Source of the DNA: an uncultured Alistipes sp.
GTDB lineage: Bacteria; Bacteroidota; Bacteroidia; Bacteroidales; Rikenellaceae
NCBI GenBank assembly: GCA_944321175.1
Contig: CALUKI010000008.1
Coordinates: forward strand, 1-64,000
DNA: 64,000 bases
Direction: 5' to 3'
Shown here: piece after piece, positions 1 to 64,000 of the stretch
How positions within the stretch are numbered: position 1 is the stretch's first letter
How the letters are laid out: the number at the start of each line of letters is the position of its first letter
Notes under the pieces: model-generated
What the model saw: only the letters and a program-made list of their open reading frames with translations
Told to the model about the DNA's origin: nothing
Databases searched by the model: none
Program-made: the position numbers and the translations under genes

Positions 1-1
1 G

Positions 2-637
2 AAGGCGCGGGCGGCGGTGCCGGGGGGCGTGAAGGCCGGGGGGGGCAAGCTGCTCGCGCTGGCCGTCGACGCCGCGGGGGTGCGGGCGACGCTGGGCGAG
101 ATCTCGGATGCCTGCGAGGTGGTCGTAGGCCGCTACAAAGCTGTTATTCGTTCTATTTCAGGGGTTTACAGTTCAGAAGTGAAAAACGACAAGCAATTCG
201 AAAAGGCGAAGGAGCTCTGTGCCGAATTCGCCAGGAAAGAGGGACGCCAGCCGCGTATCATGATCGCGAAGCTGGGTCAGGACGGCCACGACCGAGGCGC
301 AAAGGTCGTTGCAACGGGTTATGCCGATATCGGTTTCGATGTCGATATGGGTCCGTTGTTCCAGACTCCGGCCGAGGCGGCAAAGCAGGCCGTCGAGAAC
401 GACGTGCATGTCGTCGGCGTATCGTCGCTGGCGGCCGGTCACCTGACGCTCGTGCCGCAGATCATTGCCGAGCTGAAAAAGCTGGGCCGCGAGGATATCG
501 TGGTGATCGTCGGCGGCGTCATCCCCGCACAGGACTACGATGAACTCTATCGTGACGGTGCGGCTGCCATCTTCGGCCCCGGAACGCCGATTGCAACGGC
601 AGCGATCAAGATCCTTGAGATTCTGATGGCCGAATAG
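2..637 (+). CDS. mutB: Methylmalonyl-CoA mutase large subunit, C-terminal part (5' end outside window)
   Basis: Isomerises succinyl-CoA and (R)-methylmalonyl-CoA using adenosylcobalamin; in gut Bacteroidota this is a key step of the succinate-to-propionate pathway, in the cytoplasm. Only about 211 codons of a roughly 710-residue protein are present, because the reading frame is open to the window edge. The visible part starts near the end of the catalytic barrel (ATLGEISDACE, then GRYKAVIRSISGVYSSE) and continues into the cobalamin-binding Rossmann domain. The B12-ligand motif is clear (GQDGHDRGAKVVA, His ligand in DGHDRG), followed by the conserved FQTPAEAAKQAVENDVHVVG, VSSLAAGH and VIVGGVIP segments. 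A strong hairpin terminator follows the stop. The identification is firm; the gene name follows the family convention. Confidence 0.96.
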   Translation, partial: KARAAVPGGVKAGGGKLLALAVDAAGVRATLGEISDACEVVVGRYKAVIRSISGVYSSEVKNDKQFEKAKELCAEFARKEGRQPRIMIAKLGQDGHDRGAKVVATGYADIGFDVDMGPLFQTPAEAAKQAVENDVHVVGVSSLAAGHLTLVPQIIAELKKLGREDIVVIVGGVIPAQDYDELYRDGAAAIFGPGTPIATAAIKILEILMAE

Positions 638-656
638 GGCCTGAAGGAATCGGTTT

Positions 657-700
657 GCGACCGGAGAAACCCGCGAGGGGGTCTCCGGCCGCTTGTTTTT
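657..700 (+). terminator. Intrinsic terminator after mutB
   Basis: A GC-rich hairpin (CCGGAGA paired with TCTCCGG, extended by flanking GCG/CGC and ACCC/GGGG pairs) is followed by GTTTTT, about 20 nt after the mutB stop. Confidence 0.8.
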
Positions 701-859
701 AGGTGGGGACACAGGAGGAGGGGGATAAGCGGGACGGTACGGAGGCTCACGGAGGAGAGGGGCTGCCGGATAGGGAGCCGTGCCGCCGCAAGGCGTATTT
801 TGTCTTCCGCGATAAAACGTCGGCCGGAGGGACGATGCGCAAATTGATTGTCGGCGTTG

Positions 860-890
860 TTGCCCGTTTCATCGAAAAGCGCTATCTTTG
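860..890 (+). promoter_or_regulatory. Bacteroidota-type promoter for the HhH protein gene
   Basis: The -7 element TATCTTTG lies at 883-890, with TTG at 860-862 as the -33 element (20-nt spacer). It leaves a leader of about 95 nt before the ATG at 992. No convincing gene lies in the 701-991 gap; a 62-codon frame there has no recognisable features. Confidence 0.7.
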
Positions 891-991
891 AATTGCCGGC
901 GGCGCACCGGATCTGCCCGACGCGGGGCGGCCGGTGCGGATTTCGGGCAAGCTCCGATTTGCCGGTTCGGCATGTTATAGTGAAATAACGG

Positions 992-2062
992 ATGATGTGG
1001 TCACGTGAAGATCGTCGGACGCTGCTGTTGCTGCTGCCGCTGTTGCTGCTGGCAGTGGCGGCCTTTGTCCTGCTCGAACCGCGTGCCTCGAAGTCGTCGC
1101 AGGCCGCACGGCACGCCCCGTCCGGAGCAGCGGCGCCGGCAGCGGAACTCTTCGAGTTCGATCCCAATACGGTCGATTACCGCCAGCTGCGCCGGCTCGG
1201 CTTCTCGAAACAGGATGCGGCGGGCGTGTTGCGCTATCGTGCTGCAGGCAAGATCTTCCGCATACCGGAGGATTTTGCCGCCTGCTATCAGGTGAGCGAT
1301 TCGATGTACGACCGCCTGGAACCCTATATCCGGATCGGCGCCGAGTACCGGTACAAACCCCGTTACGATACGCTTCGCAGGTCGTCGCGCCGCACGTTCG
1401 AACGCCGCAAGCGCGATACGGTGCCCCTTGTGCCGTTCCGCATCGACACGATGACGGCCCGTTTCCTGCGGGCGATCGGCTTTACGAAGCGGCAGGCCGA
1501 AGCCATCGCCGACTACAATACGTTGATCGGCGGGTTCCGCGACGAAGAGGAGCTGCGCGGGTATGCCATTATCGGCGACTCGGCAGGCCGGCGGCTGGCG
1601 GCCTTTGCCATCTTTCCCGAACGGCGGCGTCCGCTTCACGATCCGGTGGAACTCAATACGGCCGATTCGGCGACGCTGCGCACCGTCAGCGGAATCGGCG
1701 AAAAGACCGTCGTCACGATTCTCGATTATCGCCGGCGTCTGGGCGGATTCCATCGCGCCGAACAGCTGGCGGAGGTGCCGGGCGTCATGGAACGCAATTA
1801 CGAACGCATTATCAAACAAATTTCGGTCGATAGTTGCAGAATTTCGAAAATTGATATTAACTTTGCACCGCCGAACATGCTGGCGGAGCATCCCTATATC
1901 CCGCCGCGCATGTTGCGGAAGATTTTGAAACGAAGACAATTGAAAGGAGGTTGGAGTACCCTGCAGGAGATGATCGATGAAAACATACTGTCACCGGAGG
2001 AGGCGGAGCGTCTGCGTCCCTATCTTCGGTTCAGGGTACACGATACGGCAAACGACGATTGA
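992..2062 (+). CDS. Membrane-anchored helix-hairpin-helix (ComEA-like) protein
   Basis: Predicted inner-membrane protein of 356 residues: a short basic N-terminus (SREDRR), one hydrophobic segment at about residues 10-29 (LLLLLPLLLLAVAAFVLLEP), then a soluble part built from four helix-hairpin-helix/ComEA-like modules. The clearest is ELNTADSATLRTVSGIGEK at about 222-240, with others starting near FDPNTVDYRQLRRLGF, PFRIDTMTARFLRAIGF and KIDINFAPPNML. HhH modules usually bind DNA without sequence specificity; ComEA is the DNA-uptake receptor. Related multi-HhH proteins are common in Bacteroidota and their role is not established, so DNA binding is inferred from the fold. Two adjacent ATGs (992 and 995) could start it. 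It has its own promoter and a monocistronic appearance. Confidence 0.85.
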   Translation: MMWSREDRRTLLLLLPLLLLAVAAFVLLEPRASKSSQAARHAPSGAAAPAAELFEFDPNTVDYRQLRRLGFSKQDAAGVLRYRAAGKIFRIPEDFAACYQVSDSMYDRLEPYIRIGAEYRYKPRYDTLRRSSRRTFERRKRDTVPLVPFRIDTMTARFLRAIGFTKRQAEAIADYNTLIGGFRDEEELRGYAIIGDSAGRRLAAFAIFPERRRPLHDPVELNTADSATLRTVSGIGEKTVVTILDYRRRLGGFHRAEQLAEVPGVMERNYERIIKQISVDSCRISKIDINFAPPNMLAEHPYIPPRMLRKILKRRQLKGGWSTLQEMIDENILSPEEAERLRPYLRFRVHDTANDD

Positions 2063-2150
2063 TGCAAGGCCGGCGGGGGCCGTCATAAACCCGAAAACCT
2101 TTTCAATTTGTAACTTTACGATTCAGAAACATTAAAAAACAAAATCGAAT

Positions 2151-2342
2151 ATGATTATCATGCCGGTTAAGGAGGGCGAAAACATCGAAAAGGCCCTCAA
2201 GAAATTCAAGCGGAAATACGAACGTACGGGTATTCTGAAGGAACTGCGCCGCCGTCAGTACTTTACAAAACCCTCGATCGCAAAACGCGAGGCCAAGCAG
2301 CATGCAATCTATGTCGCTCACATGAATCGCGGCGACGAATAG
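2151..2342 (+). CDS. rpsU: 30S ribosomal protein S21
   Basis: Small-subunit ribosomal protein of 63 residues. The sequence MIIMPVKEGENIEKALKKF, followed by KRKYERTGILKELRRRQYF, is the Bacteroidota form of bS21, and the lysine/arginine-rich central helix is typical. The start at 2151 keeps the family's MII leader; the ATG at 2160 is an alternative. In Bacteroidota S21 sits near the anti-Shine-Dalgarno, which fits the poor Shine-Dalgarno signals seen throughout this window. A TAACTTTA at 2111-2118 may be its -7 element, and a clean terminator follows, so it is probably transcribed alone. Confidence 0.96.
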   Translation: MIIMPVKEGENIEKALKKFKRKYERTGILKELRRRQYFTKPSIAKREAKQHAIYVAHMNRGDE

Positions 2343-2365
2343 CGGTCTTGCTACCTGCAAAAGAG

Positions 2366-2397
2366 AAGCAGCATCTGGTATGATGCTGCTTTTTTTT
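2366..2397 (+). terminator. Intrinsic terminator after rpsU
   Basis: A 10-bp perfect stem (AAGCAGCATC / GATGCTGCTT) with a 6-nt loop runs directly into a tract of eight T residues. Confidence 0.93.
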
Positions 2398-2493
2398 GCC
2401 ATATTTGGCGTGTTTCCGATTTTTTTTGTATATTTATCGGGCGAATCTTAAAAACCGTTACAGGTTGGGGTGGTTAACTTAAATTTATTTAAC

Positions 2494-5400
2494 ATGAAAA
2501 AACTTCTATTAAGTACGTTGGCCGTGATGCTGGCAACGTTCTCCGGTTGCGAGTATGACGATACCGATGTTCAGGATCGTCTGGGCAATCTGGAAAACAA
2601 GGTTACGGAGATCGAGGCTCTTGTCAAATCTCTCAATACGGAGATTGAAACCCTGCAGGCCCTCATCGAGGGAAAACTCTTTATTACGGATGTGACGGAG
2701 AACGCTGACGGCAAGGGCTACACGCTGTCGCTCATATCCGATGCGGGAACCGTCTCGACCATCGTTATCGAAGACGGAGAGGACGGTCAGAAAGGTGATG
2801 ACGGTGCGACGCCCGATCTCGGTGTGAAACAGGACACCGACGGAAAGTATTACTGGACGATCGACGGCGAATTCATCGTTGTGGAGGGGAAGAAAATGCC
2901 TGTCAGCGGCGAGGATGGCGTGACGCCCGAATTCAAGGTCGAGAACAGCACGCTCTATGTCTCCTACGGCGACGGCAAGTGGGAGTCGTGCGGCCCGTTG
3001 TTCGATCTGGGCGCCCTCTCGCTTATCAAGGGCATTTCGCTCAGCGAGGATGGCCGTTATGTCCATCTGACACTTATCGACGATTCGGTGGTGACCTTCG
3101 AACTCTATAAGGGATTCGGCATCGCTTTCGAAACGACCTCCGATTTCCTGACACCCGGTCAGTCGGTCGATGTCCCGTTCGTGCTGACCGGCGCCGATGA
3201 GAATACGGTTGTCGAGGCGATTGCTCAAGGCAACTGGAAGGCTGAAGTGACGCTGGAGGGTACGACCGGCGGCAAAGTGACGGTTACGGCTCCCGAAGAT
3301 AGCGTTACGGGGCGCGTGATCGTGCTGGCAAACGACGGCGGCACGAAGACCGTCATGAAGACCCTGACGTTCCTCAGCGGTGTGATGAACGTATCGACCC
3401 AGTCGCAGGAGGTGTATAGAGCTGGCGGTACTGTAACTTTCGATATACAGACCAACCTCGAATATGAAGTGGTGATTCCGGAAGAGGCTTCATCGTGGAT
3501 TTCGGTGGCAGATACCCGCAGTGAAGTGCGCGATGAAACGCTGACCTTTACCGTCGGGGCCTATACGGATACCAAGGATCGTTCGGCGCTCGTCGAACTG
3601 ATCAGCAATGGATTCATTGTCGAGACGTTGCTTATTTATCAATGCTATACCTTCGATGATCCTGCTGCTTTCATATTGAAAGTCGTTCCGGCTTCGGCCG
3701 ACAAGACTGCGAGCCTGCCGCTGGCCGGTACGGTCGATGTGACGATCAACTGGGGTGACGGTACGGCCGAGGAGGCGGTAACGAACGTGGCCCCCACCCA
3801 TACCTATGCCGAAGCCAAGGAGTATATCGTGACGGTAAAGGGGTCTGTAAGCGAGCTGAACAACCTGAAGGTCAATACCAAATACAGATCGACGGTAACC
3901 GAGGTCCTGCAGTGGGGACAACTGGGTCTGACGTCGCTGAAGAGCGCTTTCGATACCAACAAGAGCCTCGTGTCGGTGGTTTTGCCGCCTGCGGAGGGTG
4001 CATTCGCCAAGGTGACTACGACGGAAAACATGTTCGACACCTGTACGGCGCTGGTATCCGTTCCGACCGGACTCCTCGACCAGTGCGCGCTGAACGAATC
4101 GGCCGCTTCGATGTTCTACAATTGCGAGAACCTCGCATCGATTCCTGCCGGACTGTTCGACGACTGTATCGCGATGACTTCGATCAAGTCCGCATTCAGC
4201 GGATGCGAGAAGCTGGCAAGCATACCCGACGGACTGTTCGACAACTTGACGGAGGTAACCGACATGTCGAACCTTTTCACTGACTGCAGTGCATTGGTGA
4301 GCCTGCCCGACGGAATATTCAAGAACCAGACGAAGGTGACGGCGATGAATACGCTGTTTTCGGGCTGTTCGTCGCTGAAGTCGGTTCCGGCCGATCTGTT
4401 CAAGTCGCAGACCGAGGTGACGGGCGCCGGAATGATCTTCAGGTATTGCTCGTCGCTGACGTCGTTGCCCGAAGGCATTTTCGATTCGTTTACGAAGGCG
4501 ACGAACATCAATTCGATGTTCTGCGGCTGTACGTCGATGGAGAACCTTCCCGCCGGCATCCTTTCGAAGGTCGGAACCGAAATGGCGGAAGGGGGCAAAC
4601 TGAACATCTCCTCGCTTTTCAAGGATTGCGTGAAGATGACCGAATTCCCGTCGCTGCCGAATGTGAAGATCGGAAATGTCGCAACCATGTGGCAGGGATG
4701 TACGGCCATGACGACGCTGCCGGCCGGATACTTCCCGCAGGATTGCGCTTCCTGTACTTCGATCGCCAACATGTTCAACGGCTGCACGTCGCTTCGGGCC
4801 ATACCGGCCGGACTGTTCGACGGATTTGCGGGCGTTACTTCTTCGTCGGCGGTATTCCAGGGCTGCACGTCGCTTGAGACGCTGCCCGAAGGCTTGTTCG
4901 ACGACATGGTCAAGCCGACGACCATCGCCAATATCTTCAAAGGGTGTACGGCTCTCGTCTCGCTGCCGGCAGGGCTCTTCGACTCCATGACGAAGATCAC
5001 GACGTTCACTTCGGCATTCGAAGGCTGTGCGAACTTCACCGGCGAATCGCCCTATACGATGGTCGGTGCGGATGACGGGCAGGTTAAAGTCCATCTTTAT
5101 GAGCGGGCCGATTATCCCGATCTGTTCACAGCGCCGAAAACCTATAAGTCGGTATTTACCGGTTGCGAGAAGATGGCCGATTATGCTTGGATTCCGATCG
5201 ATTGGGGCGGGATCAGTGACGGCACGATGGCCGCTCCGACCGTGACGATTACCTCCTCGAACCCCGAAGGTGAGGAGTATTATGCCCTGTCGTTCAATAT
5301 CAAAGGTACGGAATTCATCTCCGGTAAATACGCGTTCGGAACAAAGAGCGCAATGGATGAGGCTGTCGCTGAGTTCGATGGTGATTTAACCAAGGTCTGC

Positions 5401-6264
5401 AACCGTTATGGTGCGACGTTAAGCTCTTCACAACTTGCCGGCCTGATGTCGGAGTCGGGAATAACGTTAAATGCGTCGGATCTTGATGCCAATACGGAAT
5501 ATTCGCTGATCGTAGTGGGAACCAACGTACATGGTACTTGCAGCGAACGTTGCAATGCTGCAACTGCTGCATGGCCGCAGGGCGATCCGAATTACGAACG
5601 TTATGTAGGTACATGGACCGTAACGACAACTTCGTCGGAAGTGTCGCAGAAGCCTCAGACCTATACCGTTCAGATCGAGCCCTATCGTGTCAACGAAAGT
5701 TTCAAGATCTTTGATTGGGGCATTACGACCTTGGGCAGCCGGGAATACGACTCTCCCATCGTCATGAACTACAATGCTGCCGACGGAACGGTCGATGTGG
5801 ATTTGTACGACCCTCTGGGAATGTACTACTTCACCTACTACATCTATGCCCGTTACCGTTTCTATGATGAGGAGACTTCCGGATATATGTTGTGGATATC
5901 GAAAGATTCCCTTGTCGATATAGAGTATGCTTCCGACAAGGATGAGATTACGGTTACTTGCGGCTCCTTCAATCACGAGGGCTCCGATTATCAGGTTTCG
6001 GGATTCGATTACGTCCTGTATTATAACGGGTCGTATGCAATGGCAAAGGATCTGATTAAACCCGGATATCTGATCGATGATTCAGTGCCTGATTACGGGG
6101 TCGGTCCCTACACGTTGACCAAGACTGCCGCCGTGACGACCTCGGCGAGAACTCTTGGAACGTCGGAACCCGAATTCCTGAACGACAAGCTGCAGCCGTC
6201 GAAGAAACTTGTCAAGGATTTGCCGGTTGGAGCTTATGGCATGCGGATGATCTCCGTGCGATAG
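2494..6264 (+). CDS. Large surface lipoprotein with DUF4988-like N-terminus, BACON, PKD-like and BspA/DUF285 repeats
   Basis: A 1,256-residue predicted lipoprotein. The signal peptide MKKLLLSTLAVMLATFSGC ends in a lipobox Cys followed by acidic residues (EYDDTD), as in surface-exported Bacteroidota lipoproteins. After it come a short coiled coil (about residues 26-60), a DUF4988/PL29-N-like region with collagen-like EDGEDGQKGDDGATPD, a BACON-like domain (about 298-384), and a PKD-like segment (INWGDGTAEE, about 411-450). An array of about 12 repeats of 27 residues follows (about 513-845; pattern F-x-G-C-x-S-L-x-x-L-P-x-G-L-F-D), matching DUF285/BspA-type repeats. A fibronectin-like segment and a unique C-terminal domain end the protein. 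Probable role: binding of host or dietary ligands; no catalytic residues were recognised. ATG 2494 is chosen because it gives an ideal signal peptide; a GTG eight codons upstream is unlikely. Confidence 0.88.
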   Translation: MKKLLLSTLAVMLATFSGCEYDDTDVQDRLGNLENKVTEIEALVKSLNTEIETLQALIEGKLFITDVTENADGKGYTLSLISDAGTVSTIVIEDGEDGQKGDDGATPDLGVKQDTDGKYYWTIDGEFIVVEGKKMPVSGEDGVTPEFKVENSTLYVSYGDGKWESCGPLFDLGALSLIKGISLSEDGRYVHLTLIDDSVVTFELYKGFGIAFETTSDFLTPGQSVDVPFVLTGADENTVVEAIAQGNWKAEVTLEGTTGGKVTVTAPEDSVTGRVIVLANDGGTKTVMKTLTFLSGVMNVSTQSQEVYRAGGTVTFDIQTNLEYEVVIPEEASSWISVADTRSEVRDETLTFTVGAYTDTKDRSALVELISNGFIVETLLIYQCYTFDDPAAFILKVVPASADKTASLPLAGTVDVTINWGDGTAEEAVTNVAPTHTYAEAKEYIVTVKGSVSELNNLKVNTKYRSTVTEVLQWGQLGLTSLKSAFDTNKSLVSVVLPPAEGAFAKVTTTENMFDTCTALVSVPTGLLDQCALNESAASMFYNCENLASIPAGLFDDCIAMTSIKSAFSGCEKLASIPDGLFDNLTEVTDMSNLFTDCSALVSLPDGIFKNQTKVTAMNTLFSGCSSLKSVPADLFKSQTEVTGAGMIFRYCSSLTSLPEGIFDSFTKATNINSMFCGCTSMENLPAGILSKVGTEMAEGGKLNISSLFKDCVKMTEFPSLPNVKIGNVATMWQGCTAMTTLPAGYFPQDCASCTSIANMFNGCTSLRAIPAGLFDGFAGVTSSSAVFQGCTSLETLPEGLFDDMVKPTTIANIFKGCTALVSLPAGLFDSMTKITTFTSAFEGCANFTGESPYTMVGADDGQVKVHLYERADYPDLFTAPKTYKSVFTGCEKMADYAWIPIDWGGISDGTMAAPTVTITSSNPEGEEYYALSFNIKGTEFISGKYAFGTKSAMDEAVAEFDGDLTKVCNRYGATLSSSQLAGLMSESGITLNASDLDANTEYSLIVVGTNVHGTCSERCNAATAAWPQGDPNYERYVGTWTVTTTSSEVSQKPQTYTVQIEPYRVNESFKIFDWGITTLGSREYDSPIVMNYNAADGTVDVDLYDPLGMYYFTYYIYARYRFYDEETSGYMLWISKDSLVDIEYASDKDEITVTCGSFNHEGSDYQVSGFDYVLYYNGSYAMAKDLIKPGYLIDDSVPDYGVGPYTLTKTAAVTTSARTLGTSEPEFLNDKLQPSKKLVKDLPVGAYGMRMISVR

Positions 6265-6290
6265 TACGGAAGATTGTTGCAACAGTTTGA

Positions 6291-6329
6291 TACTTCGGTT
6301 CGGGCGTTCCCGAACCGAAGTATTTTTTT
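6291..6329 (+). terminator. Intrinsic terminator after the BspA-like lipoprotein
   Basis: A 14-bp perfect stem at 6291-6304 and 6309-6322 with a CGTT loop is followed by seven T residues. Confidence 0.94.
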
Positions 6330-6381
6330 GCGGTAATGATGCCAGGTAATGATGCCAAAACAGGTTGGTGAGAGCAACCGA

Positions 6382-6420
6382 CAAGGGGAGTGAATCAACT
6401 GATTCACTCCCCTTGTTTTT
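6382..6420 (+). terminator. Second, tandem terminator-like hairpin
   Basis: A 16-bp perfect inverted repeat (6382-6397 with 6400-6415, 2-nt loop) is followed by TTTTT. It is oriented for plus-strand transcription, as a backup to the hairpin at 6291. The following 6421-6638 contains only GC-rich non-coding sequence with a run of nine G at 6477-6485. Confidence 0.75.
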
Positions 6421-6638
6421 GACTGATTATCCGTTGTTGCCGTTTCGGAAAAGATGCCGCTTTACGGAGTCCTTGCGGGGGGGGGAAGCGTGCGCGGACG
6501 AAACGGGGTGCGGCAGCCGGACGGGAAACATCGGGGGCCGGCGGCGCGGAATGGTCCGAAGCGTCGGGAGAGATGCTGCCACAGGAGCGTGCATGGGACG
6601 GGATTCGGCAACGCCGGATCTTGCCGCCACGCGGCTGG

Positions 6639-7940
6639 CTATCGGGCGCAATCCAGCGGCGTCGTGCACTCCACGATCCGCTCTTCAAAATAGCGTTTTA
6701 CATCCTCCCACCGGTAATAGGGCGCCAGCTCGCTCTCCATGCGGAGGCGTACCTCCCGTTCATTGAAGAGGAATTTTACCAGAATCTCGTCGCTGCCCGG
6801 CCGGCGGTAGAAAATCCATTGGATGTTGGTCGCCATCGGCGTGACACGCCAGCAGCTCCATGCCGCATCGACCTTGCGGTAATCGCTTTCACGGCCGTCA
6901 CAGCCCTCTACTCCCATCAGAGCAACGAGCGGAATGACGTTGCGGTCGTGACCGTAGCGCAACGATGCGGAAAAGTTGCCCGTTGCGATCGCTTCGTCGG
7001 CCTCCTCGATAAAATTACGCAGCAGGGGCACTGCATCGCTCATGATCCGGTGCCCGAATTCGGCCGACGGCCCCGCTTCGAGATACATCTGATAGTTTCG
7101 TACCATATAGTGGCTGTACAACTCCTCCGGCGTGAAGAGATCGTACAGCGTCAGGTCCAGATAATCGACGTCCTGCGCTACCGACGCCATGCAATAGATA
7201 TCGATGGCGAAGCGAAGACGCTGCTTGGCGTTGCCTGCACGCTGCGGATCGGTCATCAGCGAACGGATCAGACGTGTGGGGTCACACTCCTTGGCCCGCA
7301 GCCGCGCAATGCGCGGCTGAATCTCTTTGGCGACCTTGTGCGCCTCCTCCATGCTGAACATGTAATCGAGATAACGCTCGCTTGCCTCGCGTGTGATCTC
7401 GATGGCGGGATTCAGCTCCTTGAGCCGTTCGTTGGAGGCCGCCATGCTCAGCATGCAGCGCGGCACGAGCGTCGAACGGCTGCGGATACGGCAGATCCGG
7501 CCGTCGGCCGTCGAGAAAACTTCGGGGAAAGAACGGTACATCCGTTCGGCGATGTTGCGGTGTTCGCGCACCCCGCGCGGCGAAAGGTCGCCGTAACGGT
7601 CGCGGGCGTCATCGGCAAAGCGTTCGATCCGGCGATAGGCCTCTTCTCCGAGCGGAGTCAATTCTCCTGCTTCGTGCGCCTCCCGCAGAATCCTGACGGG
7701 ACGTTCGTAAACCCCTTCCGACGCATGCCAGCGCGATCCGTGCCGACCGTAATGGCTGATATAGAACGGCTTGTATCCGTCGGGCGCCGGAGTCGCCGCG
7801 TCGCGGGGATGGTCTTCGTAGGAGTAGTAGAAAGCCGCCGTGCGGTTCAGGTCCGCAAGCGTCTGCTCTTTGGTGCTCTGCGCCGTAACGCTGCCGGCAA
7901 GCAGAATGCCGGCCATGAGGAGAATCGTGCGTCGTTTCAT
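6639..7940 (-). CDS. Secreted histidine-type phosphatase (MINPP-like)
   Basis: Histidine acid phosphatase clan enzyme of 433 residues with a type I signal peptide (MKRRTILLMAGILLAGSVTAQ). The catalytic RHGxR loop is HYGRHGSRWHA, near residue 52, and the proton-donor HD pair is in RYGHDRNVIPL, near residue 315. Bacteroidota homologues of this size include multiple inositol-polyphosphate phosphatases that release phosphate from phytate; the substrate here is inferred. It would act in the periplasm or in secreted vesicles. The start at 7940 is chosen to give a normal signal peptide; an in-frame ATG at 7952 adds MDIK. It diverges from two esterase genes, so it may belong to a plant-material utilisation neighbourhood. 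Confidence 0.85.
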   Translation of the reverse strand: MKRRTILLMAGILLAGSVTAQSTKEQTLADLNRTAAFYYSYEDHPRDAATPAPDGYKPFYISHYGRHGSRWHASEGVYERPVRILREAHEAGELTPLGEEAYRRIERFADDARDRYGDLSPRGVREHRNIAERMYRSFPEVFSTADGRICRIRSRSTLVPRCMLSMAASNERLKELNPAIEITREASERYLDYMFSMEEAHKVAKEIQPRIARLRAKECDPTRLIRSLMTDPQRAGNAKQRLRFAIDIYCMASVAQDVDYLDLTLYDLFTPEELYSHYMVRNYQMYLEAGPSAEFGHRIMSDAVPLLRNFIEEADEAIATGNFSASLRYGHDRNVIPLVALMGVEGCDGRESDYRKVDAAWSCWRVTPMATNIQWIFYRRPGSDEILVKFLFNEREVRLRMESELAPYYRWEDVKRYFEERIVECTTPLDCAR

Positions 7941-8096
7941 CTTTATATCCATATATCCATTGATTTCTGATCTGTCTGCCGGTTACCGTCCGGAATCCGC
8001 TGCCGGCGCAAGCGGAGAGCTTGCCGAAATCCCCGTCCGCGTTGCCGCTCTTCCGTGCCGGCCCCGCCGGCACCTCCTTGCGGCCGACATGACTGA

Positions 8097-8127
8097 CAAA
8101 GTTACGATTTGCATGGAGATTTACAAA
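8097..8127 (-). promoter_or_regulatory. Promoter for the histidine phosphatase gene
   Basis: Read on the minus strand: TTTG (8124-8127), exactly 19 nt, then TAACTTTG (8097-8104), a full match to the Bacteroidota consensus. Transcription would begin near 8090, leaving an unusually long leader of about 150 nt before the start codon at 7940. Confidence 0.75.
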
Positions 8128-8248
8128 CGCCTGATGGATTTTTCTTCGATTTTTCTGTCGGAAACGAAGATTTTCAAGTAAAAATACTTACCTTTATCCA
8201 ACCAAATGAAACGAAACAGGATTCGATCAATTTTATTTGACAAACCAC

Positions 8249-9133
8249 ATGAAACGATTGTTGATTTTTGCAGCGCTGCTTTTTGCTGCTTCTGCCGTCC
8301 CGGCACAGGATTATCACATTAAATTATGGGACAACGCGACGGCTCCGACGTCGAATGGTCTGACCGGCGAGGAGTTGTCTCCGAAACCCGGCGTGGCGAC
8401 CAATACGCAGTCGGCCGAGATCTGGATCTACAAGGCCGATCCGGAGAAGGCGACGGGTCAGGCCATCGTCTTCTGCCCCGGCGGCGGTTATTCCCAGCTG
8501 TCGGTCGGCAACGGCCATACGACCTGCAAATGGCTCGCCGAAAACGGCATTACGGGCGTGATGCTGAAATACCGCCTCCCCAACGGCCATTCGGAGATTC
8601 CGCTCAACGATGTGGATAAAGCCGTGGCTACGGTGCGCGAAATGGCCGATGAACTGGGTGTCGATCCGCACAAGGTCGGCGTCTCCGGCACCTCGGCCGG
8701 CGGCTATCTGGCCGGTTCGGCAGGCATCATGTCGAAGACGAAGCCCGATTTCATGGTGCTTATCTATCCGGTCGTGTCGAGCGATCCCGACAAGCGCCAT
8801 CTGGGAACCTTCCAGCAGCTGGTGGGCAAGGAGAATGTCGAAACCGAAGCCGCGAAGTTCTCGCTGGAGAAACTCGTGGACGAGACGACCTGTCCGGCCC
8901 TGATCTTCCACAGCGACAATGACAAGGTCGTACCGGCCATCAATGCCGCATTGCTCTATCAGAAACTCAAGGAGCACGGCATCAAGGCGTCGCTGCACAT
9001 CTATCCTTCCGGCGGCCACGGCTGGGGAATGAGCAAGAAATTCCGTTATCACGAAGAGTTCAAGGCTGCCATGCTCGACTGGCTGAAGTGTGTCAATGCC
9101 GATGCCGACAAGGCTGCCGCCGAGAAAAAATAG
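8249..9133 (+). CDS. Secreted alpha/beta-hydrolase esterase (acetyl-xylan-esterase-like), copy 1
   Basis: Serine esterase of the alpha/beta-hydrolase fold, 294 residues, with signal peptide MKRLLIFAALLFAASAVPAQ. Catalytic features: oxyanion motif CPGGGY, nucleophile elbow GTSAGG (near residue 150), acid in HSDNDKVVP, and His in GGHGWG. It is of the BD-FAE/acetyl-xylan-esterase kind found in polysaccharide-degrading Bacteroidota and probably removes acetyl or similar ester groups from plant glycans in the periplasm. The substrate is inferred. ATG 8249 is preferred over a TTG 12 nt upstream because it starts the signal peptide. A near-identical architecture is repeated in the next gene, so the pair arose by tandem duplication. 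Confidence 0.87.
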   Translation: MKRLLIFAALLFAASAVPAQDYHIKLWDNATAPTSNGLTGEELSPKPGVATNTQSAEIWIYKADPEKATGQAIVFCPGGGYSQLSVGNGHTTCKWLAENGITGVMLKYRLPNGHSEIPLNDVDKAVATVREMADELGVDPHKVGVSGTSAGGYLAGSAGIMSKTKPDFMVLIYPVVSSDPDKRHLGTFQQLVGKENVETEAAKFSLEKLVDETTCPALIFHSDNDKVVPAINAALLYQKLKEHGIKASLHIYPSGGHGWGMSKKFRYHEEFKAAMLDWLKCVNADADKAAAEKK

Positions 9134-9315
9134 ATGCATCGAAGCGGAATGCCGTACCCCTTCCTGAATATCGGACGACGGTCGCTCCGGCCTGTGGCGG
9201 GGGGGGCGGTGTTGCCGTCCGACTGTTGCGTCCCGTTCCGGACGTTTGCCCTTTCCGGCCACGCTCCGCTTCTGCCGTGCGCCCTTGTCCAACCTTGTAA
9301 GCCAATTGGAAATCC

Positions 9316-10170
9316 ATGAAAAGTAAATTGTGCATTCTGTTCGGCCTCTGTCTGGCGACGACTGCCGCGGCACAGGAGTATCACATCGAATTGTGGGACA
9401 ATGCTGCGGCCCCCACGTCCAACGAACTGACCGAACCGGAACGTGAACGCCGCCCCGGACAGGTGGCTTTCTCGCAGTCGGCGGAGATGTGGATCTATAG
9501 GGCCGATCCTGAAAAAGCGACCGGACAGGCCATTGTTTTCTGCCCCGGCGGAGGCTATCAGTATCTCTCGATGGGAAACGGCCATACGACCTGCAAGTGG
9601 CTGGCTGAAAACGGAATCACGGCCGCCGTGTTGAAATACCGCATTCCGAACCACCATCCCGAAGTGCCGCTCGACGATGTCGATAAGGCTTTGAAGACCG
9701 TGCGGGCGATGGCCGGTGAACTGGGAATCGATCCCCGCAAGGTCGGTGTCGGCGGCGGTTCGTCGGGAGGTCATCTTGCCGCGATGGCCGGTACGCTGCT
9801 GGAGGAGAAGCCCGCCTTCATGGTGCTTTTCTATCCGGTCGTGTCGAGCACGCCGGGCATCAAGGATCATGAAACCTATGAGAATCTTGTCGGCGTGGAG
9901 CGGATCCCGCAGCTGGCAGATCGCTATTCGCCTGAAAAACAGGCCGACGAAACGGCTTGTCCGGCGATTCTGTTCCATAGCGATGACGATGACGATACGC
10001 CGGCGATGAACTCGGTCGTACTCTACAACCGGTTGCGGGAACTGGGTATTCCGGCATCGCTGCACATCTACCCTTCGGGCGGTCACGGCTGGGGCATGGG
10101 GAAGAGATTCCGCTACCACGAGCATTTCAAGGCCGCGACGATCGACTGGCTGAAGAGCATCGCCAATTGA
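9316..10170 (+). CDS. Secreted alpha/beta-hydrolase esterase, copy 2
   Basis: A 284-residue paralogue of the preceding gene, with signal peptide MKSKLCILFGLCLATTAAAQ and the same order of motifs: EYHIELWDNAAAPTSNEL, CPGGGYQYLSMGNGHTTCKW, acid region HSDDDDDTPAMN, and GGHGWGMGKRFRYHEHF. The nucleophile elbow is GGSSGG rather than GTSAGG, and the C-terminal charged tail of copy 1 is missing. It should be an active serine esterase with perhaps shifted specificity. It lies 182 nt after copy 1, a gap that contains a run of eight G at 9199-9206 and no clear promoter, so it may be co-transcribed with copy 1. Confidence 0.86.
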   Translation: MKSKLCILFGLCLATTAAAQEYHIELWDNAAAPTSNELTEPERERRPGQVAFSQSAEMWIYRADPEKATGQAIVFCPGGGYQYLSMGNGHTTCKWLAENGITAAVLKYRIPNHHPEVPLDDVDKALKTVRAMAGELGIDPRKVGVGGGSSGGHLAAMAGTLLEEKPAFMVLFYPVVSSTPGIKDHETYENLVGVERIPQLADRYSPEKQADETACPAILFHSDDDDDTPAMNSVVLYNRLRELGIPASLHIYPSGGHGWGMGKRFRYHEHFKAATIDWLKSIAN

Positions 10171-10394
10171 TTGGTCCCGTTGCGGATCCCCGGCGGGGAT
10201 GATTTCCGGATGGGAGGCCGGCGGGCGTGTGCTCCGGCCTTTGCATACGGGCTATTTGTCCCAAGCGCCCGAAACGCCCCAAGCGCCTGAAACGTTCGGA
10301 GGGAATGTTTCTGAAAGGTCGGGAAAGGGCTTTCCGGTGTGATCGGACGGCATGCCGGCCTGATGGGCCTGTGCTCCTCTCCGACTGCCGCCCC

Positions 10395-11201
10395 TTATTG
10401 CGGAATGAAAATGTAGGTGATTGTCCCGTTCTGGCGTGCAGGCGCCGAATCGTTGATGTCGAAACGGGAGTTGCGGGCCGCCTGTACGGCTGTCGATCGC
10501 ATGCAGTCGTCGCCTCCCGACACGACCGAGGCATTGACGACTTCGCCGCCCCGATTTACCGTGATGCGGACGACAACCTCGCCGCCGCCTTCGCAGCGAT
10601 AGGCCGGTACGACCAGATGCCGCGAATAACGGATCGGATCGACCAGCGAAAAAGAGACCATCACGCGCCCCTCTACCTTCCGGTCGGCGGGTTTTTCATT
10701 CGCGGAAGCCGATTCGCTGCGTCCTTCGCGAATCGCGGCGGCTTCCGCCAGCCCCTGTTCGTAGGCCTCCCGATTGGCCCGCATACGCTCCTGTGCCGCG
10801 TCGGCATCGGCATTGAGCGCCGCCGTATTCGTCCCCCGGTCATCGCGCAGCGAGGCGTCGAGTTGCGCATGCTCGTTCGATACGTCGTTGTGGATATTCT
10901 CCCAGTCGATCTGCTCCTGCTGCATCTGCCGCCAGCGCACCTCCTCTTCGAGACGCTCTTTCACTTCGACCAACTGCTCCATCTCCTGCAGGTCGATGTA
11001 GAACCCCTGTGCATGGCGGGTGCTTCCCACGATGATTTTCGAACTGACAAAGGCTATGGCCAGCAACAGATAGGCGATCAATGTGACGCATAACCCGACA
11101 CGGTGATCGTAGGCCCACTCTCCCGCATCTTCCCGCCGGTTGTCGAAGGGAAGCTGCAGTTTGGGCCGCCTGGGCCGCATATGGGGATCATCCGAGACCA
11201 T
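10395..11201 (-). CDS. TonB-like energy-transducer protein
   Basis: About 268 residues with one membrane span (GLCVTLIAYLLLAIAFVSSK, near residues 28-48), a periplasmic coiled-coil region rich in E/Q/R (LQEMEQLVEVKERLEEEVRWRQMQQEQ), and a C-terminal TonB-like domain (GGEVVVRITVNRGGEVVNASV, ending in ITYIFIPQ). TonB-type proteins couple the proton-motive force to outer-membrane transporters with ExbB/ExbD; none of these partners is adjacent. The TolA-like coiled coil means TolA/TonB cannot be separated with certainty. The longest frame begins with TTG at 11222; ATG 11201 or 11180 is more likely. It diverges from lpxC/fabZ. Confidence 0.75.
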   Translation of the reverse strand: MVSDDPHMRPRRPKLQLPFDNRREDAGEWAYDHRVGLCVTLIAYLLLAIAFVSSKIIVGSTRHAQGFYIDLQEMEQLVEVKERLEEEVRWRQMQQEQIDWENIHNDVSNEHAQLDASLRDDRGTNTAALNADADAAQERMRANREAYEQGLAEAAAIREGRSESASANEKPADRKVEGRVMVSFSLVDPIRYSRHLVVPAYRCEGGGEVVVRITVNRGGEVVNASVVSGGDDCMRSTAVQAARNSRFDINDSAPARQNGTITYIFIPQ

Positions 11202-11249
11202 CGTGTGGAAGAGTTTGCGCAAAAATAGCGTTTTTTAACCAAAATTTCG

Positions 11250-11257
11250 TATCTTTG
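11250..11257 (+). promoter_or_regulatory. -7 element of the lpxC/fabZ promoter
   Basis: TATCTTTG is placed 29 nt before the lpxC/fabZ start codon. No good -33 element is present at 19 nt. Confidence 0.6.
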
Positions 11258-11285
11258 CGCACGTTTATAGAAATTAATTTATCCT

Positions 11286-12677
11286 ATGCCTATCAAACAA
11301 CGAACCCTCAATGCTCCGATCTCCTTCTCCGGTACGGGGCTGCATACGGGAGTAAAGGTAAACATGACGGTCAATCCCGCAGGGGTGGATAACGGCATCG
11401 TCTTCCGGCGTACCGATCTGGAAGGGACTCCCGTCATTCCTGCCTTGTGCGACTATGTGACGGACACCTCGCGCGGAACAACCATCGAGTCGAACGGCGC
11501 CAAGGTCGCTACCATCGAACACCTCATGTCCGCCCTCTGGACGCTCGGTGTCGATAACGCCCTGATCGATATCGACGCTCCCGAAACCCCCATCATGGAT
11601 GGCTCGGCCCGTGAATACGCCCGCCGGATCGTCGAGGTCGGCACGGTGGAGCAGGATGCCGAACGGAAATATTATCAGGTGACCGAAAAAATGGTCTATA
11701 CGATCCCCGACAAGGGCGTATCGATCATTATCTATCCCGACGAGGAGTTCTCCGCTTCGGTGCATGTCGATTACAACTCGAAGGTCATCGGGAACCAGTA
11801 TGCGACGTTCCTGCCCGATGACGATTATGCCGAGAAGATCGCACCTTGCCGGACCTTCGTCTTCCTGCATGAACTCGAACCCCTCTTCAAGATGAACCTC
11901 ATCAAGGGCGGCGATCTGGACAATGCCATCGTCGTGGTGGAGAACCCCGTCTCGGACGAGCAGTTCAACCGGCTCAAAGAGATCTTCCACAAGGAGGATA
12001 TCGAGATTACAGGCGGATATCTGAACAATCTGGAGCTGCGTTTCACCAACGAGCTCGCACGGCACAAGCTGCTCGATCTGCTGGGCGATATCGCGCTGTT
12101 GGGATTGCGTATCAAGGGCCGTGTCTGGGCATCGCGGCCGGGACACTTCGCCAATACGGAGTTCATGAAGCAGCTGCGCCGCACGATCCGCAAAGAGGGT
12201 GAGCGCCCGCGCTTCAAGTACGACTGCCGCCGCACGCCGATCTACGACATCAACGATATACGCCGCATGCTGCCCCATCGTCCGCCTTTCCTGCTTGTCG
12301 ACCGCATCTTCCATGTCGATGATACGTCGATCGGCGGCATCAAGAACGTCACGATGAACGAGCCCTTCTTTGTGGGGCATTTCCCCAACGAACCCGTCAT
12401 GCCGGGCGTGCTTATCGTCGAAGCGATGGCGCAGTGCGGCGGGATCATGGTGCTGCGCAATATCCCCGATCCGGAGAATTATTCGACCTATTTCATGAAG
12501 ATCGACGGCGTGAAGTTCAAACGCAAGGTTATCCCCGGCGATACGCTCCAGTTCGAACTCCATCTCACGGAGCCGATCCGTCGGGGCGTGTGCGTGATGG
12601 ATGCCAAGGCGTTCGTCGGCGAGACCCTCGCCTGCGAAGCGACGCTGATGGCGCAGGTCGCCAAAACGAAAAAATAG
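11286..12677 (+). CDS. lpxC/fabZ: Bifunctional UDP-3-O-acyl-GlcNAc deacetylase / 3-hydroxyacyl-ACP dehydratase
   Basis: Fusion of the committed enzyme of lipid A synthesis with a fatty-acid elongation dehydratase, 463 residues, cytoplasmic. The LpxC half (about 1-305) shows the zinc and catalytic motifs TIEHLMSAL, PIMDGSA, PCRTFVF, KGGDLDNAIV and RHKLLDLLGD. The FabZ half (about 315-460) shows MLPHRPPFLLVDRI and the catalytic His/Glu in GHFPNEPVMPGVLIVEAMAQ. This fusion is characteristic of Bacteroidota and links supply of hydroxyacyl-ACP to lipid A demand. lpxA follows after 63 nt, so the two form an operon. Identification is certain from both sets of catalytic residues. Confidence 0.97.
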   Translation: MPIKQRTLNAPISFSGTGLHTGVKVNMTVNPAGVDNGIVFRRTDLEGTPVIPALCDYVTDTSRGTTIESNGAKVATIEHLMSALWTLGVDNALIDIDAPETPIMDGSAREYARRIVEVGTVEQDAERKYYQVTEKMVYTIPDKGVSIIIYPDEEFSASVHVDYNSKVIGNQYATFLPDDDYAEKIAPCRTFVFLHELEPLFKMNLIKGGDLDNAIVVVENPVSDEQFNRLKEIFHKEDIEITGGYLNNLELRFTNELARHKLLDLLGDIALLGLRIKGRVWASRPGHFANTEFMKQLRRTIRKEGERPRFKYDCRRTPIYDINDIRRMLPHRPPFLLVDRIFHVDDTSIGGIKNVTMNEPFFVGHFPNEPVMPGVLIVEAMAQCGGIMVLRNIPDPENYSTYFMKIDGVKFKRKVIPGDTLQFELHLTEPIRRGVCVMDAKAFVGETLACEATLMAQVAKTKK

Positions 12678-12740
12678 CCCGTTCCGCATCTCCGGCGCCC
12701 CTCTGCACGGCGTCGTCGCGGAACCGTAAAACGATAACGC

Positions 12741-13520
12741 ATGATCAGCAATTTAGCATACGTTCACCCCGATGCGAAGATCGGTCGGAACGTGACCATA
12801 GAACCTTTCGCCTATGTCGCCGGCGATGTCCGCATCGGTGACGACTGTTGGATCGGTCCCGGTGCCGTAATCAATGACGGTGCGCGTCTCGGCAAGGGGT
12901 GCAAAGTGCATACGGGTGCTTCGATAGGCTGCCTGCCGCAGGATCTGAAGTTCAAGGGCGAGTACTCGACGGCCGAAATCGGCGATTACAACGACATCCG
13001 TGAGTGCGTGACCATCGCCCGCGGTACGGCCTCGCGCGGAAAAACGGTGGTGGGTGACCACAATCTGCTGATGGCATATGTCCATATCGCACACGACGAT
13101 GTGGTGGGAAGTCATTGTGTGATTGCGAACCGCGTATCGTTGGCCGGAGAGGTCGAGGTCGGCGATTGGGCCGTCATCGGCGGACATGCCGCCGTACACC
13201 AGTGGGTGCATATCGGTGAACATACGATGATTCAGGGCGGAGCGCTCATCGGTCAGGATGTGCCTCCCTACATCACCGTTACCAAAGACAACGTCTTTGC
13301 CGGTATCAACCGCATCGGTCTGAGCCGTCGCGGATTTTCGGCAGAGCAGATCGACATTATCCACAATGCGGCCCGTATCCTCTTCCAGAGCGGAATGAAC
13401 TTCATGAACGGATGCGACGAGGTGGAACGGAAAATCGCCCAGTCGCTCGAACGCGACCGGCTCGTGAAATTCATTCGGGAGTCGAAACGCGGCGTAAGCA
13501 AACAGTACGGCATGAAATAG
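12741..13520 (+). CDS. lpxA: Acyl-ACP--UDP-N-acetylglucosamine O-acyltransferase
   Basis: First acyltransferase of lipid A synthesis: it transfers a 3-hydroxyacyl chain from ACP to UDP-GlcNAc. At 259 residues it has the standard LpxA length. The left-handed beta-helix is evident from hexapeptide repeats (PDAKIGRNVTIEPFAYV, then VRIGDDCWIGPGAVI), the catalytic His is in MAYVHIAHDDVVG, and the helical C-terminal domain (GLSRRGFSAEQIDIIHNAAR) matches the family. It is co-directional with lpxC/fabZ. The next 283 nt hold no gene, only the promoter region of rimP. Confidence 0.97.
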   Translation: MISNLAYVHPDAKIGRNVTIEPFAYVAGDVRIGDDCWIGPGAVINDGARLGKGCKVHTGASIGCLPQDLKFKGEYSTAEIGDYNDIRECVTIARGTASRGKTVVGDHNLLMAYVHIAHDDVVGSHCVIANRVSLAGEVEVGDWAVIGGHAAVHQWVHIGEHTMIQGGALIGQDVPPYITVTKDNVFAGINRIGLSRRGFSAEQIDIIHNAARILFQSGMNFMNGCDEVERKIAQSLERDRLVKFIRESKRGVSKQYGMK

Positions 13521-13708
13521 CGCCGTGCGGTTTGACGGTGCGGTTCCGCCGGACACCGGTGCAACCGATGCCCGGCTTTTTGTCCGGACAGGCGTGCGGC
13601 CGCTTGGTTGCGCCGCCGCCCTGAAGGGAGTGTCCGGCGGCAGCCTGTTCCGGACGGCCCTGTCCGATCCGGATGCCGGAGAAGCGGGATCTTTTTTTTC
13701 TCTGAATA

Positions 13709-13739
13709 TTTGTAGATGAACAAAATATTCGTATATTTG
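13709..13739 (+). promoter_or_regulatory. Strong consensus promoter of the rimP-nusA-infB operon
   Basis: TTTG (13709-13712), exactly 19 nt, then TATATTTG (13732-13739): a complete match to the Bacteroidota housekeeping promoter. It lies about 65 nt before rimP. Confidence 0.9.
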
Positions 13740-13754
13740 CAACGTGAAAAAGGG

Positions 13755-13779
13755 ATAAGGGGACGGGAAGTCCCCTTAT
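13755..13779 (+). promoter_or_regulatory. Leader hairpin in the rimP 5' untranslated region
   Basis: A perfect 10-bp stem (ATAAGGGGAC / GTCCCCTTAT) closes a GGGAA loop and begins about 16 nt after the -7 element. No U-tract follows, so it is not a normal terminator; it may stabilise the mRNA or act as a regulatory leader. Confidence 0.65.
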
Positions 13780-13803
13780 TTCGTAAATATATCCGGAAAA
13801 ATC

Positions 13804-14271
13804 ATGATCGACAGCCAGAAAATATGCGCGCTTGCCGAGTCGCAACTCGTTGGTACCGACGTATATGTCGTCGGTTGCAAGGTCTCGCCCGCAAACGAGG
13901 TGGAACTTCTGCTCGACAGCGATACCTCCGTGCAGCTCGAAACCTGTGCGGCGGTCAACCGTGCCGTCAATGAGGCAATGGCGGACGAAGAGGAGGATTT
14001 CTCGCTCACGGTGGCTTCGGCCGGCATCGGCGAAGAGTTGAAATGTCTGCGCCAGTATCGGAAACTGATCGGCCGCCCCGTCGAGGTGCTGCTCTGCAAC
14101 GGAACCAAGATCCTCGCCCTGCTCGACGCCGCCGATGAAGAGGGAATCACCCTGTCGTATGAAGAACGGCAAACGGTCGAAGGCAAAAAACGCAAACAGC
14201 TCGTAAAGGTCGTCAAACGGTATCCGTTCGGCGAGGTGAAATATACGAAGGAGTATCTGGACTTCAAGTAA
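13804..14271 (+). CDS. rimP: Ribosome maturation factor RimP
   Basis: A 155-residue assembly factor for the 30S subunit. Its position directly ahead of nusA and infB is the classical location. The N-terminal alpha/beta domain includes the conserved EVELLLDSDTSVQLETCAAV and NRAVNEAM region, followed by SVASAGI-like TVASAGIGE. The C-terminal SH3-like domain begins around LIGRPVEVLLCNG. The start codon at 13804 lies 65 nt after the promoter. Co-transcribed with nusA after a 30-nt gap. Confidence 0.93.
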   Translation: MIDSQKICALAESQLVGTDVYVVGCKVSPANEVELLLDSDTSVQLETCAAVNRAVNEAMADEEEDFSLTVASAGIGEELKCLRQYRKLIGRPVEVLLCNGTKILALLDAADEEGITLSYEERQTVEGKKRKQLVKVVKRYPFGEVKYTKEYLDFK

Positions 14272-14301
14272 GCGAAACATAAAATTGGAAGATAACGCAA
14301 T

Positions 14302-15531
14302 ATGGACAATCTGAATCTGATCAGCAACTTCGCTGAGTTCAAGGAGTTGAAGAACATCGATAAAAGTACGATGATCGGTGTTCTGGAGGATGTTTTCCGC
14401 CACGCCCTGCAGAAGCAGTACGAGTCGGACGAGAATTTCGACGTGATCATCAACCCCGAAAAGGGCGACCTCGAAATCTGGCGCAACAGAACGGTCGTGG
14501 CCGATGACGAAGTGGAGAACCCCAATACGCAGATCGGCGTTTCGGAGGTCAAGGCGATCGATCCGACCTATGAGATCGGCGACGAATATGCCGACGAGAT
14601 CAAACTCTCGTCGTTCGGCCGCCGTACGGTGCTGTCGCTGCGGCAGAATCTCGCATCGCGCATCCTCGATCTGGAGAAAGCCAGTCTCTATGAGAAATAT
14701 TCGCAGCAGGTGGGCGAGATCATTACCGGCGAGGTTTACCGTGTATGGAAACGGGAGGTGCTCATCTTCGACGAAGAGGAGAACGAACTTGTCCTGCCCA
14801 AGTCGGAGCAGATCCCCAACGACTACTATCGTGAAGGCGACACGATCAAGGCTATCGTCAAGTCGGTGGAGATGAACAACAACCAGCCGCGCATCGTCCT
14901 TTCGCGCACGGCCAACCAGTTCCTCGAACGGCTCTTCGAACAGGAGGTGCCCGAAATCGCCGACGGCCTGATCACGATCAAGAAGATCGCCCGCATACCG
15001 GGTGAACGCGCCAAAGTAGCCGTCGAATCCTATGATGAGCGTATCGATCCGGTGGGCGCGTGCGTCGGCATGAAAGGGTCGCGCATCTACGGGATTGTCA
15101 AGGAGCTGCGCAACGAGAATATCGATGTGGTAAACTATACGACCAATACGCAGCTGATGATCCAGCGGTCGCTCAATCCGGCCAAGATCTCGTCGATCAC
15201 GATCGATGAAGAGAAAAAGACCGCTTCGGTCTATCTCAAGCCCGATCAGGTGTCGCTGGCCATCGGTAAAGGCGGCTTGAATATCCGGCTGTCGAAGATG
15301 CTTACGGGCTATGATATCGATGTCTATCGGGAGGTCGAAGAGGAGGATGTGGATCTCAACGAATTCCGTGACGAGATCGATTCGTGGATCATCGACGCCC
15401 TGAAAGCCGTCGGATGCGATACGGCCAAGAGCGTGCTGGAGCTCTCCGTCGATGAGATCGCATCGCGGGCCGATCTGGAACTGGAGCAGGCGCAGAAGGT
15501 CGTTGAGATTCTCAAGGCCGAATTCGAATAA
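14302..15531 (+). CDS. nusA: Transcription termination/antitermination factor NusA
   Basis: RNA-polymerase-associated elongation factor, 409 residues. In order: NusA N-terminal domain (about 1-130, with ALQKQYESDENFDVIINPEKG), an S1 domain (about 135-200, ITGEVYRVWKREVLIF), KH1 (PVGACVGMKGSRIYGIVKEL), and KH2 (SLAIGKGGLNIRLSKMLTGY). A short acidic C-terminal helix region follows, with one HhH-like AR2 remnant. The length and the lack of long C-terminal repeats are usual for Bacteroidota. It sits between rimP and infB with short gaps, in one operon. Confidence 0.96.
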   Translation: MDNLNLISNFAEFKELKNIDKSTMIGVLEDVFRHALQKQYESDENFDVIINPEKGDLEIWRNRTVVADDEVENPNTQIGVSEVKAIDPTYEIGDEYADEIKLSSFGRRTVLSLRQNLASRILDLEKASLYEKYSQQVGEIITGEVYRVWKREVLIFDEEENELVLPKSEQIPNDYYREGDTIKAIVKSVEMNNNQPRIVLSRTANQFLERLFEQEVPEIADGLITIKKIARIPGERAKVAVESYDERIDPVGACVGMKGSRIYGIVKELRNENIDVVNYTTNTQLMIQRSLNPAKISSITIDEEKKTASVYLKPDQVSLAIGKGGLNIRLSKMLTGYDIDVYREVEEEDVDLNEFRDEIDSWIIDALKAVGCDTAKSVLELSVDEIASRADLELEQAQKVVEILKAEFE

Positions 15532-15561
15532 CGAGACAACGAAGAAAGGAGAACAGACAAT

Positions 15562-18474
15562 ATGGCAAATGAAAGAAGAATAAGGCTCATTCAGGTTGCG
15601 AAGGAGTTCAATGTGGGGATCAATACCATAACGGACTTCCTCCAGAAGAAGGGCGTCAAAAGCGACGGTTCGCCCAATGCCCTGGTCGATCCCGAAACCT
15701 ATGCCCTGCTGGAAAAAGAGTTCGGATCGGGACGTGCGGCCGGCAGCGAACGGATTACTGTCCGTGAGCGTATCGCCCAGAAGCAGGCTACGGTCACACT
15801 CGATGAATCTCCTGCCAGAGGGGGAAAGGACGACGGCGAGCTCTTTGTCAAGAGTACGGTCATAACCGTGAAGGACGAGGTCGCCGGCCGGGGCCCGAAG
15901 ATTCTTGGGAAAATCGATCTTCCGGGAACGACTCCCAGGAGCGCCGGACCGGCTCCCGCACCTCGCCCGACACCGGCTGCCGCAGCGGAGCCGAAATCCG
16001 AGCCGAAGAAGCCGGCGCCTGTGCAGCCCGAAACGCCTCCGGTCTCGAAACCGGATCCGTCGGGTGCCGGTACGGCCGCCTCTTCTTCAAGTGCGGCTGT
16101 TCCCCGAACCGACGCTCCGGCGCCGGCTGCCGCACCGGCCCAGCCTGCAGCGAAGAGTTCCGTATCGTCGGGACCGGCTCCGGCAACCCCTGCCAGACCC
16201 GCCGCGCCGGTTGCTCCGGCGCAGCCGATGGCATCGGCTGAGGCGCGGCAGAAGACCTATGACGAGCGGCAGGCCGAGAAACGCGACGATATTTTCCGTC
16301 CTGCCACCGAAACCCTGAGCGGCCCGCAGGTGCTGGGTCGGATCGATGTGTCGTCGATGGTGCCGGGCGGACGCCATAAACGGAAACGGCTGTCGAAAGA
16401 GAAGGTGGATGTAAGCCGTGCGCAGTCTTCGGGCAGAGGCGGCGGCAGCGGTAGCGGCGGCAACAGCGGCAGCGGAGGCTCCGGCAGTCGGGGCGGAGGT
16501 GGCCAGCAGCATGCAGGCGAAGGCCGTCGCAAGAAGGCGGCCCGCGCTCCCAAGCCCATCCTCCGGCCCGAAGTGAGCGACGAGGAGGTGGCAAGGCAGG
16601 TCAAGGATACGCTGGCGCGCCTGACGGCCAAAGGTGCAAAATCAAAGGGGGCAAAATACCGTAAGGAGAAACGCGAACTGGTCGCCGAGCGCATGAGCGA
16701 GGAGATGGAACGCGAACAAAAGGAACGTTCGATTCTTCGCGTGACCGAATTCGTTACGGTCAGCGAACTGGCTACGATGATGAATGTTTCGGTCAACGAA
16801 GTGATTTCTGCCTGCATGAATCTGGGCCTGATGGTTTCGATCAACCAGCGTCTCGATGCCGAAGCGATGGTGGTCGTGGCCGAAGAGTTTGGATTCTCCG
16901 TAGAGTTCGTTTCGGCGGACATTCAGGAGGCCATCGGCGATGAGGAGGTGGACGACGAGTCGAAACTTGTGCCGCGTCCTCCCATCGTGACGGTCATGGG
17001 CCACGTCGATCACGGCAAGACTTCGCTGCTGGACAATATCCGCAAGACGAATGTCATCGAAGGCGAGGCCGGCGGTATCACGCAGCATATCGGCGCCTAC
17101 AGCGTCGAACTCAACGGCCGCAAGATAACGTTCCTCGATACGCCGGGTCACGAGGCCTTCACGGCCATGCGTGCGCGCGGCGCGAAGATCACCGACGTGG
17201 CGATCATCATCGTGGCGGCCGACGACAACGTCATGCCGCAGACCGTCGAGGCGATCAACCACGCGCAGGCGGCCGGTGTGCCGATGGTTTTCGCCATCAA
17301 CAAGATCGACAAGCCCAATGCCAATCCAGACCACATCAAGGAGCAGCTTGCCCAGATGAATTATCTGGTCGAGGACTGGGGCGGGAAATACCAGAGTCAG
17401 GATATTTCGGCAAAGAAGGGCCTGAACCTCGACAAACTGCTCGAAAAGGTGCTTCTGGAGGCCGACATGCTCGACCTGAAGGCCAATCCCGACCGCAAGG
17501 CGCAGGGCACGGTCATCGAATCGACCCTCGACAAGGGGCGCGGCTATGTGGCGACGGTCCTCGTGCAGACGGGGACGCTGCATGTGGGCGACGTGATGTT
17601 GTCGGGAATCCATACGGGACGTGTGAAGGCGATGTTCAACGAGAACGGGAAGAAGGTGACCGAGGCGGGTCCGTCGATGCCGGTGCAGGTGCTCGGACTG
17701 AACGGCGCCCCGCAGGCCGGCGATACGTTCAATGTGATGGACGACGACCGTTCGGCCCGCGAAATCGCCAACAAGCGCGAACAGCTGCAGCGTATTCAGG
17801 GTATCATGACCCAGAAGCATGTAACGCTCGATGAAATCGGCCGCCGTATCGCCATCGGTTCCTTCAAGGAGCTGAACATCATCGTCAAGGGCGACGTGGA
17901 CGGTTCGGTCGAGGCGATGGCCGGTTCGTTGATCAAGCTCTCGAAGGAGAGCGTTCAGGTCAATGTGATCCATGCCGCCGTCGGTCAGATCTCCGAGTCG
18001 GATGTCCTGCTGGCCGCTGCGTCGAACGCCATCATCGTCGGATTCCAAGTGCGCCCGTCGGCCGCAGCCCGCAAGACCGCCGAGAAGGAGGAGATCGAGA
18101 TCCGTCTCTATTCGATCATCTACGATGCCATCAACGATATCAAGGATGCTATCGAGGGTATGCTGGAGCCGGTCATGAAGGAGGAGATCGTCTGCTCGGT
18201 CGAGGTCATGGAGATCTTCAAGATCTCGAAGGTCGGAACGGTCGCCGGCTGCGTCGTCCGCGAGGGCAAACTGCAGCGTTCGACACCTATCCGCGTCATC
18301 CGCGACGGCATTGTGATCTATACCGGCAAACTGGGCTCGCTCAAGCGTTTCAAGGATGATGTCAAGGAGGTTGTTTCGGGTCAGGACTGCGGCCTGAACA
18401 TCGAATCGTTCAACGATGTGCGCGTAGGCGATATCGTCGAGGGGTACGAACAGGTCGAAGTAAAACGCAAATAG
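15562..18474 (+). CDS. infB: Translation initiation factor IF-2
   Basis: GTPase that places initiator tRNA on the 30S subunit, 970 residues. An IF2-N domain ([20 protein letters not shown]) starts the protein. A long low-complexity linker (about 110-330) rich in Pro, Ala and Gly follows, including a Gly/Ser tract near residue 290-320, then a second IF2-N-like segment ([20 protein letters not shown]). The GTPase motifs are intact: G1 [10 protein letters not shown]3 DTPGHEAF, G4 NKID, and G5 SAKKG. Domains II-IV complete the C-terminus. The disordered linker is longer than in Escherichia coli, which is usual in this phylum. Confidence 0.97.
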
Positions 18475-18547
18475 ACCGAGAACGGCCGATTGCCGATAAA
18501 ACAGAGAAGAATCCCAACTTAATTTCATTCAAAAAAGAAGGAAAGTA

Positions 18548-19867
18548 ATGAATACTCCGATCAAATTCACAACGGCTGAAGAGGCCGTGAAGGTCATCAA
18601 ATCGGGCGACCATGTCCATTTGAGTTCGGTTGCGTCGGCACCGCAGTGTCTGATCAAGGCGATGTGCGCGCGCGGCGAGGCCGGCGAGTTGAAGCATGTG
18701 CATGTGCACCATCTCCACACCGAAGGCCCGGCACCTTACGCCGATCCCAAGTTCGAAGGGGTTTTCCAGCTCGATTCGTTTTTCGTGGGCAGCAACGTCC
18801 GTAAGGTGACGCAGAGCGGCTATGCCGATTATATTCCGATCTTCCTCTCGGAGACGCAGCGCCTGTATCGTTGCGGCGCCGTGCCGTGCGATGTGGCGAT
18901 GATTCAGGTTTGTCCGCCCGACAAGCACGGTTATGTGTCGCTCGGTACGTCGGTCGATGCCACGCTGGCTGCCGTAGAGACCGCCAAGGTCGTCATCGCC
19001 GTCGTGAACAAGTATGTTCCCCGGTCGTTCGGCGATGCCATCATTCCGGTGTCGAAAATCGACATGTTCGTGCAGGACGATCAGCCGTTGGTCGAAGCGA
19101 AATTCGCCGAGCCGAGCGAAACGGAGAAGGCCATCGGCCGGAACTGCGCCGCGTTGATCGAAGACGGAGCGACGCTGCAGATGGGTATCGGTGCGATCCC
19201 CAATGCCGTATTGGCCCAGCTGGGCAACCACAGGAATCTGGGTATCCACACCGAGATGTTCGCCGACGGTGTGCTGCCCCTCGTCCGCAAGGGCGTCATC
19301 AACGGCGAGGCGAAGCATATCGACAAGGGGATGATGGTTTCGACCTTCCTGATGGGTTCGAAAGAGGTCTATGACTTCATCGACGACAACCCCGGCGTGC
19401 GGATGATGGACGTGGGCTACACGAACGACCCCTACATCATCTCGAAGAACGACCGTGTGACGGCCATCAACTCCGCCATTCAGGTCGATCTGACCGGTCA
19501 GGTCTGCGCCGATTCCATCGGCACGCGCTTCTGGTCGGGTGTAGGCGGTCAGGTCGATTTCGTCTATGGCGCTTCGCTGTCGAAGGGCGGCAAGGCGATC
19601 ATCGCCATGCCGTCGATCACGACCAAGGGCGTTTCGAAAATCGCTCCGGTGCTCGACCCCGGTGCCGGTGTGGTGACGACCCGCAACCATATGCACTGGC
19701 TCGTAACCGAAAACGGTGCGGTGGATCTGTATGGCAAGACGCTGCAGGAACGTGCCCGCCTGATCATCTCGATTGCCCATCCTTCGGCTCAGGAGGAGCT
19801 GGATCGTGCGGCTTTCGAGCGTTTCGGAACCCACCACCACTACATCAAGGGATACATGCAGAAGTAG
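18548..19867 (+). CDS. Acetyl-CoA hydrolase/transferase family CoA-transferase
   Basis: A 439-residue class I CoA-transferase of the 4-hydroxybutyrate/butyryl-CoA:acetate type. The family's active-site Glu is in GIHTEMFADG (near residue 238), and the CoA-binding GVGGQVDF and KGGKAIIAMPS motifs follow. It exchanges CoA between acetate, propionate, butyrate or succinate; the exact pair cannot be read from sequence. With methylmalonyl-CoA mutase at the left edge, a role in short-chain acid fermentation is plausible. It starts 73 nt after infB with no obvious promoter of its own, so it may be partly read through from the infB operon, and it ends in a strong terminator. Confidence 0.88.
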   Translation: MNTPIKFTTAEEAVKVIKSGDHVHLSSVASAPQCLIKAMCARGEAGELKHVHVHHLHTEGPAPYADPKFEGVFQLDSFFVGSNVRKVTQSGYADYIPIFLSETQRLYRCGAVPCDVAMIQVCPPDKHGYVSLGTSVDATLAAVETAKVVIAVVNKYVPRSFGDAIIPVSKIDMFVQDDQPLVEAKFAEPSETEKAIGRNCAALIEDGATLQMGIGAIPNAVLAQLGNHRNLGIHTEMFADGVLPLVRKGVINGEAKHIDKGMMVSTFLMGSKEVYDFIDDNPGVRMMDVGYTNDPYIISKNDRVTAINSAIQVDLTGQVCADSIGTRFWSGVGGQVDFVYGASLSKGGKAIIAMPSITTKGVSKIAPVLDPGAGVVTTRNHMHWLVTENGAVDLYGKTLQERARLIISIAHPSAQEELDRAAFERFGTHHHYIKGYMQK

Positions 19868-19898
19868 TGCCGTCACGGATTGTGACCGCATATATGTC

Positions 19899-19937
19899 GA
19901 AGCTCCGGACCGACAGGTCCGGAGCTTCGCTTTTGTT
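19899..19937 (+). terminator. Intrinsic terminator after the CoA-transferase
   Basis: A 13-bp perfect stem (19899-19911 with 19916-19928) and a GACA loop are followed by GCTTTTGTT. Confidence 0.9.
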
Positions 19938-19989
19938 GTCTGCCGGATGCTGCCGGTCGGCTTCGGCGGGCAGGGTGCAGGAAACCGCC

Positions 19990-20694
19990 TCAGGAGATAT
20001 GTCTCGCCGCAAGGGTCTCGAAGATTGCGTCGGCATATTGACGTCCGACGGGAATCGCCTGCCCGCAGCCCGACAACCGGATCTCCCTCTTGGAGAACCG
20101 GACGACGCGGTCAAGCGGAATGATGTAGGAGCGGTGCACGCGCAGAAACGCGCCCTCAGGCAACATCTTCCCGATGCTTTTCATGCTGGTGCGCGACAGC
20201 AGGCTGCCGCCTGTGGTGCGGAATATCTGTGTGTAGTTCTCCATCGCCTTGATGTATAGAATCTCCGACGGCGCAATGGAGACATTGCTGTACGCCTGTT
20301 TGACGACGATAGATGCCGGTGTCCTGGCGCGATGCGCCTCGATGCGGCGGATTGCCTTCGTGACGGCCCGTTCGAACCGGTCGTACGGGAAGGGCTTGTG
20401 CAGAAAATCGACTGCATCGAGATCGAAGCCGTCCAATGCGTATTGTGCATGCGCCGTCGTGAAGATCAGGCTGCATGTTTCGGGCAGTTGGCGGGCGATT
20501 TCGAGCCCGTCGATGCTGTTCATCTCGATGTCGAGAAATACCAGATCCGGACGTTGGGCGACGATTGCCTCGAATCCGTGCCGGGGCTCGTCGTAGGTGT
20601 GAAGCTCCAGATGTCCGAAGCGCTGGCAGAACTGCTCGATGACAAGCAGTGCCAGCGGTTCGTCGTCGATGGCTATGCAGGTGTAGGTGTTCAT
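19990..20694 (-). CDS. LytTR-family response regulator
   Basis: A 234-residue two-component regulator: receiver domain at 1-120 with acidic pocket DDEP and phospho-acceptor Asp in LVFLDIEM (near residue 55), then a LytTR DNA-binding domain at about 135-230 (ILYIKAMENYTQIF, LRVHRSYIIPLDRV). It partners with the sensor kinase immediately upstream: the kinase stop and this gene's ATG overlap in ATGA, which implies translational coupling. Targets are unknown, but the nearest is the divergent RND efflux operon beyond the kinase. Confidence 0.93.
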   Translation of the reverse strand: MNTYTCIAIDDEPLALLVIEQFCQRFGHLELHTYDEPRHGFEAIVAQRPDLVFLDIEMNSIDGLEIARQLPETCSLIFTTAHAQYALDGFDLDAVDFLHKPFPYDRFERAVTKAIRRIEAHRARTPASIVVKQAYSNVSIAPSEILYIKAMENYTQIFRTTGGSLLSRTSMKSIGKMLPEGAFLRVHRSYIIPLDRVVRFSKREIRLSGCGQAIPVGRQYADAIFETLAARHIS

Positions 20695-21728
20695 CGCAGA
20701 TGGATGGTTAGGTTCGTTCTGAAAAGTCCCTCATGCTCCGTTGCCGTGAGCTCGTAACGGCCCGGATAGAGCAGGTCGAGCCGTTTGCGGCAATTCTCGA
20801 TCCCGATGGCGGGATCCGAATCCCGCCGCCTCTTCATGATGCTGTTCTCGGACTCGAAACGGAGCAGATTCTCCGCTGTCGTGATCCGGATGCGGATCGT
20901 GCAGTCCTCATCCGAGGAGGTGCCGTATTTGAATGCGTTTTCCACAAACGTGATAAGGAGCATCGGGGGGATGCGCGCCTGTTCGTTGTCGAGTGCGGAG
21001 TCGAAAACCACTTGTGTATGGCCGTTCAGCCGCAACGACTGCAGATCGACGTATTGGCGGATGTACTCCACCTCGTCGCGCACGGCGATTGTCTCGTCGG
21101 TCGTGTGCGAGTACATGTATTTCAGAATGTTGGAGAACATCACGAAGGCCGATTCCGTGCGCTCCGATTTGGTCAGCACCAGCCCGTAGAGGGTGTTGAG
21201 CGCGTTGAACAGAAAATGGGGGTTGATCTGGGCCTTGTACATCGCCAGTTCGGCCTTGTTCTTTTCCGCTTCGATCGTCTGTTTGGAGAGACTCTGCCGG
21301 AAGAGTTCGAACGTCAGTTCGATGGCCAGACTGAATCCCGTAATGATCAGAAAGACAAACCAGACGATCTGTGCACGCATCTGACGGTGAAATTCCGGCG
21401 AGAAGGGCGAGTCGATCTCCTCCGGAAGCGGGAAGAAGCCGATGGCCGTCGTAATGCCCAGCAGCAGCGACAGCAGCAGAATGATGCGCCGGTATTTGCG
21501 CTGGATGAACAGCGACGGCAGTTTGGCGGCCCGATAGACGAAATAGAGCACATAGAGATAGACAATCAGCACGATCATGAATGTCGGATACTTGATGAAC
21601 CACCGTTCGACCGGCACGAGCATGATCGTGAGCGGCAGGATCACCAGGCAGAACAACAGGTCGGTGTACAGGGCTATTCTCGAATAGTTCATTTCGTCCT
21701 TTGTTGCGGCGTGTACGGCATTCGTCAT
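20691..21728 (-). CDS. LytS/YehU-type sensor histidine kinase
   Basis: About 345 residues. The N-terminal half carries four predicted membrane spans (DLLFCLVILPLTIMLV, MIVLIVYLYVLYFVY, ILLLSLLLGITTAIGFF, IVWFVFLIITGFSLAIEL). The phosphotransfer helix is QINPHFLFNALNTLYG, with His near residue 182, and the HATPase_c domain is recognisable (IPPMLLITFVENAFKYG, then GIENCRKRLDLLY). No large extracellular sensor domain is present, so the signal is probably sensed in the membrane. The start at 21728 is chosen because the promoter -7 element lies only 16 nt upstream; ATG 21692 is another option. Confidence 0.92.
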   Translation of the reverse strand: MTNAVHAATKDEMNYSRIALYTDLLFCLVILPLTIMLVPVERWFIKYPTFMIVLIVYLYVLYFVYRAAKLPSLFIQRKYRRIILLLSLLLGITTAIGFFPLPEEIDSPFSPEFHRQMRAQIVWFVFLIITGFSLAIELTFELFRQSLSKQTIEAEKNKAELAMYKAQINPHFLFNALNTLYGLVLTKSERTESAFVMFSNILKYMYSHTTDETIAVRDEVEYIRQYVDLQSLRLNGHTQVVFDSALDNEQARIPPMLLITFVENAFKYGTSSDEDCTIRIRITTAENLLRFESENSIMKRRRDSDPAIGIENCRKRLDLLYPGRYELTATEHEGLFRTNLTIHLR

Positions 21729-21743
21729 GTCGTCTTCTTCGTG

Positions 21744-21774
21744 CAAAGATACGATTTTACCGCGAAACGGCACA
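21744..21774 (-). promoter_or_regulatory. Promoter of the kinase/regulator operon
   Basis: On the minus strand, TATCTTTG lies at 21744-21751 with TGTG 19 nt upstream (21771-21774). The -33 match is imperfect. Confidence 0.55.
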
Positions 21775-21866
21775 ATGTGCCATGTCGTTCGACGACACAT
21801 TTCTGCCGTTCGTCAATATTTGCCCCTTTCTGCGGCGTTTTCTTTCATTTTTGTTGCATTGCTGAT

Positions 21867-21874
21867 TAATTTTG
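21867..21874 (+). promoter_or_regulatory. -7 element of the RND efflux operon
   Basis: TAATTTTG lies 54 nt before the adaptor gene. The upstream T-rich stretch lacks a well-spaced TTTG, which suggests a weak or activated promoter. Confidence 0.5.
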
Positions 21875-21928
21875 TAAAATCGGGCAACAACCCATGCCCG
21901 ATTCAGAACAACAGATACCGAAATAGCG

Positions 21929-23038
21929 ATGAAACGACTGATTGCAATGTTGATCTTTCTGTCGTTGCTCGGCGCATGCAAGGATGCCGGGCGCGACGAG
22001 GTGAAGAAGAAGTACAAAACCTTGACCGTTGCGTTGACCGACTGCACGCTGCAATCCGATTATACGGCGACGCTGCGCGGTCGCCAGCATGTCGAGATCC
22101 GGCCGCAGGTAAGCGGACTCATTACTGCGATCTGCATCAATGAAGGCGATGCCGTGCGCAAGGGCCAGACGCTTTTCATCATCGATCAGGTGCCCTACAA
22201 GGCGGCGCTGGAGACGGCTGTCGCCAATGTGAAGAGTGCGGAGGCAAAACTCGCGACGGCGGCCCTCACGGCCCGCAGCAAGGAGGAGCTCTATCGGGAG
22301 GAGGTCGTCTCGGAGTTCGATCTGATGACGGCCCGCAATGCGGAGGCTGAAGCCGAAGCGGCCCTGGCCCAGGCCCGCGCTCAGGAGACAAACGCCCGCA
22401 ACGACCTCTCCTATACCGAGGTGAAGAGCCCGGTTGACGGGGTGGCAAGTATGATTCCCTATCGTGTGGGAGCTCTTGTGAACAGCTCCATCACGGAACC
22501 GCTGGTTACCGTGTCGGACGACGAGGAGGTCTATGCCTATTTCTCGATGGCGGAGAACCAGATCCTCGATCTGATCCAGCTCTACGGATCGCTGCAGGAG
22601 GCGCTGGCCCGGATGCCGGAGGTGGAACTCACGCTGGGGAACGGAAAACCGTATGCCCATCGCGGCCGTGTCGATGCGATCAGCGGTACGGTCGATGAGG
22701 GTACGGGCGCCGTAAGCCTGCGTGCCGTATTTGCCAACCCCGAAAGGGTGCTGCGCAACGGCGGCAGCGGCAAGGTGGTTGTCCCGACGGTTCGCGAAGA
22801 CTGCATGGTCATTCCGCAGACGGCGACCTATGAATTGCAGAACCGCGTCTTCACCTACAAGGTCGTCGATGGAAAGGCTCACTCTACTCCCGTCGAAGTC
22901 TTCCGCCTGAACAACGGTACGGAGTACATTGTCGAATCGGGCCTCGAACCGGGTGACGTGATTGTCGCCGAGGGGGCAGGACTGGTGCGCGAAGGCACCG
23001 TTATCGAAGACCAAACCACAGCTTCCACTCAAGAATAG
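21929..23038 (+). CDS. RND efflux periplasmic adaptor (membrane fusion protein)
   Basis: A 369-residue lipoprotein adaptor (MKRLIAMLIFLSLLGAC, lipobox LGAC). The biotinyl-lipoyl half-motifs RPQVSGLITAICINEGDAVRKGQ and SPVDGVASMIPYRVG flank an alpha-helical hairpin rich in Ala/Glu (ARNAEAEAEAALAQARAQE), followed by beta-barrel and membrane-proximal domains. It bridges the pump and outer-membrane channel encoded immediately downstream (6-nt and 9-nt gaps), so the three genes form one tripartite exporter. The substrate is unknown; HAE1-type systems export drugs, bile acids and detergents. Confidence 0.93.
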   Translation: MKRLIAMLIFLSLLGACKDAGRDEVKKKYKTLTVALTDCTLQSDYTATLRGRQHVEIRPQVSGLITAICINEGDAVRKGQTLFIIDQVPYKAALETAVANVKSAEAKLATAALTARSKEELYREEVVSEFDLMTARNAEAEAEAALAQARAQETNARNDLSYTEVKSPVDGVASMIPYRVGALVNSSITEPLVTVSDDEEVYAYFSMAENQILDLIQLYGSLQEALARMPEVELTLGNGKPYAHRGRVDAISGTVDEGTGAVSLRAVFANPERVLRNGGSGKVVVPTVREDCMVIPQTATYELQNRVFTYKVVDGKAHSTPVEVFRLNNGTEYIVESGLEPGDVIVAEGAGLVREGTVIEDQTTASTQE

Positions 23039-23044
23039 ACCGCC

Positions 23045-26000
23045 ATGAAGATCCGTATGTTTATCGATCGGCCGATTCTGGCGGGTGTCATCTCGGTTGT
23101 CATTCTGATATTGGGGCTCATCGGCCTTTCGCAGCTGCCGATCGAGCAGTTCCCCGAAATCGCGCCGCCGACGGTGAGCGTCTCGGCCAACTATACCGGA
23201 GCCAACGCCGAGACGGTGCAGAAGAGTGTCATCGTACCGTTGGAGGAGTCGATCAACGGCGTGGAGAACATGATGTACATGGTCTCGTCGGCAACCAATA
23301 CCGGTTCGGCGCGCGTGACGATCTATTTCCGGCAGGGTACCGATGCCGACATTGCAATGGTCAATGTCCAGAACCGGCTGGCTTCGGCGCAGGGTCTGCT
23401 GCCGGCCGAAGTGACGCGAAGCGGCGTGAATGTCCGCAAGCGTCAGACCAGCAACATCAAGGCGCTGGCGCTGTACAGCCCCGACGATTCGTTCGATGAG
23501 AGTTTCCTGAACAACTATCTGAAGATCAACATCGAACCCCGGTTGTCGCGTATCCCCGGCGTGGGCGAGGTCAACGTCATGGGTTCGGACTATTCGCTGC
23601 GTATCTGGCTCGATCCGGGCAAAATGGCGAAATACGGCCTTGTGCCGGCCGATATTACGGCTGTATTGGACGAGCAGAACCTCGAAGCGCCGACCGGAAC
23701 ATTGGGTGCCGAGTCGGAACATACGTTCCAGTATGTGCTCAAGTATCGCGGGCGTTACGAACGTGAGGAGGATTATGAAAACATGGTTATCCGGTCGCTG
23801 CCCGGCGGCGAGGTCCTGCGATTGAAAGATGTGGCGCGCGTGGAGCTCGGTTCGAGAACCTATACCTATATCGGCGAGGTAAACGGCCATCCGGGGTGCA
23901 ACTGCATGATCGCGCAGACCTCCGGCTCGAATGCCAATGAGATTATCGAGGAGATCGACCGTCTGGTGGATGAGATATCGGAAACCCTGCCCAAAGGGAT
24001 GAAACTGGTCGATCTGATGAGTACGAAGGATTTCCTCGATGCTTCGATCCAGAATGTCATCAAGACCCTTGTGGAGGCTATCCTGCTGGTGATTTTCGTC
24101 GTGTATGTCTTTTTGCAGAGCATGCGTTCGACCTTCATCCCTTCGGTATCGATCATCGTCTCGCTGGTGGGAACCTTTGCCTTCCTCTATGCGGCGGGTT
24201 TCAGTCTGAACATGCTGACGCTCTTCGCGCTGGTCCTGGTGATCGGTACGGTCGTCGATGATGCCATCGTGGTGGTCGAGGCCGTGCAGGCGAAATTCGA
24301 CGAGGGGTACAAGTCGGCCTATCGCGCCACGATCGATGCCATGGGCGGCATTACGTCGGCGCTCGTTACCACGACGTTCGTCTTCATGGCCGTCTTCATC
24401 CCCGTCTGCTTCATCGGCGGTACGACCGGAACTTTCTATACGCAGTTCGGCTTGACGATGGCCGTTGCCGTCGGCATCTCGCTGGTCAATGCCATGACGC
24501 TGAGTCCGGCGCTCTGCGCCCTGATCATGACGCCCCATGCCACCGACGGCGGGGGTAAAATGAGCTTCTCGTCGCGTTTCCATCTGGCATTCGACGCGGC
24601 TTTCCACCGCCTGGTGCAGCGCTACAAGTTCGGGGTGATGTACTTCCTCAAACGCAAATGGCTGGCCGGCATTCTGCTGGTTGTCGCAGCCGGAGGACTG
24701 TTCTTCCTGCTCAAGACCACGAAAACGGGCCTTGTGCCGGCCGAGGACATGGGTACGATCTTCGTCGATGTGCGCACCTCGCCGGGCAGCAACCTCGAAG
24801 AGACGAAACTCGTGATGGACGAGATCGACTCCCGTATCAGCGATATTCCGCAGATCCGTATGTTCTCGAAGGTGACGGGCAACGGCATGATCAGCGGTCA
24901 GGGCGCTTCGAACGGCATGTTCATTATCCGTTTGAATCCCTGGGCCGATCGCAAGGAGAAGGGCGACGATATCAATTCGGTCATCGACGAGATCTATCGC
25001 CGCACCGACGACATCTCGTCGGCACAGATCATGGCTTTTGCGCAGCCGATGATCCCCGGTTACGGTGTGAGCAGCGGCTTTGAGGTCTATGTGCAGGATC
25101 AGAAGGGCGGGACGACGGAGGATCTGCTGACCTGTACGCGGGAGTTCATCGATGCGCTCAACGCCCGGCCCGAAATCGCCCGTGCCACGACATCGTTCGA
25201 CACGAAATATCCGCAATATCTGGTTGAGGTCGATGCGGCGCGCTGCAAGCGCAACGGCGTATCGCCCGGCGATGTGCTGGATGTCCTGTCCGGATATATC
25301 GGCGGCAACTACGCTTCGAACATGAACCGTTTCTCGAAACTCTACCGTGTCATGGTGCAGGCATCGCCCGAATTCCGTCTCGATACCGAGGCCCTGAACA
25401 ACATGTTCGTCCGCAACGATGCCGGCAAGATGTCGCCCATCAGCCAATACCTGACCCTGACGCGGGTCTATGGCGCCGAAACGCTGTCGCGTTTCAACCT
25501 CTTCTCGTCCATTACCGTGAACGGCACGCCGGCAACGGGTTACAGCTCCGGACAGGCGATTGCCGCCGTGCGCGAGGTGGCGGCCGAGACGCTGCCTGCC
25601 GGTTACGGTTTCGAGTTCGGCGGCATGTCGCGCGAGGAGGCTTCGACGGGAAACACCGCCGTGCTGGTCTTCGCCATCTGCGTGGTGTTCATCTACCTGA
25701 TTCTCTGTGCACTCTACGAGAGCCTCTTTATTCCGATCGCCGTGATTCTCTCCGTGCCTTTCGGACTGGCCGGCAGCTTCCTCTTTGCCAAGATGTTCGG
25801 TCTGGAGAACAATATCTATCTGCAAACGGGTCTGATCATGCTGATCGGCCTGTTGGCCAAGACGGCCATCCTTCTGACGGAATATGCTTCCGAACGCCGC
25901 CATCACGGCATGTCGATCGTGCAGGCCGCCGTATCGGCCGCCAAAGTGCGGCTGCGTCCCATTCTGATGACCTCGCTGACGATGATCTTCGGCATGCTGC

Positions 26001-26200
26001 CGCTGATGTTCGCTTCGGGTGTCGGCGCCAACGGAAATATCTCGATCGGTGTGGGCACCGTCGGCGGCATGCTGATCGGCACGGTTGCACTGCTCTTCAT
26101 CGTGCCGGTACTCTTCGTCGTCTTCCAGTCATTGCAGGAGCGCCTGATGCCGGTGCGGGATCGTGCCGAAATGGAAGAGGATACGTCCAATCCGTCGTAA
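23045..26200 (+). CDS. RND multidrug efflux permease (HAE1/AcrB family)
   Basis: Inner-membrane proton-driven pump, 1,051 residues, matching AcrB length. Twelve membrane spans are expected around two large periplasmic loops. The start (MFIDRPILAGVISVVILILG) and PIEQFPEIAPPTVSVSANY are typical. The proton-relay Asp pair is in GTVVDDAIVVVE (TM4), and the partner Lys is in GLLAKTAILLTEYA (TM10), so it should be active. It follows the adaptor by 6 nt and precedes the channel by 9 nt. Specificity cannot be predicted. Confidence 0.96.
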   Translation: MKIRMFIDRPILAGVISVVILILGLIGLSQLPIEQFPEIAPPTVSVSANYTGANAETVQKSVIVPLEESINGVENMMYMVSSATNTGSARVTIYFRQGTDADIAMVNVQNRLASAQGLLPAEVTRSGVNVRKRQTSNIKALALYSPDDSFDESFLNNYLKINIEPRLSRIPGVGEVNVMGSDYSLRIWLDPGKMAKYGLVPADITAVLDEQNLEAPTGTLGAESEHTFQYVLKYRGRYEREEDYENMVIRSLPGGEVLRLKDVARVELGSRTYTYIGEVNGHPGCNCMIAQTSGSNANEIIEEIDRLVDEISETLPKGMKLVDLMSTKDFLDASIQNVIKTLVEAILLVIFVVYVFLQSMRSTFIPSVSIIVSLVGTFAFLYAAGFSLNMLTLFALVLVIGTVVDDAIVVVEAVQAKFDEGYKSAYRATIDAMGGITSALVTTTFVFMAVFIPVCFIGGTTGTFYTQFGLTMAVAVGISLVNAMTLSPALCALIMTPHATDGGGKMSFSSRFHLAFDAAFHRLVQRYKFGVMYFLKRKWLAGILLVVAAGGLFFLLKTTKTGLVPAEDMGTIFVDVRTSPGSNLEETKLVMDEIDSRISDIPQIRMFSKVTGNGMISGQGASNGMFIIRLNPWADRKEKGDDINSVIDEIYRRTDDISSAQIMAFAQPMIPGYGVSSGFEVYVQDQKGGTTEDLLTCTREFIDALNARPEIARATTSFDTKYPQYLVEVDAARCKRNGVSPGDVLDVLSGYIGGNYASNMNRFSKLYRVMVQASPEFRLDTEALNNMFVRNDAGKMSPISQYLTLTRVYGAETLSRFNLFSSITVNGTPATGYSSGQAIAAVREVAAETLPAGYGFEFGGMSREEASTGNTAVLVFAICVVFIYLILCALYESLFIPIAVILSVPFGLAGSFLFAKMFGLENNIYLQTGLIMLIGLLAKTAILLTEYASERRHHGMSIVQAAVSAAKVRLRPILMTSLTMIFGMLPLMFASGVGANGNISIGVGTVGGMLIGTVALLFIVPVLFVVFQSLQERLMPVRDRAEMEEDTSNPS

Positions 26201-26209
26201 ACACTGAAT

Positions 26210-27577
26210 ATGAAGAAGATAGTTGTTTTTATATCGATTGCGGCCGTCGCGGGAGGGTGTTCCGTATATCGGACCTATGAACGGCCCGACCTTCCCGTCA
26301 TCGACAGCCTGTATCAGTCGCCCCAGCCTGCCGGAAGTGCCGATACGGTCTCATTGGCGGCGTTGTCGTGGAAGGAACTCTTTACCGACGAACCGTTGCA
26401 GCAGCTCATCGAAACGGGGCTTCGCAACAATGTCGATCTGGAGGTCGCGCGGCTCAAGGTTGCCGAGGCCGAAGCGATGTTGCGGTCGTCGAAGCTGGCC
26501 TACCTGCCTTCGGTGTCGCTTGCACCGCAGGGATCCGTTTCCCGCCCCGAAAACGCCGGAACGGCCAGAAGCTACGACCTGGCGGCTGCAGCCGACTGGG
26601 AACTGGATATTTTCGGCCGGCTGACCAATGCCAAACGGGAGGCCAAGGCGGCTTTGGAAGAGAGCGAAGCCTATCGTCAGGCGGTGCAGACGCAGCTTGT
26701 CGCGACGATTGCCGACAGCTACTATACGTTGTTGATGTTGGATGAACAGGTCTCCATCACACGTCGCACGGCCGAGAACTGGGCCGAGAACCTGCGGGTC
26801 ATGCAGGCGCTCAAACGTGCGGGCCAGACCACACAGATGGCCGTGGCGCAGACCGAAGCAAGCAAATTGGGCGCCGATGCCTCGGTGCTGACGCTGGAGC
26901 GGCAGATCAGTGAGACGGAGAATGCGTTGTGCGCCCTGCTGGGAATACCGTCGCAACATATCGGACGCTCGACGCTCGACGCCCAGCGTTTCCCGCAGGA
27001 ACTGGCGGCTGGAGTGCCGTTGCAGCTGTTGCAGCGCCGGCCCGATGTTCGGCAGAGCGAAGCGGCCCTCGCCGGAGCCTTCTATGCCGCCAATGCGGCG
27101 CGTGCGTCGTTCTATCCGTCGATCACGTTGAGCGGTTCGGCCGGTTGGACCAACGCAGCAGGCGGGGCGATCTCGAATCCCGGCCAATGGTTGTTGTCGG
27201 CCGTAGGTTCGCTCGTGCAGCCGCTTTTTATGCGCGGGCAGAACGCTGCGGCGCTGAAAGTCGCCAAGGCTCAGCAGCAGGAGGCCTTGCTGGCTTTCCG
27301 GCAGAGCCTGCTCGATGCCGGCATGGAGGTGAACAACGCCTTGGTGCAGTGGCAGACGGCGCGCCGGCGCCTGACGCTCGACGAGCAGCAGATCGTATCG
27401 CTGCGCTCGGCCGTCCGCAGTTCGGAACTGCTCATGCGATACAGTTCGCAGAACTATCTGGAGGTGCTGACGGCGCGTCAAACCCTGTTGCAGGCTGAAT
27501 TGTCGGCCGTTTCGGATCGTTTCGACGAGATTCAGGGTGTCATCAACCTCTATCACGCATTGGGCGGAGGGTATTGA
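26210..27577 (+). CDS. Outer-membrane efflux channel lipoprotein (TolC/OprM-NodT family)
   Basis: Outer-membrane exit duct of the tripartite pump, 455 residues. Lipoprotein signal MKKIVVFISIAAVAGGC, then two TolC-like repeats: LQQLIETGLRNNVDLEVARL opens the first and VPLQLLQRRPDVRQSEAALA opens the second, the latter a hallmark of the NodT subfamily. FYPSITLSGSAGWTNA and SSQNYLEVLTARQTLLQAEL are also typical. It is the last gene of the operon and is followed by a strong terminator. Confidence 0.94.
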   Translation: MKKIVVFISIAAVAGGCSVYRTYERPDLPVIDSLYQSPQPAGSADTVSLAALSWKELFTDEPLQQLIETGLRNNVDLEVARLKVAEAEAMLRSSKLAYLPSVSLAPQGSVSRPENAGTARSYDLAAAADWELDIFGRLTNAKREAKAALEESEAYRQAVQTQLVATIADSYYTLLMLDEQVSITRRTAENWAENLRVMQALKRAGQTTQMAVAQTEASKLGADASVLTLERQISETENALCALLGIPSQHIGRSTLDAQRFPQELAAGVPLQLLQRRPDVRQSEAALAGAFYAANAARASFYPSITLSGSAGWTNAAGGAISNPGQWLLSAVGSLVQPLFMRGQNAAALKVAKAQQQEALLAFRQSLLDAGMEVNNALVQWQTARRRLTLDEQQIVSLRSAVRSSELLMRYSSQNYLEVLTARQTLLQAELSAVSDRFDEIQGVINLYHALGGGY

Positions 27578-27602
27578 TCATTCGGCGGAATGCCGCTATA
27601 CG

Positions 27603-27645
27603 GGATGCGGGGCTTCCATCATGAAGCCCCGCATCCTTGTTTTCT
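27603..27645 (+). terminator. Intrinsic terminator of the RND efflux operon
   Basis: A 14-bp perfect stem (27603-27616 with 27623-27636) is followed by TTGTTTTCTT. The remaining sequence to 27945 has no gene; it contains a tandem imperfect repeat of 18 nt (GATTTCTCGTACAGCGGC) at 27736-27753 and 27755-27772. Confidence 0.88.
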
Positions 27646-27945
27646 TGCCGCCCCTTTTCCGGTTGTCGGCATCCCTGCCGGCTCCTTTTTCGATCCGCTT
27701 CCCCTGCCGGTCTCTTCCGGCCGCTCTTGTCTTTTGATTTCTCGTACAGCGGCTGATTTCTTGTACAGCGGCCCTTTTTCTCTCTTCGGCCGGTCTTCGC
27801 CCGTCATACCGGCGTGGCGAGTGCCCGACCCGGATGCGACAGCCCGAATATTCACGCACGGAAGCGGGCGGGGTTGAAAACTGCGGCTCTGTTGCATGGA
27901 GCGGGAAGGTTTCAACTTCGCATTCGCCGGTGGGGGGCGATCCGG

Positions 27946-28404
27946 TCAGTCGTCGTAATCGGTCAGAAAGAAGTCGCTGTCGTCGAAGGTCAGATCGATT
28001 CCGTTGTTCAATTCGACCTCATAGGAGCGGCGGCCGTGCTTGAGCTCCGAAACACCGCAGACGGGGAAATTCTCGTCGATATAGGTCTGGATGGGCGGCG
28101 GTACGATCCCGACGGGAACGATTCCGTGTTTGCTCTCCACCTTTTTCCATTGGCCGTTGTTGCGAAATTCCAGTTTCGTGGCATCCGTAAGGATCACCTT
28201 GTAGGTGATGCGCAGGTGTTCGAACTCCTTTTTGACCAGCGCCGGACGGCTGTCGGGATAGTGCGTTGCAAGGAACTCCTTCGCTGCCGCCGGTATCCGG
28301 TCGGGCGAAACGGGGCGATCACAGTCGATCATCCATGCCCCGAAGAGCAGAATGCCGGCTGCGATCGCTCCTGCACCCAATCTTACCATGTGCTTGGTCT
28401 GCAT
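27946..28404 (-). CDS. PepSY-like domain protein, copy B
   Basis: A 152-residue exported or membrane-anchored protein: hydrophobic N-terminal segment (GAGAIAAGILLFGAWMI) followed by two PepSY-like half-domains (IPAAAKEFLATHYPDSRPALV, with TKLEFRNNGQWKKVESKHG, and YEVELNNGIDLTFDDSDFFL). These beta-lactamase-inhibitor-like folds are common in secreted Bacteroidota proteins of unknown function. It follows its paralogue by 12 nt in the same operon. The sequence before C34 (WMIDC) is not a good lipobox, so membrane anchoring by the hydrophobic segment is more likely. Confidence 0.8.
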   Translation of the reverse strand: MQTKHMVRLGAGAIAAGILLFGAWMIDCDRPVSPDRIPAAAKEFLATHYPDSRPALVKKEFEHLRITYKVILTDATKLEFRNNGQWKKVESKHGIVPVGIVPPPIQTYIDENFPVCGVSELKHGRRSYEVELNNGIDLTFDDSDFFLTDYDD

Positions 28405-28416
28405 GTGCGGCGGGTT

Positions 28417-28860
28417 TTAGTCATCGTAACCGATGATGTTGAACTGCTTGTCGAATTTGATCTCCAGCCCGTTGGAGAGTTCCACCTCCCATGTATAGGC
28501 ATTGCGCTCGATCTTTGTGACGTATTGTCCGGGGAAGTTGCTCTTGGCAACGGCATCGGCGATCTGCTGCGGGATGAGCGAGGCGGGAAGGGCGCTGTAT
28601 TTGCGCTCGATGCTCGTCCACTGGCCCTGCGTGTCGAAGTCGATTTCGGTGCGGTCGGTATAGGTCACCTCGTACTCCGAGCCGACGAACTTCGGATCCT
28701 CGACGACAAAAGCAATGGTCAGATCCTTGAAATTCGCGGCAAGGAACTGCTGTGCGGCGGCGGGCAATTGTTCAACGGTAATGGGACGTTCACGGTCACC
28801 GGCCTTGGCCGATACAACGGTTGCGAACATCAGGGCGACGGCAAAAAAAATCTTTTTCAT
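28417..28860 (-). CDS. PepSY-like domain protein, copy A
   Basis: A 147-residue secreted protein with a clean signal peptide (MKKIFFAVALMFATVVSAKA) and two tandem PepSY-like halves (VEQLPAAAQQFLAANFKD, TEIDFDTQGQWTSIERKYS, then VELSNGLEIKFDKQFNIIGYDD). It is a paralogue of the next gene, with the same spacing of NGL/NGI...F motifs and an identical YDD C-terminus. Likely periplasmic; a role in restraining proteases or sensing cell-envelope state has been suggested for PepSY folds, but nothing here proves it. A T-rich tract (28861-28912) lies upstream. Confidence 0.82.
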   Translation of the reverse strand: MKKIFFAVALMFATVVSAKAGDRERPITVEQLPAAAQQFLAANFKDLTIAFVVEDPKFVGSEYEVTYTDRTEIDFDTQGQWTSIERKYSALPASLIPQQIADAVAKSNFPGQYVTKIERNAYTWEVELSNGLEIKFDKQFNIIGYDD

Positions 28861-29101
28861 GGTCTTGGTGTTTTTAGTTTGTTTTTTAGTTTGTTTTTAG
28901 TCTGTCTCTTTTTTGAGGATTGTCTTTATCCGTGATGCAAAGGTTTTGCCCGATTTTGAAATGAAATTGAATTTTTCGGCGGCCGGTTCATTTTTTTTTC
29001 GTTTTTTTTGCCCGTATGAGGAACATTCGGCGGGAGACGCTTTGGCTGGCATCGGGTTTGCGGATGAAAATCATGTATTTATCGGAAATAGGAGGGGAGG
29101 C

Positions 29102-29133
29102 TTTGGCATCATGCGAAAAAAAATGTATATTTA
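29102..29133 (+). promoter_or_regulatory. Possible promoter of the choloylglycine-hydrolase-family gene
   Basis: TTTG at 29102-29105, a 20-nt spacer, and TATATTTA at 29126-29133; one base off the -7 consensus. Confidence 0.45.
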
Positions 29134-29232
29134 CATTCGGTTGGTGTTCAGCTGCCGCCCGTCTCCGGTTGAATGGAGCGGTGCGGCGGTGCGGAAAAAT
29201 CGGAGAGTGTACAGTTGATAAAATAAACCGTG

Positions 29233-30315
29233 ATGATGAAACGTGGATTTTATGTGATGGCGGCGATTGCCTCGTTCGTTCTGGCAATCCCTGCGGCCGA
29301 TGCCTGCACGGGTATTACGCTTACGGCAAAGGACGGCGGCTGTGTCGTCGCCCGGACGATCGAATGGGGCGGCAGTTTTCTGAACAGCAAATATGTGGTC
29401 GTGCCGCGCGGCTATACGCAGCGCTCCTATACGCCCGACGGTGTCGACGGTATGACCTTTACGTCGCGATACGGCTATGTAGGGCTGGCGGTCGAGCAGG
29501 AGGCGTTCGTTGCCGAAGGGGTCAATGAAGCGGGCCTTTCGGGCGGGCTGTTCTATTTTCCGGGCTACGGCGATTACGGCCCTTATCTCCCTGCGCACAA
29601 GGCGACGTCGATCGCCGATCTGCAACTCGTGGCGTGGGTGCTGGGCAGCTGCCGGACAATCGACGAGGTAAAGGCGGCCGTTGCAAAGGTTCATGTCGTT
29701 ACGATCGATCCGCGCGCACAGACCGTACATTGGCGTTTTACCGACCGTTCGGGCCATCAGGTCGTACTGGAGATCATCGACGGGGTGCCGCAGTTCCATG
29801 ACAATGCGTTGGGCGTATTGACCAACTCGCCCGATTTCGCGTGGCAGCTGACGAATCTCAACAACTATGTCAATCTCTATCCCGGTTCGGCCGCCGCGCA
29901 CCGGATGGGCGGTGTCGAACTGGCGGCATTCGGCGCCGGCAGCGGATTCCTCGGCATTCCGGGCGATGTGACACCGCCGTCGCGGTTTGTCCGCGCAGCG
30001 TTCTATCAGACGACGGCGCCGCAGCAGGAGACCTCCCGCCAAAGCGTCATCCAGAGTTTCCACATCCTGAACAATTTCGACATTCCGATCGGCATCGAGT
30101 TCGCGACGGGACAGATGCCCGCCGACATGCCGAGTGCCACGCAATGGACTTCGGCGACCGACCTGTCGAATCTCGAAATCTACTACCGGACGATGTACGA
30201 CAGCTCGATCCGTTGCATCGACCTCCGGACAATCGATTTCTCGAAGGTGAAGTATCGCGCGGAACCGCTCGATGCGGAGCTGGAGCAGCCTGTCGTTCCG
30301 GTCGTCATCCGCTGA
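29233..30315 (+). CDS. Choloylglycine hydrolase family protein (linear amide C-N hydrolase)
   Basis: Ntn-hydrolase of about 360 residues with a signal peptide ending ...VLAIPAADA|C, so cleavage exposes the N-terminal nucleophile Cys (ACTGITLTAKDGG). Other family positions are visible: Arg in VARTIEWGGS, Asn in GVLTNSPDFAWQ, and Arg in PPSRFVRAAFY. The family includes bile-salt hydrolases and penicillin V acylases. The RTIEW variant has Glu where many bile-salt hydrolases have Asp, so the substrate could be a bile salt or another N-acyl amide such as an acyl-homoserine lactone. Periplasmic. A GTG three nt upstream is a less likely start. Confidence 0.88.
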   Translation: MMKRGFYVMAAIASFVLAIPAADACTGITLTAKDGGCVVARTIEWGGSFLNSKYVVVPRGYTQRSYTPDGVDGMTFTSRYGYVGLAVEQEAFVAEGVNEAGLSGGLFYFPGYGDYGPYLPAHKATSIADLQLVAWVLGSCRTIDEVKAAVAKVHVVTIDPRAQTVHWRFTDRSGHQVVLEIIDGVPQFHDNALGVLTNSPDFAWQLTNLNNYVNLYPGSAAAHRMGGVELAAFGAGSGFLGIPGDVTPPSRFVRAAFYQTTAPQQETSRQSVIQSFHILNNFDIPIGIEFATGQMPADMPSATQWTSATDLSNLEIYYRTMYDSSIRCIDLRTIDFSKVKYRAEPLDAELEQPVVPVVIR

Positions 30316-30444
30316 CGGCCGCTCCTGAGGCGAACGGTGCCGATGACCGCATTGCGTCGGCAGGGCGGGACGCGGCGGAGAAGTCTCCGTACGGAGTGCG
30401 CCGTACATGTCCGGACGGGCGCCGCTTGAAACGGCCCTCTTTAT

Positions 30445-30468
30445 TGAACGGCCGGCTCCGGCCGTTCA
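30445..30468. repeat. Inverted repeat (cruciform-capable)
   Basis: A perfect 11-bp inverted repeat (30445-30455 with 30458-30468, 2-nt loop) lies in the 257-nt gap before the small secreted protein. No T-tract adjoins it on either side, so it is at best a weak terminator for the upstream gene. Confidence 0.6.
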
Positions 30469-30535
30469 GTCCGGCGCTCCTTTCCTCCGGATTTTCTTGC
30501 CGTACAACCCGGCCGTCGGGAATCTCTCCGACGGC

Positions 30536-30566
30536 TTGCCAGTCCCGATTTTTTTTACTACTTTTG
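30536..30566 (+). promoter_or_regulatory. Promoter of the small secreted protein gene
   Basis: TTG at 30536-30538 and TACTTTTG at 30559-30566 (20-nt spacer). The last base of the -7 element is 6 nt before the ATG, so the message would be leaderless or nearly so. Confidence 0.6.
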
Positions 30567-30572
30567 TCAGCG

Positions 30573-30989
30573 ATGCGCAAATGGCTGATTCTGTTGTTCC
30601 TCTCTCTTGCCGTCCATCTGGACGGGGAGCGGTTGTCGTTTGTCCGGTGGCAAACGCCGATTGCGGAGTCCCCGTTGTGGAAACTCTCCGACAGGAACCC
30701 ATCCGATTCCCGATGCGAGGTGCGCATGGACAGGAGCCGGCTGGTGGAACTGCTGACGGAGTCGGCCTCCAATCCGGCCTATTCCGAACCGACGGCGCCC
30801 TTTTCGTGCCGTGTGCAACGACTCTCCGAAGCGTCATCGGAGTACTCCGTATTGCGTTACGGAGAGATATATGCCGGCAACTGCCGGCCTTCGACGCAGA
30901 TGGTTAAATCATTCTCTTTTGCTGTGTTGTTGCGTGCCGGGCAACCGGTGGAACGCTATGTTCTGCGGTTGCGGCGGCTGCTTATTTGA
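30573..30989 (+). CDS. Small secreted protein of unknown function
   Basis: A 138-residue predicted exported protein: MRKWLILLFLSLAVHLDG forms a signal peptide, followed by a basic, Ser/Arg-rich mature part (MDRSRLVELLTESASNPAYS, VQRLSEASSEYSVLRYGEIY, then RAGQPVERYVLRLRRLLI). It is hidden in the last third of a longer open frame that overlaps the upstream hydrolase gene out of frame; the signal peptide and the promoter just ahead of this ATG argue that only this part is real. No family was recognised. Similar short secreted proteins are common in Bacteroides and Alistipes. Confidence 0.6.
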   Translation: MRKWLILLFLSLAVHLDGERLSFVRWQTPIAESPLWKLSDRNPSDSRCEVRMDRSRLVELLTESASNPAYSEPTAPFSCRVQRLSEASSEYSVLRYGEIYAGNCRPSTQMVKSFSFAVLLRAGQPVERYVLRLRRLLI

Positions 30990-31138
30990 TACCGTGCGTT
31001 TTGTGGCGGTACGGCTCTTTTCGGGATGCCGTGCCGTCCGTATCGTGCCTGCGGCAGGCAGGCCGACAGGCCGATGGGCGGCTGCGCCCGTCGGATCCCG
31101 AATGCAAACAAGTCGAACAAGCATTAACGCAAACAATC

Positions 31139-31654
31139 ATGAACAGAAACCAGTTGGCGGAGGCGCTTTATGCACTTCCCGGAAATATCGTTGTAAAAGG
31201 TCGAAAATCGTTGGTCGCACCCCTTCTTATGATCGTTGTCGGGGCGGTTTTGACCGTAATCGCCCTGCTGCCGTCAGCATCCGATTGGGGCGATCTGAAA
31301 TTGACCTGCATGTCGCTCGGCGGCGTGATCCTTGTTGCAGGCGCCGTCGTGACAGGGCTCCGGCTCTTCGGCAGCGGCGGCATCCCGCTTTATGGGCGCG
31401 ACCGCACACCGCTGGCGTGGATGGAGTATTATTACGACCGGCAGCACGCCGCCGAGGTCACCGACTGCATGACGCGGCGGGATTGGAAACGTCTGCGTGA
31501 ATTGCAGGCGGATCACGCCGCTCCCGTGCGGCTGGTCGGTTACCGGACCCCCGATGATGCGTTCGTGGCCTGTCGGGTGTTCCTCTATGCGGAACTGGAG
31601 GAGCGGCCGTTGACCGATCTGCTCGTAGCCGATCGGAACACTCCGGAGGCGTAG
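31139..31654 (+). CDS. Small two-span membrane protein, unknown function
   Basis: A 171-residue predicted inner-membrane protein with two adjacent hydrophobic segments (LVAPLLMIVVGAVLTVIALL and LTCMSLGGVILVAGAVVTGL), then a soluble C-terminal part of about 95 residues (TPLAWMEYYYDRQHAAEVTD, RLRELQADHAAPVRLVGYR). No domain was recognised. The frame extends 51 codons upstream, but that extension is arginine- and cysteine-rich and lacks features, so ATG 31139 is preferred. It lies 98 nt before the K+/H+ antiporter and may be co-transcribed. Confidence 0.72.
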   Translation: MNRNQLAEALYALPGNIVVKGRKSLVAPLLMIVVGAVLTVIALLPSASDWGDLKLTCMSLGGVILVAGAVVTGLRLFGSGGIPLYGRDRTPLAWMEYYYDRQHAAEVTDCMTRRDWKRLRELQADHAAPVRLVGYRTPDDAFVACRVFLYAELEERPLTDLLVADRNTPEA

Positions 31655-31752
31655 CGGCCGATGTGCCGCGAAACCTGCGGCGGGATGGATGACCCGATCT
31701 TGATCCGGTGATCGGAGCACCGTTGTATCGAACCACTGTTGTATGGAAGATT

Positions 31753-33225
31753 ATGTTGCTGACTACTGAAAATATCATTCTGATCGGAGCCCTGCTGTTG
31801 CTGGTTTCGGTCTTTGCCGGAAAGGTCGCCTACCGTTTCGGTGCTCCCGCGCTGTTGCTCTTTCTGGCGGTGGGCATGCTCTTCGGACTGCGTTTCATCT
31901 CCTTCAACTCGGCCCCGGTGGCGCAGTTTGTGGGAACGGTCGCGTTGAGCGTAATCCTCTTTTCGGGCGGTATGGATACCCGTTATCGGGCAATCCGGCC
32001 GGTTATCGCCCCCGGAGTGGTGCTGGCGACCGTCGGTGTGGCCCTTACGGCTTTGATCGTCGCGGGTTTCGTCTATCTTGTGGCGCCGTGCTGTGATGTC
32101 CGCATGCCGTTCCTGCTGGCGCTGCTCTTTGCAGCGACGATGTCTTCGACCGACTCCGCTTCGGTCTTCTCGATCCTCCGGAGCCGCCGGCAGGGGCTCT
32201 CCGAAAATCTGCGTCCCCTGCTGGAGCTGGAGAGTGGTAGCAACGACCCGATGGCCTATATTCTGACTATCCTGCTCGTCGGACTGTTGACGCCCGGCGA
32301 TACGTTGGGTTTCGGAATGAGTTTCGTGCTCTTCGTCGTAGGGATGACGCTCGGTGTGGCGGCCGGTTACGGTTTCGGCCGTCTGGCCGTCTGGACAATT
32401 AACCGCATCAATATCGACAACCAGTCGCTCTATGCCGTGTTGCTGCTGGCGTTCGTCTTCCTGACCTTCTCCGTGACGGATCTCATGCGCGGAAACGGCT
32501 ATCTGGCCGTATATGTCGCGGGCCTTGTCGTCGGAAACTATCCGATTCTGCACAAACGCACGCTCGGCGCCTTCTTCGACGGTTTTACCTGGCTTTTCCA
32601 GGTGATTCTCTTCGTGACGCTGGGTTTGCTGGTCAATAGCGAGGAGTTGCTGCAACCCGAAGTCCTGCTGTTGGGCGGACTGACGGCTGTTTTCATGATC
32701 GTCGTGGCGCGTCCCGCCGCTGTTTTCCTCTCGCTGCTGCCCTTCCGGAAATTTTCCACACGGGCACGGCTCTATGTTTCATGGGTGGGATTGCGCGGCG
32801 CCGTGCCCATTATCTTTGCGACGTATCCCGTTGTGGCGGGTGTCGAGGGGTCGGGGCTGCTCTTCAACATCGTCTTCTTCGTGACGCTGCTGTCGCTCGT
32901 CGTGCAGGGGACGACCGTAAGCAGTATGGCCGAATGGCTGGGACTGGCCTATCCCGAACGCGAACGGATCTTCAACGACGAGGTGATGAACCGTATGATT
33001 GACGATGCGACGACCGAGGTGACCGTCACCGAATCGATGCTCGAAGCGGGGCATCATTTGCGCGATATCTCGTTGCCGACGGCCACGCTGGTGGTAATGG
33101 TCGCGCGGGACGGTTCGTTTTTCGTGCCGCGCGGCAATACGATCCTGCGCGTGGGCGACAAACTGCTTGTCGTGACCGAGAACAAGTCCGAAATGAAATC
33201 CGTCGCGCGTTCCCACGAACCGTAG
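31753..33225 (+). CDS. Potassium/proton antiporter (CPA1, NhaP2/CvrA type) with TrkA-C domain
   Basis: Inner-membrane cation/proton antiporter of about 490 residues. Twelve or more hydrophobic helices occupy residues 5-400, with the family motifs SSTDSASVFSIL and LELESGSNDPMAYILT, whose acidic residues carry the ion. A TrkA-C-like regulatory domain follows (DISLPTATLVVMVARDGSFF, then RVGDKLLVVTENKSEM), as in NhaP2/CvrA proteins that export K+ to adjust pH and volume. The K+ preference is inferred from that domain. ATG 31753 avoids a 15-residue hydrophilic extension. Confidence 0.9.
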   Translation: MLLTTENIILIGALLLLVSVFAGKVAYRFGAPALLLFLAVGMLFGLRFISFNSAPVAQFVGTVALSVILFSGGMDTRYRAIRPVIAPGVVLATVGVALTALIVAGFVYLVAPCCDVRMPFLLALLFAATMSSTDSASVFSILRSRRQGLSENLRPLLELESGSNDPMAYILTILLVGLLTPGDTLGFGMSFVLFVVGMTLGVAAGYGFGRLAVWTINRINIDNQSLYAVLLLAFVFLTFSVTDLMRGNGYLAVYVAGLVVGNYPILHKRTLGAFFDGFTWLFQVILFVTLGLLVNSEELLQPEVLLLGGLTAVFMIVVARPAAVFLSLLPFRKFSTRARLYVSWVGLRGAVPIIFATYPVVAGVEGSGLLFNIVFFVTLLSLVVQGTTVSSMAEWLGLAYPERERIFNDEVMNRMIDDATTEVTVTESMLEAGHHLRDISLPTATLVVMVARDGSFFVPRGNTILRVGDKLLVVTENKSEMKSVARSHEP

Positions 33226-33322
33226 GCCGCGTTCACGGACGAGAGGGGCGGTTCCGCTTTTGGTTGCTGTCCTGTCTGCCTTGTCCGACGGCGTTACGGC
33301 CGCTGCTGCGCATGGAAAAGAA

Positions 33323-33365
33323 GACGGCCGCAAGACTTTTTAGGGTCTTGCGGCCGTCGCTTTTG
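33323..33365 (+). terminator. Terminator between the antiporter and korB
   Basis: A 14-bp perfect stem (33323-33336 with 33345-33358) is followed by GCTTTTG. On the opposite strand the hairpin is followed by TTCTTTTCC, so it could end both convergent genes. Confidence 0.85.
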
Positions 33366-33471
33366 TACCGGCAGCCGGCTTTCCCCGCTGCGGGAGGATC
33401 TTCGCTTTGCGGAGATCCCATTGCGGGGCGTCCGTAAATGGGCCGCATCCAACCGGCGGGCCGTTTCCGTG

Positions 33472-34503
33472 TCAGCCGATTGTCCAGGTCTCGCCCGAAT
33501 GAAGCAGTTCGTCCATCGTGCGGATCGGATTGGCTTTCTGCACTTCGGCGACCTGTTCGCCGACTTTGCCGTCATAAACGTATTCGTCTTCGACGTCGCG
33601 GATCACGCCGACGGCAACCGGAAAATCGGGGTATTTCATCGCCGCCAGCATCAGATGCAGCGACGTGTCGCGTTCATGGGCGTCGTGTGTGAGGATCCGG
33701 TCGAGCGTATAGCCCTCCTGACCGACGGTTACCACCTTCAACCGGCCGTTTTCACGGACAAGCCCCTTGTCGTTGGCTGCGCCGAAGAGCATCTTTTCGC
33801 CGTGCCGCAGCAAAATCGTCCGTTCGGCGCGCGTCGCCTTGTCGGCCGCGAAATCGGCATGGGTCCTGTTGTTGAATATCACGCAGTTGACGAGACATTC
33901 GACGACCGACATCCCCTTGTGGCGCGCTGCAGCGACCAGACATTGCTTCGTCAGCTCCACCTCGGCATCGATCGTGCGGGCGAAAAACGTCCCCTTGGCG
34001 CCGATGACCAGCTCGCCCGGATTGAACGGTTTTTCGATTGTTCCGTAGGGCGACGTCTTGGTGATTTTGCCCAGTTTGGTGGTGGGCGAGTACTGCCCCT
34101 TCGTCAATCCGTAGATCTCGTTGTTGAAGAGCAGGCAGTTGAGATCCACGTTGCGACGGATGGCATGGATGAAATGGTTGCCGCCGATGGCCAGCGAGTC
34201 GCCGTCGCCCGTGCAGACCCAGACGCTCAGATCGGGGTTGGCGACCTTCACGCCCGTTGCTACGGCGTTGGCACGCCCGTGAATCGTATGGAACCCGAAG
34301 GTCTTCATGTAGTAGATGAAACGCGACGAACAACCGATGCCCGATATGAATACGAAACGGTTGTGCGGCGTGTCGAGCGTATCGGCCACTTCGGGCATGG
34401 CCCGTTGTACGGCGTTGAGAATGGCGTGGTCGCCGCAGCCCGGGCACCATTTGACTTCTTGATCCGACTTGAAATCGGCCGGAGTATAGTTGTATGCAGC
34501 CAT
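33472..34503 (-). CDS. korB: 2-oxoacid:ferredoxin oxidoreductase, beta subunit
   Basis: TPP-binding subunit, 343 residues, of an oxygen-sensitive complex that oxidatively decarboxylates 2-oxoglutarate (or another 2-oxoacid) with ferredoxin. KWCPGCGDHAIL and GIGCSSRF open the TPP domain, and the Mg/TPP motif is GDGDSLAIGGNHFIHA followed by NNEIYGLTKGQYSPTT. The GLTKGQ(Y/S)SPTT wording is typical of 2-oxoglutarate enzymes (KGOR). It lies 3 nt after korA, in the same transcript. Bacteroidota use such enzymes in incomplete or reductive TCA steps; the preference for 2-oxoglutarate is a family-based inference. Confidence 0.93.
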   Translation of the reverse strand: MAAYNYTPADFKSDQEVKWCPGCGDHAILNAVQRAMPEVADTLDTPHNRFVFISGIGCSSRFIYYMKTFGFHTIHGRANAVATGVKVANPDLSVWVCTGDGDSLAIGGNHFIHAIRRNVDLNCLLFNNEIYGLTKGQYSPTTKLGKITKTSPYGTIEKPFNPGELVIGAKGTFFARTIDAEVELTKQCLVAAARHKGMSVVECLVNCVIFNNRTHADFAADKATRAERTILLRHGEKMLFGAANDKGLVRENGRLKVVTVGQEGYTLDRILTHDAHERDTSLHLMLAAMKYPDFPVAVGVIRDVEDEYVYDGKVGEQVAEVQKANPIRTMDELLHSGETWTIG

Positions 34504-34506
34504 GAT

Positions 34507-36357
34507 TTACTCCTCCAATAAACGGTTGAATTCGGACGTCAGCTCCACCGTAGTGAAGGGCAGTCCTTCGCATTTGTTGTACTGTTCGAAGCGGAACTCC
34601 TGAAAATGTTGCCGCAGATAACCGGCCATCTGGCCTTCGTTGAGTTCGCAGACCACGATGCGGCGGAAACCCTGAAGAATTTCCCGCACGCCATCCGGCA
34701 GCGGATTGATGTAGTTGAGGTGGCAGAGCGAGATGCGTTTGCCCTCTTCCTGCAACGCCTCGACGGCACTTTGCAGATGTCCGCGTGTGCCGCCCCAGCC
34801 GATGACCAGCAGATCGCCTTGCGTCTCGCCGAAGACTTCCTGCCGGGGGAGATCCTCGACGACGGCGGCCACCTTTGCGGCGCGCGTACGCACCATCTCC
34901 TGGTGGTTCGACGGGTCGTAGGAGATGCATCCTTTCAGATGGTCTTTCTCCAGTCCGCCGATACGGTGTTCAAGCCCTGCCTTGCCCGGAAAGGCCCACC
35001 CCCGGACGTGGCGGGCATCGCGGGTGTAAGGCATGAAGGCTTCGCCCTCCGGATGGGGTTCGACGATGGGCGGGCAGATGGCGGGATAATCGCTCATCTG
35101 CGGTATGCGCCAGGGCTGCGAACCGTTGGCGATGAATCCGTCGGTCAGCAGAATGACGGGCGTCATGTGCTCCATGGCGATTTTGCCCGCTTCGAAAGCG
35201 AAACGGAAACAGTCGCCGGGCGTCGAAGCGGCGATGACTACGACCGGACATTCGCCGTTACGCCCGTAGAGTGCCTGTTGCAGGTCGCTCTGCTCGGTCT
35301 TGGTCGGAAGTCCCGTCGAAGGGCCGCCGCGCTGCACATCGACAACTACGAGCGGCAGCTCGCCCATGACAGCCAGTCCCAGCGCCTCGCTCTTGAGCGA
35401 CAGTCCCGGGCCGGAGGTCGTCGTCACGGCAAAGTTGCCCGCAAAGGCGGCGCCGATGGCCGTGCAGATGCCGGCGATCTCGTCCTCAGCCTGCACGGTC
35501 TTGACTCCCAGCTCTTTGTGCTTCGCCAGCTCTTCGAGGATGACCGTAGCGGGAGTAATGGGGTAGGAGCCGCAGAAAAGCGGCAGTCCGGCCTTTTCGG
35601 CTGCGGCCATCAATCCCCATGCCGTAGCGACATTGCCGTTGATCGAACGGTAGGTCCCTTTTTCGAGCGGTGCGGTCGGCACCGTATAGGTATTGGCGAA
35701 CTGGTGGGTGTTTGCCGCAAAGTTGTATCCGGCATCGATAGCCCGCTTGTTGGCTTCGGCGATGAGCGGATTCTTGCGTGCGAATTTCGAGTCGAGGTAG
35801 CTCTTTGCGTGGTCTTCCGGACGTTGGAAAAGGTAGAAGCAAATGCCCAATGCGAACATGTTCTTGCACTTGACGACCGATTTGTTGTCCAGCTCCAACT
35901 CCTTGAGCGCTTCACGCGTCATCGAGGTGATGTCGGGCACCACGAGGTTGTATCCCTCCAGACCGAGCTCTGCAACCGGATCGTCGGTTTTGAACCCTGC
36001 TTTCCGGAAGTTGGCTTCGGTGAGGGAGTCGCCATCGACGATGACCGTCGCATTTGCTTTCAGCCATTTGCGGTTTGCCTTGAGTGCTGCGGGGTTCATT
36101 GCCACCAGAACGTCGCAATAGTCGCCCGGATTGATGATGCGTCGCGCACCGAAATGTACCTGAAACCCTGAAACGCCGGCAACGGTTCCTTGCGGCGCGC
36201 GAATCTCGGCGGGGTAGTCGGGGAATGTAGAGATTCCGTTTCCCATCAGCGCCGAGGTGTCCGAGAATAACGTACCCGTGAGCTGCATTCCGTCGCCCGA
36301 ATCGCCCGAAAAGCGGATGACGACATCCTGAAGCTCTTGTACCTGTTTGTGATTCAT
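34507..36357 (-). CDS. korA: 2-oxoacid:ferredoxin oxidoreductase, fused gamma-alpha subunit
   Basis: A 616-residue subunit that fuses the gamma domain (about 1-190, RFSGDSGDGMQLTGTLFSD) to the alpha, pyrimidine-binding domain (about 200-600). The alpha part has GSYPITPATVILEELAKH, the catalytic Glu in QAEDEIAGICTAIGAA, TTTSGPGLSLKSEALGLA and RGGPSTGLPTKTEQSDL. It pairs with korB immediately downstream to make the two-subunit form common in Bacteroidota. A -7-like TACCTTTG lies about 110 nt upstream on this strand. Confidence 0.94.
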   Translation of the reverse strand: MNHKQVQELQDVVIRFSGDSGDGMQLTGTLFSDTSALMGNGISTFPDYPAEIRAPQGTVAGVSGFQVHFGARRIINPGDYCDVLVAMNPAALKANRKWLKANATVIVDGDSLTEANFRKAGFKTDDPVAELGLEGYNLVVPDITSMTREALKELELDNKSVVKCKNMFALGICFYLFQRPEDHAKSYLDSKFARKNPLIAEANKRAIDAGYNFAANTHQFANTYTVPTAPLEKGTYRSINGNVATAWGLMAAAEKAGLPLFCGSYPITPATVILEELAKHKELGVKTVQAEDEIAGICTAIGAAFAGNFAVTTTSGPGLSLKSEALGLAVMGELPLVVVDVQRGGPSTGLPTKTEQSDLQQALYGRNGECPVVVIAASTPGDCFRFAFEAGKIAMEHMTPVILLTDGFIANGSQPWRIPQMSDYPAICPPIVEPHPEGEAFMPYTRDARHVRGWAFPGKAGLEHRIGGLEKDHLKGCISYDPSNHQEMVRTRAAKVAAVVEDLPRQEVFGETQGDLLVIGWGGTRGHLQSAVEALQEEGKRISLCHLNYINPLPDGVREILQGFRRIVVCELNEGQMAGYLRQHFQEFRFEQYNKCEGLPFTTVELTSEFNRLLEE

Positions 36358-36467
36358 CGCTTGAGGTTATTGAGGATTAGCAAAAAATCGCTCGTCGTTT
36401 CGGGTTGCCGGGCTGCCGTCGGGCAAAGCGGAACGACGTTCGGATCGGGTTATCGACCGGTCAGAGA

Positions 36468-36475
36468 CAAAGGTA
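36468..36475 (-). promoter_or_regulatory. -7 element of korAB
   Basis: TACCTTTG on the minus strand, giving a leader of roughly 100 nt before korA. The -33 element is poor. The rest of 36358-36711 (354 nt) shows no gene. Confidence 0.5.
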
Positions 36476-36711
36476 TGAAAAATTTTTTAATAAAGGTGCT
36501 CTCCTTGGGCTTTTTCCTTGTGTGCCGTATGCTTCTCCTTCCCTGCCGCGATGTGTTCCTGAGGAAATTCAAGGTGCGGCGTCCGATGAATCATCCTTCG
36601 GATGCTGTCGTCGTGGCTCCGGCCGGAAAAGACCGGATTTTCCACGGGGACGGCCGCTGTCGTTTCTCGCTCGGTGGCGGGCCTTGCCGCAACCCCTGCC
36701 CTCGTCCTTCC

Positions 36712-37383
36712 TTATCGCATGGAATTCATGCGGATGCTGGCCTTGACAAGCGCGAGGGCCCGTATGCGTTTGATCTCCACCTCCTTGTCCGCGTGGTGCG
36801 GATTCTGGCTTACGAGTTTGACGTACCCTTCACGATCGGATTTCTGGATGTATTTTACCGTCACATACTCTTCGCCGTCAATATCGATCGACAACAGATA
36901 CATGTCCCCCCAAAAAACATCCCCGATGTCATGCAGCTGCTTGTAGAGGACGATGTCGCCGCTCTTCAGCAGCGGGTACATCGAATCGCCCACTACATAG
37001 ATCGCACCGTCGCATTTCGGAAGGTTGGGAATATGTATGTAGTTGATCGGTTTGTGCTGCCGCTGGTCGCTGAACAACGGAACCAGCCCCGCCGTCCCTT
37101 CGATCGAATAGAGCGGCACGCTCTGCAGCGGCAGGGAGTTGTCCGTCCTGTGCAGGTAGGAGGTCAGATCGGGTTCGGCATTGAACATCTCTCCCTGTCC
37201 CGTTTCAAGCCAGTCGGGGTTGACGTTCAATTCTTGAACGAGAATGTTGCGGTTGCGCGACGACAGCGCCGCTTTGCCCGTTTCGATCATCGACAGGGCG
37301 GCTTTCCCGATGCCAAGTCGTTGAGACAGCTGATCCTGCGTCATTCCTAACGCTTTTCGTATCAGTTTTACCCGCTCGTTCAT
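36712..37383 (-). CDS. Phage-type repressor: XRE helix-turn-helix with S24 peptidase domain
   Basis: A 223-residue lambda-CI/LexA-like repressor. The N-terminal helix-turn-helix (VKLIRKALGMTQDQLSQRLG, then KAALSMIETGKAALSSRN) is an XRE-type domain; the C-terminal half is an S24 signal-peptidase-like autocleavage domain with nucleophile Ser in VVGDSMYPLLKSGDIVLY and a candidate general-base Lys in VTVKYIQKSD. Such proteins cleave themselves when RecA is activated by DNA damage. It diverges from a 96-residue gene across a palindromic operator that it probably binds. The start at 37383 is preferred; longer frames run into the operator region. Confidence 0.88.
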   Translation of the reverse strand: MNERVKLIRKALGMTQDQLSQRLGIGKAALSMIETGKAALSSRNRNILVQELNVNPDWLETGQGEMFNAEPDLTSYLHRTDNSLPLQSVPLYSIEGTAGLVPLFSDQRQHKPINYIHIPNLPKCDGAIYVVGDSMYPLLKSGDIVLYKQLHDIGDVFWGDMYLLSIDIDGEEYVTVKYIQKSDREGYVKLVSQNPHHADKEVEIKRIRALALVKASIRMNSMR

Positions 37384-37415
37384 AATTCTTCTATTAGAAA
37401 AAACAATGCAAATAT

Positions 37416-37449
37416 TTGAACTTTTTATTGCAATGTTCAATTTTTGAAC
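37416..37449. promoter_or_regulatory. Repressor operator: palindrome with extra half-site
   Basis: The perfect 15-bp palindrome GTTCAATTTTTGAAC (37435-37449) is joined by a third TTGAAC half-site at 37416-37421. It covers the -33 regions of both divergent promoters, the arrangement expected for a phage-style repressor switch. Confidence 0.7.
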
Positions 37450-37458
37450 ATATATTTG
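37428..37458 (+). promoter_or_regulatory. Rightward promoter of the phage-like cassette
   Basis: TTG at 37428-37430 and a perfect TATATTTG at 37451-37458 (20-nt spacer). The palindromic operator fills the spacer, so bound repressor would block it. A weaker leftward -7 (AATATTTG, minus strand, 37409-37416) serves the repressor itself. Confidence 0.75.
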
Positions 37459-37523
37459 CATTCGCAAAGTTAAAATATTTATTTCTAATAACCAAATTTG
37501 TTTTTAAATCCCGTTCGTTTCAC

Positions 37524-37814
37524 ATGTATTGCGTATCATCCGAACTTTATGATGAGGTTGCCGCCCGTTTGTGCGACGCGATCGGATCGGGAGCCTACTT
37601 TTCGGGGACGATCGAATTTCCCCATGCCGACGTTGCCTGTCGCCTGACTGCATCGCTTCTCTTTTATCGCCGGCGCGAGATCTGGCCCGAAGGCGAACGT
37701 TCCTGCATTACGGATGTGATTCCCGTATGGTGGGAGTTCCACACCGTGATGCCCGAAGGCGAGGTGCTCAACGATTTCTCGTTCTCCGAACTGAAACGCT
37801 GGCTGACGGTATGA
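37524..37814 (+). CDS. Small acidic cytoplasmic protein under repressor control
   Basis: A 96-residue protein without signal peptide or membrane span (MYCVSSELYDEVAARLCDAI ... YRRREIWPEGERSCITDVIP ... VWWEFHTVMPEGEVLNDFSF). No domain was recognised. Position tells most: it is the first gene read from the rightward promoter that faces the S24 repressor, so by analogy with phages it could be an anti-repressor, Cro-like or early protein, though no helix-turn-helix is visible. The coding frame is compact and well bounded. A strong terminator follows about 100 nt later. Confidence 0.7.
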   Translation: MYCVSSELYDEVAARLCDAIGSGAYFSGTIEFPHADVACRLTASLLFYRRREIWPEGERSCITDVIPVWWEFHTVMPEGEVLNDFSFSELKRWLTV

Positions 37815-37820
37815 CCTCTT

Positions 37821-37870
37821 CGACGAAGTTCGCACGCTCATCTCGGAACGGCGGTTCCCGAACTTCGTCG
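37821..37870 (+). repeat. Large nested hairpin after the 96-aa gene
   Basis: A 12-bp stem (CGACGAAGTTCG at 37821-37832 with CGAACTTCGTCG at 37859-37870) encloses a smaller GGAAC/GTTCC hairpin. It lies between the small gene and the terminator and could be a 3' structured element. Confidence 0.65.
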
Positions 37871-37915
37871 GTGTGACAGGCTGCCTGCCGGGCCGCCGCC
37901 CAGAAGTCTGTTTCG

Positions 37916-37946
37916 GGGCCGTCCGAAATGTCGGACGGCCCTTTTT
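37916..37946 (+). terminator. Intrinsic terminator between the small protein and terL
   Basis: An 11-bp GC-rich stem (37916-37926 with 37931-37941) is followed by TTTTT. It separates the repressor-controlled gene from the terminase gene. Confidence 0.92.
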
Positions 37947-38085
37947 CCCTTGCCGGCCAGACCCTGTTGCAACTGCAATCGCTCCTGCTTTGCCGTTGTG
38001 CGGATTTTCGGCCTTTCCATGCCGCGCGGATTCCGGCCATTGGGATCTTCGCTGTTTCACCTGCTGTTTTCTCCGATTTTTATCC

Positions 38086-39495
38086 ATGACGCACTCATTT
38101 GTCGATTTTGCCCGAACCGTCTATCCGTTTTTGGAACTGGAACGGTTCCATTGCAACTACTACCGCGTGTTGGAGGCTTTTGCCGAAGGCCGTATCCGGC
38201 GCCTGATGATTACCATGCCGCCCCAACACGGCAAGAGTGTCGGTGCGACAACGCTGCTGCCGGCCTATCTGCTCGGATTGGATCCCGACCTGCGGATCGC
38301 CATTGCCTCCTATTCCGCGTCGCTGGCTTCGAAATTCAACCGCCGCGTGCAGCGGATCCTCGAATCGCAGGAGTATGGCGGGCTGTTTCCCGCCACGACG
38401 ATCAAACGCGGTTCGAAACCTGCGAATTACATCCGTACAGCCGATGAGGTGGAGATCGTCGGACACGAAGGAGGCCTTCTGTCGGTCGGCCGCGAGGGGT
38501 CGCTTACCGGCAACCGTGTCGATTGCTTCCTGCTCGACGACCTCTACAAGGATGCGATGGAGGCCAATTCTCCGATTGTCCGCGAGAACTGTTGGGAGTG
38601 GTACACCTCGGTGGTGCGCACCCGCATGCACAACGCTTCGCGGGAGCTGATGGTCTTCACGCGCTGGCATGAGGAGGATCTCATCGGCATGTTGCGGCGC
38701 CGCGAACGGGTTGTCGAACTGCGTGCGTGGAGCGATCTCGATCGGGTGCCGGCCGACGGCTGGCTGTCGCTCGACTTCGAGGCGCTCAAGGCTTCGGCCC
38801 CCTGCGAGGTCGATCCGCGCGCGGCCGGCGAAGCGTTGTGGCCGTCGCGGCATGATGCGGCGCTGCTGCGCGCCAAACGGGCGCTCGATCCGCTGCGTTT
38901 CGAGTGCATGTATCAAGGACATCCCTCCGTGCGTGAAGGGCTGCTTTACGGCGATCAGTTTGCCGAGTACGATCTCCTGCCGAGCGAGATCGTCCGCCGC
39001 GCCAACTATACCGATACGGCCGATATGGGCGACGACTACCTCTGTTCGCTGTCGTATGCCGTCGATGCCGACGGTGTGATCTATGTCACCGACGCCGTCT
39101 ATTCGCGCGAGGCAATGGAGGTGACCGAAGGGCTGGTTGCGGAGATGCTGCTGCGCAGCGACACCCGTTCGGCGGCCATCGAGAGCAACAACGGCGGCCG
39201 CGGATTCGCACGCGCCGTGCAGCGGCTCGCTCCGGGGGTGCGCATCGAGTGGTTTCACCAAAGCGCAAACAAGGAGGCGCGGATCCTCTCCAACTCCGCG
39301 ACCGTTCTCCATGCGATCCGCATGCCGCGCGGCTGGAACCTCCGTTGGCCCGAACTCTATGCCCATTTGACGACCTACCGGCGACAGTTCCGGTCGAATC
39401 GCCGGCATGATGCTCCCGATGTGCTGACCGGCATTGTCGAACGCGAGATAACGGGAATCCGGCAGGGGCAGTGTCGGGCCTATACCTTCTTTTGA
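38086..39495 (+). CDS. Phage terminase large subunit (orphan)
   Basis: A 469-residue DNA-packaging motor of the TerL family. The ATPase half has the adenine-binding/Walker A region TMPPQHGKSVGATTLLPAYL (near residue 40), Walker B in CFLLDDLYKDAME, and a coupling motif around VFTRWHEEDLIG. The nuclease half keeps acidic residues in SYAVDADGVIYVTDAVYS, AAIESNNGGRGFARAVQRL and RRHDAPDVLTGIV. Both halves look intact, so it could be active. It is unusual that no small terminase, portal, capsid, tail, lysis or integrase gene is within view on either side. ATG 38086 is chosen because upstream codons are Cys/Arg/Pro-rich; no promoter match was found ahead of it. Confidence 0.85.
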   Translation: MTHSFVDFARTVYPFLELERFHCNYYRVLEAFAEGRIRRLMITMPPQHGKSVGATTLLPAYLLGLDPDLRIAIASYSASLASKFNRRVQRILESQEYGGLFPATTIKRGSKPANYIRTADEVEIVGHEGGLLSVGREGSLTGNRVDCFLLDDLYKDAMEANSPIVRENCWEWYTSVVRTRMHNASRELMVFTRWHEEDLIGMLRRRERVVELRAWSDLDRVPADGWLSLDFEALKASAPCEVDPRAAGEALWPSRHDAALLRAKRALDPLRFECMYQGHPSVREGLLYGDQFAEYDLLPSEIVRRANYTDTADMGDDYLCSLSYAVDADGVIYVTDAVYSREAMEVTEGLVAEMLLRSDTRSAAIESNNGGRGFARAVQRLAPGVRIEWFHQSANKEARILSNSATVLHAIRMPRGWNLRWPELYAHLTTYRRQFRSNRRHDAPDVLTGIVEREITGIRQGQCRAYTFF

Positions 39496-39546
39496 AAAGG
39501 GCCGTGTTTCCGGCCCGCTCCCCGTCCGTTCCATTCATAGACCTGA

Positions 39547-39590
39547 GGATGACAAAGCCCCGTTGCAGCTGCAACGGGGCTTTGTCATCC
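39547..39590. terminator. 44-bp perfect palindrome between convergent terL and the DUF2723 gene
   Basis: Positions 39547-39568 are the exact reverse complement of 39569-39590, with no loop. The stem ends CGGGGCTTTGTC on both strands, the form of a bidirectional intrinsic terminator. Confidence 0.85.
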
Positions 39591-39612
39591 GGTTCGGAGA
39601 TAGTCCCGGACG

Positions 39613-42600
39613 TCAAAGGGGCTGGGCTGCTGCGGCAACCGTATCGCCCGTACCGACGGAATCGGGCTGCGTCAACTCCTCCTCCGTGAATCCCAGCGAA
39701 AGATAATAGCTGTTGAGCTCCTGCAGCACGTCGTTGCGTTTGAGGTATCCGGCCATCGAGTAGAGCGAACTCAATACATCGAGTTTCGCATAGAGTTCGT
39801 CGCTGATCATGTCGTAGTAGCCGCCGTCGAACTGGAGATAGTAGTCGATGTACTCCATCAGCGTGCGGGCGTAGTCCATCAGCAGGGCGTCGCCTTTGTC
39901 GTCGGCTCCGGCCGCGTAGTAGGCCTCGATGAAGGGCAGCGTGTTGTTGATGGTGTAGCGTACCTGCGAAGGCGGCATGCGGCGCATTCCTTCGTCGAGA
40001 AGCCGGATGGCCAGTTCGCGGTTCGTCGCCTCGGTGATGCCGACGCTGTCGGGGAATTCGGGTTTTGCGTCCGGATCCCACAACAGCTCCTTGGCTACAC
40101 GGGCAAAGGCTTCACGGGCCCGCGCCGCCGAAAGGTTGTACTGCGTGAAGTAGTCGCAATAGACCTTCTCGTTGTCGATGTTGCCGTAACGATAGACGTT
40201 GAGCAGCAGCGGTACGGTGTATTGCGGATCGATGCGCCCGACCTCTCCCGCCTTGCGGTAGGGTGTCAGAATCGGTACGAAGCGATAGGCATAGCCGTCG
40301 AACTGCAGGTAGTCCACCAGGCCGAATTTCTGGAAGATGTAGGGCTGCGTGAGGTAGATCGGACGTGTCCAGTCGTAATCCGTGAGCATATCGACGGTCA
40401 TCAGTTCTCCCTTGTTGAGGTAGTTTCCCGACAACTGCATGTAGACCGTATCGACGATCAGGTCGCGGTCTTTCTCGGCGACGATGCCCGAACGGACGGC
40501 GTTCTCCTTGTTGACCGGTATGGCCAGCGTCTTGGCGGGGATGTAATCGTTCATCGAACCGTCGGAGAGCTGTACTTTGGTGCGCTTGTCCTCGCTGGCG
40601 AAGAAATCCATCGCTTCGCGAACCGTTATCGGCCGGTCGATGCGTTCGTAGATGGGCACATAGTCGTTCGTGTACCAGTATTTGCTGCGCGGCAGGGTAA
40701 ACGGCACGCCTGCGGCTTCGTTCGCCTTGGTCTTCATCTCGTCGATGTACCATTCGCCGCCCAGATAACTCGTGTTCATGATACGCACGTCGGGCCGCAG
40801 GCCATCGACCTCCTGATTGAGCCACAGCGGGAAGGTGTCGTTGTCGCCGAAGTTGAGGATGATCGAATTGGGCAGCGTCCCCTGCAGGTAGTTCCAGCCG
40901 ATATCATGGGCATAGGTGCGGTGCGAGCGGTCGTGGTCGTCCCAGTTCTCGGCACAGAGAATGCCCGGTATTGCAAGGCAGACGACGGTTGCCGCAGCGG
41001 CCGTGACGCGGTTGTCGCGTTTGAAGAGCCGGACGAAGAGATCCTTGAAGGCCATCACGCCGAATCCGATCCACATGGCGAAGGCATAGAACGATCCGGC
41101 ATAGACGTAGTCGCGTTCGCGGGGCTCGCCCGGCGAGGTGTTGAAGTAGATGACCAGCGCGATGCCCATCATTACGAAGAGCGACAGAACGATAAGGAAG
41201 TTCTTCGGGTCGCGGTTCAACTGGTAGATCAGACCGATGAGTCCCAGCAGGAAAGGCAGGAAATAGTAGGTGTTGCGGGCCTTGTTGTCGGCCACTTCAC
41301 GCGGCAGGTTCTCCTGCGGCCCCAGATAAAGTTCGTCGAGGGCCTTGAATCCCGACAGCCAGTTGCCGTCAACGATCGTCGAACCGGAGGGCTGGATGTC
41401 GCTCTGCCGTCCGGCGAAATTCCACAGGAAGTACCTCCAGTACATGTAGTTGAGCTGGTAGGAGAAGAAGTAGTTGAGATTCTCCAGGAAGGTCGGCTCG
41501 ACGATCACGCGCGGTTCGGAATACCCGTCGTCGTAGGTGCGCTTGACGCCGTAATCGAGCACTTCGCCGCGTATGAGCTGGTTGTTTTCGTCGCGCATGA
41601 CGTTGCCCTCCTCGTCGCGCAGGGTTTCGATCTTGGTGCGATAGGCCGCCCACTGTTTGTACTCCTCCTCGCTTTTGGCGTAATTCCACATGCGCGGGAA
41701 GAGGTGCATGAACTGCGGCGGATGGGTATATCCTGTGGGGAATGTCGTCGAGACATAACGTCCTTCGTCATTGAGGTAGTAGCGTTTGCTCTCGATGACA
41801 TCCTCGACCGGTGCCGAGTAGTAGGCGCCGTAAAGCAGGGGCCGTCCACCGTACTGGTCGCGGTTGAGTACCGAAAGAAGGGCGTGGGGGTTCGACGGGT
41901 TGTTGCTGTTCATCGGGGGGTTGGCTGCCGCACGGATCGTGACCGTAGCATAGGAGCTGTATCCCAGCAGAATGACCGTCGTAGCCAGCAGCAGGGTGTT
42001 CCACACCACATGTCCGCGCCGGTGCGTGTACCATATGCCCCAGCCCAATGCGGCGAAGAGCGCCAGCGAGAAGAATACGATACCCGAGTTGACCGGCAGC
42101 CCGAAGGTGTTGACCGCCAGGACGTCGATCATGGCGCCGATATAGACCGTATAGGGGATGATCAGTCCGTTGATGAAATAGAGGATTGCCAGCGCGATGA
42201 CCGAGGCGATGCAGAATCCCTTGAACGTAACGTTCCGGTATTTGCGGAAGTAGTAGATATAGACCAGTGCGGGGATGGTCAGCAGGTTGAGGATGTGGAT
42301 GCCGATCGAAAGCCCCATGAGATAGGCGATGAGGATGAGCCAGCGCATGGCGTGGGGTTCGTCGGCCTGATCCTCCCACTTGAGCATGAGCCAGACCACG
42401 AGCGCCGTGAACATCGACGACAGGGAATAGACTTCGCCTTCGACGGCCGAGAACCAGAAAGTGTCGGTGAAGGTATATGCCAGGGCTCCGACGGCGCCGG
42501 CCCCCAGCACCGTCCAGCCGTTTGCGGCGGACAGTTCGCGCCCTGCAGCCTGACAGATGCGTCGGGCGAGGTGGGTGATGGTCCAGAACATGAAGAGGAT

Positions 42601-42867
42601 ACAGAAGGCGCTGGCCAGACAGTTCATGATATTGACGGCCAGCGGCACATATTGCGCCGAAGGGGCGAGCATGGTTGCCAGACGGGCCATCATCATGAAG
42701 AGCGGAGCCCCGGGCGGGTGGCCCACTTCGAGCTTGTAGGAGGTTGCGATGAATTCCGAGCAGTCCCAAAGACTGGCCGACGGTTCCGTTGTGGCGATGT
42801 AGGTGAACGCAGCGATGGCGAAGACACACCAGCCCACGATATTGTTCCAACGTTTGAAATCCCTCAT
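39613..42867 (-). CDS. DUF2723 GT-C-like membrane protein
   Basis: A 1,084-residue integral membrane protein. The N-terminal half has about ten or more hydrophobic helices and the DUF2723 signature (SLWDCSEFIATSYKLEVGHP, then GAPLFMMMARLATMLAPSA), which resembles protein O-mannosyltransferases of the GT-C fold. The C-terminal 400 residues are soluble with TPR-like helices (KGDALLMDYARTLMEYIDYY). DUF2723 proteins occur across Bacteroidota and are suspected to transfer sugars from lipid carriers; the donor and acceptor are not known here. ATG 42867 is chosen by the hydrophobic start and the promoter just upstream; the longer frame adds 53 unlikely residues. Confidence 0.88.
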   Translation of the reverse strand: MRDFKRWNNIVGWCVFAIAAFTYIATTEPSASLWDCSEFIATSYKLEVGHPPGAPLFMMMARLATMLAPSAQYVPLAVNIMNCLASAFCILFMFWTITHLARRICQAAGRELSAANGWTVLGAGAVGALAYTFTDTFWFSAVEGEVYSLSSMFTALVVWLMLKWEDQADEPHAMRWLILIAYLMGLSIGIHILNLLTIPALVYIYYFRKYRNVTFKGFCIASVIALAILYFINGLIIPYTVYIGAMIDVLAVNTFGLPVNSGIVFFSLALFAALGWGIWYTHRRGHVVWNTLLLATTVILLGYSSYATVTIRAAANPPMNSNNPSNPHALLSVLNRDQYGGRPLLYGAYYSAPVEDVIESKRYYLNDEGRYVSTTFPTGYTHPPQFMHLFPRMWNYAKSEEEYKQWAAYRTKIETLRDEEGNVMRDENNQLIRGEVLDYGVKRTYDDGYSEPRVIVEPTFLENLNYFFSYQLNYMYWRYFLWNFAGRQSDIQPSGSTIVDGNWLSGFKALDELYLGPQENLPREVADNKARNTYYFLPFLLGLIGLIYQLNRDPKNFLIVLSLFVMMGIALVIYFNTSPGEPRERDYVYAGSFYAFAMWIGFGVMAFKDLFVRLFKRDNRVTAAAATVVCLAIPGILCAENWDDHDRSHRTYAHDIGWNYLQGTLPNSIILNFGDNDTFPLWLNQEVDGLRPDVRIMNTSYLGGEWYIDEMKTKANEAAGVPFTLPRSKYWYTNDYVPIYERIDRPITVREAMDFFASEDKRTKVQLSDGSMNDYIPAKTLAIPVNKENAVRSGIVAEKDRDLIVDTVYMQLSGNYLNKGELMTVDMLTDYDWTRPIYLTQPYIFQKFGLVDYLQFDGYAYRFVPILTPYRKAGEVGRIDPQYTVPLLLNVYRYGNIDNEKVYCDYFTQYNLSAARAREAFARVAKELLWDPDAKPEFPDSVGITEATNRELAIRLLDEGMRRMPPSQVRYTINNTLPFIEAYYAAGADDKGDALLMDYARTLMEYIDYYLQFDGGYYDMISDELYAKLDVLSSLYSMAGYLKRNDVLQELNSYYLSLGFTEEELTQPDSVGTGDTVAAAAQPL

Positions 42868-42889
42868 TGTTCTTGTCAGAAGATTTCCG

Positions 42890-42921
42890 CAAAGATAAAA
42901 AGATAATGGATAAACACCAAA
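42890..42921 (-). promoter_or_regulatory. Promoter of the DUF2723 gene
   Basis: On the minus strand: TTTG (42918-42921), a 20-nt spacer, and TATCTTTG (42890-42897). A run of eight C lies 31 nt further upstream (42952-42959). No gene lies in 42868-43199. Confidence 0.7.
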
Positions 42922-43199
42922 TGACGCGAGGCTTGTCGTGTGCAGGGCCTGCCCCCCCCTGTTTATCGGGAAAGAACCTGTTGACAAATTGTTGACAAAT
43001 CGTATCGGCCTGCTTTTGCTTTCCATGTTGACGGCGATTTCCTTATGGCCGATTACGGATTGAAATTATAAGCCGGATCTGCATTTCAGATGTTCATGCC
43101 GGTTGGGCGGATGCCGGCCCTGATTCTGATCGGAGACGACGAATTGCCCCAAAAATTTTGTACTTTCGGTTCCGGTATTCTTCAATTACAATCTTATTT

Positions 43200-45557
43200 A
43201 TGAAAAACAATTATTTGTGCAACAGGTTGTTGCTTGCGATGGTGAGTATGTGCGTCTGTGTGGTGTCGTCATGTTCCGACGACCCGGCATCCGATGATGA
43301 CCAGCTCCCCCCTGATCAGACAGAGGAATTAGGTGTTTCAACGCTTTTGGCGACGATTTCCAATACGCGCGTAGCGGCCGGAGATCCGGTCGACGGGCTG
43401 TTGCCTGCCGTGTGGAGTGCCGGCGATCGGATTGCTGCGACGAACGAGGACGGCATTTGGTACTATGAGTTGACCGAAGGTGCGGATTCCGAGACAGGGG
43501 TGTTTGTATTGGAGGATAGTGATAAAGATGCCCCCAAGCCGCCTTTCGACGTAATCTATCCGGTTGAAACGGTTGCGGAGGCGATGACGCAGCGCTATGT
43601 GGAGGACGGTTTTGACTCAAGGGCCGTCTCGCTCTCCGGCAGGGCGGAGGATCCTGAAGGTGAAAGCGCCGTGAGCGGCAAGCTCGCCGTGACCCTGACG
43701 AAGGAATATGCGATCTTTAACCTCAGGCTTTCAGGCAATGTCTCGGTAAAGTCGGTTTCTGTCACCGACGAGGCGGCGGCCCTGATGGCGAATGCGCATA
43801 CGGTCACCCTCGATTGTGCGGAAGGTGTGGCGCTGGATAGCGCTGCGGCCAAGGATTTCCGGCTGTTGATTAAGCCGGGAACCCATCATCTTGAGGTCAA
43901 GGTCTTTTCGGACGACGGCAGGGTGAAGTCGTACAGTTCCGATGAAGCCATGACGTTTGATGCCGGCGCTGAGCAGATTCTGGAGATGGTGCTGCAAGCG
44001 GCTGCGGCGGATTTCACATCGGGCCCCTATGACGTGGGGGATTATTATTTCGACGGGATGTCGGAAGGTGTCGTTGTCGAGGTCGATCCTACGGGATCAA
44101 AAGGGAAATTGATCGCGATGCATGATGCCGGCGGCGCGTTGGCGTGGGGGCCCGACAATGTTATCACGTCGGCTCTCGACGAAGATTACGGTGTTCCCAA
44201 CATGTCCGTCATTGCGGCACTTGACCCCTCTTATGAGGCATATCCGGCTTTTCGGGCCTGCGCGGAGTGGGGTGATGGATGGTATTTGCCTGCGCAGAAG
44301 GAAATGCAGGGCGTGCGTGACGTGTTGGACAAGGTCAATTCCACTCTCGGTTGGCAAGGCGGGTCTGAAATCTCGAAGGAGAGCCTTTACTGGTCATCGA
44401 CTGAAGCGGATTCGTACAGCGACGCTACGGCTTTTGCCGCCGACATGAGCCTGCCGGGTATGTTCGGAATCGTCAAGACGGAACCTCTCAAGGTACGGGC
44501 ATTCAAGGAGTTCGGCGAAATTCCGGATGCCAGGTACAAGGTGGGTGATATGTGTGAAGAGTCTGGAAAGAAAGGGGTTGTCTTCTGGGTGTCGAAAGAT
44601 GGCAGTTACGCCAAGATCCTTTCGCTTGCCGAGAACAATCTGCAATGGGGCGCTGTCGGTTCGGCGACGGGTGCAATCGACGAATACAACGGCGAGAACA
44701 ATCTCGGAGCGGTTGAGGCGGCAGATGCTTCTCTCGAATCTTATCCTGCCTTCAGGAGTTGTACCGAACAGGGCGAAGGATGGTATTTGCCCGCGTTGAA
44801 CGAACTGACGTCCATTTCAAGGATGACCGCCGCACTCAACAATGTGCTTTCGGCCAATGGCAGTCCGGTTTTGCAGAGCGCCTATTATTGGTCTTCGACC
44901 GAATTGGGTGCGGATGCTGCGAACAGCGCCCAGTGTGTATCTCTGGCCGACGGGTCGCTGCTTTCGTCATCGAAAAATATAGCGCGCAACGTGCGTGCAG
45001 TCGCCTATGTGGGGGACCGTCCCGTCGAAGAGAAAACGTATGCCGTTGGCGATCCGTTTGAAATAAACGACGAAATCGTGGTGGGAATCGTATGCGCCGT
45101 TACGGACGGAGGCAAACATGGCACGGTCATCGCGTTGAACGATGTCGCTGAAGAAGGCCGTATCAATGCGATGTGGGATTATCGTGCCAATGAAGACAAT
45201 TATATCCTCCTGGGGGCTTCCGATACCGATGACGGACGGGTAAATATGGAGAAGGCGAAGGCGAATGATTCCGGTTTGGCCAATATGCCGGCTTTCCAGC
45301 TCTGCGATGCAATGGGGACAGGGTGGTACCTTGGAGCCGTAAACGAAGTCAAGTCGCTCTATGAGAACAAGGAGCTGCTGGATGCGGCATTGGAGGCTAA
45401 CGGCGGCTCGGCGCTTGATGCCGACGATTACTGGACTTCGACCGAAGGTGCTGAATCCCCGACCGAACGTGCGGTGAGCGTCTGTCTGAAGGATGGAACG
45501 ACTTTCGATTACCGGAAATATTTCTATTTGCGTGTCCGCCCGATGATGCGGTTCTGA
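43200..45557 (+). CDS. Surface lipoprotein with fimbrillin-like N-terminus and three Lcl/DUF1566-like repeats
   Basis: A 785-residue lipoprotein (lipobox VVSSC in MVSMCVCVVSSCSDDPAS). The N-terminal 250 residues resemble Bacteroidota fimbrillin-like proteins (AVWSAGDRIAATNEDGIWYY). Three Lcl/DUF1566-like modules follow, each with a paired signature: PAFRACAEWGDGWYLPAQKE and YWSSTEADSYSD; PAFRSCTEQGEGWYLPALNE and YWSSTELGADAA; PAFQLCDAMGTGWYLGAVNE and YWTSTEGAESPT. Such lectin-like folds occur in FGE-sulfatase/C-type-lectin relatives and adhesins. Likely a surface-exposed adhesin or glycan-binding protein; the ligand is unknown. The TACTTTCG at 43161-43168 may be its -7 element. Confidence 0.85.
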   Translation: MKNNYLCNRLLLAMVSMCVCVVSSCSDDPASDDDQLPPDQTEELGVSTLLATISNTRVAAGDPVDGLLPAVWSAGDRIAATNEDGIWYYELTEGADSETGVFVLEDSDKDAPKPPFDVIYPVETVAEAMTQRYVEDGFDSRAVSLSGRAEDPEGESAVSGKLAVTLTKEYAIFNLRLSGNVSVKSVSVTDEAAALMANAHTVTLDCAEGVALDSAAAKDFRLLIKPGTHHLEVKVFSDDGRVKSYSSDEAMTFDAGAEQILEMVLQAAAADFTSGPYDVGDYYFDGMSEGVVVEVDPTGSKGKLIAMHDAGGALAWGPDNVITSALDEDYGVPNMSVIAALDPSYEAYPAFRACAEWGDGWYLPAQKEMQGVRDVLDKVNSTLGWQGGSEISKESLYWSSTEADSYSDATAFAADMSLPGMFGIVKTEPLKVRAFKEFGEIPDARYKVGDMCEESGKKGVVFWVSKDGSYAKILSLAENNLQWGAVGSATGAIDEYNGENNLGAVEAADASLESYPAFRSCTEQGEGWYLPALNELTSISRMTAALNNVLSANGSPVLQSAYYWSSTELGADAANSAQCVSLADGSLLSSSKNIARNVRAVAYVGDRPVEEKTYAVGDPFEINDEIVVGIVCAVTDGGKHGTVIALNDVAEEGRINAMWDYRANEDNYILLGASDTDDGRVNMEKAKANDSGLANMPAFQLCDAMGTGWYLGAVNEVKSLYENKELLDAALEANGGSALDADDYWTSTEGAESPTERAVSVCLKDGTTFDYRKYFYLRVRPMMRF

Positions 45558-45578
45558 ATCCGCAAGCGGTTTTATGCC

Positions 45579-45626
45579 GGCGGTGCTCATACATCCATCC
45601 GTAGGAGGTGTGAGCACCGCCTTGTA
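45579..45626 (+). terminator. Hairpin terminator after the Lcl-repeat lipoprotein
   Basis: An 11-bp stem (45579-45589 with 45611-45621) has a long loop and a short TTGTA tail; moderate strength. Confidence 0.6.
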
Positions 45627-45825
45627 TGTCGGGAACCTTACGGATGCGGGCGTGTCGATGCGATGAGCCGAAAATTCGCGCCGCTCGATGTCTCCGGTGC
45701 GGGGATGCCGTTCTGCGGCTCCGCCGTCTATGGGGATCCGACCGTGCGGCATGCCGCCGTCGGGCGATTCTGCCGGGATATTCCGGACAAGGCGCTGTCG
45801 GGCTTTCCGCCGTTTCGGGGAGAGT

Positions 45826-45865
45826 TTCGTATATTTGAATAATAATTCGTATATTTGAATAATAG
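45826..45865 (+). repeat. 20-bp tandem repeat carrying two -7-like boxes
   Basis: Two copies of a 20-bp unit (TTCGTATATTTGAATAATAA; 19 of 20 bases identical) place perfect TATATTTG boxes at 45830-45837 and 45850-45857. It lies in the 464-nt gap ahead of the thioredoxin-like lipoprotein gene, which otherwise shows no gene; neither box has a well-placed TTTG -33. Confidence 0.75.
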
Positions 45866-46021
45866 AATAATAACATAATAACATGTAATATGCTTGCCGA
45901 AGCACATCGCTCCGTGTGCCGGAGCGGGATTTTCCCCGTATCTCCGGCCCGAAAACCGCATAATGCCGTGAGACCGCCGGCAGCGGAAGCGGATTTGTCA
46001 ATAAAACGAACCCCAGGCCCC

Positions 46022-47704
46022 ATGAATACAGAATCGACAGGGGAGGGGAACCTCCTCAAAAAATGTTCGGCCGTCATTCTCCGCAGTCTGACCGTCGTAT
46101 TGTCCGCTGCCGCAGTGTCATGCAGCCATGGCCGCATCGTTGAAAACCCGCTTTGCGGGCAGGCCGGCAACCTTCGCGTCCTGCGTATCGAGGTCGCTGA
46201 CACGGCCACCCTTGTCGATGTTGCCGTCATCGGCTATCCGGACAGCCTGTTCGCAATCGGGGGAGACAAACCGTGCGAGACTCCATATCTTACGGGACAT
46301 CAGAGCGGGCGCCGTTACCGTTATCTCGGTTCGGACGACTTGCAGATCGGTCACCGCTATACGCACGACACGACGGGCTGCATGCGCTTTGCCATGCGTT
46401 TTGAGCCGCTTGATCCCGCTGAAAGGGAGATCGATCTTACGGCAAGTGCGGAATCCTCGCTCAATGCGGGCGGCATCACTCTCGTACAGCCCGATTCGCT
46501 CCGCAAGGTTCCCGTATGCCGTGTTGAAGGGGTGTTGTCCGACCGCCCCGCAACCCGGGCGCTGCTGCTCTGCCGGTGGCTCGATTACGACGACAACGTG
46601 CGGGGTATCGTGCAGAAATCGCGTGTGATCCCTGTGGAGAACGGCTGCTTCGGGTGCGAGATCCCCGCTGACGGCGATCTTTACATCCTCATCCCGTGGA
46701 ACGAATATGTCATGTCGGGGTGGTACGAATGCCAGTTTTTCGCAGAGAAGGGCAAGGTGCGCATCGAGTGGGGTGCCGAGGCGCCCACAGCGGTAGAGGG
46801 CGGTCGCTTGAATGCCGAAAAAGCCTCGTTGGCAGCTCCCATGCGTGTTGTGGAAGAGACCTACGGCCCGCGTATCGATGCCTTCTACGATCAGCCTGAC
46901 GAGGCTTATATGAGCGCCCGTGCCTGCGGGATAATTGCACAGGCCCGGTCCGAGACCGATCCCGACAAGCGGGATTCGCTCATCGGGGAATTCCATGCCC
47001 TTTCGGAAGAAGAGCTTTACCGGCCGGAATTTCATGCTTTGCTGAGCGAATACAGAACCGAAATGAAAAAGGCCGCCGACGCAACCCTGCACCGTGCCGA
47101 GAGCGACGTGCGGCTCGGCTATCTGCCCTGGGTCATATCGCGCATCTGCTCTTATGACAGGCAGGATGACCGTGACGGCATCATGCGTTTGGCAGGGATC
47201 TATGCCGGGCGTTTTGCCGGCAATCCTCTCGGAGAACGGCTCGGTGAGTATCTCCGCGCCGCGAGTGTCGAGGTCGGAGGCCGTTACATGGATTTCGAGG
47301 CTCCCGACCGTGCGGGTGCGATGCATCGTTTCTCGGATATGATCGAGGGCAGCCGCATCGTACTGCTCGACATGTGGGCTTCGTGGTGCGGTCCCTGCCG
47401 CCGTGCGGCCATGCGGAACAAACCGATTTATGAGAAATACCGCGACAGGGGTTTCGTTGTGGTGAGTGTGGCGCGCGAGTTCGGCAGTACGGACGCCCTC
47501 GACGCTGCCGTAGCCAGGGACGGATACGAGTGGCCCGTGCTGGTAGAACTCGACGACCGCATATCGTTGTGGCGGACATATAATGCGGGCGACAGCGGCG
47601 GTCTGCTGGTGCTGATCGATCCCGCCACGCGGGAGATTCTTGCACGCAACCCCTCGGCCGAACAGATCGAGCAGACGGTCGCCCGTTATTGCGGCGGGGA
47701 GTGA
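46022..47704 (+). CDS. Thioredoxin-like (TlpA/ResA) lipoprotein with large N-terminal domain
   Basis: A 560-residue predicted lipoprotein (LTVVLSAAAVSC, lipobox AVSC, Cys near residue 35). The N-terminal 400 residues form an unrecognised, largely beta and helical region (DUF4369-like in some Bacteroidota relatives; uncertain). The C-terminal 150 residues are a TlpA/ResA thioredoxin domain with active site DMWASWCGPCRRAAM and a GGLLVLIDPATREI stretch. It probably reduces or rearranges disulfides of exported proteins. ATG 46022 is chosen because it fits a signal peptide; the frame extends 44 residues upstream without one. Tandem promoter-like repeats lie about 165-195 nt upstream. Confidence 0.82.
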   Translation: MNTESTGEGNLLKKCSAVILRSLTVVLSAAAVSCSHGRIVENPLCGQAGNLRVLRIEVADTATLVDVAVIGYPDSLFAIGGDKPCETPYLTGHQSGRRYRYLGSDDLQIGHRYTHDTTGCMRFAMRFEPLDPAEREIDLTASAESSLNAGGITLVQPDSLRKVPVCRVEGVLSDRPATRALLLCRWLDYDDNVRGIVQKSRVIPVENGCFGCEIPADGDLYILIPWNEYVMSGWYECQFFAEKGKVRIEWGAEAPTAVEGGRLNAEKASLAAPMRVVEETYGPRIDAFYDQPDEAYMSARACGIIAQARSETDPDKRDSLIGEFHALSEEELYRPEFHALLSEYRTEMKKAADATLHRAESDVRLGYLPWVISRICSYDRQDDRDGIMRLAGIYAGRFAGNPLGERLGEYLRAASVEVGGRYMDFEAPDRAGAMHRFSDMIEGSRIVLLDMWASWCGPCRRAAMRNKPIYEKYRDRGFVVVSVAREFGSTDALDAAVARDGYEWPVLVELDDRISLWRTYNAGDSGGLLVLIDPATREILARNPSAEQIEQTVARYCGGE

Positions 47705-47806
47705 CTTCCCTCCGTCCGGTGCCCGGGGAGATCTCCGTTTCGGGCATCTTGCCGCGTGCGTCTGCAAAATAGCCGCGCGCAGCATGTGCCGTATGCGAAA
47801 AATCAC

Positions 47807-47814
47807 TATTTTTG
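47807..47814 (+). promoter_or_regulatory. -7 element of cysS
   Basis: TATTTTTG lies 20 nt before the cysS start codon; the -33 element is weak. Confidence 0.55.
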
Positions 47815-47833
47815 CGGAAAAATTCACTTTTCT

Positions 47834-49309
47834 ATGGAATCGAAACTCGTTTTATACAATACCCTGACGCGGAACAAGGAGGAATTTGTGCCGCTCAATG
47901 CCCCCCATGTCGGGATGTATGTCTGCGGGCCCACCGTCTATGGCGATCCGCATCTGGGCCATGCGCGGCCGGCCGTGACTTTCGATCTGTTGTTCCGCTA
48001 CCTGCAATCGCTCGGTTACAAGGTGCGTTATGTGCGCAACATCACCGATGTGGGCCATCTGGAACACGATGCCGACGAGGGTGAGGACAAGATCACGAAG
48101 AAGGCGCGGCTCGAACAGCTTGAACCGATGGAGGTGGCGCACTACTATACGGAGCGGTACCATCGGGCGATGGATGCGCTGAATGTCCTCAGTCCGTCGA
48201 TCGAGCCGCAGGCTTCGGGACACATCATCGAGCAGGAGGCCTTCGTGCAGAAGATACTCGATGCGGGGTATGCCTACGAGTCGAACGGTTCGATCTATTT
48301 CGATGTGGAGAAGTACGACCGCGATTACCATTACGGCGTATTGTCGGGCCGCAATCTGGAGGACATCGTTACCAATACGCGGGCGCTCGACGGGCAGTGC
48401 GACAAACGCCATTGCTGCGATTTCGCGCTCTGGAAGAAGGCGGCGCCCGAACACATCATGCACTGGCCGTCGCCCTGGAGCGAGGGATTCCCCGGCTGGC
48501 ATCTGGAGTGTTCGGCCATGAGCACCAAGTATCTGGGCGAACGGTTCGACATTCACGGCGGCGGCATGGATCTGATGTTTCCGCATCACGAATGCGAGAT
48601 CGCCCAATCGACGGCCGCACTGGGCCACGGGTCGGCGAAGTACTGGGTTCACAACAACATGATCACGATCAACGGACAGAAGATGGGCAAGTCGCTGGGC
48701 AACTTCATTACCCTTGAGGAGCTCTTTACCGGTGCGCACAAACTGCTGGCGCAGGCCTATTCGCCCATGACGATCCGTTTCTTCGTGCTGCAGGCGCACT
48801 ACCGTTCGACGCTCGATTTCTCGAACGACGCGCTGCAGGCAGCGGAGAAGGGTCTTGACCGGCTGATGAAAGGGGTCGAGACGCTGTCGAAGATCACGCC
48901 GTCGGCCGATTCGACGGTCGATCCCTCCGAACTGGAGCGGCGCTGCCGCGAAGCGATGGACGACGATCTCAATTCACCGATGGTCATCTCGGCGCTCTTC
49001 GACTGGGTGCGTATCGTCAATCAGCTTGCCGAGGGGCAGCAGCGCATCACGGCGGCCGATCTGGCGACGCTCGTTGCGGCGTTCCGCCGTTATGTGTTCG
49101 ATATTCTGGGGCTGCGCGACGAGAAGGCCGCATCGGCGGGCGGAGGCCGCGACCTGGTGACGCCGTTGGTGGAGATGCTGCTCAAGATGCGCATGCAGGC
49201 CAAGGCCGCGAAGGACTGGGCGACATCGGACCGCATCCGCGATGAACTGACCGCCATCGGCATCCGGGTCAAGGACCGCAAGGAGGGTTGCGACTGGGAG
49301 ATCGAGTAG
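47834..49309 (+). CDS. cysS: Cysteinyl-tRNA synthetase
   Basis: Class I aminoacyl-tRNA synthetase that charges tRNA-Cys, 491 residues. The HIGH motif is in [15 protein letters not shown], the zinc ligands are MYVCGPT, LECSAM and HHECEIA, and the KMSKS motif is [10 protein letters not shown]. The C-terminal DALR-type anticodon region ([20 protein letters not shown]) is present. ATG 47834 is preferred over a 26-codon upstream extension that runs through the promoter. It is likely monocistronic. Confidence 0.97.
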
Positions 49310-49526
49310 CCCCTTTCTCGTCCGGCTCCGCCGCACGGCTTTCAACGCTCTCCTATGGCTCCTCTATCCGGTTGCGCCCTGTGATTCCTTCTTCCGTTCG
49401 GGCGATCGGATTCCGATTCCGGACCCCTCTCCGGCAGAGAGGGCAACAGGGACGGAGATGGCGGCAGGGAAGGGCTGCAGAAGAGAAACCGGTCGTGGCC
49501 GGGGAAGACAAGGCGTGGACAGGAAG

Positions 49527-49575
49527 ACAGGGAACAGCGGGAAGACGCAACGTGCGTCTTCCCGCTGTTCCCTGT
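49527..49575. repeat. Long inverted repeat downstream of cysS/glsA
   Basis: A 23-bp perfect stem (49527-49549 with 49553-49575) and a 3-nt loop lie between the convergent cysS and glsA genes. It has no T-tract but probably ends both transcripts. Confidence 0.7.
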
Positions 49576-49590
49576 TCATTGGAGGCCGTT

Positions 49591-50586
49591 CTACCGACAT
49601 GCTTTTTCTTTTACCGACTCCTGAGCCGCCACTTCGATGCGTGCCGGGTTGAAGATGTTCAGCCCCAGCCGCACGGAGATGTATTCAAGGGCCTTCTGCG
49701 CCTTGACCGAATTGCCCGCACCGTCGAGCGGCGGAGCGAAGGCCGCCAGCCCCATTACGCCCGGCACGACGGCCATGATGCCGCCGCCGACGCCCGATTT
49801 TGCCGGAAGTCCGGTGTTGAACAGCCAGTCGCCCGTGCGCTCGTAGAAGCCGACGGTGGCCATGAGCGAGGCGATATGCGGTGTGAGGTTGGCATGGAAG
49901 ACCTCTTCCCGCGTTACGGGATTCGTTCCGCAATTGGCGATCGTTGCCGCCATGACCGCCAGCTGCCGGGTCGAGACACCCAGCGAACATTGCCGCGTGT
50001 AGAGGTCGAGCGCCATTTCCGGATCGTCGTAGATGCGGTCGTAGTTCTTCAACAGCCATGCGATCGAACGGTTGTTGAAGTTGGTCGCGCTCTCCGAGCG
50101 GTAGAGTTCATCGATGACGGTGACGTCGCTGCCGCAAAGGCTCGAAATGAATTGTGCGATCGCTTTCCATTTGGCCTCGGCGTTGCCTGCGGGACGGACC
50201 ATCGAACAGGCCGAGATGGCGCCGGCATTGACAAGCGGCGTCGAGGGGTGGTCGTTTTCGAGCAGAATGGCCATGATCGAGTTGAACGGCAGCCCCGTTG
50301 CATCGGCACCGATGCGTTCAAGGATCTTGCGGGCGCCGTACTGGTTCATGACCAGCAGGGCGGTGGGGACTTTCGACACCGATTCGATGCCGAAACGGTA
50401 ATCGGTATCGCCGGCCGATACGCTGCGGCCGTCGGCCAGGCAGACCGTGATGCCGAAGAGTCCGGAAGGAACGTTCTTCAGGTAGGGTATGTAATCGGCA
50501 TTCTTGCCGCCTTTCTCCTCACGGAAGTGCGCATGGGCGGCTTCGACCGCTTTGCGGACCTCTTCGATGGTAATGGTTCGTTTCAT
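49591..50586 (-). CDS. glsA: Glutaminase A
   Basis: Serine-dependent, beta-lactamase-fold glutaminase, 331 residues, that hydrolyses glutamine to glutamate and ammonia. The catalytic SxxK is in FGIESVSKVPTALLV, and later motifs include GAISACSMVRPAGN and LPAKSGVGGGIMAVVPG. Ammonia release buffers the cytoplasm against acid. The adjacent amino-acid antiporter gene lies 65 nt upstream on the same strand; in Escherichia coli (YbaS-GadC) and many Bacteroidota the two work together in glutamine-dependent acid resistance. That pairing is inferred from neighbourhood. Confidence 0.95.
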   Translation of the reverse strand: MKRTITIEEVRKAVEAAHAHFREEKGGKNADYIPYLKNVPSGLFGITVCLADGRSVSAGDTDYRFGIESVSKVPTALLVMNQYGARKILERIGADATGLPFNSIMAILLENDHPSTPLVNAGAISACSMVRPAGNAEAKWKAIAQFISSLCGSDVTVIDELYRSESATNFNNRSIAWLLKNYDRIYDDPEMALDLYTRQCSLGVSTRQLAVMAATIANCGTNPVTREEVFHANLTPHIASLMATVGFYERTGDWLFNTGLPAKSGVGGGIMAVVPGVMGLAAFAPPLDGAGNSVKAQKALEYISVRLGLNIFNPARIEVAAQESVKEKACR

Positions 50587-50651
50587 GATTGTCGATGGTC
50601 GTTGGCCGTCGGAACGGGTCGCCGTTCCGGCGGAATTGGTTATTTGTCGTA

Positions 50652-52337
50652 TTACGTTTTTTTACGTCCGGACGTATTTTGCGATGCGCTCCGGCCCTTG
50701 CCCTGCGGAGTATCGGATTCTCCGTTCTGCCGCACGGAACCTGCCGGCCGTTGCGAAGCCTGCGGTTTTTGCGGATTCTGCGGCGCTTCAGGGGGACACG
50801 GCCGTTGCGGCGCCTGCTGAGTCTGGTCGTCCCGAGGACTTTGCGGCACCTGCTGCATGTCCGGGGATCCGTCTCGGGCTGCCGGCTCCCAGCTGAAGGG
50901 GGCGAAATCGGACATCGGGTCGCGCCACGACGGTTTGCGCATCGCGAAGATGATGTACGGCGCGGCCACGACGACGATGCAGCCGATGGCCAGTACCGAG
51001 AACCAGACGGTGCTGCTGCCCGTGGCGATCTGCGAGGGCGGAATGAAGCTCAGAATAAAGGCCAGCAGCGAACCGCAGAATCCCAGCGAGCCGAGCAGCC
51101 ACATCAGCCCGTTTCCCTTGCCGAGCCGGAAAGGCCGCGCAAGGCTCTTCATGGAGTAGCGCAGGTAGATCGCGGCGGCAAACATGAGCATGTACATGAT
51201 CAGGTAGAGCAGGACGGTCAGCTGCGAGAGAATCTGATAGAAGGACTGTACCGAGGGCATGACGACGAAGAGCAGGGCCAGCAGTGTGACGAGCAGCCCC
51301 TGCATGAGCAGGATGTTGCGTTGTACGCCGTTTCTGTTGGCCTTCTGGAAAAAGGGCGGCAGGTAGCCGGCCTTGCCGACGGCGAAGATGCCTTTCGACG
51401 GCCCTGCCACCCACGTCAGCACGCCGGCCAGCACGCCGAACATCAGCGCGACGGCGATGACGGGCGATGCCCACGTCATGTGCAGGTATTTGAAATAGTT
51501 GTCGAAGCCGATCAGCAGCGACTGCGTGAGGCTGATGTCCTTGGCGGGAATGATGAAGCCCAGCGAGAAGGTTCCCAAAACGAAGATGCAGACGGTGACG
51601 AGTGAACCGATGATGATCGCCCTGGGGTAGTTCTTGGCGGGGTTGTTGACCTCCATGACGTGGATGCCCATCATCTCCATGCCGGCGTAGAAGAGGAAGA
51701 TGCTGCTTGCGAGCACCAGATTGTCGAATTTCGACAGATCGGGGAAGAATCCCTGCGACATGTCCATCTGGTTGTGCCCTCCCGTAGCGATGTAGATGAT
51801 TCCCAGAACGATCAACAGTCCGGCAGGGATGATCGTACCGACCATTCCGCCCCATTTGCTGATCTTTCCGACCCAGCCGATGCCTTTGAGCGAGATGAAG
51901 GTTGCGACCCAGTAGATGGCCAGCACCATGATGAGCGTGAAGAGCTTGTTGGAGGCCAGAATGGCATCGGCCTGCTGGTTCAATCCGATGAAGGCGATCG
52001 ACACGGCGCCGAAGGTGAGGACCGTCGGATACCAGATCGTCGATTCGATCCACTGCAGCCAGACGGCAAGGAATCCCGTGCGGGCTCCGAACGCCTCGCC
52101 GACCCAACGGAAGACGCCTCCCTGCTTGTCGGAGAACATCGCCGCCAGTTCGGCTGCCACCAGCGCGGTGGGAATCAGGAAGACAACCGCTGCAAAAAGG
52201 TAATAGAACGCCGACGACGGGCCATAGACCGCTTCGGCCGGCAGCCCGCGCAGGCTGACGACCGCCGTGACGTTCATGATGGCGAGCGTTGCCACGCTGA
52301 GTTTGAATCCTGTACTTGTTTTTGCTTTCATAGGCAT
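50652..52337 (-). CDS. Glutamate:GABA antiporter-like amino-acid permease with a Pro/Gln-rich tail
   Basis: APC-superfamily transporter of about 561 residues with 12 expected membrane spans and the family start (FKLSVATLAIMNVTAVVSLR, then GLPAEAVYGPSSAFYYLFA). It resembles GadC-type antiporters, which swap glutamate or glutamine for GABA or glutamate. The last 80 residues form a hydrophilic, Pro/Gln/Arg-rich tail (QQVPQSPRDDQTQQAP, then QNPQKPQASQRP), not a normal GadC C-plug. It lies upstream of glsA on the same strand. ATG 52337 gives MPMKAKTS; 52331 is an alternative. The longer frame upstream overlaps the divergent lipoprotein gene and is unlikely. Confidence 0.9.
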   Translation of the reverse strand: MPMKAKTSTGFKLSVATLAIMNVTAVVSLRGLPAEAVYGPSSAFYYLFAAVVFLIPTALVAAELAAMFSDKQGGVFRWVGEAFGARTGFLAVWLQWIESTIWYPTVLTFGAVSIAFIGLNQQADAILASNKLFTLIMVLAIYWVATFISLKGIGWVGKISKWGGMVGTIIPAGLLIVLGIIYIATGGHNQMDMSQGFFPDLSKFDNLVLASSIFLFYAGMEMMGIHVMEVNNPAKNYPRAIIIGSLVTVCIFVLGTFSLGFIIPAKDISLTQSLLIGFDNYFKYLHMTWASPVIAVALMFGVLAGVLTWVAGPSKGIFAVGKAGYLPPFFQKANRNGVQRNILLMQGLLVTLLALLFVVMPSVQSFYQILSQLTVLLYLIMYMLMFAAAIYLRYSMKSLARPFRLGKGNGLMWLLGSLGFCGSLLAFILSFIPPSQIATGSSTVWFSVLAIGCIVVVAAPYIIFAMRKPSWRDPMSDFAPFSWEPAARDGSPDMQQVPQSPRDDQTQQAPQRPCPPEAPQNPQKPQASQRPAGSVRQNGESDTPQGKGRSASQNTSGRKKT

Positions 52338-52522
52338 GTATGATTCGTTAACGGTAATGGATGAAAGTCCGGACGGAGCCGTTTCGCGCGCTTCGCATCG
52401 CGTGGGGCGGCTGCGGTGTGCGGCGGAACGGTTCATGCACGGCGAGGTGCAACTATTGTGCAAATTGCCGTCGGGGAGGGGAAGTTTCTCCTGCCGGTGT
52501 GTGATTATCGGCGTCTTTTTAT

Positions 52523-52530
52523 TACATTTG
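52523..52530 (+). promoter_or_regulatory. -7 element of the DUF5106-like lipoprotein gene
   Basis: TACATTTG, with about 90 nt of leader before the start codon; no clear -33 element. Confidence 0.45.
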
Positions 52531-52626
52531 CCGTATGGACGGACATGCTCTGTCCCGTTGTTGCCGCGCAAGGCGGTCTTGCGGATGACGGGGCGGAGGA
52601 TGCCGGCAAAACAAATTGCAGAGCCG

Positions 52627-53568
52627 ATGAAACAAATCTTTTCTTGTGCCGTCACGCTGTGTCTGCTGGTGTCGTTGGCGGCCTGCGGCGGCGGAAAGAA
52701 ACGGAGCGGGGAGCCCGCAGCCGCAAAGCGTCCCCGCAGTTTCCGAACCGTCACCGTACCGACAACCGTACCGCCCGAACAGCGGGCCGCCTACCTGCGG
52801 GATCACTACTGGGACAATTTCGATTTCCGCGACACGACGCTTGTCCGCGAACTGGATACGACGGAGATGATCCGCGCCTTTTTCATCTATGTGGCCAATT
52901 TCGTCGCTCCGGACGATCGTGCGGCGATGGATACGCTGATGCGCCGCGCCTCCGCGTCGAAGCCGATGACCGAATATTTTGCGATGCTGGCCGAGCGGGT
53001 GCTTTACGACCCGAACTCGCCGGTGCGCAGCGACGAACTCTATATTCCGGTGCTGGAAGCGCTTGTCGCAAGCCCCTGGCTCGACAAGTGGGAACGCATG
53101 GCGCCCGCACACGATCTGAAGGTCGCGCGTCAGAACCGGATCGGACATCCGGCCAATGATTTCCGTTATACGACGGCCGACGGCGTTACGCGGCGCATGT
53201 ACGATATTCGGGCCGATTACCTGCTTATTTATATCAACAATCCGGGCTGCGAGATGTGCAAGGAGGTGCGTGACGCGATTGTGTCGTCGCCGATGCTCAA
53301 CGAACTCTCCGAACGGGGCCGGTTGCGCGTGCTGGCAATCTTCCCCGACGAGGATCTGACCGAGTGGCGGAACTACCGGTCGCAGATGCCGGCGCGGTGG
53401 ATCAATGCCTACGACAAGGGGTGCAGGATCCGCGACGGAGAGTTGTACGATCTGAAGGCCATTCCGGCACTGTATCTGCTCGATCGCGAAAAACGGGTCA
53501 TGGTAAAGGATGCCACCGATGTGGGGCTGATCGAGTGGGCGATCGACCACGATGATAGGAAAAGCTGA
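52627..53568 (+). CDS. Thioredoxin-like lipoprotein (DUF5106-like)
   Basis: A 313-residue lipoprotein (MKQIFSCAVTLCLLVSLAAC, lipobox LAAC). The N-terminal part (RDHYWDNFDFRDTTLVRELD, FFIYVANFVAPDDR) matches the DUF5106 pattern seen in Bacteroidota; the C-terminal half is a thioredoxin-like domain (DYLLIYINNPGCEMCKEVRD, then DLKAIPALYLLDREKRVMVK) with a GCEMC redox pair in place of the usual WCGPC. It probably acts on disulfides in the periplasm. It diverges from the antiporter gene. Confidence 0.82.
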   Translation: MKQIFSCAVTLCLLVSLAACGGGKKRSGEPAAAKRPRSFRTVTVPTTVPPEQRAAYLRDHYWDNFDFRDTTLVRELDTTEMIRAFFIYVANFVAPDDRAAMDTLMRRASASKPMTEYFAMLAERVLYDPNSPVRSDELYIPVLEALVASPWLDKWERMAPAHDLKVARQNRIGHPANDFRYTTADGVTRRMYDIRADYLLIYINNPGCEMCKEVRDAIVSSPMLNELSERGRLRVLAIFPDEDLTEWRNYRSQMPARWINAYDKGCRIRDGELYDLKAIPALYLLDREKRVMVKDATDVGLIEWAIDHDDRKS

Positions 53569-53601
53569 TGCCTGCATCAGAAAATATGATCGGGCGAATG
53601 C

Positions 53602-53631
53602 TTGCGACATTGGCAAAGCTTCGTATCTTTG
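53602..53631 (+). promoter_or_regulatory. Rubrerythrin promoter
   Basis: TTG at 53602-53604, a 19-nt spacer, and TATCTTTG at 53624-53631: near-perfect consensus, 41 nt before the gene. Confidence 0.85.
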
Positions 53632-53672
53632 TCGCGGTAAAACGGATTAACACTTAACAAACAGATAAGAAT

Positions 53673-54227
53673 ATGGCAAAGAAATGGCGTTGTACCGTTT
53701 GTGGATATATCCACGAAGGTCCGGAGGCACCGGAGCAGTGCCCGATGTGCAAGGTAGGCAAAGAGAAGTTCGTCGAGGTTGTCGAGCAGGAAGAGGGCTT
53801 GACGTTCGTTACGGAGCATGTGATCGGCGATGGCAAAGGTTCGTCGAAGGAGCTGTGGGAAGGGCTTCAGAACCACTTTATGGGCGAGTGCACCGAGGTG
53901 GGCATGTATCTGGCGATGAGCCGTCAGGCCGATCGCGAGGGCTATCCCGAAATTGCCGAGGCTTTCAAGCGTTATGCTTTCGAAGAGGCGGAGCATGCCG
54001 CCAAGTTCGCCGAACTGATCGGTGAGGTGGTATGGGATACGAAGACCAACCTGATGAAGCGCATGAATGCCGAGTCGGGTGCCTGCGAGGACAAGATGCG
54101 TCTGGCGCGTATGGCCAAGCAGGAGAATCTCGACGCCGTACACGATACGGTGCACGAGATGGCGAAGGACGAGGCGCGTCACGGTGCCGGTTTCCAGGGC
54201 CTTTACAACCGTTACTTCAAGAAGTAG
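53673..54227 (+). CDS. Reverse rubrerythrin (N-terminal rubredoxin + diiron domain)
   Basis: A 184-residue peroxide-scavenging protein for anaerobes. A rubredoxin domain comes first ([12 protein letters not shown], then [12 protein letters not shown], giving the four iron-binding Cys). The four-helix diiron domain follows, with Glu/His ligands in [36 protein letters not shown] and [14 protein letters not shown]. Classical rubrerythrin has the rubredoxin at the C-terminus, so this is the reverse type, which reduces hydrogen peroxide with NAD(P)H-derived electrons. It is expressed from a strong promoter and followed by a hairpin terminator. Confidence 0.94.
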
Positions 54228-54302
54228 GAGCCGGAGGCTTGCGGAGCGTCTCTGCACCTCTTTCCGTGTGCCGGTCGATCCGCGGCTCCCGATTTATGTT
54301 GT

Positions 54303-54340
54303 CGCACCATTGCCATTCGGCAATGGTGCGATTGTCTTTG
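54303..54340 (+). terminator. Terminator after rubrerythrin
   Basis: A 12-bp perfect stem (CGCACCATTGCC / GGCAATGGTGCG) with a 4-nt loop is followed by ATTGTCTTTG. Confidence 0.75.
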
Positions 54341-54406
54341 CACGCTCCGGATTCGCTTCGCTCCTCCCTTTGCCTGCCTGCCGCTTCGGCCCGCAGTCCG
54401 GTAACG

Positions 54407-54436
54407 GACGACGTCCGGACATGTCCGGACGTCGTC
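54407..54436. repeat. 30-bp palindrome at the end of the guaA transcript
   Basis: Two 14-bp arms (54407-54420 and 54423-54436) flank AT; the whole is self-complementary. It lies 28 nt beyond the guaA stop and may terminate that operon. Confidence 0.65.
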
Positions 54437-54463
54437 TGACTCTTGTATGGAAGGGGCGGTGCG

Positions 54464-55993
54464 CTACTCCCACTCGATCGTGGCGGGCGGTTTGGACGAG
54501 ATGTCATAGACTACGCGGTTCACGCCGCGCACCTTGTTGATGATGTCGTTCGATACCCGCGCCAGAAATTCATACGGAAGATGCACCCAGTCGGCCGTCA
54601 TGCCGTCGGTCGAGGTGACCGCACGCAGCGCGACGCAACTTTCGTAGGTGCGTTCGTCGCCCATGACACCGACCGATTTGACCGGCAGCAGGATGGCTCC
54701 CGCCTGCCATACCTGATCGTACAGGCCCGCTTCGCGCAACGCATCGATGTAGATCTTGTCCACATCCTGAAGAATCTCCACACGTTCGGGGGTGATCTCA
54801 CCCAGAATGCGGATCGCAAGGCCCGGACCGGGGAAGGGATGGCGCCCGATCAGCTCCTCGCCGATGCCCAGCGAACGGCCTACGCGGCGCACCTCGTCCT
54901 TGAAGAGCAGCCGCAGCGGCTCGACGATTTTCAGGTGCATGCGTTCGGGCAGTCCGCCCACATTGTGGTGCGACTTGATCTTGGCGGCAGGTCCGCCCAC
55001 CGATGCAGATTCGACGACGTCGGGATAGATCGTACCCTGTGCCAGCCACTTCACGTCGGTGAGCTGTTGCGCCTCTTCGTTGAAAACCTCCACGAAATCG
55101 CGGCCGATGATCTTGCGTTTGGTCTCCGGATCGGTCACGCCGGCCAGATCGCCGAGAAATTTCGCACCGGCCTTGACCCCCTTGACATTGAGTCCCATGC
55201 CTTTGTAGGAGTCCAGTACGCTCTCGAATTCGTTCTTGCGCAGCAGGCCCGAATCGACGAAGATGCAGTGCAGGTTCTCGCCGATGGCGCGGTGCAGGAG
55301 CACGGCGGCAACCGACGAATCGACACCGCCCGACAGGCCCAGCACGACCTGATCGCTGCCGAGTTTTTCACGCAGTTCGCGAACGGTCGATTCGACGAAA
55401 CTCTCCGAAGTCCACGATTGCGAACAGCCGCAGATCCCGACGACAAAGTTGTGCAGGAGCTTCGTCCCGTCGGTCGAGTGATAGACTTCGGGGTGGAACT
55501 GGATGGCCCATGTCGGTTCGCCCTCGATGTGATAGGCGGCAACCTTGACTTCGGCCGTCGAGGCCACGATACGGTAGTTTTCCGGCACGCGGGTGATGGT
55601 GTCGCCGTGCGACATCCATACCTGTGTGGTGTGTGGCAGCCCCTGCATGAGCCGGTCGGCCGGATCGCCTACCGTAAGCATTGCCCGCCCGTATTCGCGG
55701 CTCGGAGCCGGCTCGACCTCGCCGCCGAAGTGCTGTGCGAGGTATTGTGCGCCGTAGCAGACACCCAGCAGCGGCAGGCGCCCCTTGATCGGCGCAAGGT
55801 CGATGCGGGGTGCTTCGGCGTCCCGTACCGAAAAGGGCGAACCCGAAAGAATCACACCGCGCACCGTGTCGTCGAGGGCCGGCAGCCGGTTGAAAGGGTG
55901 GATTTCGCAATAGACGTTCAGCTCCCGCACGCGCCGTGCGATGAGCTGGGTGTATTGCGAACCGAAATCGATGATCAGTATCTTTTCCTGCAT
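54464..55993 (-). CDS. guaA: GMP synthase (glutamine-hydrolysing)
   Basis: Final enzyme of GMP synthesis, converting XMP to GMP with glutamine and ATP; 509 residues. The class I amidotransferase half has the nucleophile Cys in [12 protein letters not shown] and His/Glu in [11 protein letters not shown]. The ATP-pyrophosphatase half has the PP-loop [16 protein letters not shown], and the dimerisation domain ends in PPATIEWE. guaB lies 36 nt upstream on the same strand, so the two form the classical guaBA operon (IMP to XMP to GMP). Confidence 0.97.
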
Positions 55994-56029
55994 GTCGTTT
56001 CTGTTGTATGGTTCATTCCGCCGGAGGGA

Positions 56030-57502
56030 TCAGTGTTCGCTGCTGTAATTGGGTGCTTCGCTGGTGATCGTCACGTCGTGCGGGTGGCTCTCCGTGACAC
56101 CGTTTGCGGTGATGCGGATGAACTGAGCCCGCTTGAGCGCTGCAATATCGGGGGCTCCGCAGTAGCCCATGCCGGCGCGGATGCCGCCTACAAGCTGGTA
56201 AACCGTCTCGCTGAGCGCTCCCTTGAAGGGCACGCGGGCAACGATTCCTTCGGGTACGAGTTTGTTGATATTCACTTCGCCCTTCTGGAAGTAGCGGTCG
56301 GCCGAGCCGGCCTTCATGGCGTCGATCGACCCCATGCCGCGGTAGCTCTTGAATTTACGTCCGTTGTAGATGATCGTCTCGCCGGGCGACTCCTCCGTGC
56401 CGGCGAACATCGAACCGATCATCACGCAGTCGCCGCCGGCCGCCAGCGCCTTGACGATGTCGCCCGAATACCGCAACCCGCCGTCGGCGATAACCGGCAC
56501 GTCGCTCCCTTTTGCCGCGCTCGCCGCCGCATAGATGGCCGAGAGCTGCGGAACACCCACGCCGGCAATGATGCGCGTGGTGCAGATCGACCCCGGGCCG
56601 ATGCCGACCTTGATGCCGTCGGCGCCGTTGTCGATGAGGTACCTGGCGGCCTCTTCCGTTGCGATGTTGCCCACTACGACATCCAGCGCAGGGTATTGTT
56701 CCTTGATTTGACGCAGCAGTTTGACGATGTTGTAGGAATGGCCGTGTGCCGAGTCGAGGACGACGGCATCCACGTCTTCGCTCACGAGGGCGGCGACACG
56801 CTCCATCGAGTCGCCGGTAACGCCGACACCCGCCGCAACGCGCAGACGTCCTTTGCTGTCCTTGCAGGCATTGGGATGGTCCTGCACCTTCGTAATATCC
56901 TTGTAGGTGATCAGGCCGACGAGTTTCCCTTCGTCATCCACGACCGGCAGCTTCTCGATCTTGTTGTTCAGCAAGACGTCGGCGGCATGCGAGAGTTCCG
57001 ATGAGTGGGTCGTGATGAGGTTCTCGGAGGTCATCACATCGGCGATTTTACGGGCCATGTCGCGCTGGAAGCGGAGATCGCGGTTTGTAACGATGCCGAT
57101 CAGGCGACGCTCCCCGTCGATAACGGGGATTCCGCCGATCTTGTTCTCCTGCATCAAAGCCAGCGCATCGCCTACGGTATGGTCTTTCGAAATGGTGATC
57201 GGATCGTAGATCATGCCGTTTTCGGCACGTTTCACGCGCCGTACATGTGCGGCCTGTTGTGCGATCGACATGTTTTTATGGATGACGCCGATACCCCCTT
57301 CACGGGCCAGTGCGATGGCCAGCGGGGCTTCGGTGACCGTATCCATCGCGGCAGAAACGATCGGAATGTTGAGTTTGATATTTCGCGAAAAGCGGCTGGT
57401 AACATTTACTTCACGCGGCAACACCTCGGAATAGGCGGGTACGAGCAGGACATCATCGAACGTGAGCCCGGTCAACTGTACCCTCTCATCAATGAAGGAC
57501 AT
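56030..57502 (-). CDS. guaB: IMP dehydrogenase
   Basis: NAD-dependent oxidation of IMP to XMP, the rate-limiting step to guanine nucleotides; 490 residues. The TIM barrel starts with [20 protein letters not shown]; a CBS pair is inserted at about 95-205 ([20 protein letters not shown]); and the catalytic Cys loop is [17 protein letters not shown]. The flap region ends [18 protein letters not shown] -7 element lies about 30 nt upstream on this strand. First gene of the guaBA operon. Confidence 0.97.
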
Positions 57503-57527
57503 AATGATTTGGGGTTTTTGTTGCGCA

Positions 57528-57535
57528 CAAAAGTA
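57528..57535 (-). promoter_or_regulatory. -7 element of guaBA
   Basis: TACTTTTG on the minus strand, 25 nt before the guaB start; the -33 region is weak. Confidence 0.6.
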
Positions 57536-57780
57536 ACAAAAAATCGGGAATTACGGAAATCGGATGCTTCAATTTTGCAAAATCTCGTTTTTGCCTTCGG
57601 CACCGGTTCCGGTGCATGCGGAATCGTCTTTTCCTGTGTGCCGTTGCCGGTTGGAAAGTCGGCGGACAAGGGGGATGCCTCGTCGCTGCCTGCGGATCAG
57701 CGGGGAGGGGCATCTGAAACGGGAGGGAAGTGCCGGGCAGATTTTCGGGAGCGCGTTCCGGGTCTCTTTTTTGCTGCTGT

Positions 57781-58653
57781 TCAAAAGCTTTTGCGTCGGA
57801 ACTCCTTGGGGGTCATACCTGTCTGCCGCTTGAAATATTGTCCGAAAAACGACGGGTTGGGGAACTGCAGGGCGTCGGATATCTGCTGGATGGTGAGCTG
57901 ACTCGATTTGAGCAGATTCTTGGCATGGATGATTACCGTGTGGCGGATCCACCATGCCGCGCTTTTGCCCGTTACGGCGCGTATCACCGACGAGAAGTAT
58001 TTCGGAGTTACGCAGAGCCGGTCGGCATAGTACCCGATTTCCCGCTCCTGCACATGGTGCCGCGATACCAGTTCGATGAAGTGCCGGAACATCACCTCCT
58101 GTCGGGACTGGGTGTGCATGGTCAACGGCTTCCCGTGCTGGAAGATGTTCAGGATCTCGTAATAGACGATCATCAATTGATGCCGTGTGATCTGGTTGCA
58201 ATAGGGGTGGGCGATGCTTTCGAGTTGTCCGATCAGGTCGAAATAGCCGATAATGCGCCGAAATGCCGCTTGATCGAGGGAGATGCAGGGGTGTTCGCTG
58301 ATATACAGAAACAGCGCTGCGGAAGAGGGGACATCGACCTCCCGAATGATTCCGGTCTGCGTCAACACGCCGTAGGCTTCAAAATCGTCGCTTTGATTGG
58401 AGATCTGCAACATCATGCGGGGGAAGAAGACGCACAGATCGCCGGCCTTGATCTGACATTGCTGCTGGTTCAGCAGCATGTTGCATTGGCCGCGCAGACA
58501 GAGGCAGATTCCTCCCGTATCCAACTCTCGCGGCAGCGGATCGGATGTCGGCATCTCGAATGAGGTGCTGTCGAGCCGGAACAGTTGGAACGGAAATTCG
58601 TTGTCCGTTTTTTCGGATCGGGGCGTTGGCATGTTGCCGGATTGTTCGTTCAT
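57781..58653 (-). CDS. AraC-family transcriptional regulator
   Basis: About 290 residues. The N-terminal part is a cupin-like ligand or dimerisation region (GGICLCLRGQCNMLLNQQQC). The C-terminal 100 residues are the double helix-turn-helix DNA-binding domain (SSQLTIQQISDALQFPNPSF, then FGQYFKRQTGMTPKEFRRK). The ATG at 58653 is chosen because a -7 element overlaps the upstream ATG at 58674. The ligand and targets are unknown. Its 3' end is 278 nt from guaB with no gene between. Confidence 0.88.
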   Translation of the reverse strand: MNEQSGNMPTPRSEKTDNEFPFQLFRLDSTSFEMPTSDPLPRELDTGGICLCLRGQCNMLLNQQQCQIKAGDLCVFFPRMMLQISNQSDDFEAYGVLTQTGIIREVDVPSSAALFLYISEHPCISLDQAAFRRIIGYFDLIGQLESIAHPYCNQITRHQLMIVYYEILNIFQHGKPLTMHTQSRQEVMFRHFIELVSRHHVQEREIGYYADRLCVTPKYFSSVIRAVTGKSAAWWIRHTVIIHAKNLLKSSQLTIQQISDALQFPNPSFFGQYFKRQTGMTPKEFRRKSF

Positions 58654-58671
58654 GAAAATGCTGTTTTCCGC

Positions 58672-58679
58672 CAAAGGTA
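58672..58679 (-). promoter_or_regulatory. -7 element of the AraC-family gene
   Basis: TACCTTTG on the minus strand, 18 nt before the chosen start; it decides against the start at 58674. Confidence 0.55.
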
Positions 58680-58777
58680 ATAACTTTTTCCGGAATGCAT
58701 CTCGACAAGGCGGTTCGCATGCGACCTATGGAACAGAACCGGAAACGATTTGGACAAAGCGTCTGTCGGCTCTCCAT

Positions 58778-58785
58778 TATTTTTG
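58778..58785 (+). promoter_or_regulatory. -7 element of the Kdo/WaaP-kinase-like gene
   Basis: TATTTTTG, 69 nt before the start codon; no -33 element at the usual distance. Confidence 0.45.
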
Positions 58786-58854
58786 CACCGACGGCACGAT
58801 GCGCCTTGAAACGTTGTCGCGGCCGGTTTCGGGATCAGATAAAATACATGGCCG

Positions 58855-59598
58855 ATGAAAGTCGTACTTGCTGAAAAATACATCCGGCTGGGTGAGTGGA
58901 TGCATGCCTTGCCGGCCCGTCCTCTGACCGGCGAGCTGCTGCGCGATGCCCGCAACACGCTGTGGTGCGAGCGTGTGGCCGGCGAAGAGTTCGTTGTCAA
59001 GCGTTTTGCCGTGCCCACACGCTTCAACCGCTGGGTCTATACCTTTTTCCGGCCGTCGAAGGCCAAACGTTCCTACCGCTATTCGCTGCGGCTCGAAAAG
59101 TTGGGTTTTCCGGTTGCCGAACCGGTCGGGTATGTCGAATGCCGGCGCGGGCTGCTGTTCCATACGGGGTATTACGTCTCGCGGCGGGTTCCTCACCCGA
59201 CACTTGCCGACATCGGCAGCGAGCCGCCCGCGCGTCAGCTGGAAATCCTCGATGCATTTGCGGCATATACCGTTGCGCTGCATGAAAAGGGGGTTCTCGA
59301 TTACGACTATAATCCCGGCAATATCTTTTATTATCGGGAAAACGGAGTCTGGCGCTTCGCATTGATCGATGTCAATCGCATGACGTTCCGCCGTCGTGCG
59401 CTTCGGTGGCGGGAGTGTGTCGGGACGTTGCGCTGTCTGGATTGGGAACGTCCCTATCTGGATGTCGTGCTGGTGCGTTACGCCGAGCTCCGCAAGTGGG
59501 ACTGGAAGATTCTCAGCGGTGCGGTACTGCTCAAACAGGGGATCAATCTGCCGGTACGCATACGCCGTTTTTTCAAGCGGATGATCCGTCGGCAATGA
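58855..59598 (+). CDS. Kdo/WaaP-type lipopolysaccharide kinase-like protein
   Basis: A 247-residue protein-kinase-fold enzyme. Key residues are visible: the ATP-binding Lys in EEFVVKRFAVPT, the catalytic loop in LHEKGVLDYDYNPGNIFYY (Asp and Asn), and the metal-binding Asp in FALIDVNRM. Relatives phosphorylate Kdo or heptose in the lipopolysaccharide inner core. No other LPS-core gene is adjacent, so the substrate is a family-based inference. The basic C-terminus (RRFFKRMIRRQ) may bind the membrane. It is divergent from the AraC gene. Confidence 0.85.
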   Translation: MKVVLAEKYIRLGEWMHALPARPLTGELLRDARNTLWCERVAGEEFVVKRFAVPTRFNRWVYTFFRPSKAKRSYRYSLRLEKLGFPVAEPVGYVECRRGLLFHTGYYVSRRVPHPTLADIGSEPPARQLEILDAFAAYTVALHEKGVLDYDYNPGNIFYYRENGVWRFALIDVNRMTFRRRALRWRECVGTLRCLDWERPYLDVVLVRYAELRKWDWKILSGAVLLKQGINLPVRIRRFFKRMIRRQ

Positions 59599-59691
59599 CT
59601 TCCGTTGAGGGAGCTGGACGGTTGGATGGCCGGTGTCGAGGCGTATCGGCGCGGGCGGCGGGAGCAAAGGTTTGAAAAAAAGGCGATTTGC

Positions 59692-59721
59692 TTGCGGTTC
59701 CGGATTAAATCCGTATCTTTG
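59692..59721 (+). promoter_or_regulatory. Promoter of the TlpA-like lipoprotein gene
   Basis: TTG at 59692-59694, exactly 19 nt, and TATCTTTG at 59714-59721. Confidence 0.8.
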
Positions 59722-59749
59722 TAAACAGCAACCAATCCTTACAACCGTT

Positions 59750-61033
59750 ATGAACCGTTCGATGTTCCGGCTGTCGATGTTTCTGACAGCGATTTTCGTC
59801 GCGTGCGGCCCCGCCGATGTCGTGACCGTGCAACTTGACAAGTACGCTGAAGCGCGTAAGAACCAGTTGGCCGGTTTTGCCTCTCCGTACAAAGAGGGCA
59901 GCCGGTTGGATGCGCTCTACCCCGACGTGCAGGGCGTTCCTGCCGACTGGCGGCAGACGACGATCTATTTCGAAGAAGATTTTCCGCAACTGCTTTATCA
60001 GGGCTTTTGTGCGGGGCGCGTCGATGAGAAGCTCTGTATGCGTTATTTCGATGCCTGGGGACGTGATACTGCCTCCTGTTCGGCACGTCCGATCCGTGTC
60101 TTGAAAACGCTTGTGACCGGTTTGACCCCCGATGGGCGTTACGCCTACCTGTTCGATACGGACGGCGATGACGATGTCTCCGATGAGAAGGTGCACTATT
60201 TCGAAGCCGATTCGACCGTCACGGCGGCAACGGCCGTGCGGACCGATTATTATGTCGATGGCACGATTCTGCATGATTCGACCTACCTGCGGCCCCGGTG
60301 CAAAAGCTACGGCATGTTGCTTTACTGCGATGATGTGAGTCGCGGGCGGATGAAGGTCGGAGGTACGACATACGACGTGACGGTATATCCTGATTCAGGA
60401 TATGACCACTGTGATACCTCTATTGTTTTCGAGAACCGCGATACGACGATCGAGTGTCATCTCAAAGAGTATGTGCAGTTGGACAATGAGTACTATCTGA
60501 TCGACAGCCTGCGTCGGGACGGACGTGAACTGACGCTTGTGCGCGATCCCGAAGCATTGAACCGGCCTTCGCTGCAGATGGGGTTCCGGCCTTATCCTTT
60601 CGAGGCGCAGACATTGGACGGCCGCACCGTGCGTTTTCCGGACGATTACAAGGGACATTATGTTTTGCTCGATTTCTGGGCACTCGGCTGCGGCCCGTGC
60701 ATTCACGAGATTCGGACGACCTACCGCAGCCTGTATGAACCGTATCATGCGGCGGGATTCGAATTGTTGGCCGTTGCCGCCGATTCCGCCGAAGATCTGA
60801 ATGCCTATCTGCCGGAGTTGCAGATCACATGGCCGGTGATTGCCGATCGTCCCGACAATCGGCTTGTGGATCTCTATCGGATCGATTATTTTCCGACGCT
60901 GTTTTTGCTCGATCCGGAGGGGCGGATCATCGCCCGCGGCGGAGAATTGCGCGGCGAATCGCTGGCGAAGATGCTGCGCACGCTCTATCCCGACGTGCCG
61001 GTGCCTGAAACGGCAGCCGTAACGGAGGATTGA
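59750..61033 (+). CDS. TlpA/ResA-type thioredoxin lipoprotein
   Basis: A 427-residue lipoprotein (FRLSMFLTAIFVAC, lipobox FVAC). The N-terminal 270 residues are unrecognised and mostly beta-strand. The C-terminal domain is a TlpA/ResA thioredoxin fold with active site DFWALGCGPCIHEI and a cis-Pro region DYFPTLFLLDPEG. It is likely a periplasmic thiol-disulfide reductase for one or a few secreted partners. ATG 59750 follows a consensus promoter; a 39-codon upstream extension is not supported. Confidence 0.86.
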   Translation: MNRSMFRLSMFLTAIFVACGPADVVTVQLDKYAEARKNQLAGFASPYKEGSRLDALYPDVQGVPADWRQTTIYFEEDFPQLLYQGFCAGRVDEKLCMRYFDAWGRDTASCSARPIRVLKTLVTGLTPDGRYAYLFDTDGDDDVSDEKVHYFEADSTVTAATAVRTDYYVDGTILHDSTYLRPRCKSYGMLLYCDDVSRGRMKVGGTTYDVTVYPDSGYDHCDTSIVFENRDTTIECHLKEYVQLDNEYYLIDSLRRDGRELTLVRDPEALNRPSLQMGFRPYPFEAQTLDGRTVRFPDDYKGHYVLLDFWALGCGPCIHEIRTTYRSLYEPYHAAGFELLAVAADSAEDLNAYLPELQITWPVIADRPDNRLVDLYRIDYFPTLFLLDPEGRIIARGGELRGESLAKMLRTLYPDVPVPETAAVTED

Positions 61034-61134
61034 TTGCCGGCGGGACTCCATATATATAAGGAGATATAAATAAGGAGCGGCCTGTGTATGGTCTGACCCT
61101 CAAAAGTTGAAAATATTCCTTCGGCAAGCAATTG

Positions 61135-61175
61135 AGAGAACCCCAAAGTTTTTTATCCGGACTTTGGGGTTCTCT
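61135..61175 (+). terminator. Terminator between the TlpA-like gene and the GNAT gene
   Basis: A 15-bp perfect stem (61135-61149 with 61161-61175) whose loop begins TTTTTT; it serves the convergent pair. Confidence 0.75.
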
Positions 61176-61205
61176 TCTGCAGTCCGCCCTTTTTGGGGCA
61201 GGGTA

Positions 61206-61523
61206 TTACGATCCGGACTCGACGCTGACACTTTCGCGCCGGATCATGTCGTGCCAGACCGGATGCCGCTCGATGTACAACGCGACGAACGAACATTGCG
61301 GAACGACCCGCAGCCCCTTGCGGCGGATCTCCGCCAGCACGGCCGCAACCAGCTGCGCTCCGATGCCCTGTCCTTCGAATGCAGGGGGTACGAACGTATG
61401 TGTCAATACGATTGTGTCACCGTCGAGTTCGTAGTCGATGTACGCCCGCTCTCCCTGCTCTGTGCCGAGGTCGAATTCGTATCTTTGATGTACGGGGTCT
61501 TCCCGAAGTCTGTAATTCTTCAT
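61206..61523 (-). CDS. GNAT-family N-acetyltransferase (YjdJ-like)
   Basis: A compact 105-residue acetyltransferase. The acetyl-CoA-binding motif is VPPAFEGQGIGAQLVAAVLA, and the C-terminal VVPQCSFVALYIERHPVWHD matches the short YjdJ subfamily, whose conserved Cys acts in catalysis. The substrate is unknown. Read from ATG 61523; the longer frame upstream is not supported. It lies 88 nt downstream of the sugar O-acetyltransferase gene, possibly in one transcript. Confidence 0.85.
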   Translation of the reverse strand: MKNYRLREDPVHQRYEFDLGTEQGERAYIDYELDGDTIVLTHTFVPPAFEGQGIGAQLVAAVLAEIRRKGLRVVPQCSFVALYIERHPVWHDMIRRESVSVESGS

Positions 61524-61611
61524 GACGTTTTTTCGTATCGGGGCAAATTCGGTTCCAAAGCGTAAAGCGGCCCTTTCCGGAGCCTTGTGGTGCGGCTTCG
61601 AGGCGTTCCGG

Positions 61612-62166
61612 CTATCGGCGCAGCGACCGTTTGACGACGGCCGGATTGCCTGCCGCAAGCGAGTCGTCGGGGATGTCGCGCGTGACGACGCTGCCGGCCC
61701 CGATGATGCAGCGGTCGCCGATCCGGACACCCGGGCAGACGGTCACACCGCCGCCCAGCCAGCAGTCCTCGCCGATGGTGATGCCCAGACCGCGTTCGAT
61801 GCTCTGCCGGCGTTCGAGGTAGTCGAGCGGGTGCTGCGGCGTATAGAGCCGGCAGTTCGGCCCGATTTTGGTGCGGGCGCCGATGACGATGCCGCCGGAG
61901 TCGAGGAACGTGCAGTCCATATTCACATAGACCTCCTCGCCCAACCGGATGCGGTATCCCAGATCGCAATGGAAGGGTGGTACGACGGCTGCCGTATCGG
62001 GGATGTCGGGAATGAGCTCCCGCAACCGACGCCGGTAGAGCGCACTTTGCATCGTCAGGGTATTGAACCGTTGCATGCGGGCGTGTGCCGCCGCGAAACG
62101 TTGCGCCACGTCGGGGGCCGAGAAGTCATAGGTCTCGCCGCGTTCCATTTTCTCCAGTTCGCTCAT
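61612..62166 (-). CDS. Maltose/galactoside O-acetyltransferase-like enzyme
   Basis: A 184-residue left-handed beta-helix acetyltransferase of the Maa/LacA type. The family start (MSELEKMERGETYDFSAPDV), the hexapeptide region (VYVNMDCTFLDSGGIVIGAR) and the catalytic His in LYTPQHPLDYLERRQ are present, with GEDCWLGGGVTVCPGVRIGD near the end. It transfers acetyl from acetyl-CoA to sugars. ATG 62166 is preferred to 62178 by comparison with family starts. A TATTTTTG -7 element lies about 44 nt upstream. Confidence 0.93.
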   Translation of the reverse strand: MSELEKMERGETYDFSAPDVAQRFAAAHARMQRFNTLTMQSALYRRRLRELIPDIPDTAAVVPPFHCDLGYRIRLGEEVYVNMDCTFLDSGGIVIGARTKIGPNCRLYTPQHPLDYLERRQSIERGLGITIGEDCWLGGGVTVCPGVRIGDRCIIGAGSVVTRDIPDDSLAAGNPAVVKRSLRR

Positions 62167-62209
62167 GATTCGCTTCATTCGCCGCGCGATCGGTTTGGCG
62201 GCCTTGTAG

Positions 62210-62217
62210 CAAAAATA
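62210..62217 (-). promoter_or_regulatory. -7 element of the sugar acetyltransferase gene
   Basis: TATTTTTG on the minus strand; no strong -33 element. Confidence 0.5.
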
Positions 62218-62598
62218 ATGAAAGATTCCGGTTTTCCGAATGTTCGGATAGGGGAATCTTTCCTGTTGCGCGGTGACGGCGCCGTCAAATCTCGGAGGGG
62301 CATTCTCCCGATTTCGCTTCGGCGCCTGTCCGTTCTCTTTTTTACTTCAGCGACTTTGTTTCAGCGGTTCTACTTCAGCGGCTTTGTTTCAGTCCTTCCG
62401 TTCCCGCTCCTTTTCCGGCGGTAAGTCGTGCGGCTTGTTGCGGGGTTTGTCGTGCGGTTTGTCGTATGGTTTGGCTTCCGCATCCTGCACCGGTATTGCG
62501 GCTGCACTGTTCCGGATTCGATTTTCCGCTTCTGCGGGCTTCTCCTTTCTCTCCCTTGTCCTGCTTTGGCTTACCCTTTTGCTCCTGCTTTCTCGCTT

Positions 62599-62647
62599 CC
62601 TGTTCCCTGCTCCCTGCTCTCTGTTCTCTGTTCTCTGTTCTCTGTTC
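62599..62647. repeat. Heptanucleotide tandem repeat in a pyrimidine-rich tract
   Basis: Seven consecutive heptads of the form YCTGYTC, the last four identical (TCTGTTC). It sits in the 565-nt gap between the acetyltransferase start and the speA stop (62167-62731). That gap holds no gene and also contains 12-bp repeats around TTTGTCGTGCGG (about 62445-62475). Confidence 0.8.
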
Positions 62648-62731
62648 TTGGCTCCCAGCCCTTCCTCTTCCCTATGCCCTTCTTCTCATCCCTCCCGCCA
62701 AGGCCGGTGCAGGCCGGCGCCGCAATGCACG

Positions 62732-64000
62732 TCAATATCCCAAAATACGCATCATGGCGCGGTAGCTCTGCTCTTTGGCAAACAATCGCGTATAATATTC
62801 GTTGTCGCCCTTGTCGCGGTCGATGATGATGTGCTTCGGTGCCGGAATCAGGCAGTGCTGGATGCCGCCGAACCCGCCCAGCGACTCCTGATAGGCTCCC
62901 GTGTGGAAGAACCCGATGTACTGCGTGTTGCCCGGTTCGAGTTTCGGCAGGAAGATGGCATTCGTATGGGCTTCGGCATTGTAGAAGTCTTCGCTGTCGC
63001 AGGTCAGCCCGCCGAGGAATACCCGTTGGTACTCCTTGTCCCAGTTGTTGATCGCCAGCATGATGTACCGCTGGTTGATCCCCCATGTGTCGGGAAGGGT
63101 CGTGATGAACGACGAGTCGATCATATACCAGTTCTCGCGGTCGTTCTGCTGTTTCTGGTTGACGATCGAGTAGAGCGATGCGCCGCTCTCTCCGACGGTG
63201 AACGATCCGAATTCGGTAAAGATGTCGGGTTCGTCGATGCCGTTCATCTCGCAGATGTGTTTGATCTGCGCCACGATCTCCTCGGTCATGTATTCGTAGT
63301 CGTACTCGAAGTTGAGCGAATTCTTGATCGGGAAGCCGCCGCCGATATTCAGGCTGTCGAGTTCGGGACAGATGGATTTCAATTCGCAATAGACGTTGAG
63401 GCACTTGCCCAGCTCGTTCCAGTAGTAGGCCGTATCCTTGATGCCCGTATTGATGAAGAAATGGAGCATCTTGAGCTGAAATTTCTTGTTGTTCTTGATC
63501 TTGCGTTTGTAGAAGTCCACAATGTCGTTGTAGCGGATGCCCAGGCGCGACGTATAGAAGTCGAATTTCGGTTCCTCCTCGCAGGCGATGCGGATGCCCA
63601 CCTTGCATTGCTTGTCGATGGCCACGTCGAAAAGATCGATCTCCTCCTTGTTGTCGATGACCGGTATGGTGTTCTCGAATCCGTCGGCTACGAGCTGTGC
63701 GATGTTCTCGACGTATTGCGGGCGCTTGAATCCGTTGCAGATGATGTAACGGTCCTTGTCGATGACGCCGCCGTCGTACAGCGCGTTGATGATATGGATG
63801 TCGTAGGCCGAGGATGTTTCGAGGTGGATGTCGTTCTTGAGCGCCTCTTCGAGCACGAACGAGAAATGGCTCGATTTGGTGCAGTAGCAATAGTTGTAAT
63901 CCCCTTTGTAATCGACTTTCGCCATTGCAACGTTGAACATGCGCTTGGCACGCGCAATCTGCGACGAGATCTTCGGCAGATAGGTGATCTTGAGCGGTGT
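62732..64000 (-). CDS. speA: Arginine decarboxylase, C-terminal part (5' end outside window)
   Basis: Biosynthetic arginine decarboxylase (arginine to agmatine plus CO2), the first step of one polyamine route. About 422 codons are present; the frame stays open to the window edge (TPLKITYLPKISSQIARAKR precedes the first visible Met), and full-length SpeA is about 630 residues. The PLP-binding Lys is in YNYCYCTKSSHFSFVLEE, with substrate- and PLP-binding segments LNIGGGFPIKNSLNFEYDYE, TEFGSFTVGESGASLYSI and CDSEDFYNAEAHTNAIFLPK. The family assignment is certain. Confidence 0.95.
   Translation of the reverse strand, partial: TPLKITYLPKISSQIARAKRMFNVAMAKVDYKGDYNYCYCTKSSHFSFVLEEALKNDIHLETSSAYDIHIINALYDGGVIDKDRYIICNGFKRPQYVENIAQLVADGFENTIPVIDNKEEIDLFDVAIDKQCKVGIRIACEEEPKFDFYTSRLGIRYNDIVDFYKRKIKNNKKFQLKMLHFFINTGIKDTAYYWNELGKCLNVYCELKSICPELDSLNIGGGFPIKNSLNFEYDYEYMTEEIVAQIKHICEMNGIDEPDIFTEFGSFTVGESGASLYSIVNQKQQNDRENWYMIDSSFITTLPDTWGINQRYIMLAINNWDKEYQRVFLGGLTCDSEDFYNAEAHTNAIFLPKLEPGNTQYIGFFHTGAYQESLGGFGGIQHCLIPAPKHIIIDRDKGDNEYYTRLFAKEQSYRAMMRILGY

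What the first reader, a model, noticed from the sequence alone, without database searches (positions are those of the whole stretch)
36712..39590. Isolated phage-like module: S24 repressor, palindromic switch, 96-aa protein and an intact terminase large subunit with no other phage genes
The sequence shows an XRE-S24 repressor gene divergent from a small gene, with a perfect 15-bp palindrome over the promoter overlap, a terminator, then a terL-like gene whose ATPase and nuclease residues are all present. On either side are ordinary housekeeping genes (korAB and DUF2723). Decaying prophages usually lose such residues. This may be a domesticated, DNA-damage-responsive module (gene-transfer-agent-like, defence, or satellite-related). 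It could also be a prophage remnant; no attachment sites or integrase were seen.
Basis: partly seen in the sequence, partly recalled or inferred. Interest (0 to 1): 0.7.

Follow-up and report, generated by a model that had tools for sequence, protein, structure and literature searches.

The report
Split gene transfer agent in Alistipes
A lone viral DNA-packaging gene in a gut bacterium is kept across its bacterial family together with a separate set of viral shell genes, and the two likely form an inherited virus-like particle that would carry the bacterium's own DNA between cells.

Summary
In detail: an XRE-S24 repressor, a palindromic divergent promoter, a 96-aa gene (p96) and an intact terminase large subunit (TerL) lie between korAB and DUF2723. 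It does not behave like a remnant. All three genes are in 77 of 80 related loci; the other three are cut by contig ends. TerL is in 227 of 250 genomes of the family, Rikenellaceae. Its ATPase and nuclease residues are invariant in 144 sequences, 117 distinct; dN/dS is 0.064.

"No other phage genes" is true of the window, not of the genome. Another contig holds a 9.3-kb cluster (head protease, capsid-like protein, portal, neck, holin, endolysin) without a terminase. Its portal is also in 227 of 250 genomes and co-occurs with TerL (both 218, neither 14; Fisher p 1.6e-11). In two genera that branch first, TerL sits beside the head genes; in one, S24 is divergent from that operon. Chromosomal TerLs form one clade apart from phages.

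Best reading: a domesticated phage split into two loci, likely a gene transfer agent, by my searches the first candidate in Bacteroidota. Packaging and delivery of host DNA are untested; no tape-measure gene was found.

The parts
36712..37383 (-). XRE-S24 repressor gene (223 aa), predicted self-cleaving
   Evidence: divergent S24 in 77 of 77 loci that hold one; cleavage-site and dyad letters conserved in at least 90% of 109 distinct sequences
37226..37238 (.). second copy of the operator-like core TTCAANNNTTGAA, inside the repressor gene
   Evidence: one of only two places in the genome
37433..37451 (.). operator-like palindrome ATGTTCAATTTTTGAACAT between the divergent genes
   Evidence: core exact in 30 of 71 and recognisable in 45 to 56 of 71 related promoters
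37451..37458 (+). -7 box TATATTTG of the p96-terL promoter (predicted)
   Evidence: sequence and consensus of 71 related promoters; box type recalled
37465..37472 (-). -7 box TAACTTTG of the repressor promoter (predicted)
   Evidence: sequence and consensus; box type recalled
37524..37814 (+). p96, 96-aa protein of unknown function, first gene downstream of the operator
   Evidence: no Pfam or PHROG family; 124 relatives; P66-T73 core PVWWE and NDF motif invariant in 46 of 46 aligned
37915..37942 (+). terminator-like hairpin between p96 and terL
   Evidence: terminator-like in 13 of 49 relatives with a gap over 60 bp, while 23 of 72 have a gap of 60 bp or less
38086..39495 (+). terminase large subunit (469 aa), packaging motor
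   Evidence: phrog_38 E 1e-84; invariant Walker and nuclease residues; dN/dS 0.064
39547..39590 (.). 44-bp perfect palindrome between convergent terL and DUF2723, probably a two-way terminator
   Evidence: self-match on the other strand over 44 bases at 100%

Best explanation
The window's terminase occurs together with a phage-type portal gene from another part of the genome in 218 of 250 family genomes, and the two loci likely form one domesticated, split gene transfer agent for which this locus is predicted to supply the packaging motor and its switch. Shown: the S24-p96-TerL trio keeps its order and orientation; a head cluster (protease, capsid-like protein, portal, neck, holin, endolysin) is conserved in the genus; TerL sits beside such head genes in two genera that branch first; chromosomal TerLs form one clade; both loci are under purifying selection. 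Inferred: one phage was domesticated in an ancestor of the family as a single operon; the terminase part was later separated from the head genes in the ancestor of most genera, and the tape-measure gene was lost. Predicted: the S24 repressor binds TTCAANNNTTGAA and holds the p96-terL promoter off; DNA damage would trigger its self-cleavage; TerL would fill heads made from the other cluster with host DNA; holin and endolysin would release them. Not explained: how the head cluster is switched on (it has its own conserved promoter without that operator) and what p96 does.
For: Trio in 77 of 80 loci, S24 divergent in 77 of 77. TerL in 57 of 60 genomes of the genus besides the own, 0 of 40 of other families; in 227 of 250 of the family. 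Head cluster of 11 genes without stops in the own genome: protease phrog_94 E 2e-39, portal phrog_11226 E 8e-19, capsid-like phrog_1623 E 6e-5, holin PF05105 E 1e-8, neck-like DUF6712 E 3e-9, endolysin phrog_873 E 6e-47. Co-occurrence of TerL and portal over the same 250 genomes: 218 / 9 / 9 / 14, p 1.6e-11. Linked loci in G107 and G127 (g48) and G113 (g54), the last with S24 divergent. A prophage in G006 with TerL and the same structural genes in nearly the same order. TerL and portal trees agree (RF 0.52 against a null minimum of 0.91). One chromosomal clade, support 0.97. dN/dS 0.064 TerL, 0.067 capsid-like, 0.081 portal. G043 lacks a TerL hit, and its portal and hub genes hold in-frame stops.
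Against: No particle, packaged DNA or transfer has been seen. No tape-measure homologue in 18 genus genomes (such proteins diverge fast). No S24 operator at 26 head clusters, so joint control is unexplained. Nine genomes have TerL without a portal hit and nine the reverse, among them G146 (99% complete, TerL, no portal). TerL is broken or in pieces in at least G105, G106, G171 and G008. No small terminase found in Alistipes. A long-read study of particle-packed DNA from three human donors found Rikenellaceae abundant in total DNA, but the passages I saw name other families for GTA-like packaging (PMC12946183).
Confidence: 0.66

Rival explanations
1. The two loci make one domesticated particle, but it does not transfer genes: it kills or lyses rivals as PBSX is said to, interferes with infecting phages, or handles DNA inside the cell.
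For: Same genomic evidence as the best explanation; no tape measure found, so delivery of DNA is doubtful; a GTA-like element that does not inject DNA exists (PBSX, as described in PMC12946183, passage).
Against: A killer particle would need tail parts rather than a conserved motor, portal, protease and capsid-like protein; all four are kept under purifying selection.
Confidence: 0.18
2. The S24-p96-TerL locus has a chromosomal job of its own (for example damage-induced DNA cutting or phage defence), and its co-occurrence with the head cluster only reflects shared ancestry.
For: The loci lie far apart, for example 216 kb on one contig in G108, and have different promoters.
Against: TerL is beside the head genes in g48 and g54; four genera lack both; the TerL-less G043 has a broken portal.
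Confidence: 0.07
3. A phage satellite like a capsid-forming PICI, with its own heads and borrowed tails.
For: Head and packaging genes without a recognised tape measure.
Against: Vertical descent at two separate loci across a family; that such satellites are integrative and mobile is recalled. An integrase was not searched for as such.
Confidence: 0.04
4. A decaying prophage remnant.
For: Loss of a tape measure; in-frame stops or pieces in a few genomes.
Against: Catalytic residues invariant in 144 sequences, 117 distinct; dN/dS 0.06 to 0.21 in the nine genes computed; TerL and portal each in 106 of 110 high-quality genomes.
Confidence: 0.03

Closest known systems
RcGTA of Rhodobacter capsulatus
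   Different: Here the large terminase is outside the head cluster, with its own S24 repressor and p96; no tape measure was found; host is a different phylum. Sequence kinship to RcGTA was not tested.
FpGTA of Faecalibacterium
   Same: Small (10.5 kb) GTA-like operon in a gut commensal with TerL, portal and capsid genes (PMC12946183, abstract and passages).
   Different: FpGTA keeps TerS and TerL in the operon and its packaging was observed; here the element is split, in Bacteroidota, and activity is unknown.
PBSX of Bacillus subtilis
   Same: Chromosomal phage-like element that packages 13.4-kb host fragments (passage).
   Different: PBSX is described as acting like a tailocin; here no tape measure was found and the locus is split.
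Bacteroides phage B40-8 and relatives (TerL)
   Same: Closest TerLs among 50,697 phage records, 46-48% identical.
   Different: The B40-8 portal family is absent from the own genome and present in 1 of 31 genomes, so the head genes are of another kind.
Prophage in G006:C31
   Same: TerL, tail genes, hub, protease, capsid-like protein, portal and neck in nearly the same order.
   Different: Has TerS, a tape measure and early-type genes; its TerL branches outside the chromosomal clade.

Membership tests
Gene transfer agent | Phage-derived genes carried on the chromosome by vertical descent | tested here: met
   TerL and portal each in 227 of 250 family genomes; concordant trees; one chromosomal clade
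Gene transfer agent | Maintained by purifying selection | tested here: met
   dN/dS 0.064 to 0.214 in eight element genes against 0.105 in host gene DUF2723, one genome pair
Gene transfer agent | Has packaging motor, portal, protease and capsid | tested here: met
   TerL, protease and portal by family; capsid weaker: phrog_1623 E 6e-5 and a partial model with HK97-type best hits, none below E 0.001
Gene transfer agent | No replication or integration genes in the element | tested here: inconclusive
   None among the 3 genes here and the 11 of the cluster by Pfam and PHROG; integrases were not searched for as such
Gene transfer agent | Packages fragments of host DNA rather than its own genes | not testable with these tools
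   needs sequencing of particle DNA
Gene transfer agent | Delivers DNA to recipient cells | not testable with these tools
   no tape-measure homologue found in 18 genus genomes
Complete prophage | Self-contained phage genome at the locus | tested here: not met
   three genes between host genes; no attachment-site search was made
Capsid-forming PICI | Mobile, integrase-bearing island (recalled) | tested here: not met
   vertical descent at two separate loci; integrase itself not searched for
LexA-type SOS regulon | Operator repeated at many damage genes | tested here: not met
   exact core at two places in the genome, both in this locus; degenerate sites were not searched genome-wide
S24/CI-type self-cleaving repressor | XRE helix-turn-helix, Ala-Gly cleavage site and Ser-Lys dyad | tested here: met
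   Pfam domains; the TAG, GDS and K letters kept in at least 90% of 109 distinct sequences; roles of the letters recalled, cleavage untested

The most novel reading that the evidence does not exclude
Rikenellaceae carry an ancient, family-wide gene transfer agent, the first in Bacteroidota: its motor locus, under a dedicated self-cleaving repressor, has been uncoupled from its head-and-lysis operon, and its particle has lost the tape measure, so that host DNA is packed into short-tailed or tailless heads and spread among common gut commensals.
Probability: 0.5. Interest if true: 0.92.

Novelty: new variant of a known kind. Interest (0 to 1): 0.86.

Why it matters
Few gene transfer agents are known, mostly in Alphaproteobacteria (PMC12946183, passage), and my searches of open papers showed none described for Bacteroidota. 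One kept across the family of Alistipes would be an unrecognised route of gene flow in the gut. It would also explain a survey's remark that Alistipes strains nearly all carry prophages but almost only incomplete ones (PMC10841027, passage). Three of the 80 TerL loci are NZ_ records of named strains (Alistipes montrealensis kh20, Alistipes sp. Marseille-P5061, Alistipes sp. CHKCI003), so the idea can be tested in culture, though I did not look for the head cluster in those records. The split gives a clean handle: the motor can be removed without touching the heads.

Tried and rejected
p96: no Pfam or PHROG family, one weak hit in 50,697 phage records, no PDB fold match below E 0.001 although the model is confident (pLDDT 94); its function stays open. 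Kinship of p96 with the 78-aa G113 gene or a 100-aa G006 prophage gene was tested and is not significant (E 0.1 or worse). The 88-aa G113 gene as a shortened small terminase rests on its position, on recurrence in g48 (tblastn E 0.001 to 0.003) and on a weak match to phrog_645 (E 0.019), a family whose member in B40-8 lies just upstream of TerL; not claimed. PDB sequence search with TerL gave only TAL-repeat artefacts; the capsid profile gave one non-significant chaperonin hit. A B40-8-type portal as partner was rejected. A genome-wide SOS regulon was rejected on exact sites. The HK97-type portal and capsid on C32 of the own genome look like an ordinary prophage and were set aside.

Limits of the counts: TerL alignment: 144 chromosomal sequences come partly from the same genomes in two collections; 117 are distinct; three partial loci (L135, L141, L142) were left out beforehand and one kept sequence (L136) has an in-frame stop written as X. 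Co-occurrence: each leave three negative genomes unnamed; I took them to be G177, G182, G205 and G180, G182, G205 by comparing the lists, and the 218/9/9/14 table depends on that. Head-cluster regions were chosen by their portal hits, so portal presence in them is not independent. The S24 tree used 29 of 36 taxa and had no shuffled control. The TerL tree is rooted on one phage. Five of 27 head clusters had no TATATTTG box in the stretch examined.
Full report
WHAT IS IN THE WINDOW. On the minus strand lies an XRE-S24 repressor (36712-37383). Divergent from it lies a 96-aa gene, p96 (37524-37814), and after a hairpin a 469-aa terminase large subunit, TerL (38086-39495). The palindrome ATGTTCAATTTTTGAACAT (37433-37451) lies between the divergent genes. 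Its core pattern TTCAANNNTTGAA occurs at two places in the whole 2.36-Mb genome, both here: at the promoter and inside the repressor gene. By exact sites the switch is local, not a genome-wide SOS regulon.

IT DOES NOT BEHAVE LIKE A REMNANT. S24, p96 and TerL are all present in 77 of 80, and the other three are cut by contig ends; S24 is divergent in 77 of 77. The neighbours are ordinary chromosomal genes by my reading; korA or korB is in the fetched stretch in 34 of 80. TerL is in 57 of 60 genomes of the genus besides the own and in 0 of 40 from other families of the order, and in 227 of 250 of the family (106 of 110 high-quality genomes, 18 of 22 genera). The operator core is exact in 30 of 71 p96 promoters and recognisable in 45 to 56. 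Walker A PPQHGKS, Walker B D151-D152 and nuclease residues D310, D313, E366, D442 and D445 are invariant in 144 chromosomal TerL sequences, 117 of them distinct (the roles of the residues are recalled). Against the nearest relative, G219, dN/dS is 0.064 for TerL and 0.105 for the host neighbour DUF2723. In IMG/VR only two TerL relatives matched the query patterns, the better at 48%. Against this: in G105, G106, G171 and G008 TerL is in pieces or holds an in-frame stop.

THE MISSING PHAGE GENES ARE ELSEWHERE IN THE GENOME. A portal search (PF04860) gave, besides ordinary prophage portals, a weak match in 18 of 19 genomes of the genus and in 0 of 12 others. In the own genome it lies on contig C2, in a run of eleven genes on one strand, C2:86149-95447: two tail-like genes, a 793-aa hub-like gene, an 84-aa gene, a head maturation protease, a 327-aa capsid-like protein, a 155-aa gene, the portal, a DUF6712 neck-like gene, a holin and an endolysin, all without internal stops ('tail-like' and 'hub' are my labels from order and size, with no family match). 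There is no terminase in it. Compared with 14 other genus genomes, taken at their portal hits, hub, protease, capsid-like gene, portal, neck and endolysin are found in 14 of 14, tail2 in 13, holin in 12, the 155-aa gene in 7, tail1 and the 84-aa gene in 6; the flanking host genes are shared by at most 6 of 14. The capsid call is the weakest: phrog_1623 at E 6e-5, the place between protease and portal, and a partial model (pLDDT 58.7) whose best fold hits are HK97-type capsids and encapsulins, none below E 0.001.

THE TWO LOCI BELONG TOGETHER. The portal is in 227 of the same 250 genomes. Both genes are in 218, neither in 14, one only in 9 and 9 (Fisher p 1.6e-11; among the 110 high-quality genomes 104, 2, 2, 2 and p 0.006). 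Four genera (eight genomes) lack both. G043 has a portal hit, no TerL hit and a weak S24 hit; its portal and hub each hold an in-frame stop. In the other direction, G146 is 99% complete and has TerL but no portal hit. In genera g48 and g54 TerL is beside head genes: G107 has TerL, protease, capsid, portal, neck; G127 has TerL, capsid, portal, neck, with the protease after them; in G113 an S24 gene is divergent from an operon of a 78-aa gene, an 88-aa gene, TerL, a 78-aa gene, protease, capsid, portal and a neck-like gene, with host genes on both sides and no hub or tail hit. A prophage in G006 carries TerS, TerL, tail genes, hub, tape measure, an 84-aa-like gene, protease, capsid, a 171-aa gene, portal and neck in nearly the order of the C2 cluster. 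Rooted on phage B40-8, the 144 chromosomal TerLs form one clade (support 0.97) apart from that prophage and other phage-like copies, and g48 with g54 branch first (0.98; the rest 0.99). TerL and portal trees of 36 taxa agree far beyond chance (RF 0.52 against a null minimum of 0.91; patristic rho 0.85). Where both lie on one contig they can be far apart, 216 kb in G108 for example; in the own genome they are on different contigs. The simplest history is one domestication as a single operon in an ancestor of the family, then one separation of the terminase part in the ancestor of most genera.

HOW IT LIKELY WORKS. The S24 protein keeps the letters of the presumed cleavage site and Ser-Lys dyad in at least 90% of 109 distinct sequences, so DNA damage should make it cut itself (predicted). 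That would release p96 and TerL. TerL would dock on the portal of heads made from the second locus and fill them with host DNA; holin and endolysin would release them. This is the plan of a gene transfer agent. Unexplained: what switches on the head operon, which has its own promoter (TTGAC-N17-22-TATATTTG in 22 of 27, with an upstream inverted repeat in 9 of 27) and no S24 operator in 26 of 26 clusters examined; what p96 does; why a terminator-like hairpin separates p96 from terL here while the gap is 60 bp or less in 23 of 72 relatives; and how DNA would be delivered without a tape measure (0 of 18 genus genomes other than G006).

COMPARISON AND NOVELTY. RcGTA is likewise spread over at least five loci (PMC7947584, passage). 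[quoted passage not shown] That text does not contain the word Alistipes and names Rikenellaceae once, as abundant in total DNA; the passages I saw assign GTA-like packaging to Ruminococcaceae, Oscillospiraceae and Christensenellaceae, and lateral transduction to Bacteroides, which counts against strong activity in those donors. A study of a sorted virus fraction lists Alistipes among the most frequent genera of its unassembled reads (PMC4568480, passages), weak support at best. Searches pairing gene transfer agents with Bacteroidetes, Bacteroidota, Alistipes or Rikenellaceae in 5.39 million open papers showed none described for this phylum (listings only, apart from the papers named; preprints and most subscription journals are not held). 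A prophage survey notes that Alistipes strains nearly all carry prophages, almost only incomplete ones, and suggests domestication (PMC10841027, passages), which fits. I rate it a new variant of a known kind, its function still to be shown.

Noticed in passing
G000:C2 upstream of 86149 (L167) and 26 related clusters: The head operon has its own conserved promoter (TTGAC-N17-22-TATATTTG in 22 of 27) and in 9 of 27 a strict inverted repeat TTTTC...GAAAA just upstream, a possible site of an unknown regulator.
   Followed up: partly
G006:C31 about 20-53 kb (L185, L162, L188): A prophage with TerS, a TerL 58% identical to the window's, tape measure and the same structural genes: a living relative of the domesticated element.
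   Followed up: partly
G043:C26 (L212): Head cluster with in-frame stops in portal and hub, in a genome with no TerL hit: possible correlated decay.
   Followed up: partly
L216-L219 and L221-L224 (IMG/VR contigs of 4-13 kb): Contigs filed as viral that consist of the head cluster and carry no TerL hit; probably chromosomal pieces, one with host-like ORFs on both sides.
   Followed up: partly
MT837081.1 (L148), 5144-5416: The only phage record with a p96 relative (38% identical) is an unverified 7.8-kb scaffold with no hit to S24, TerL or the head genes.
   Followed up: partly
G000:C2:95156-96652: An ORF that I read as ComEC-like (recalled, not scanned) follows the head cluster directly; it has a match in 4 of 14 genus regions. 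DNA uptake beside a DNA-export element would be worth a look.
   Followed up: no
G000:C32:5618-8501 (L151): The own genome also holds a strong HK97-type portal and capsid, probably an ordinary prophage.
   Followed up: no
leader of the head operon in several genomes: A recurrent TTATCAACA (TTATCCACA in G007), like a DnaA box, a few dozen bases after the TATATTTG box (sequences printed; not counted).
   Followed up: no
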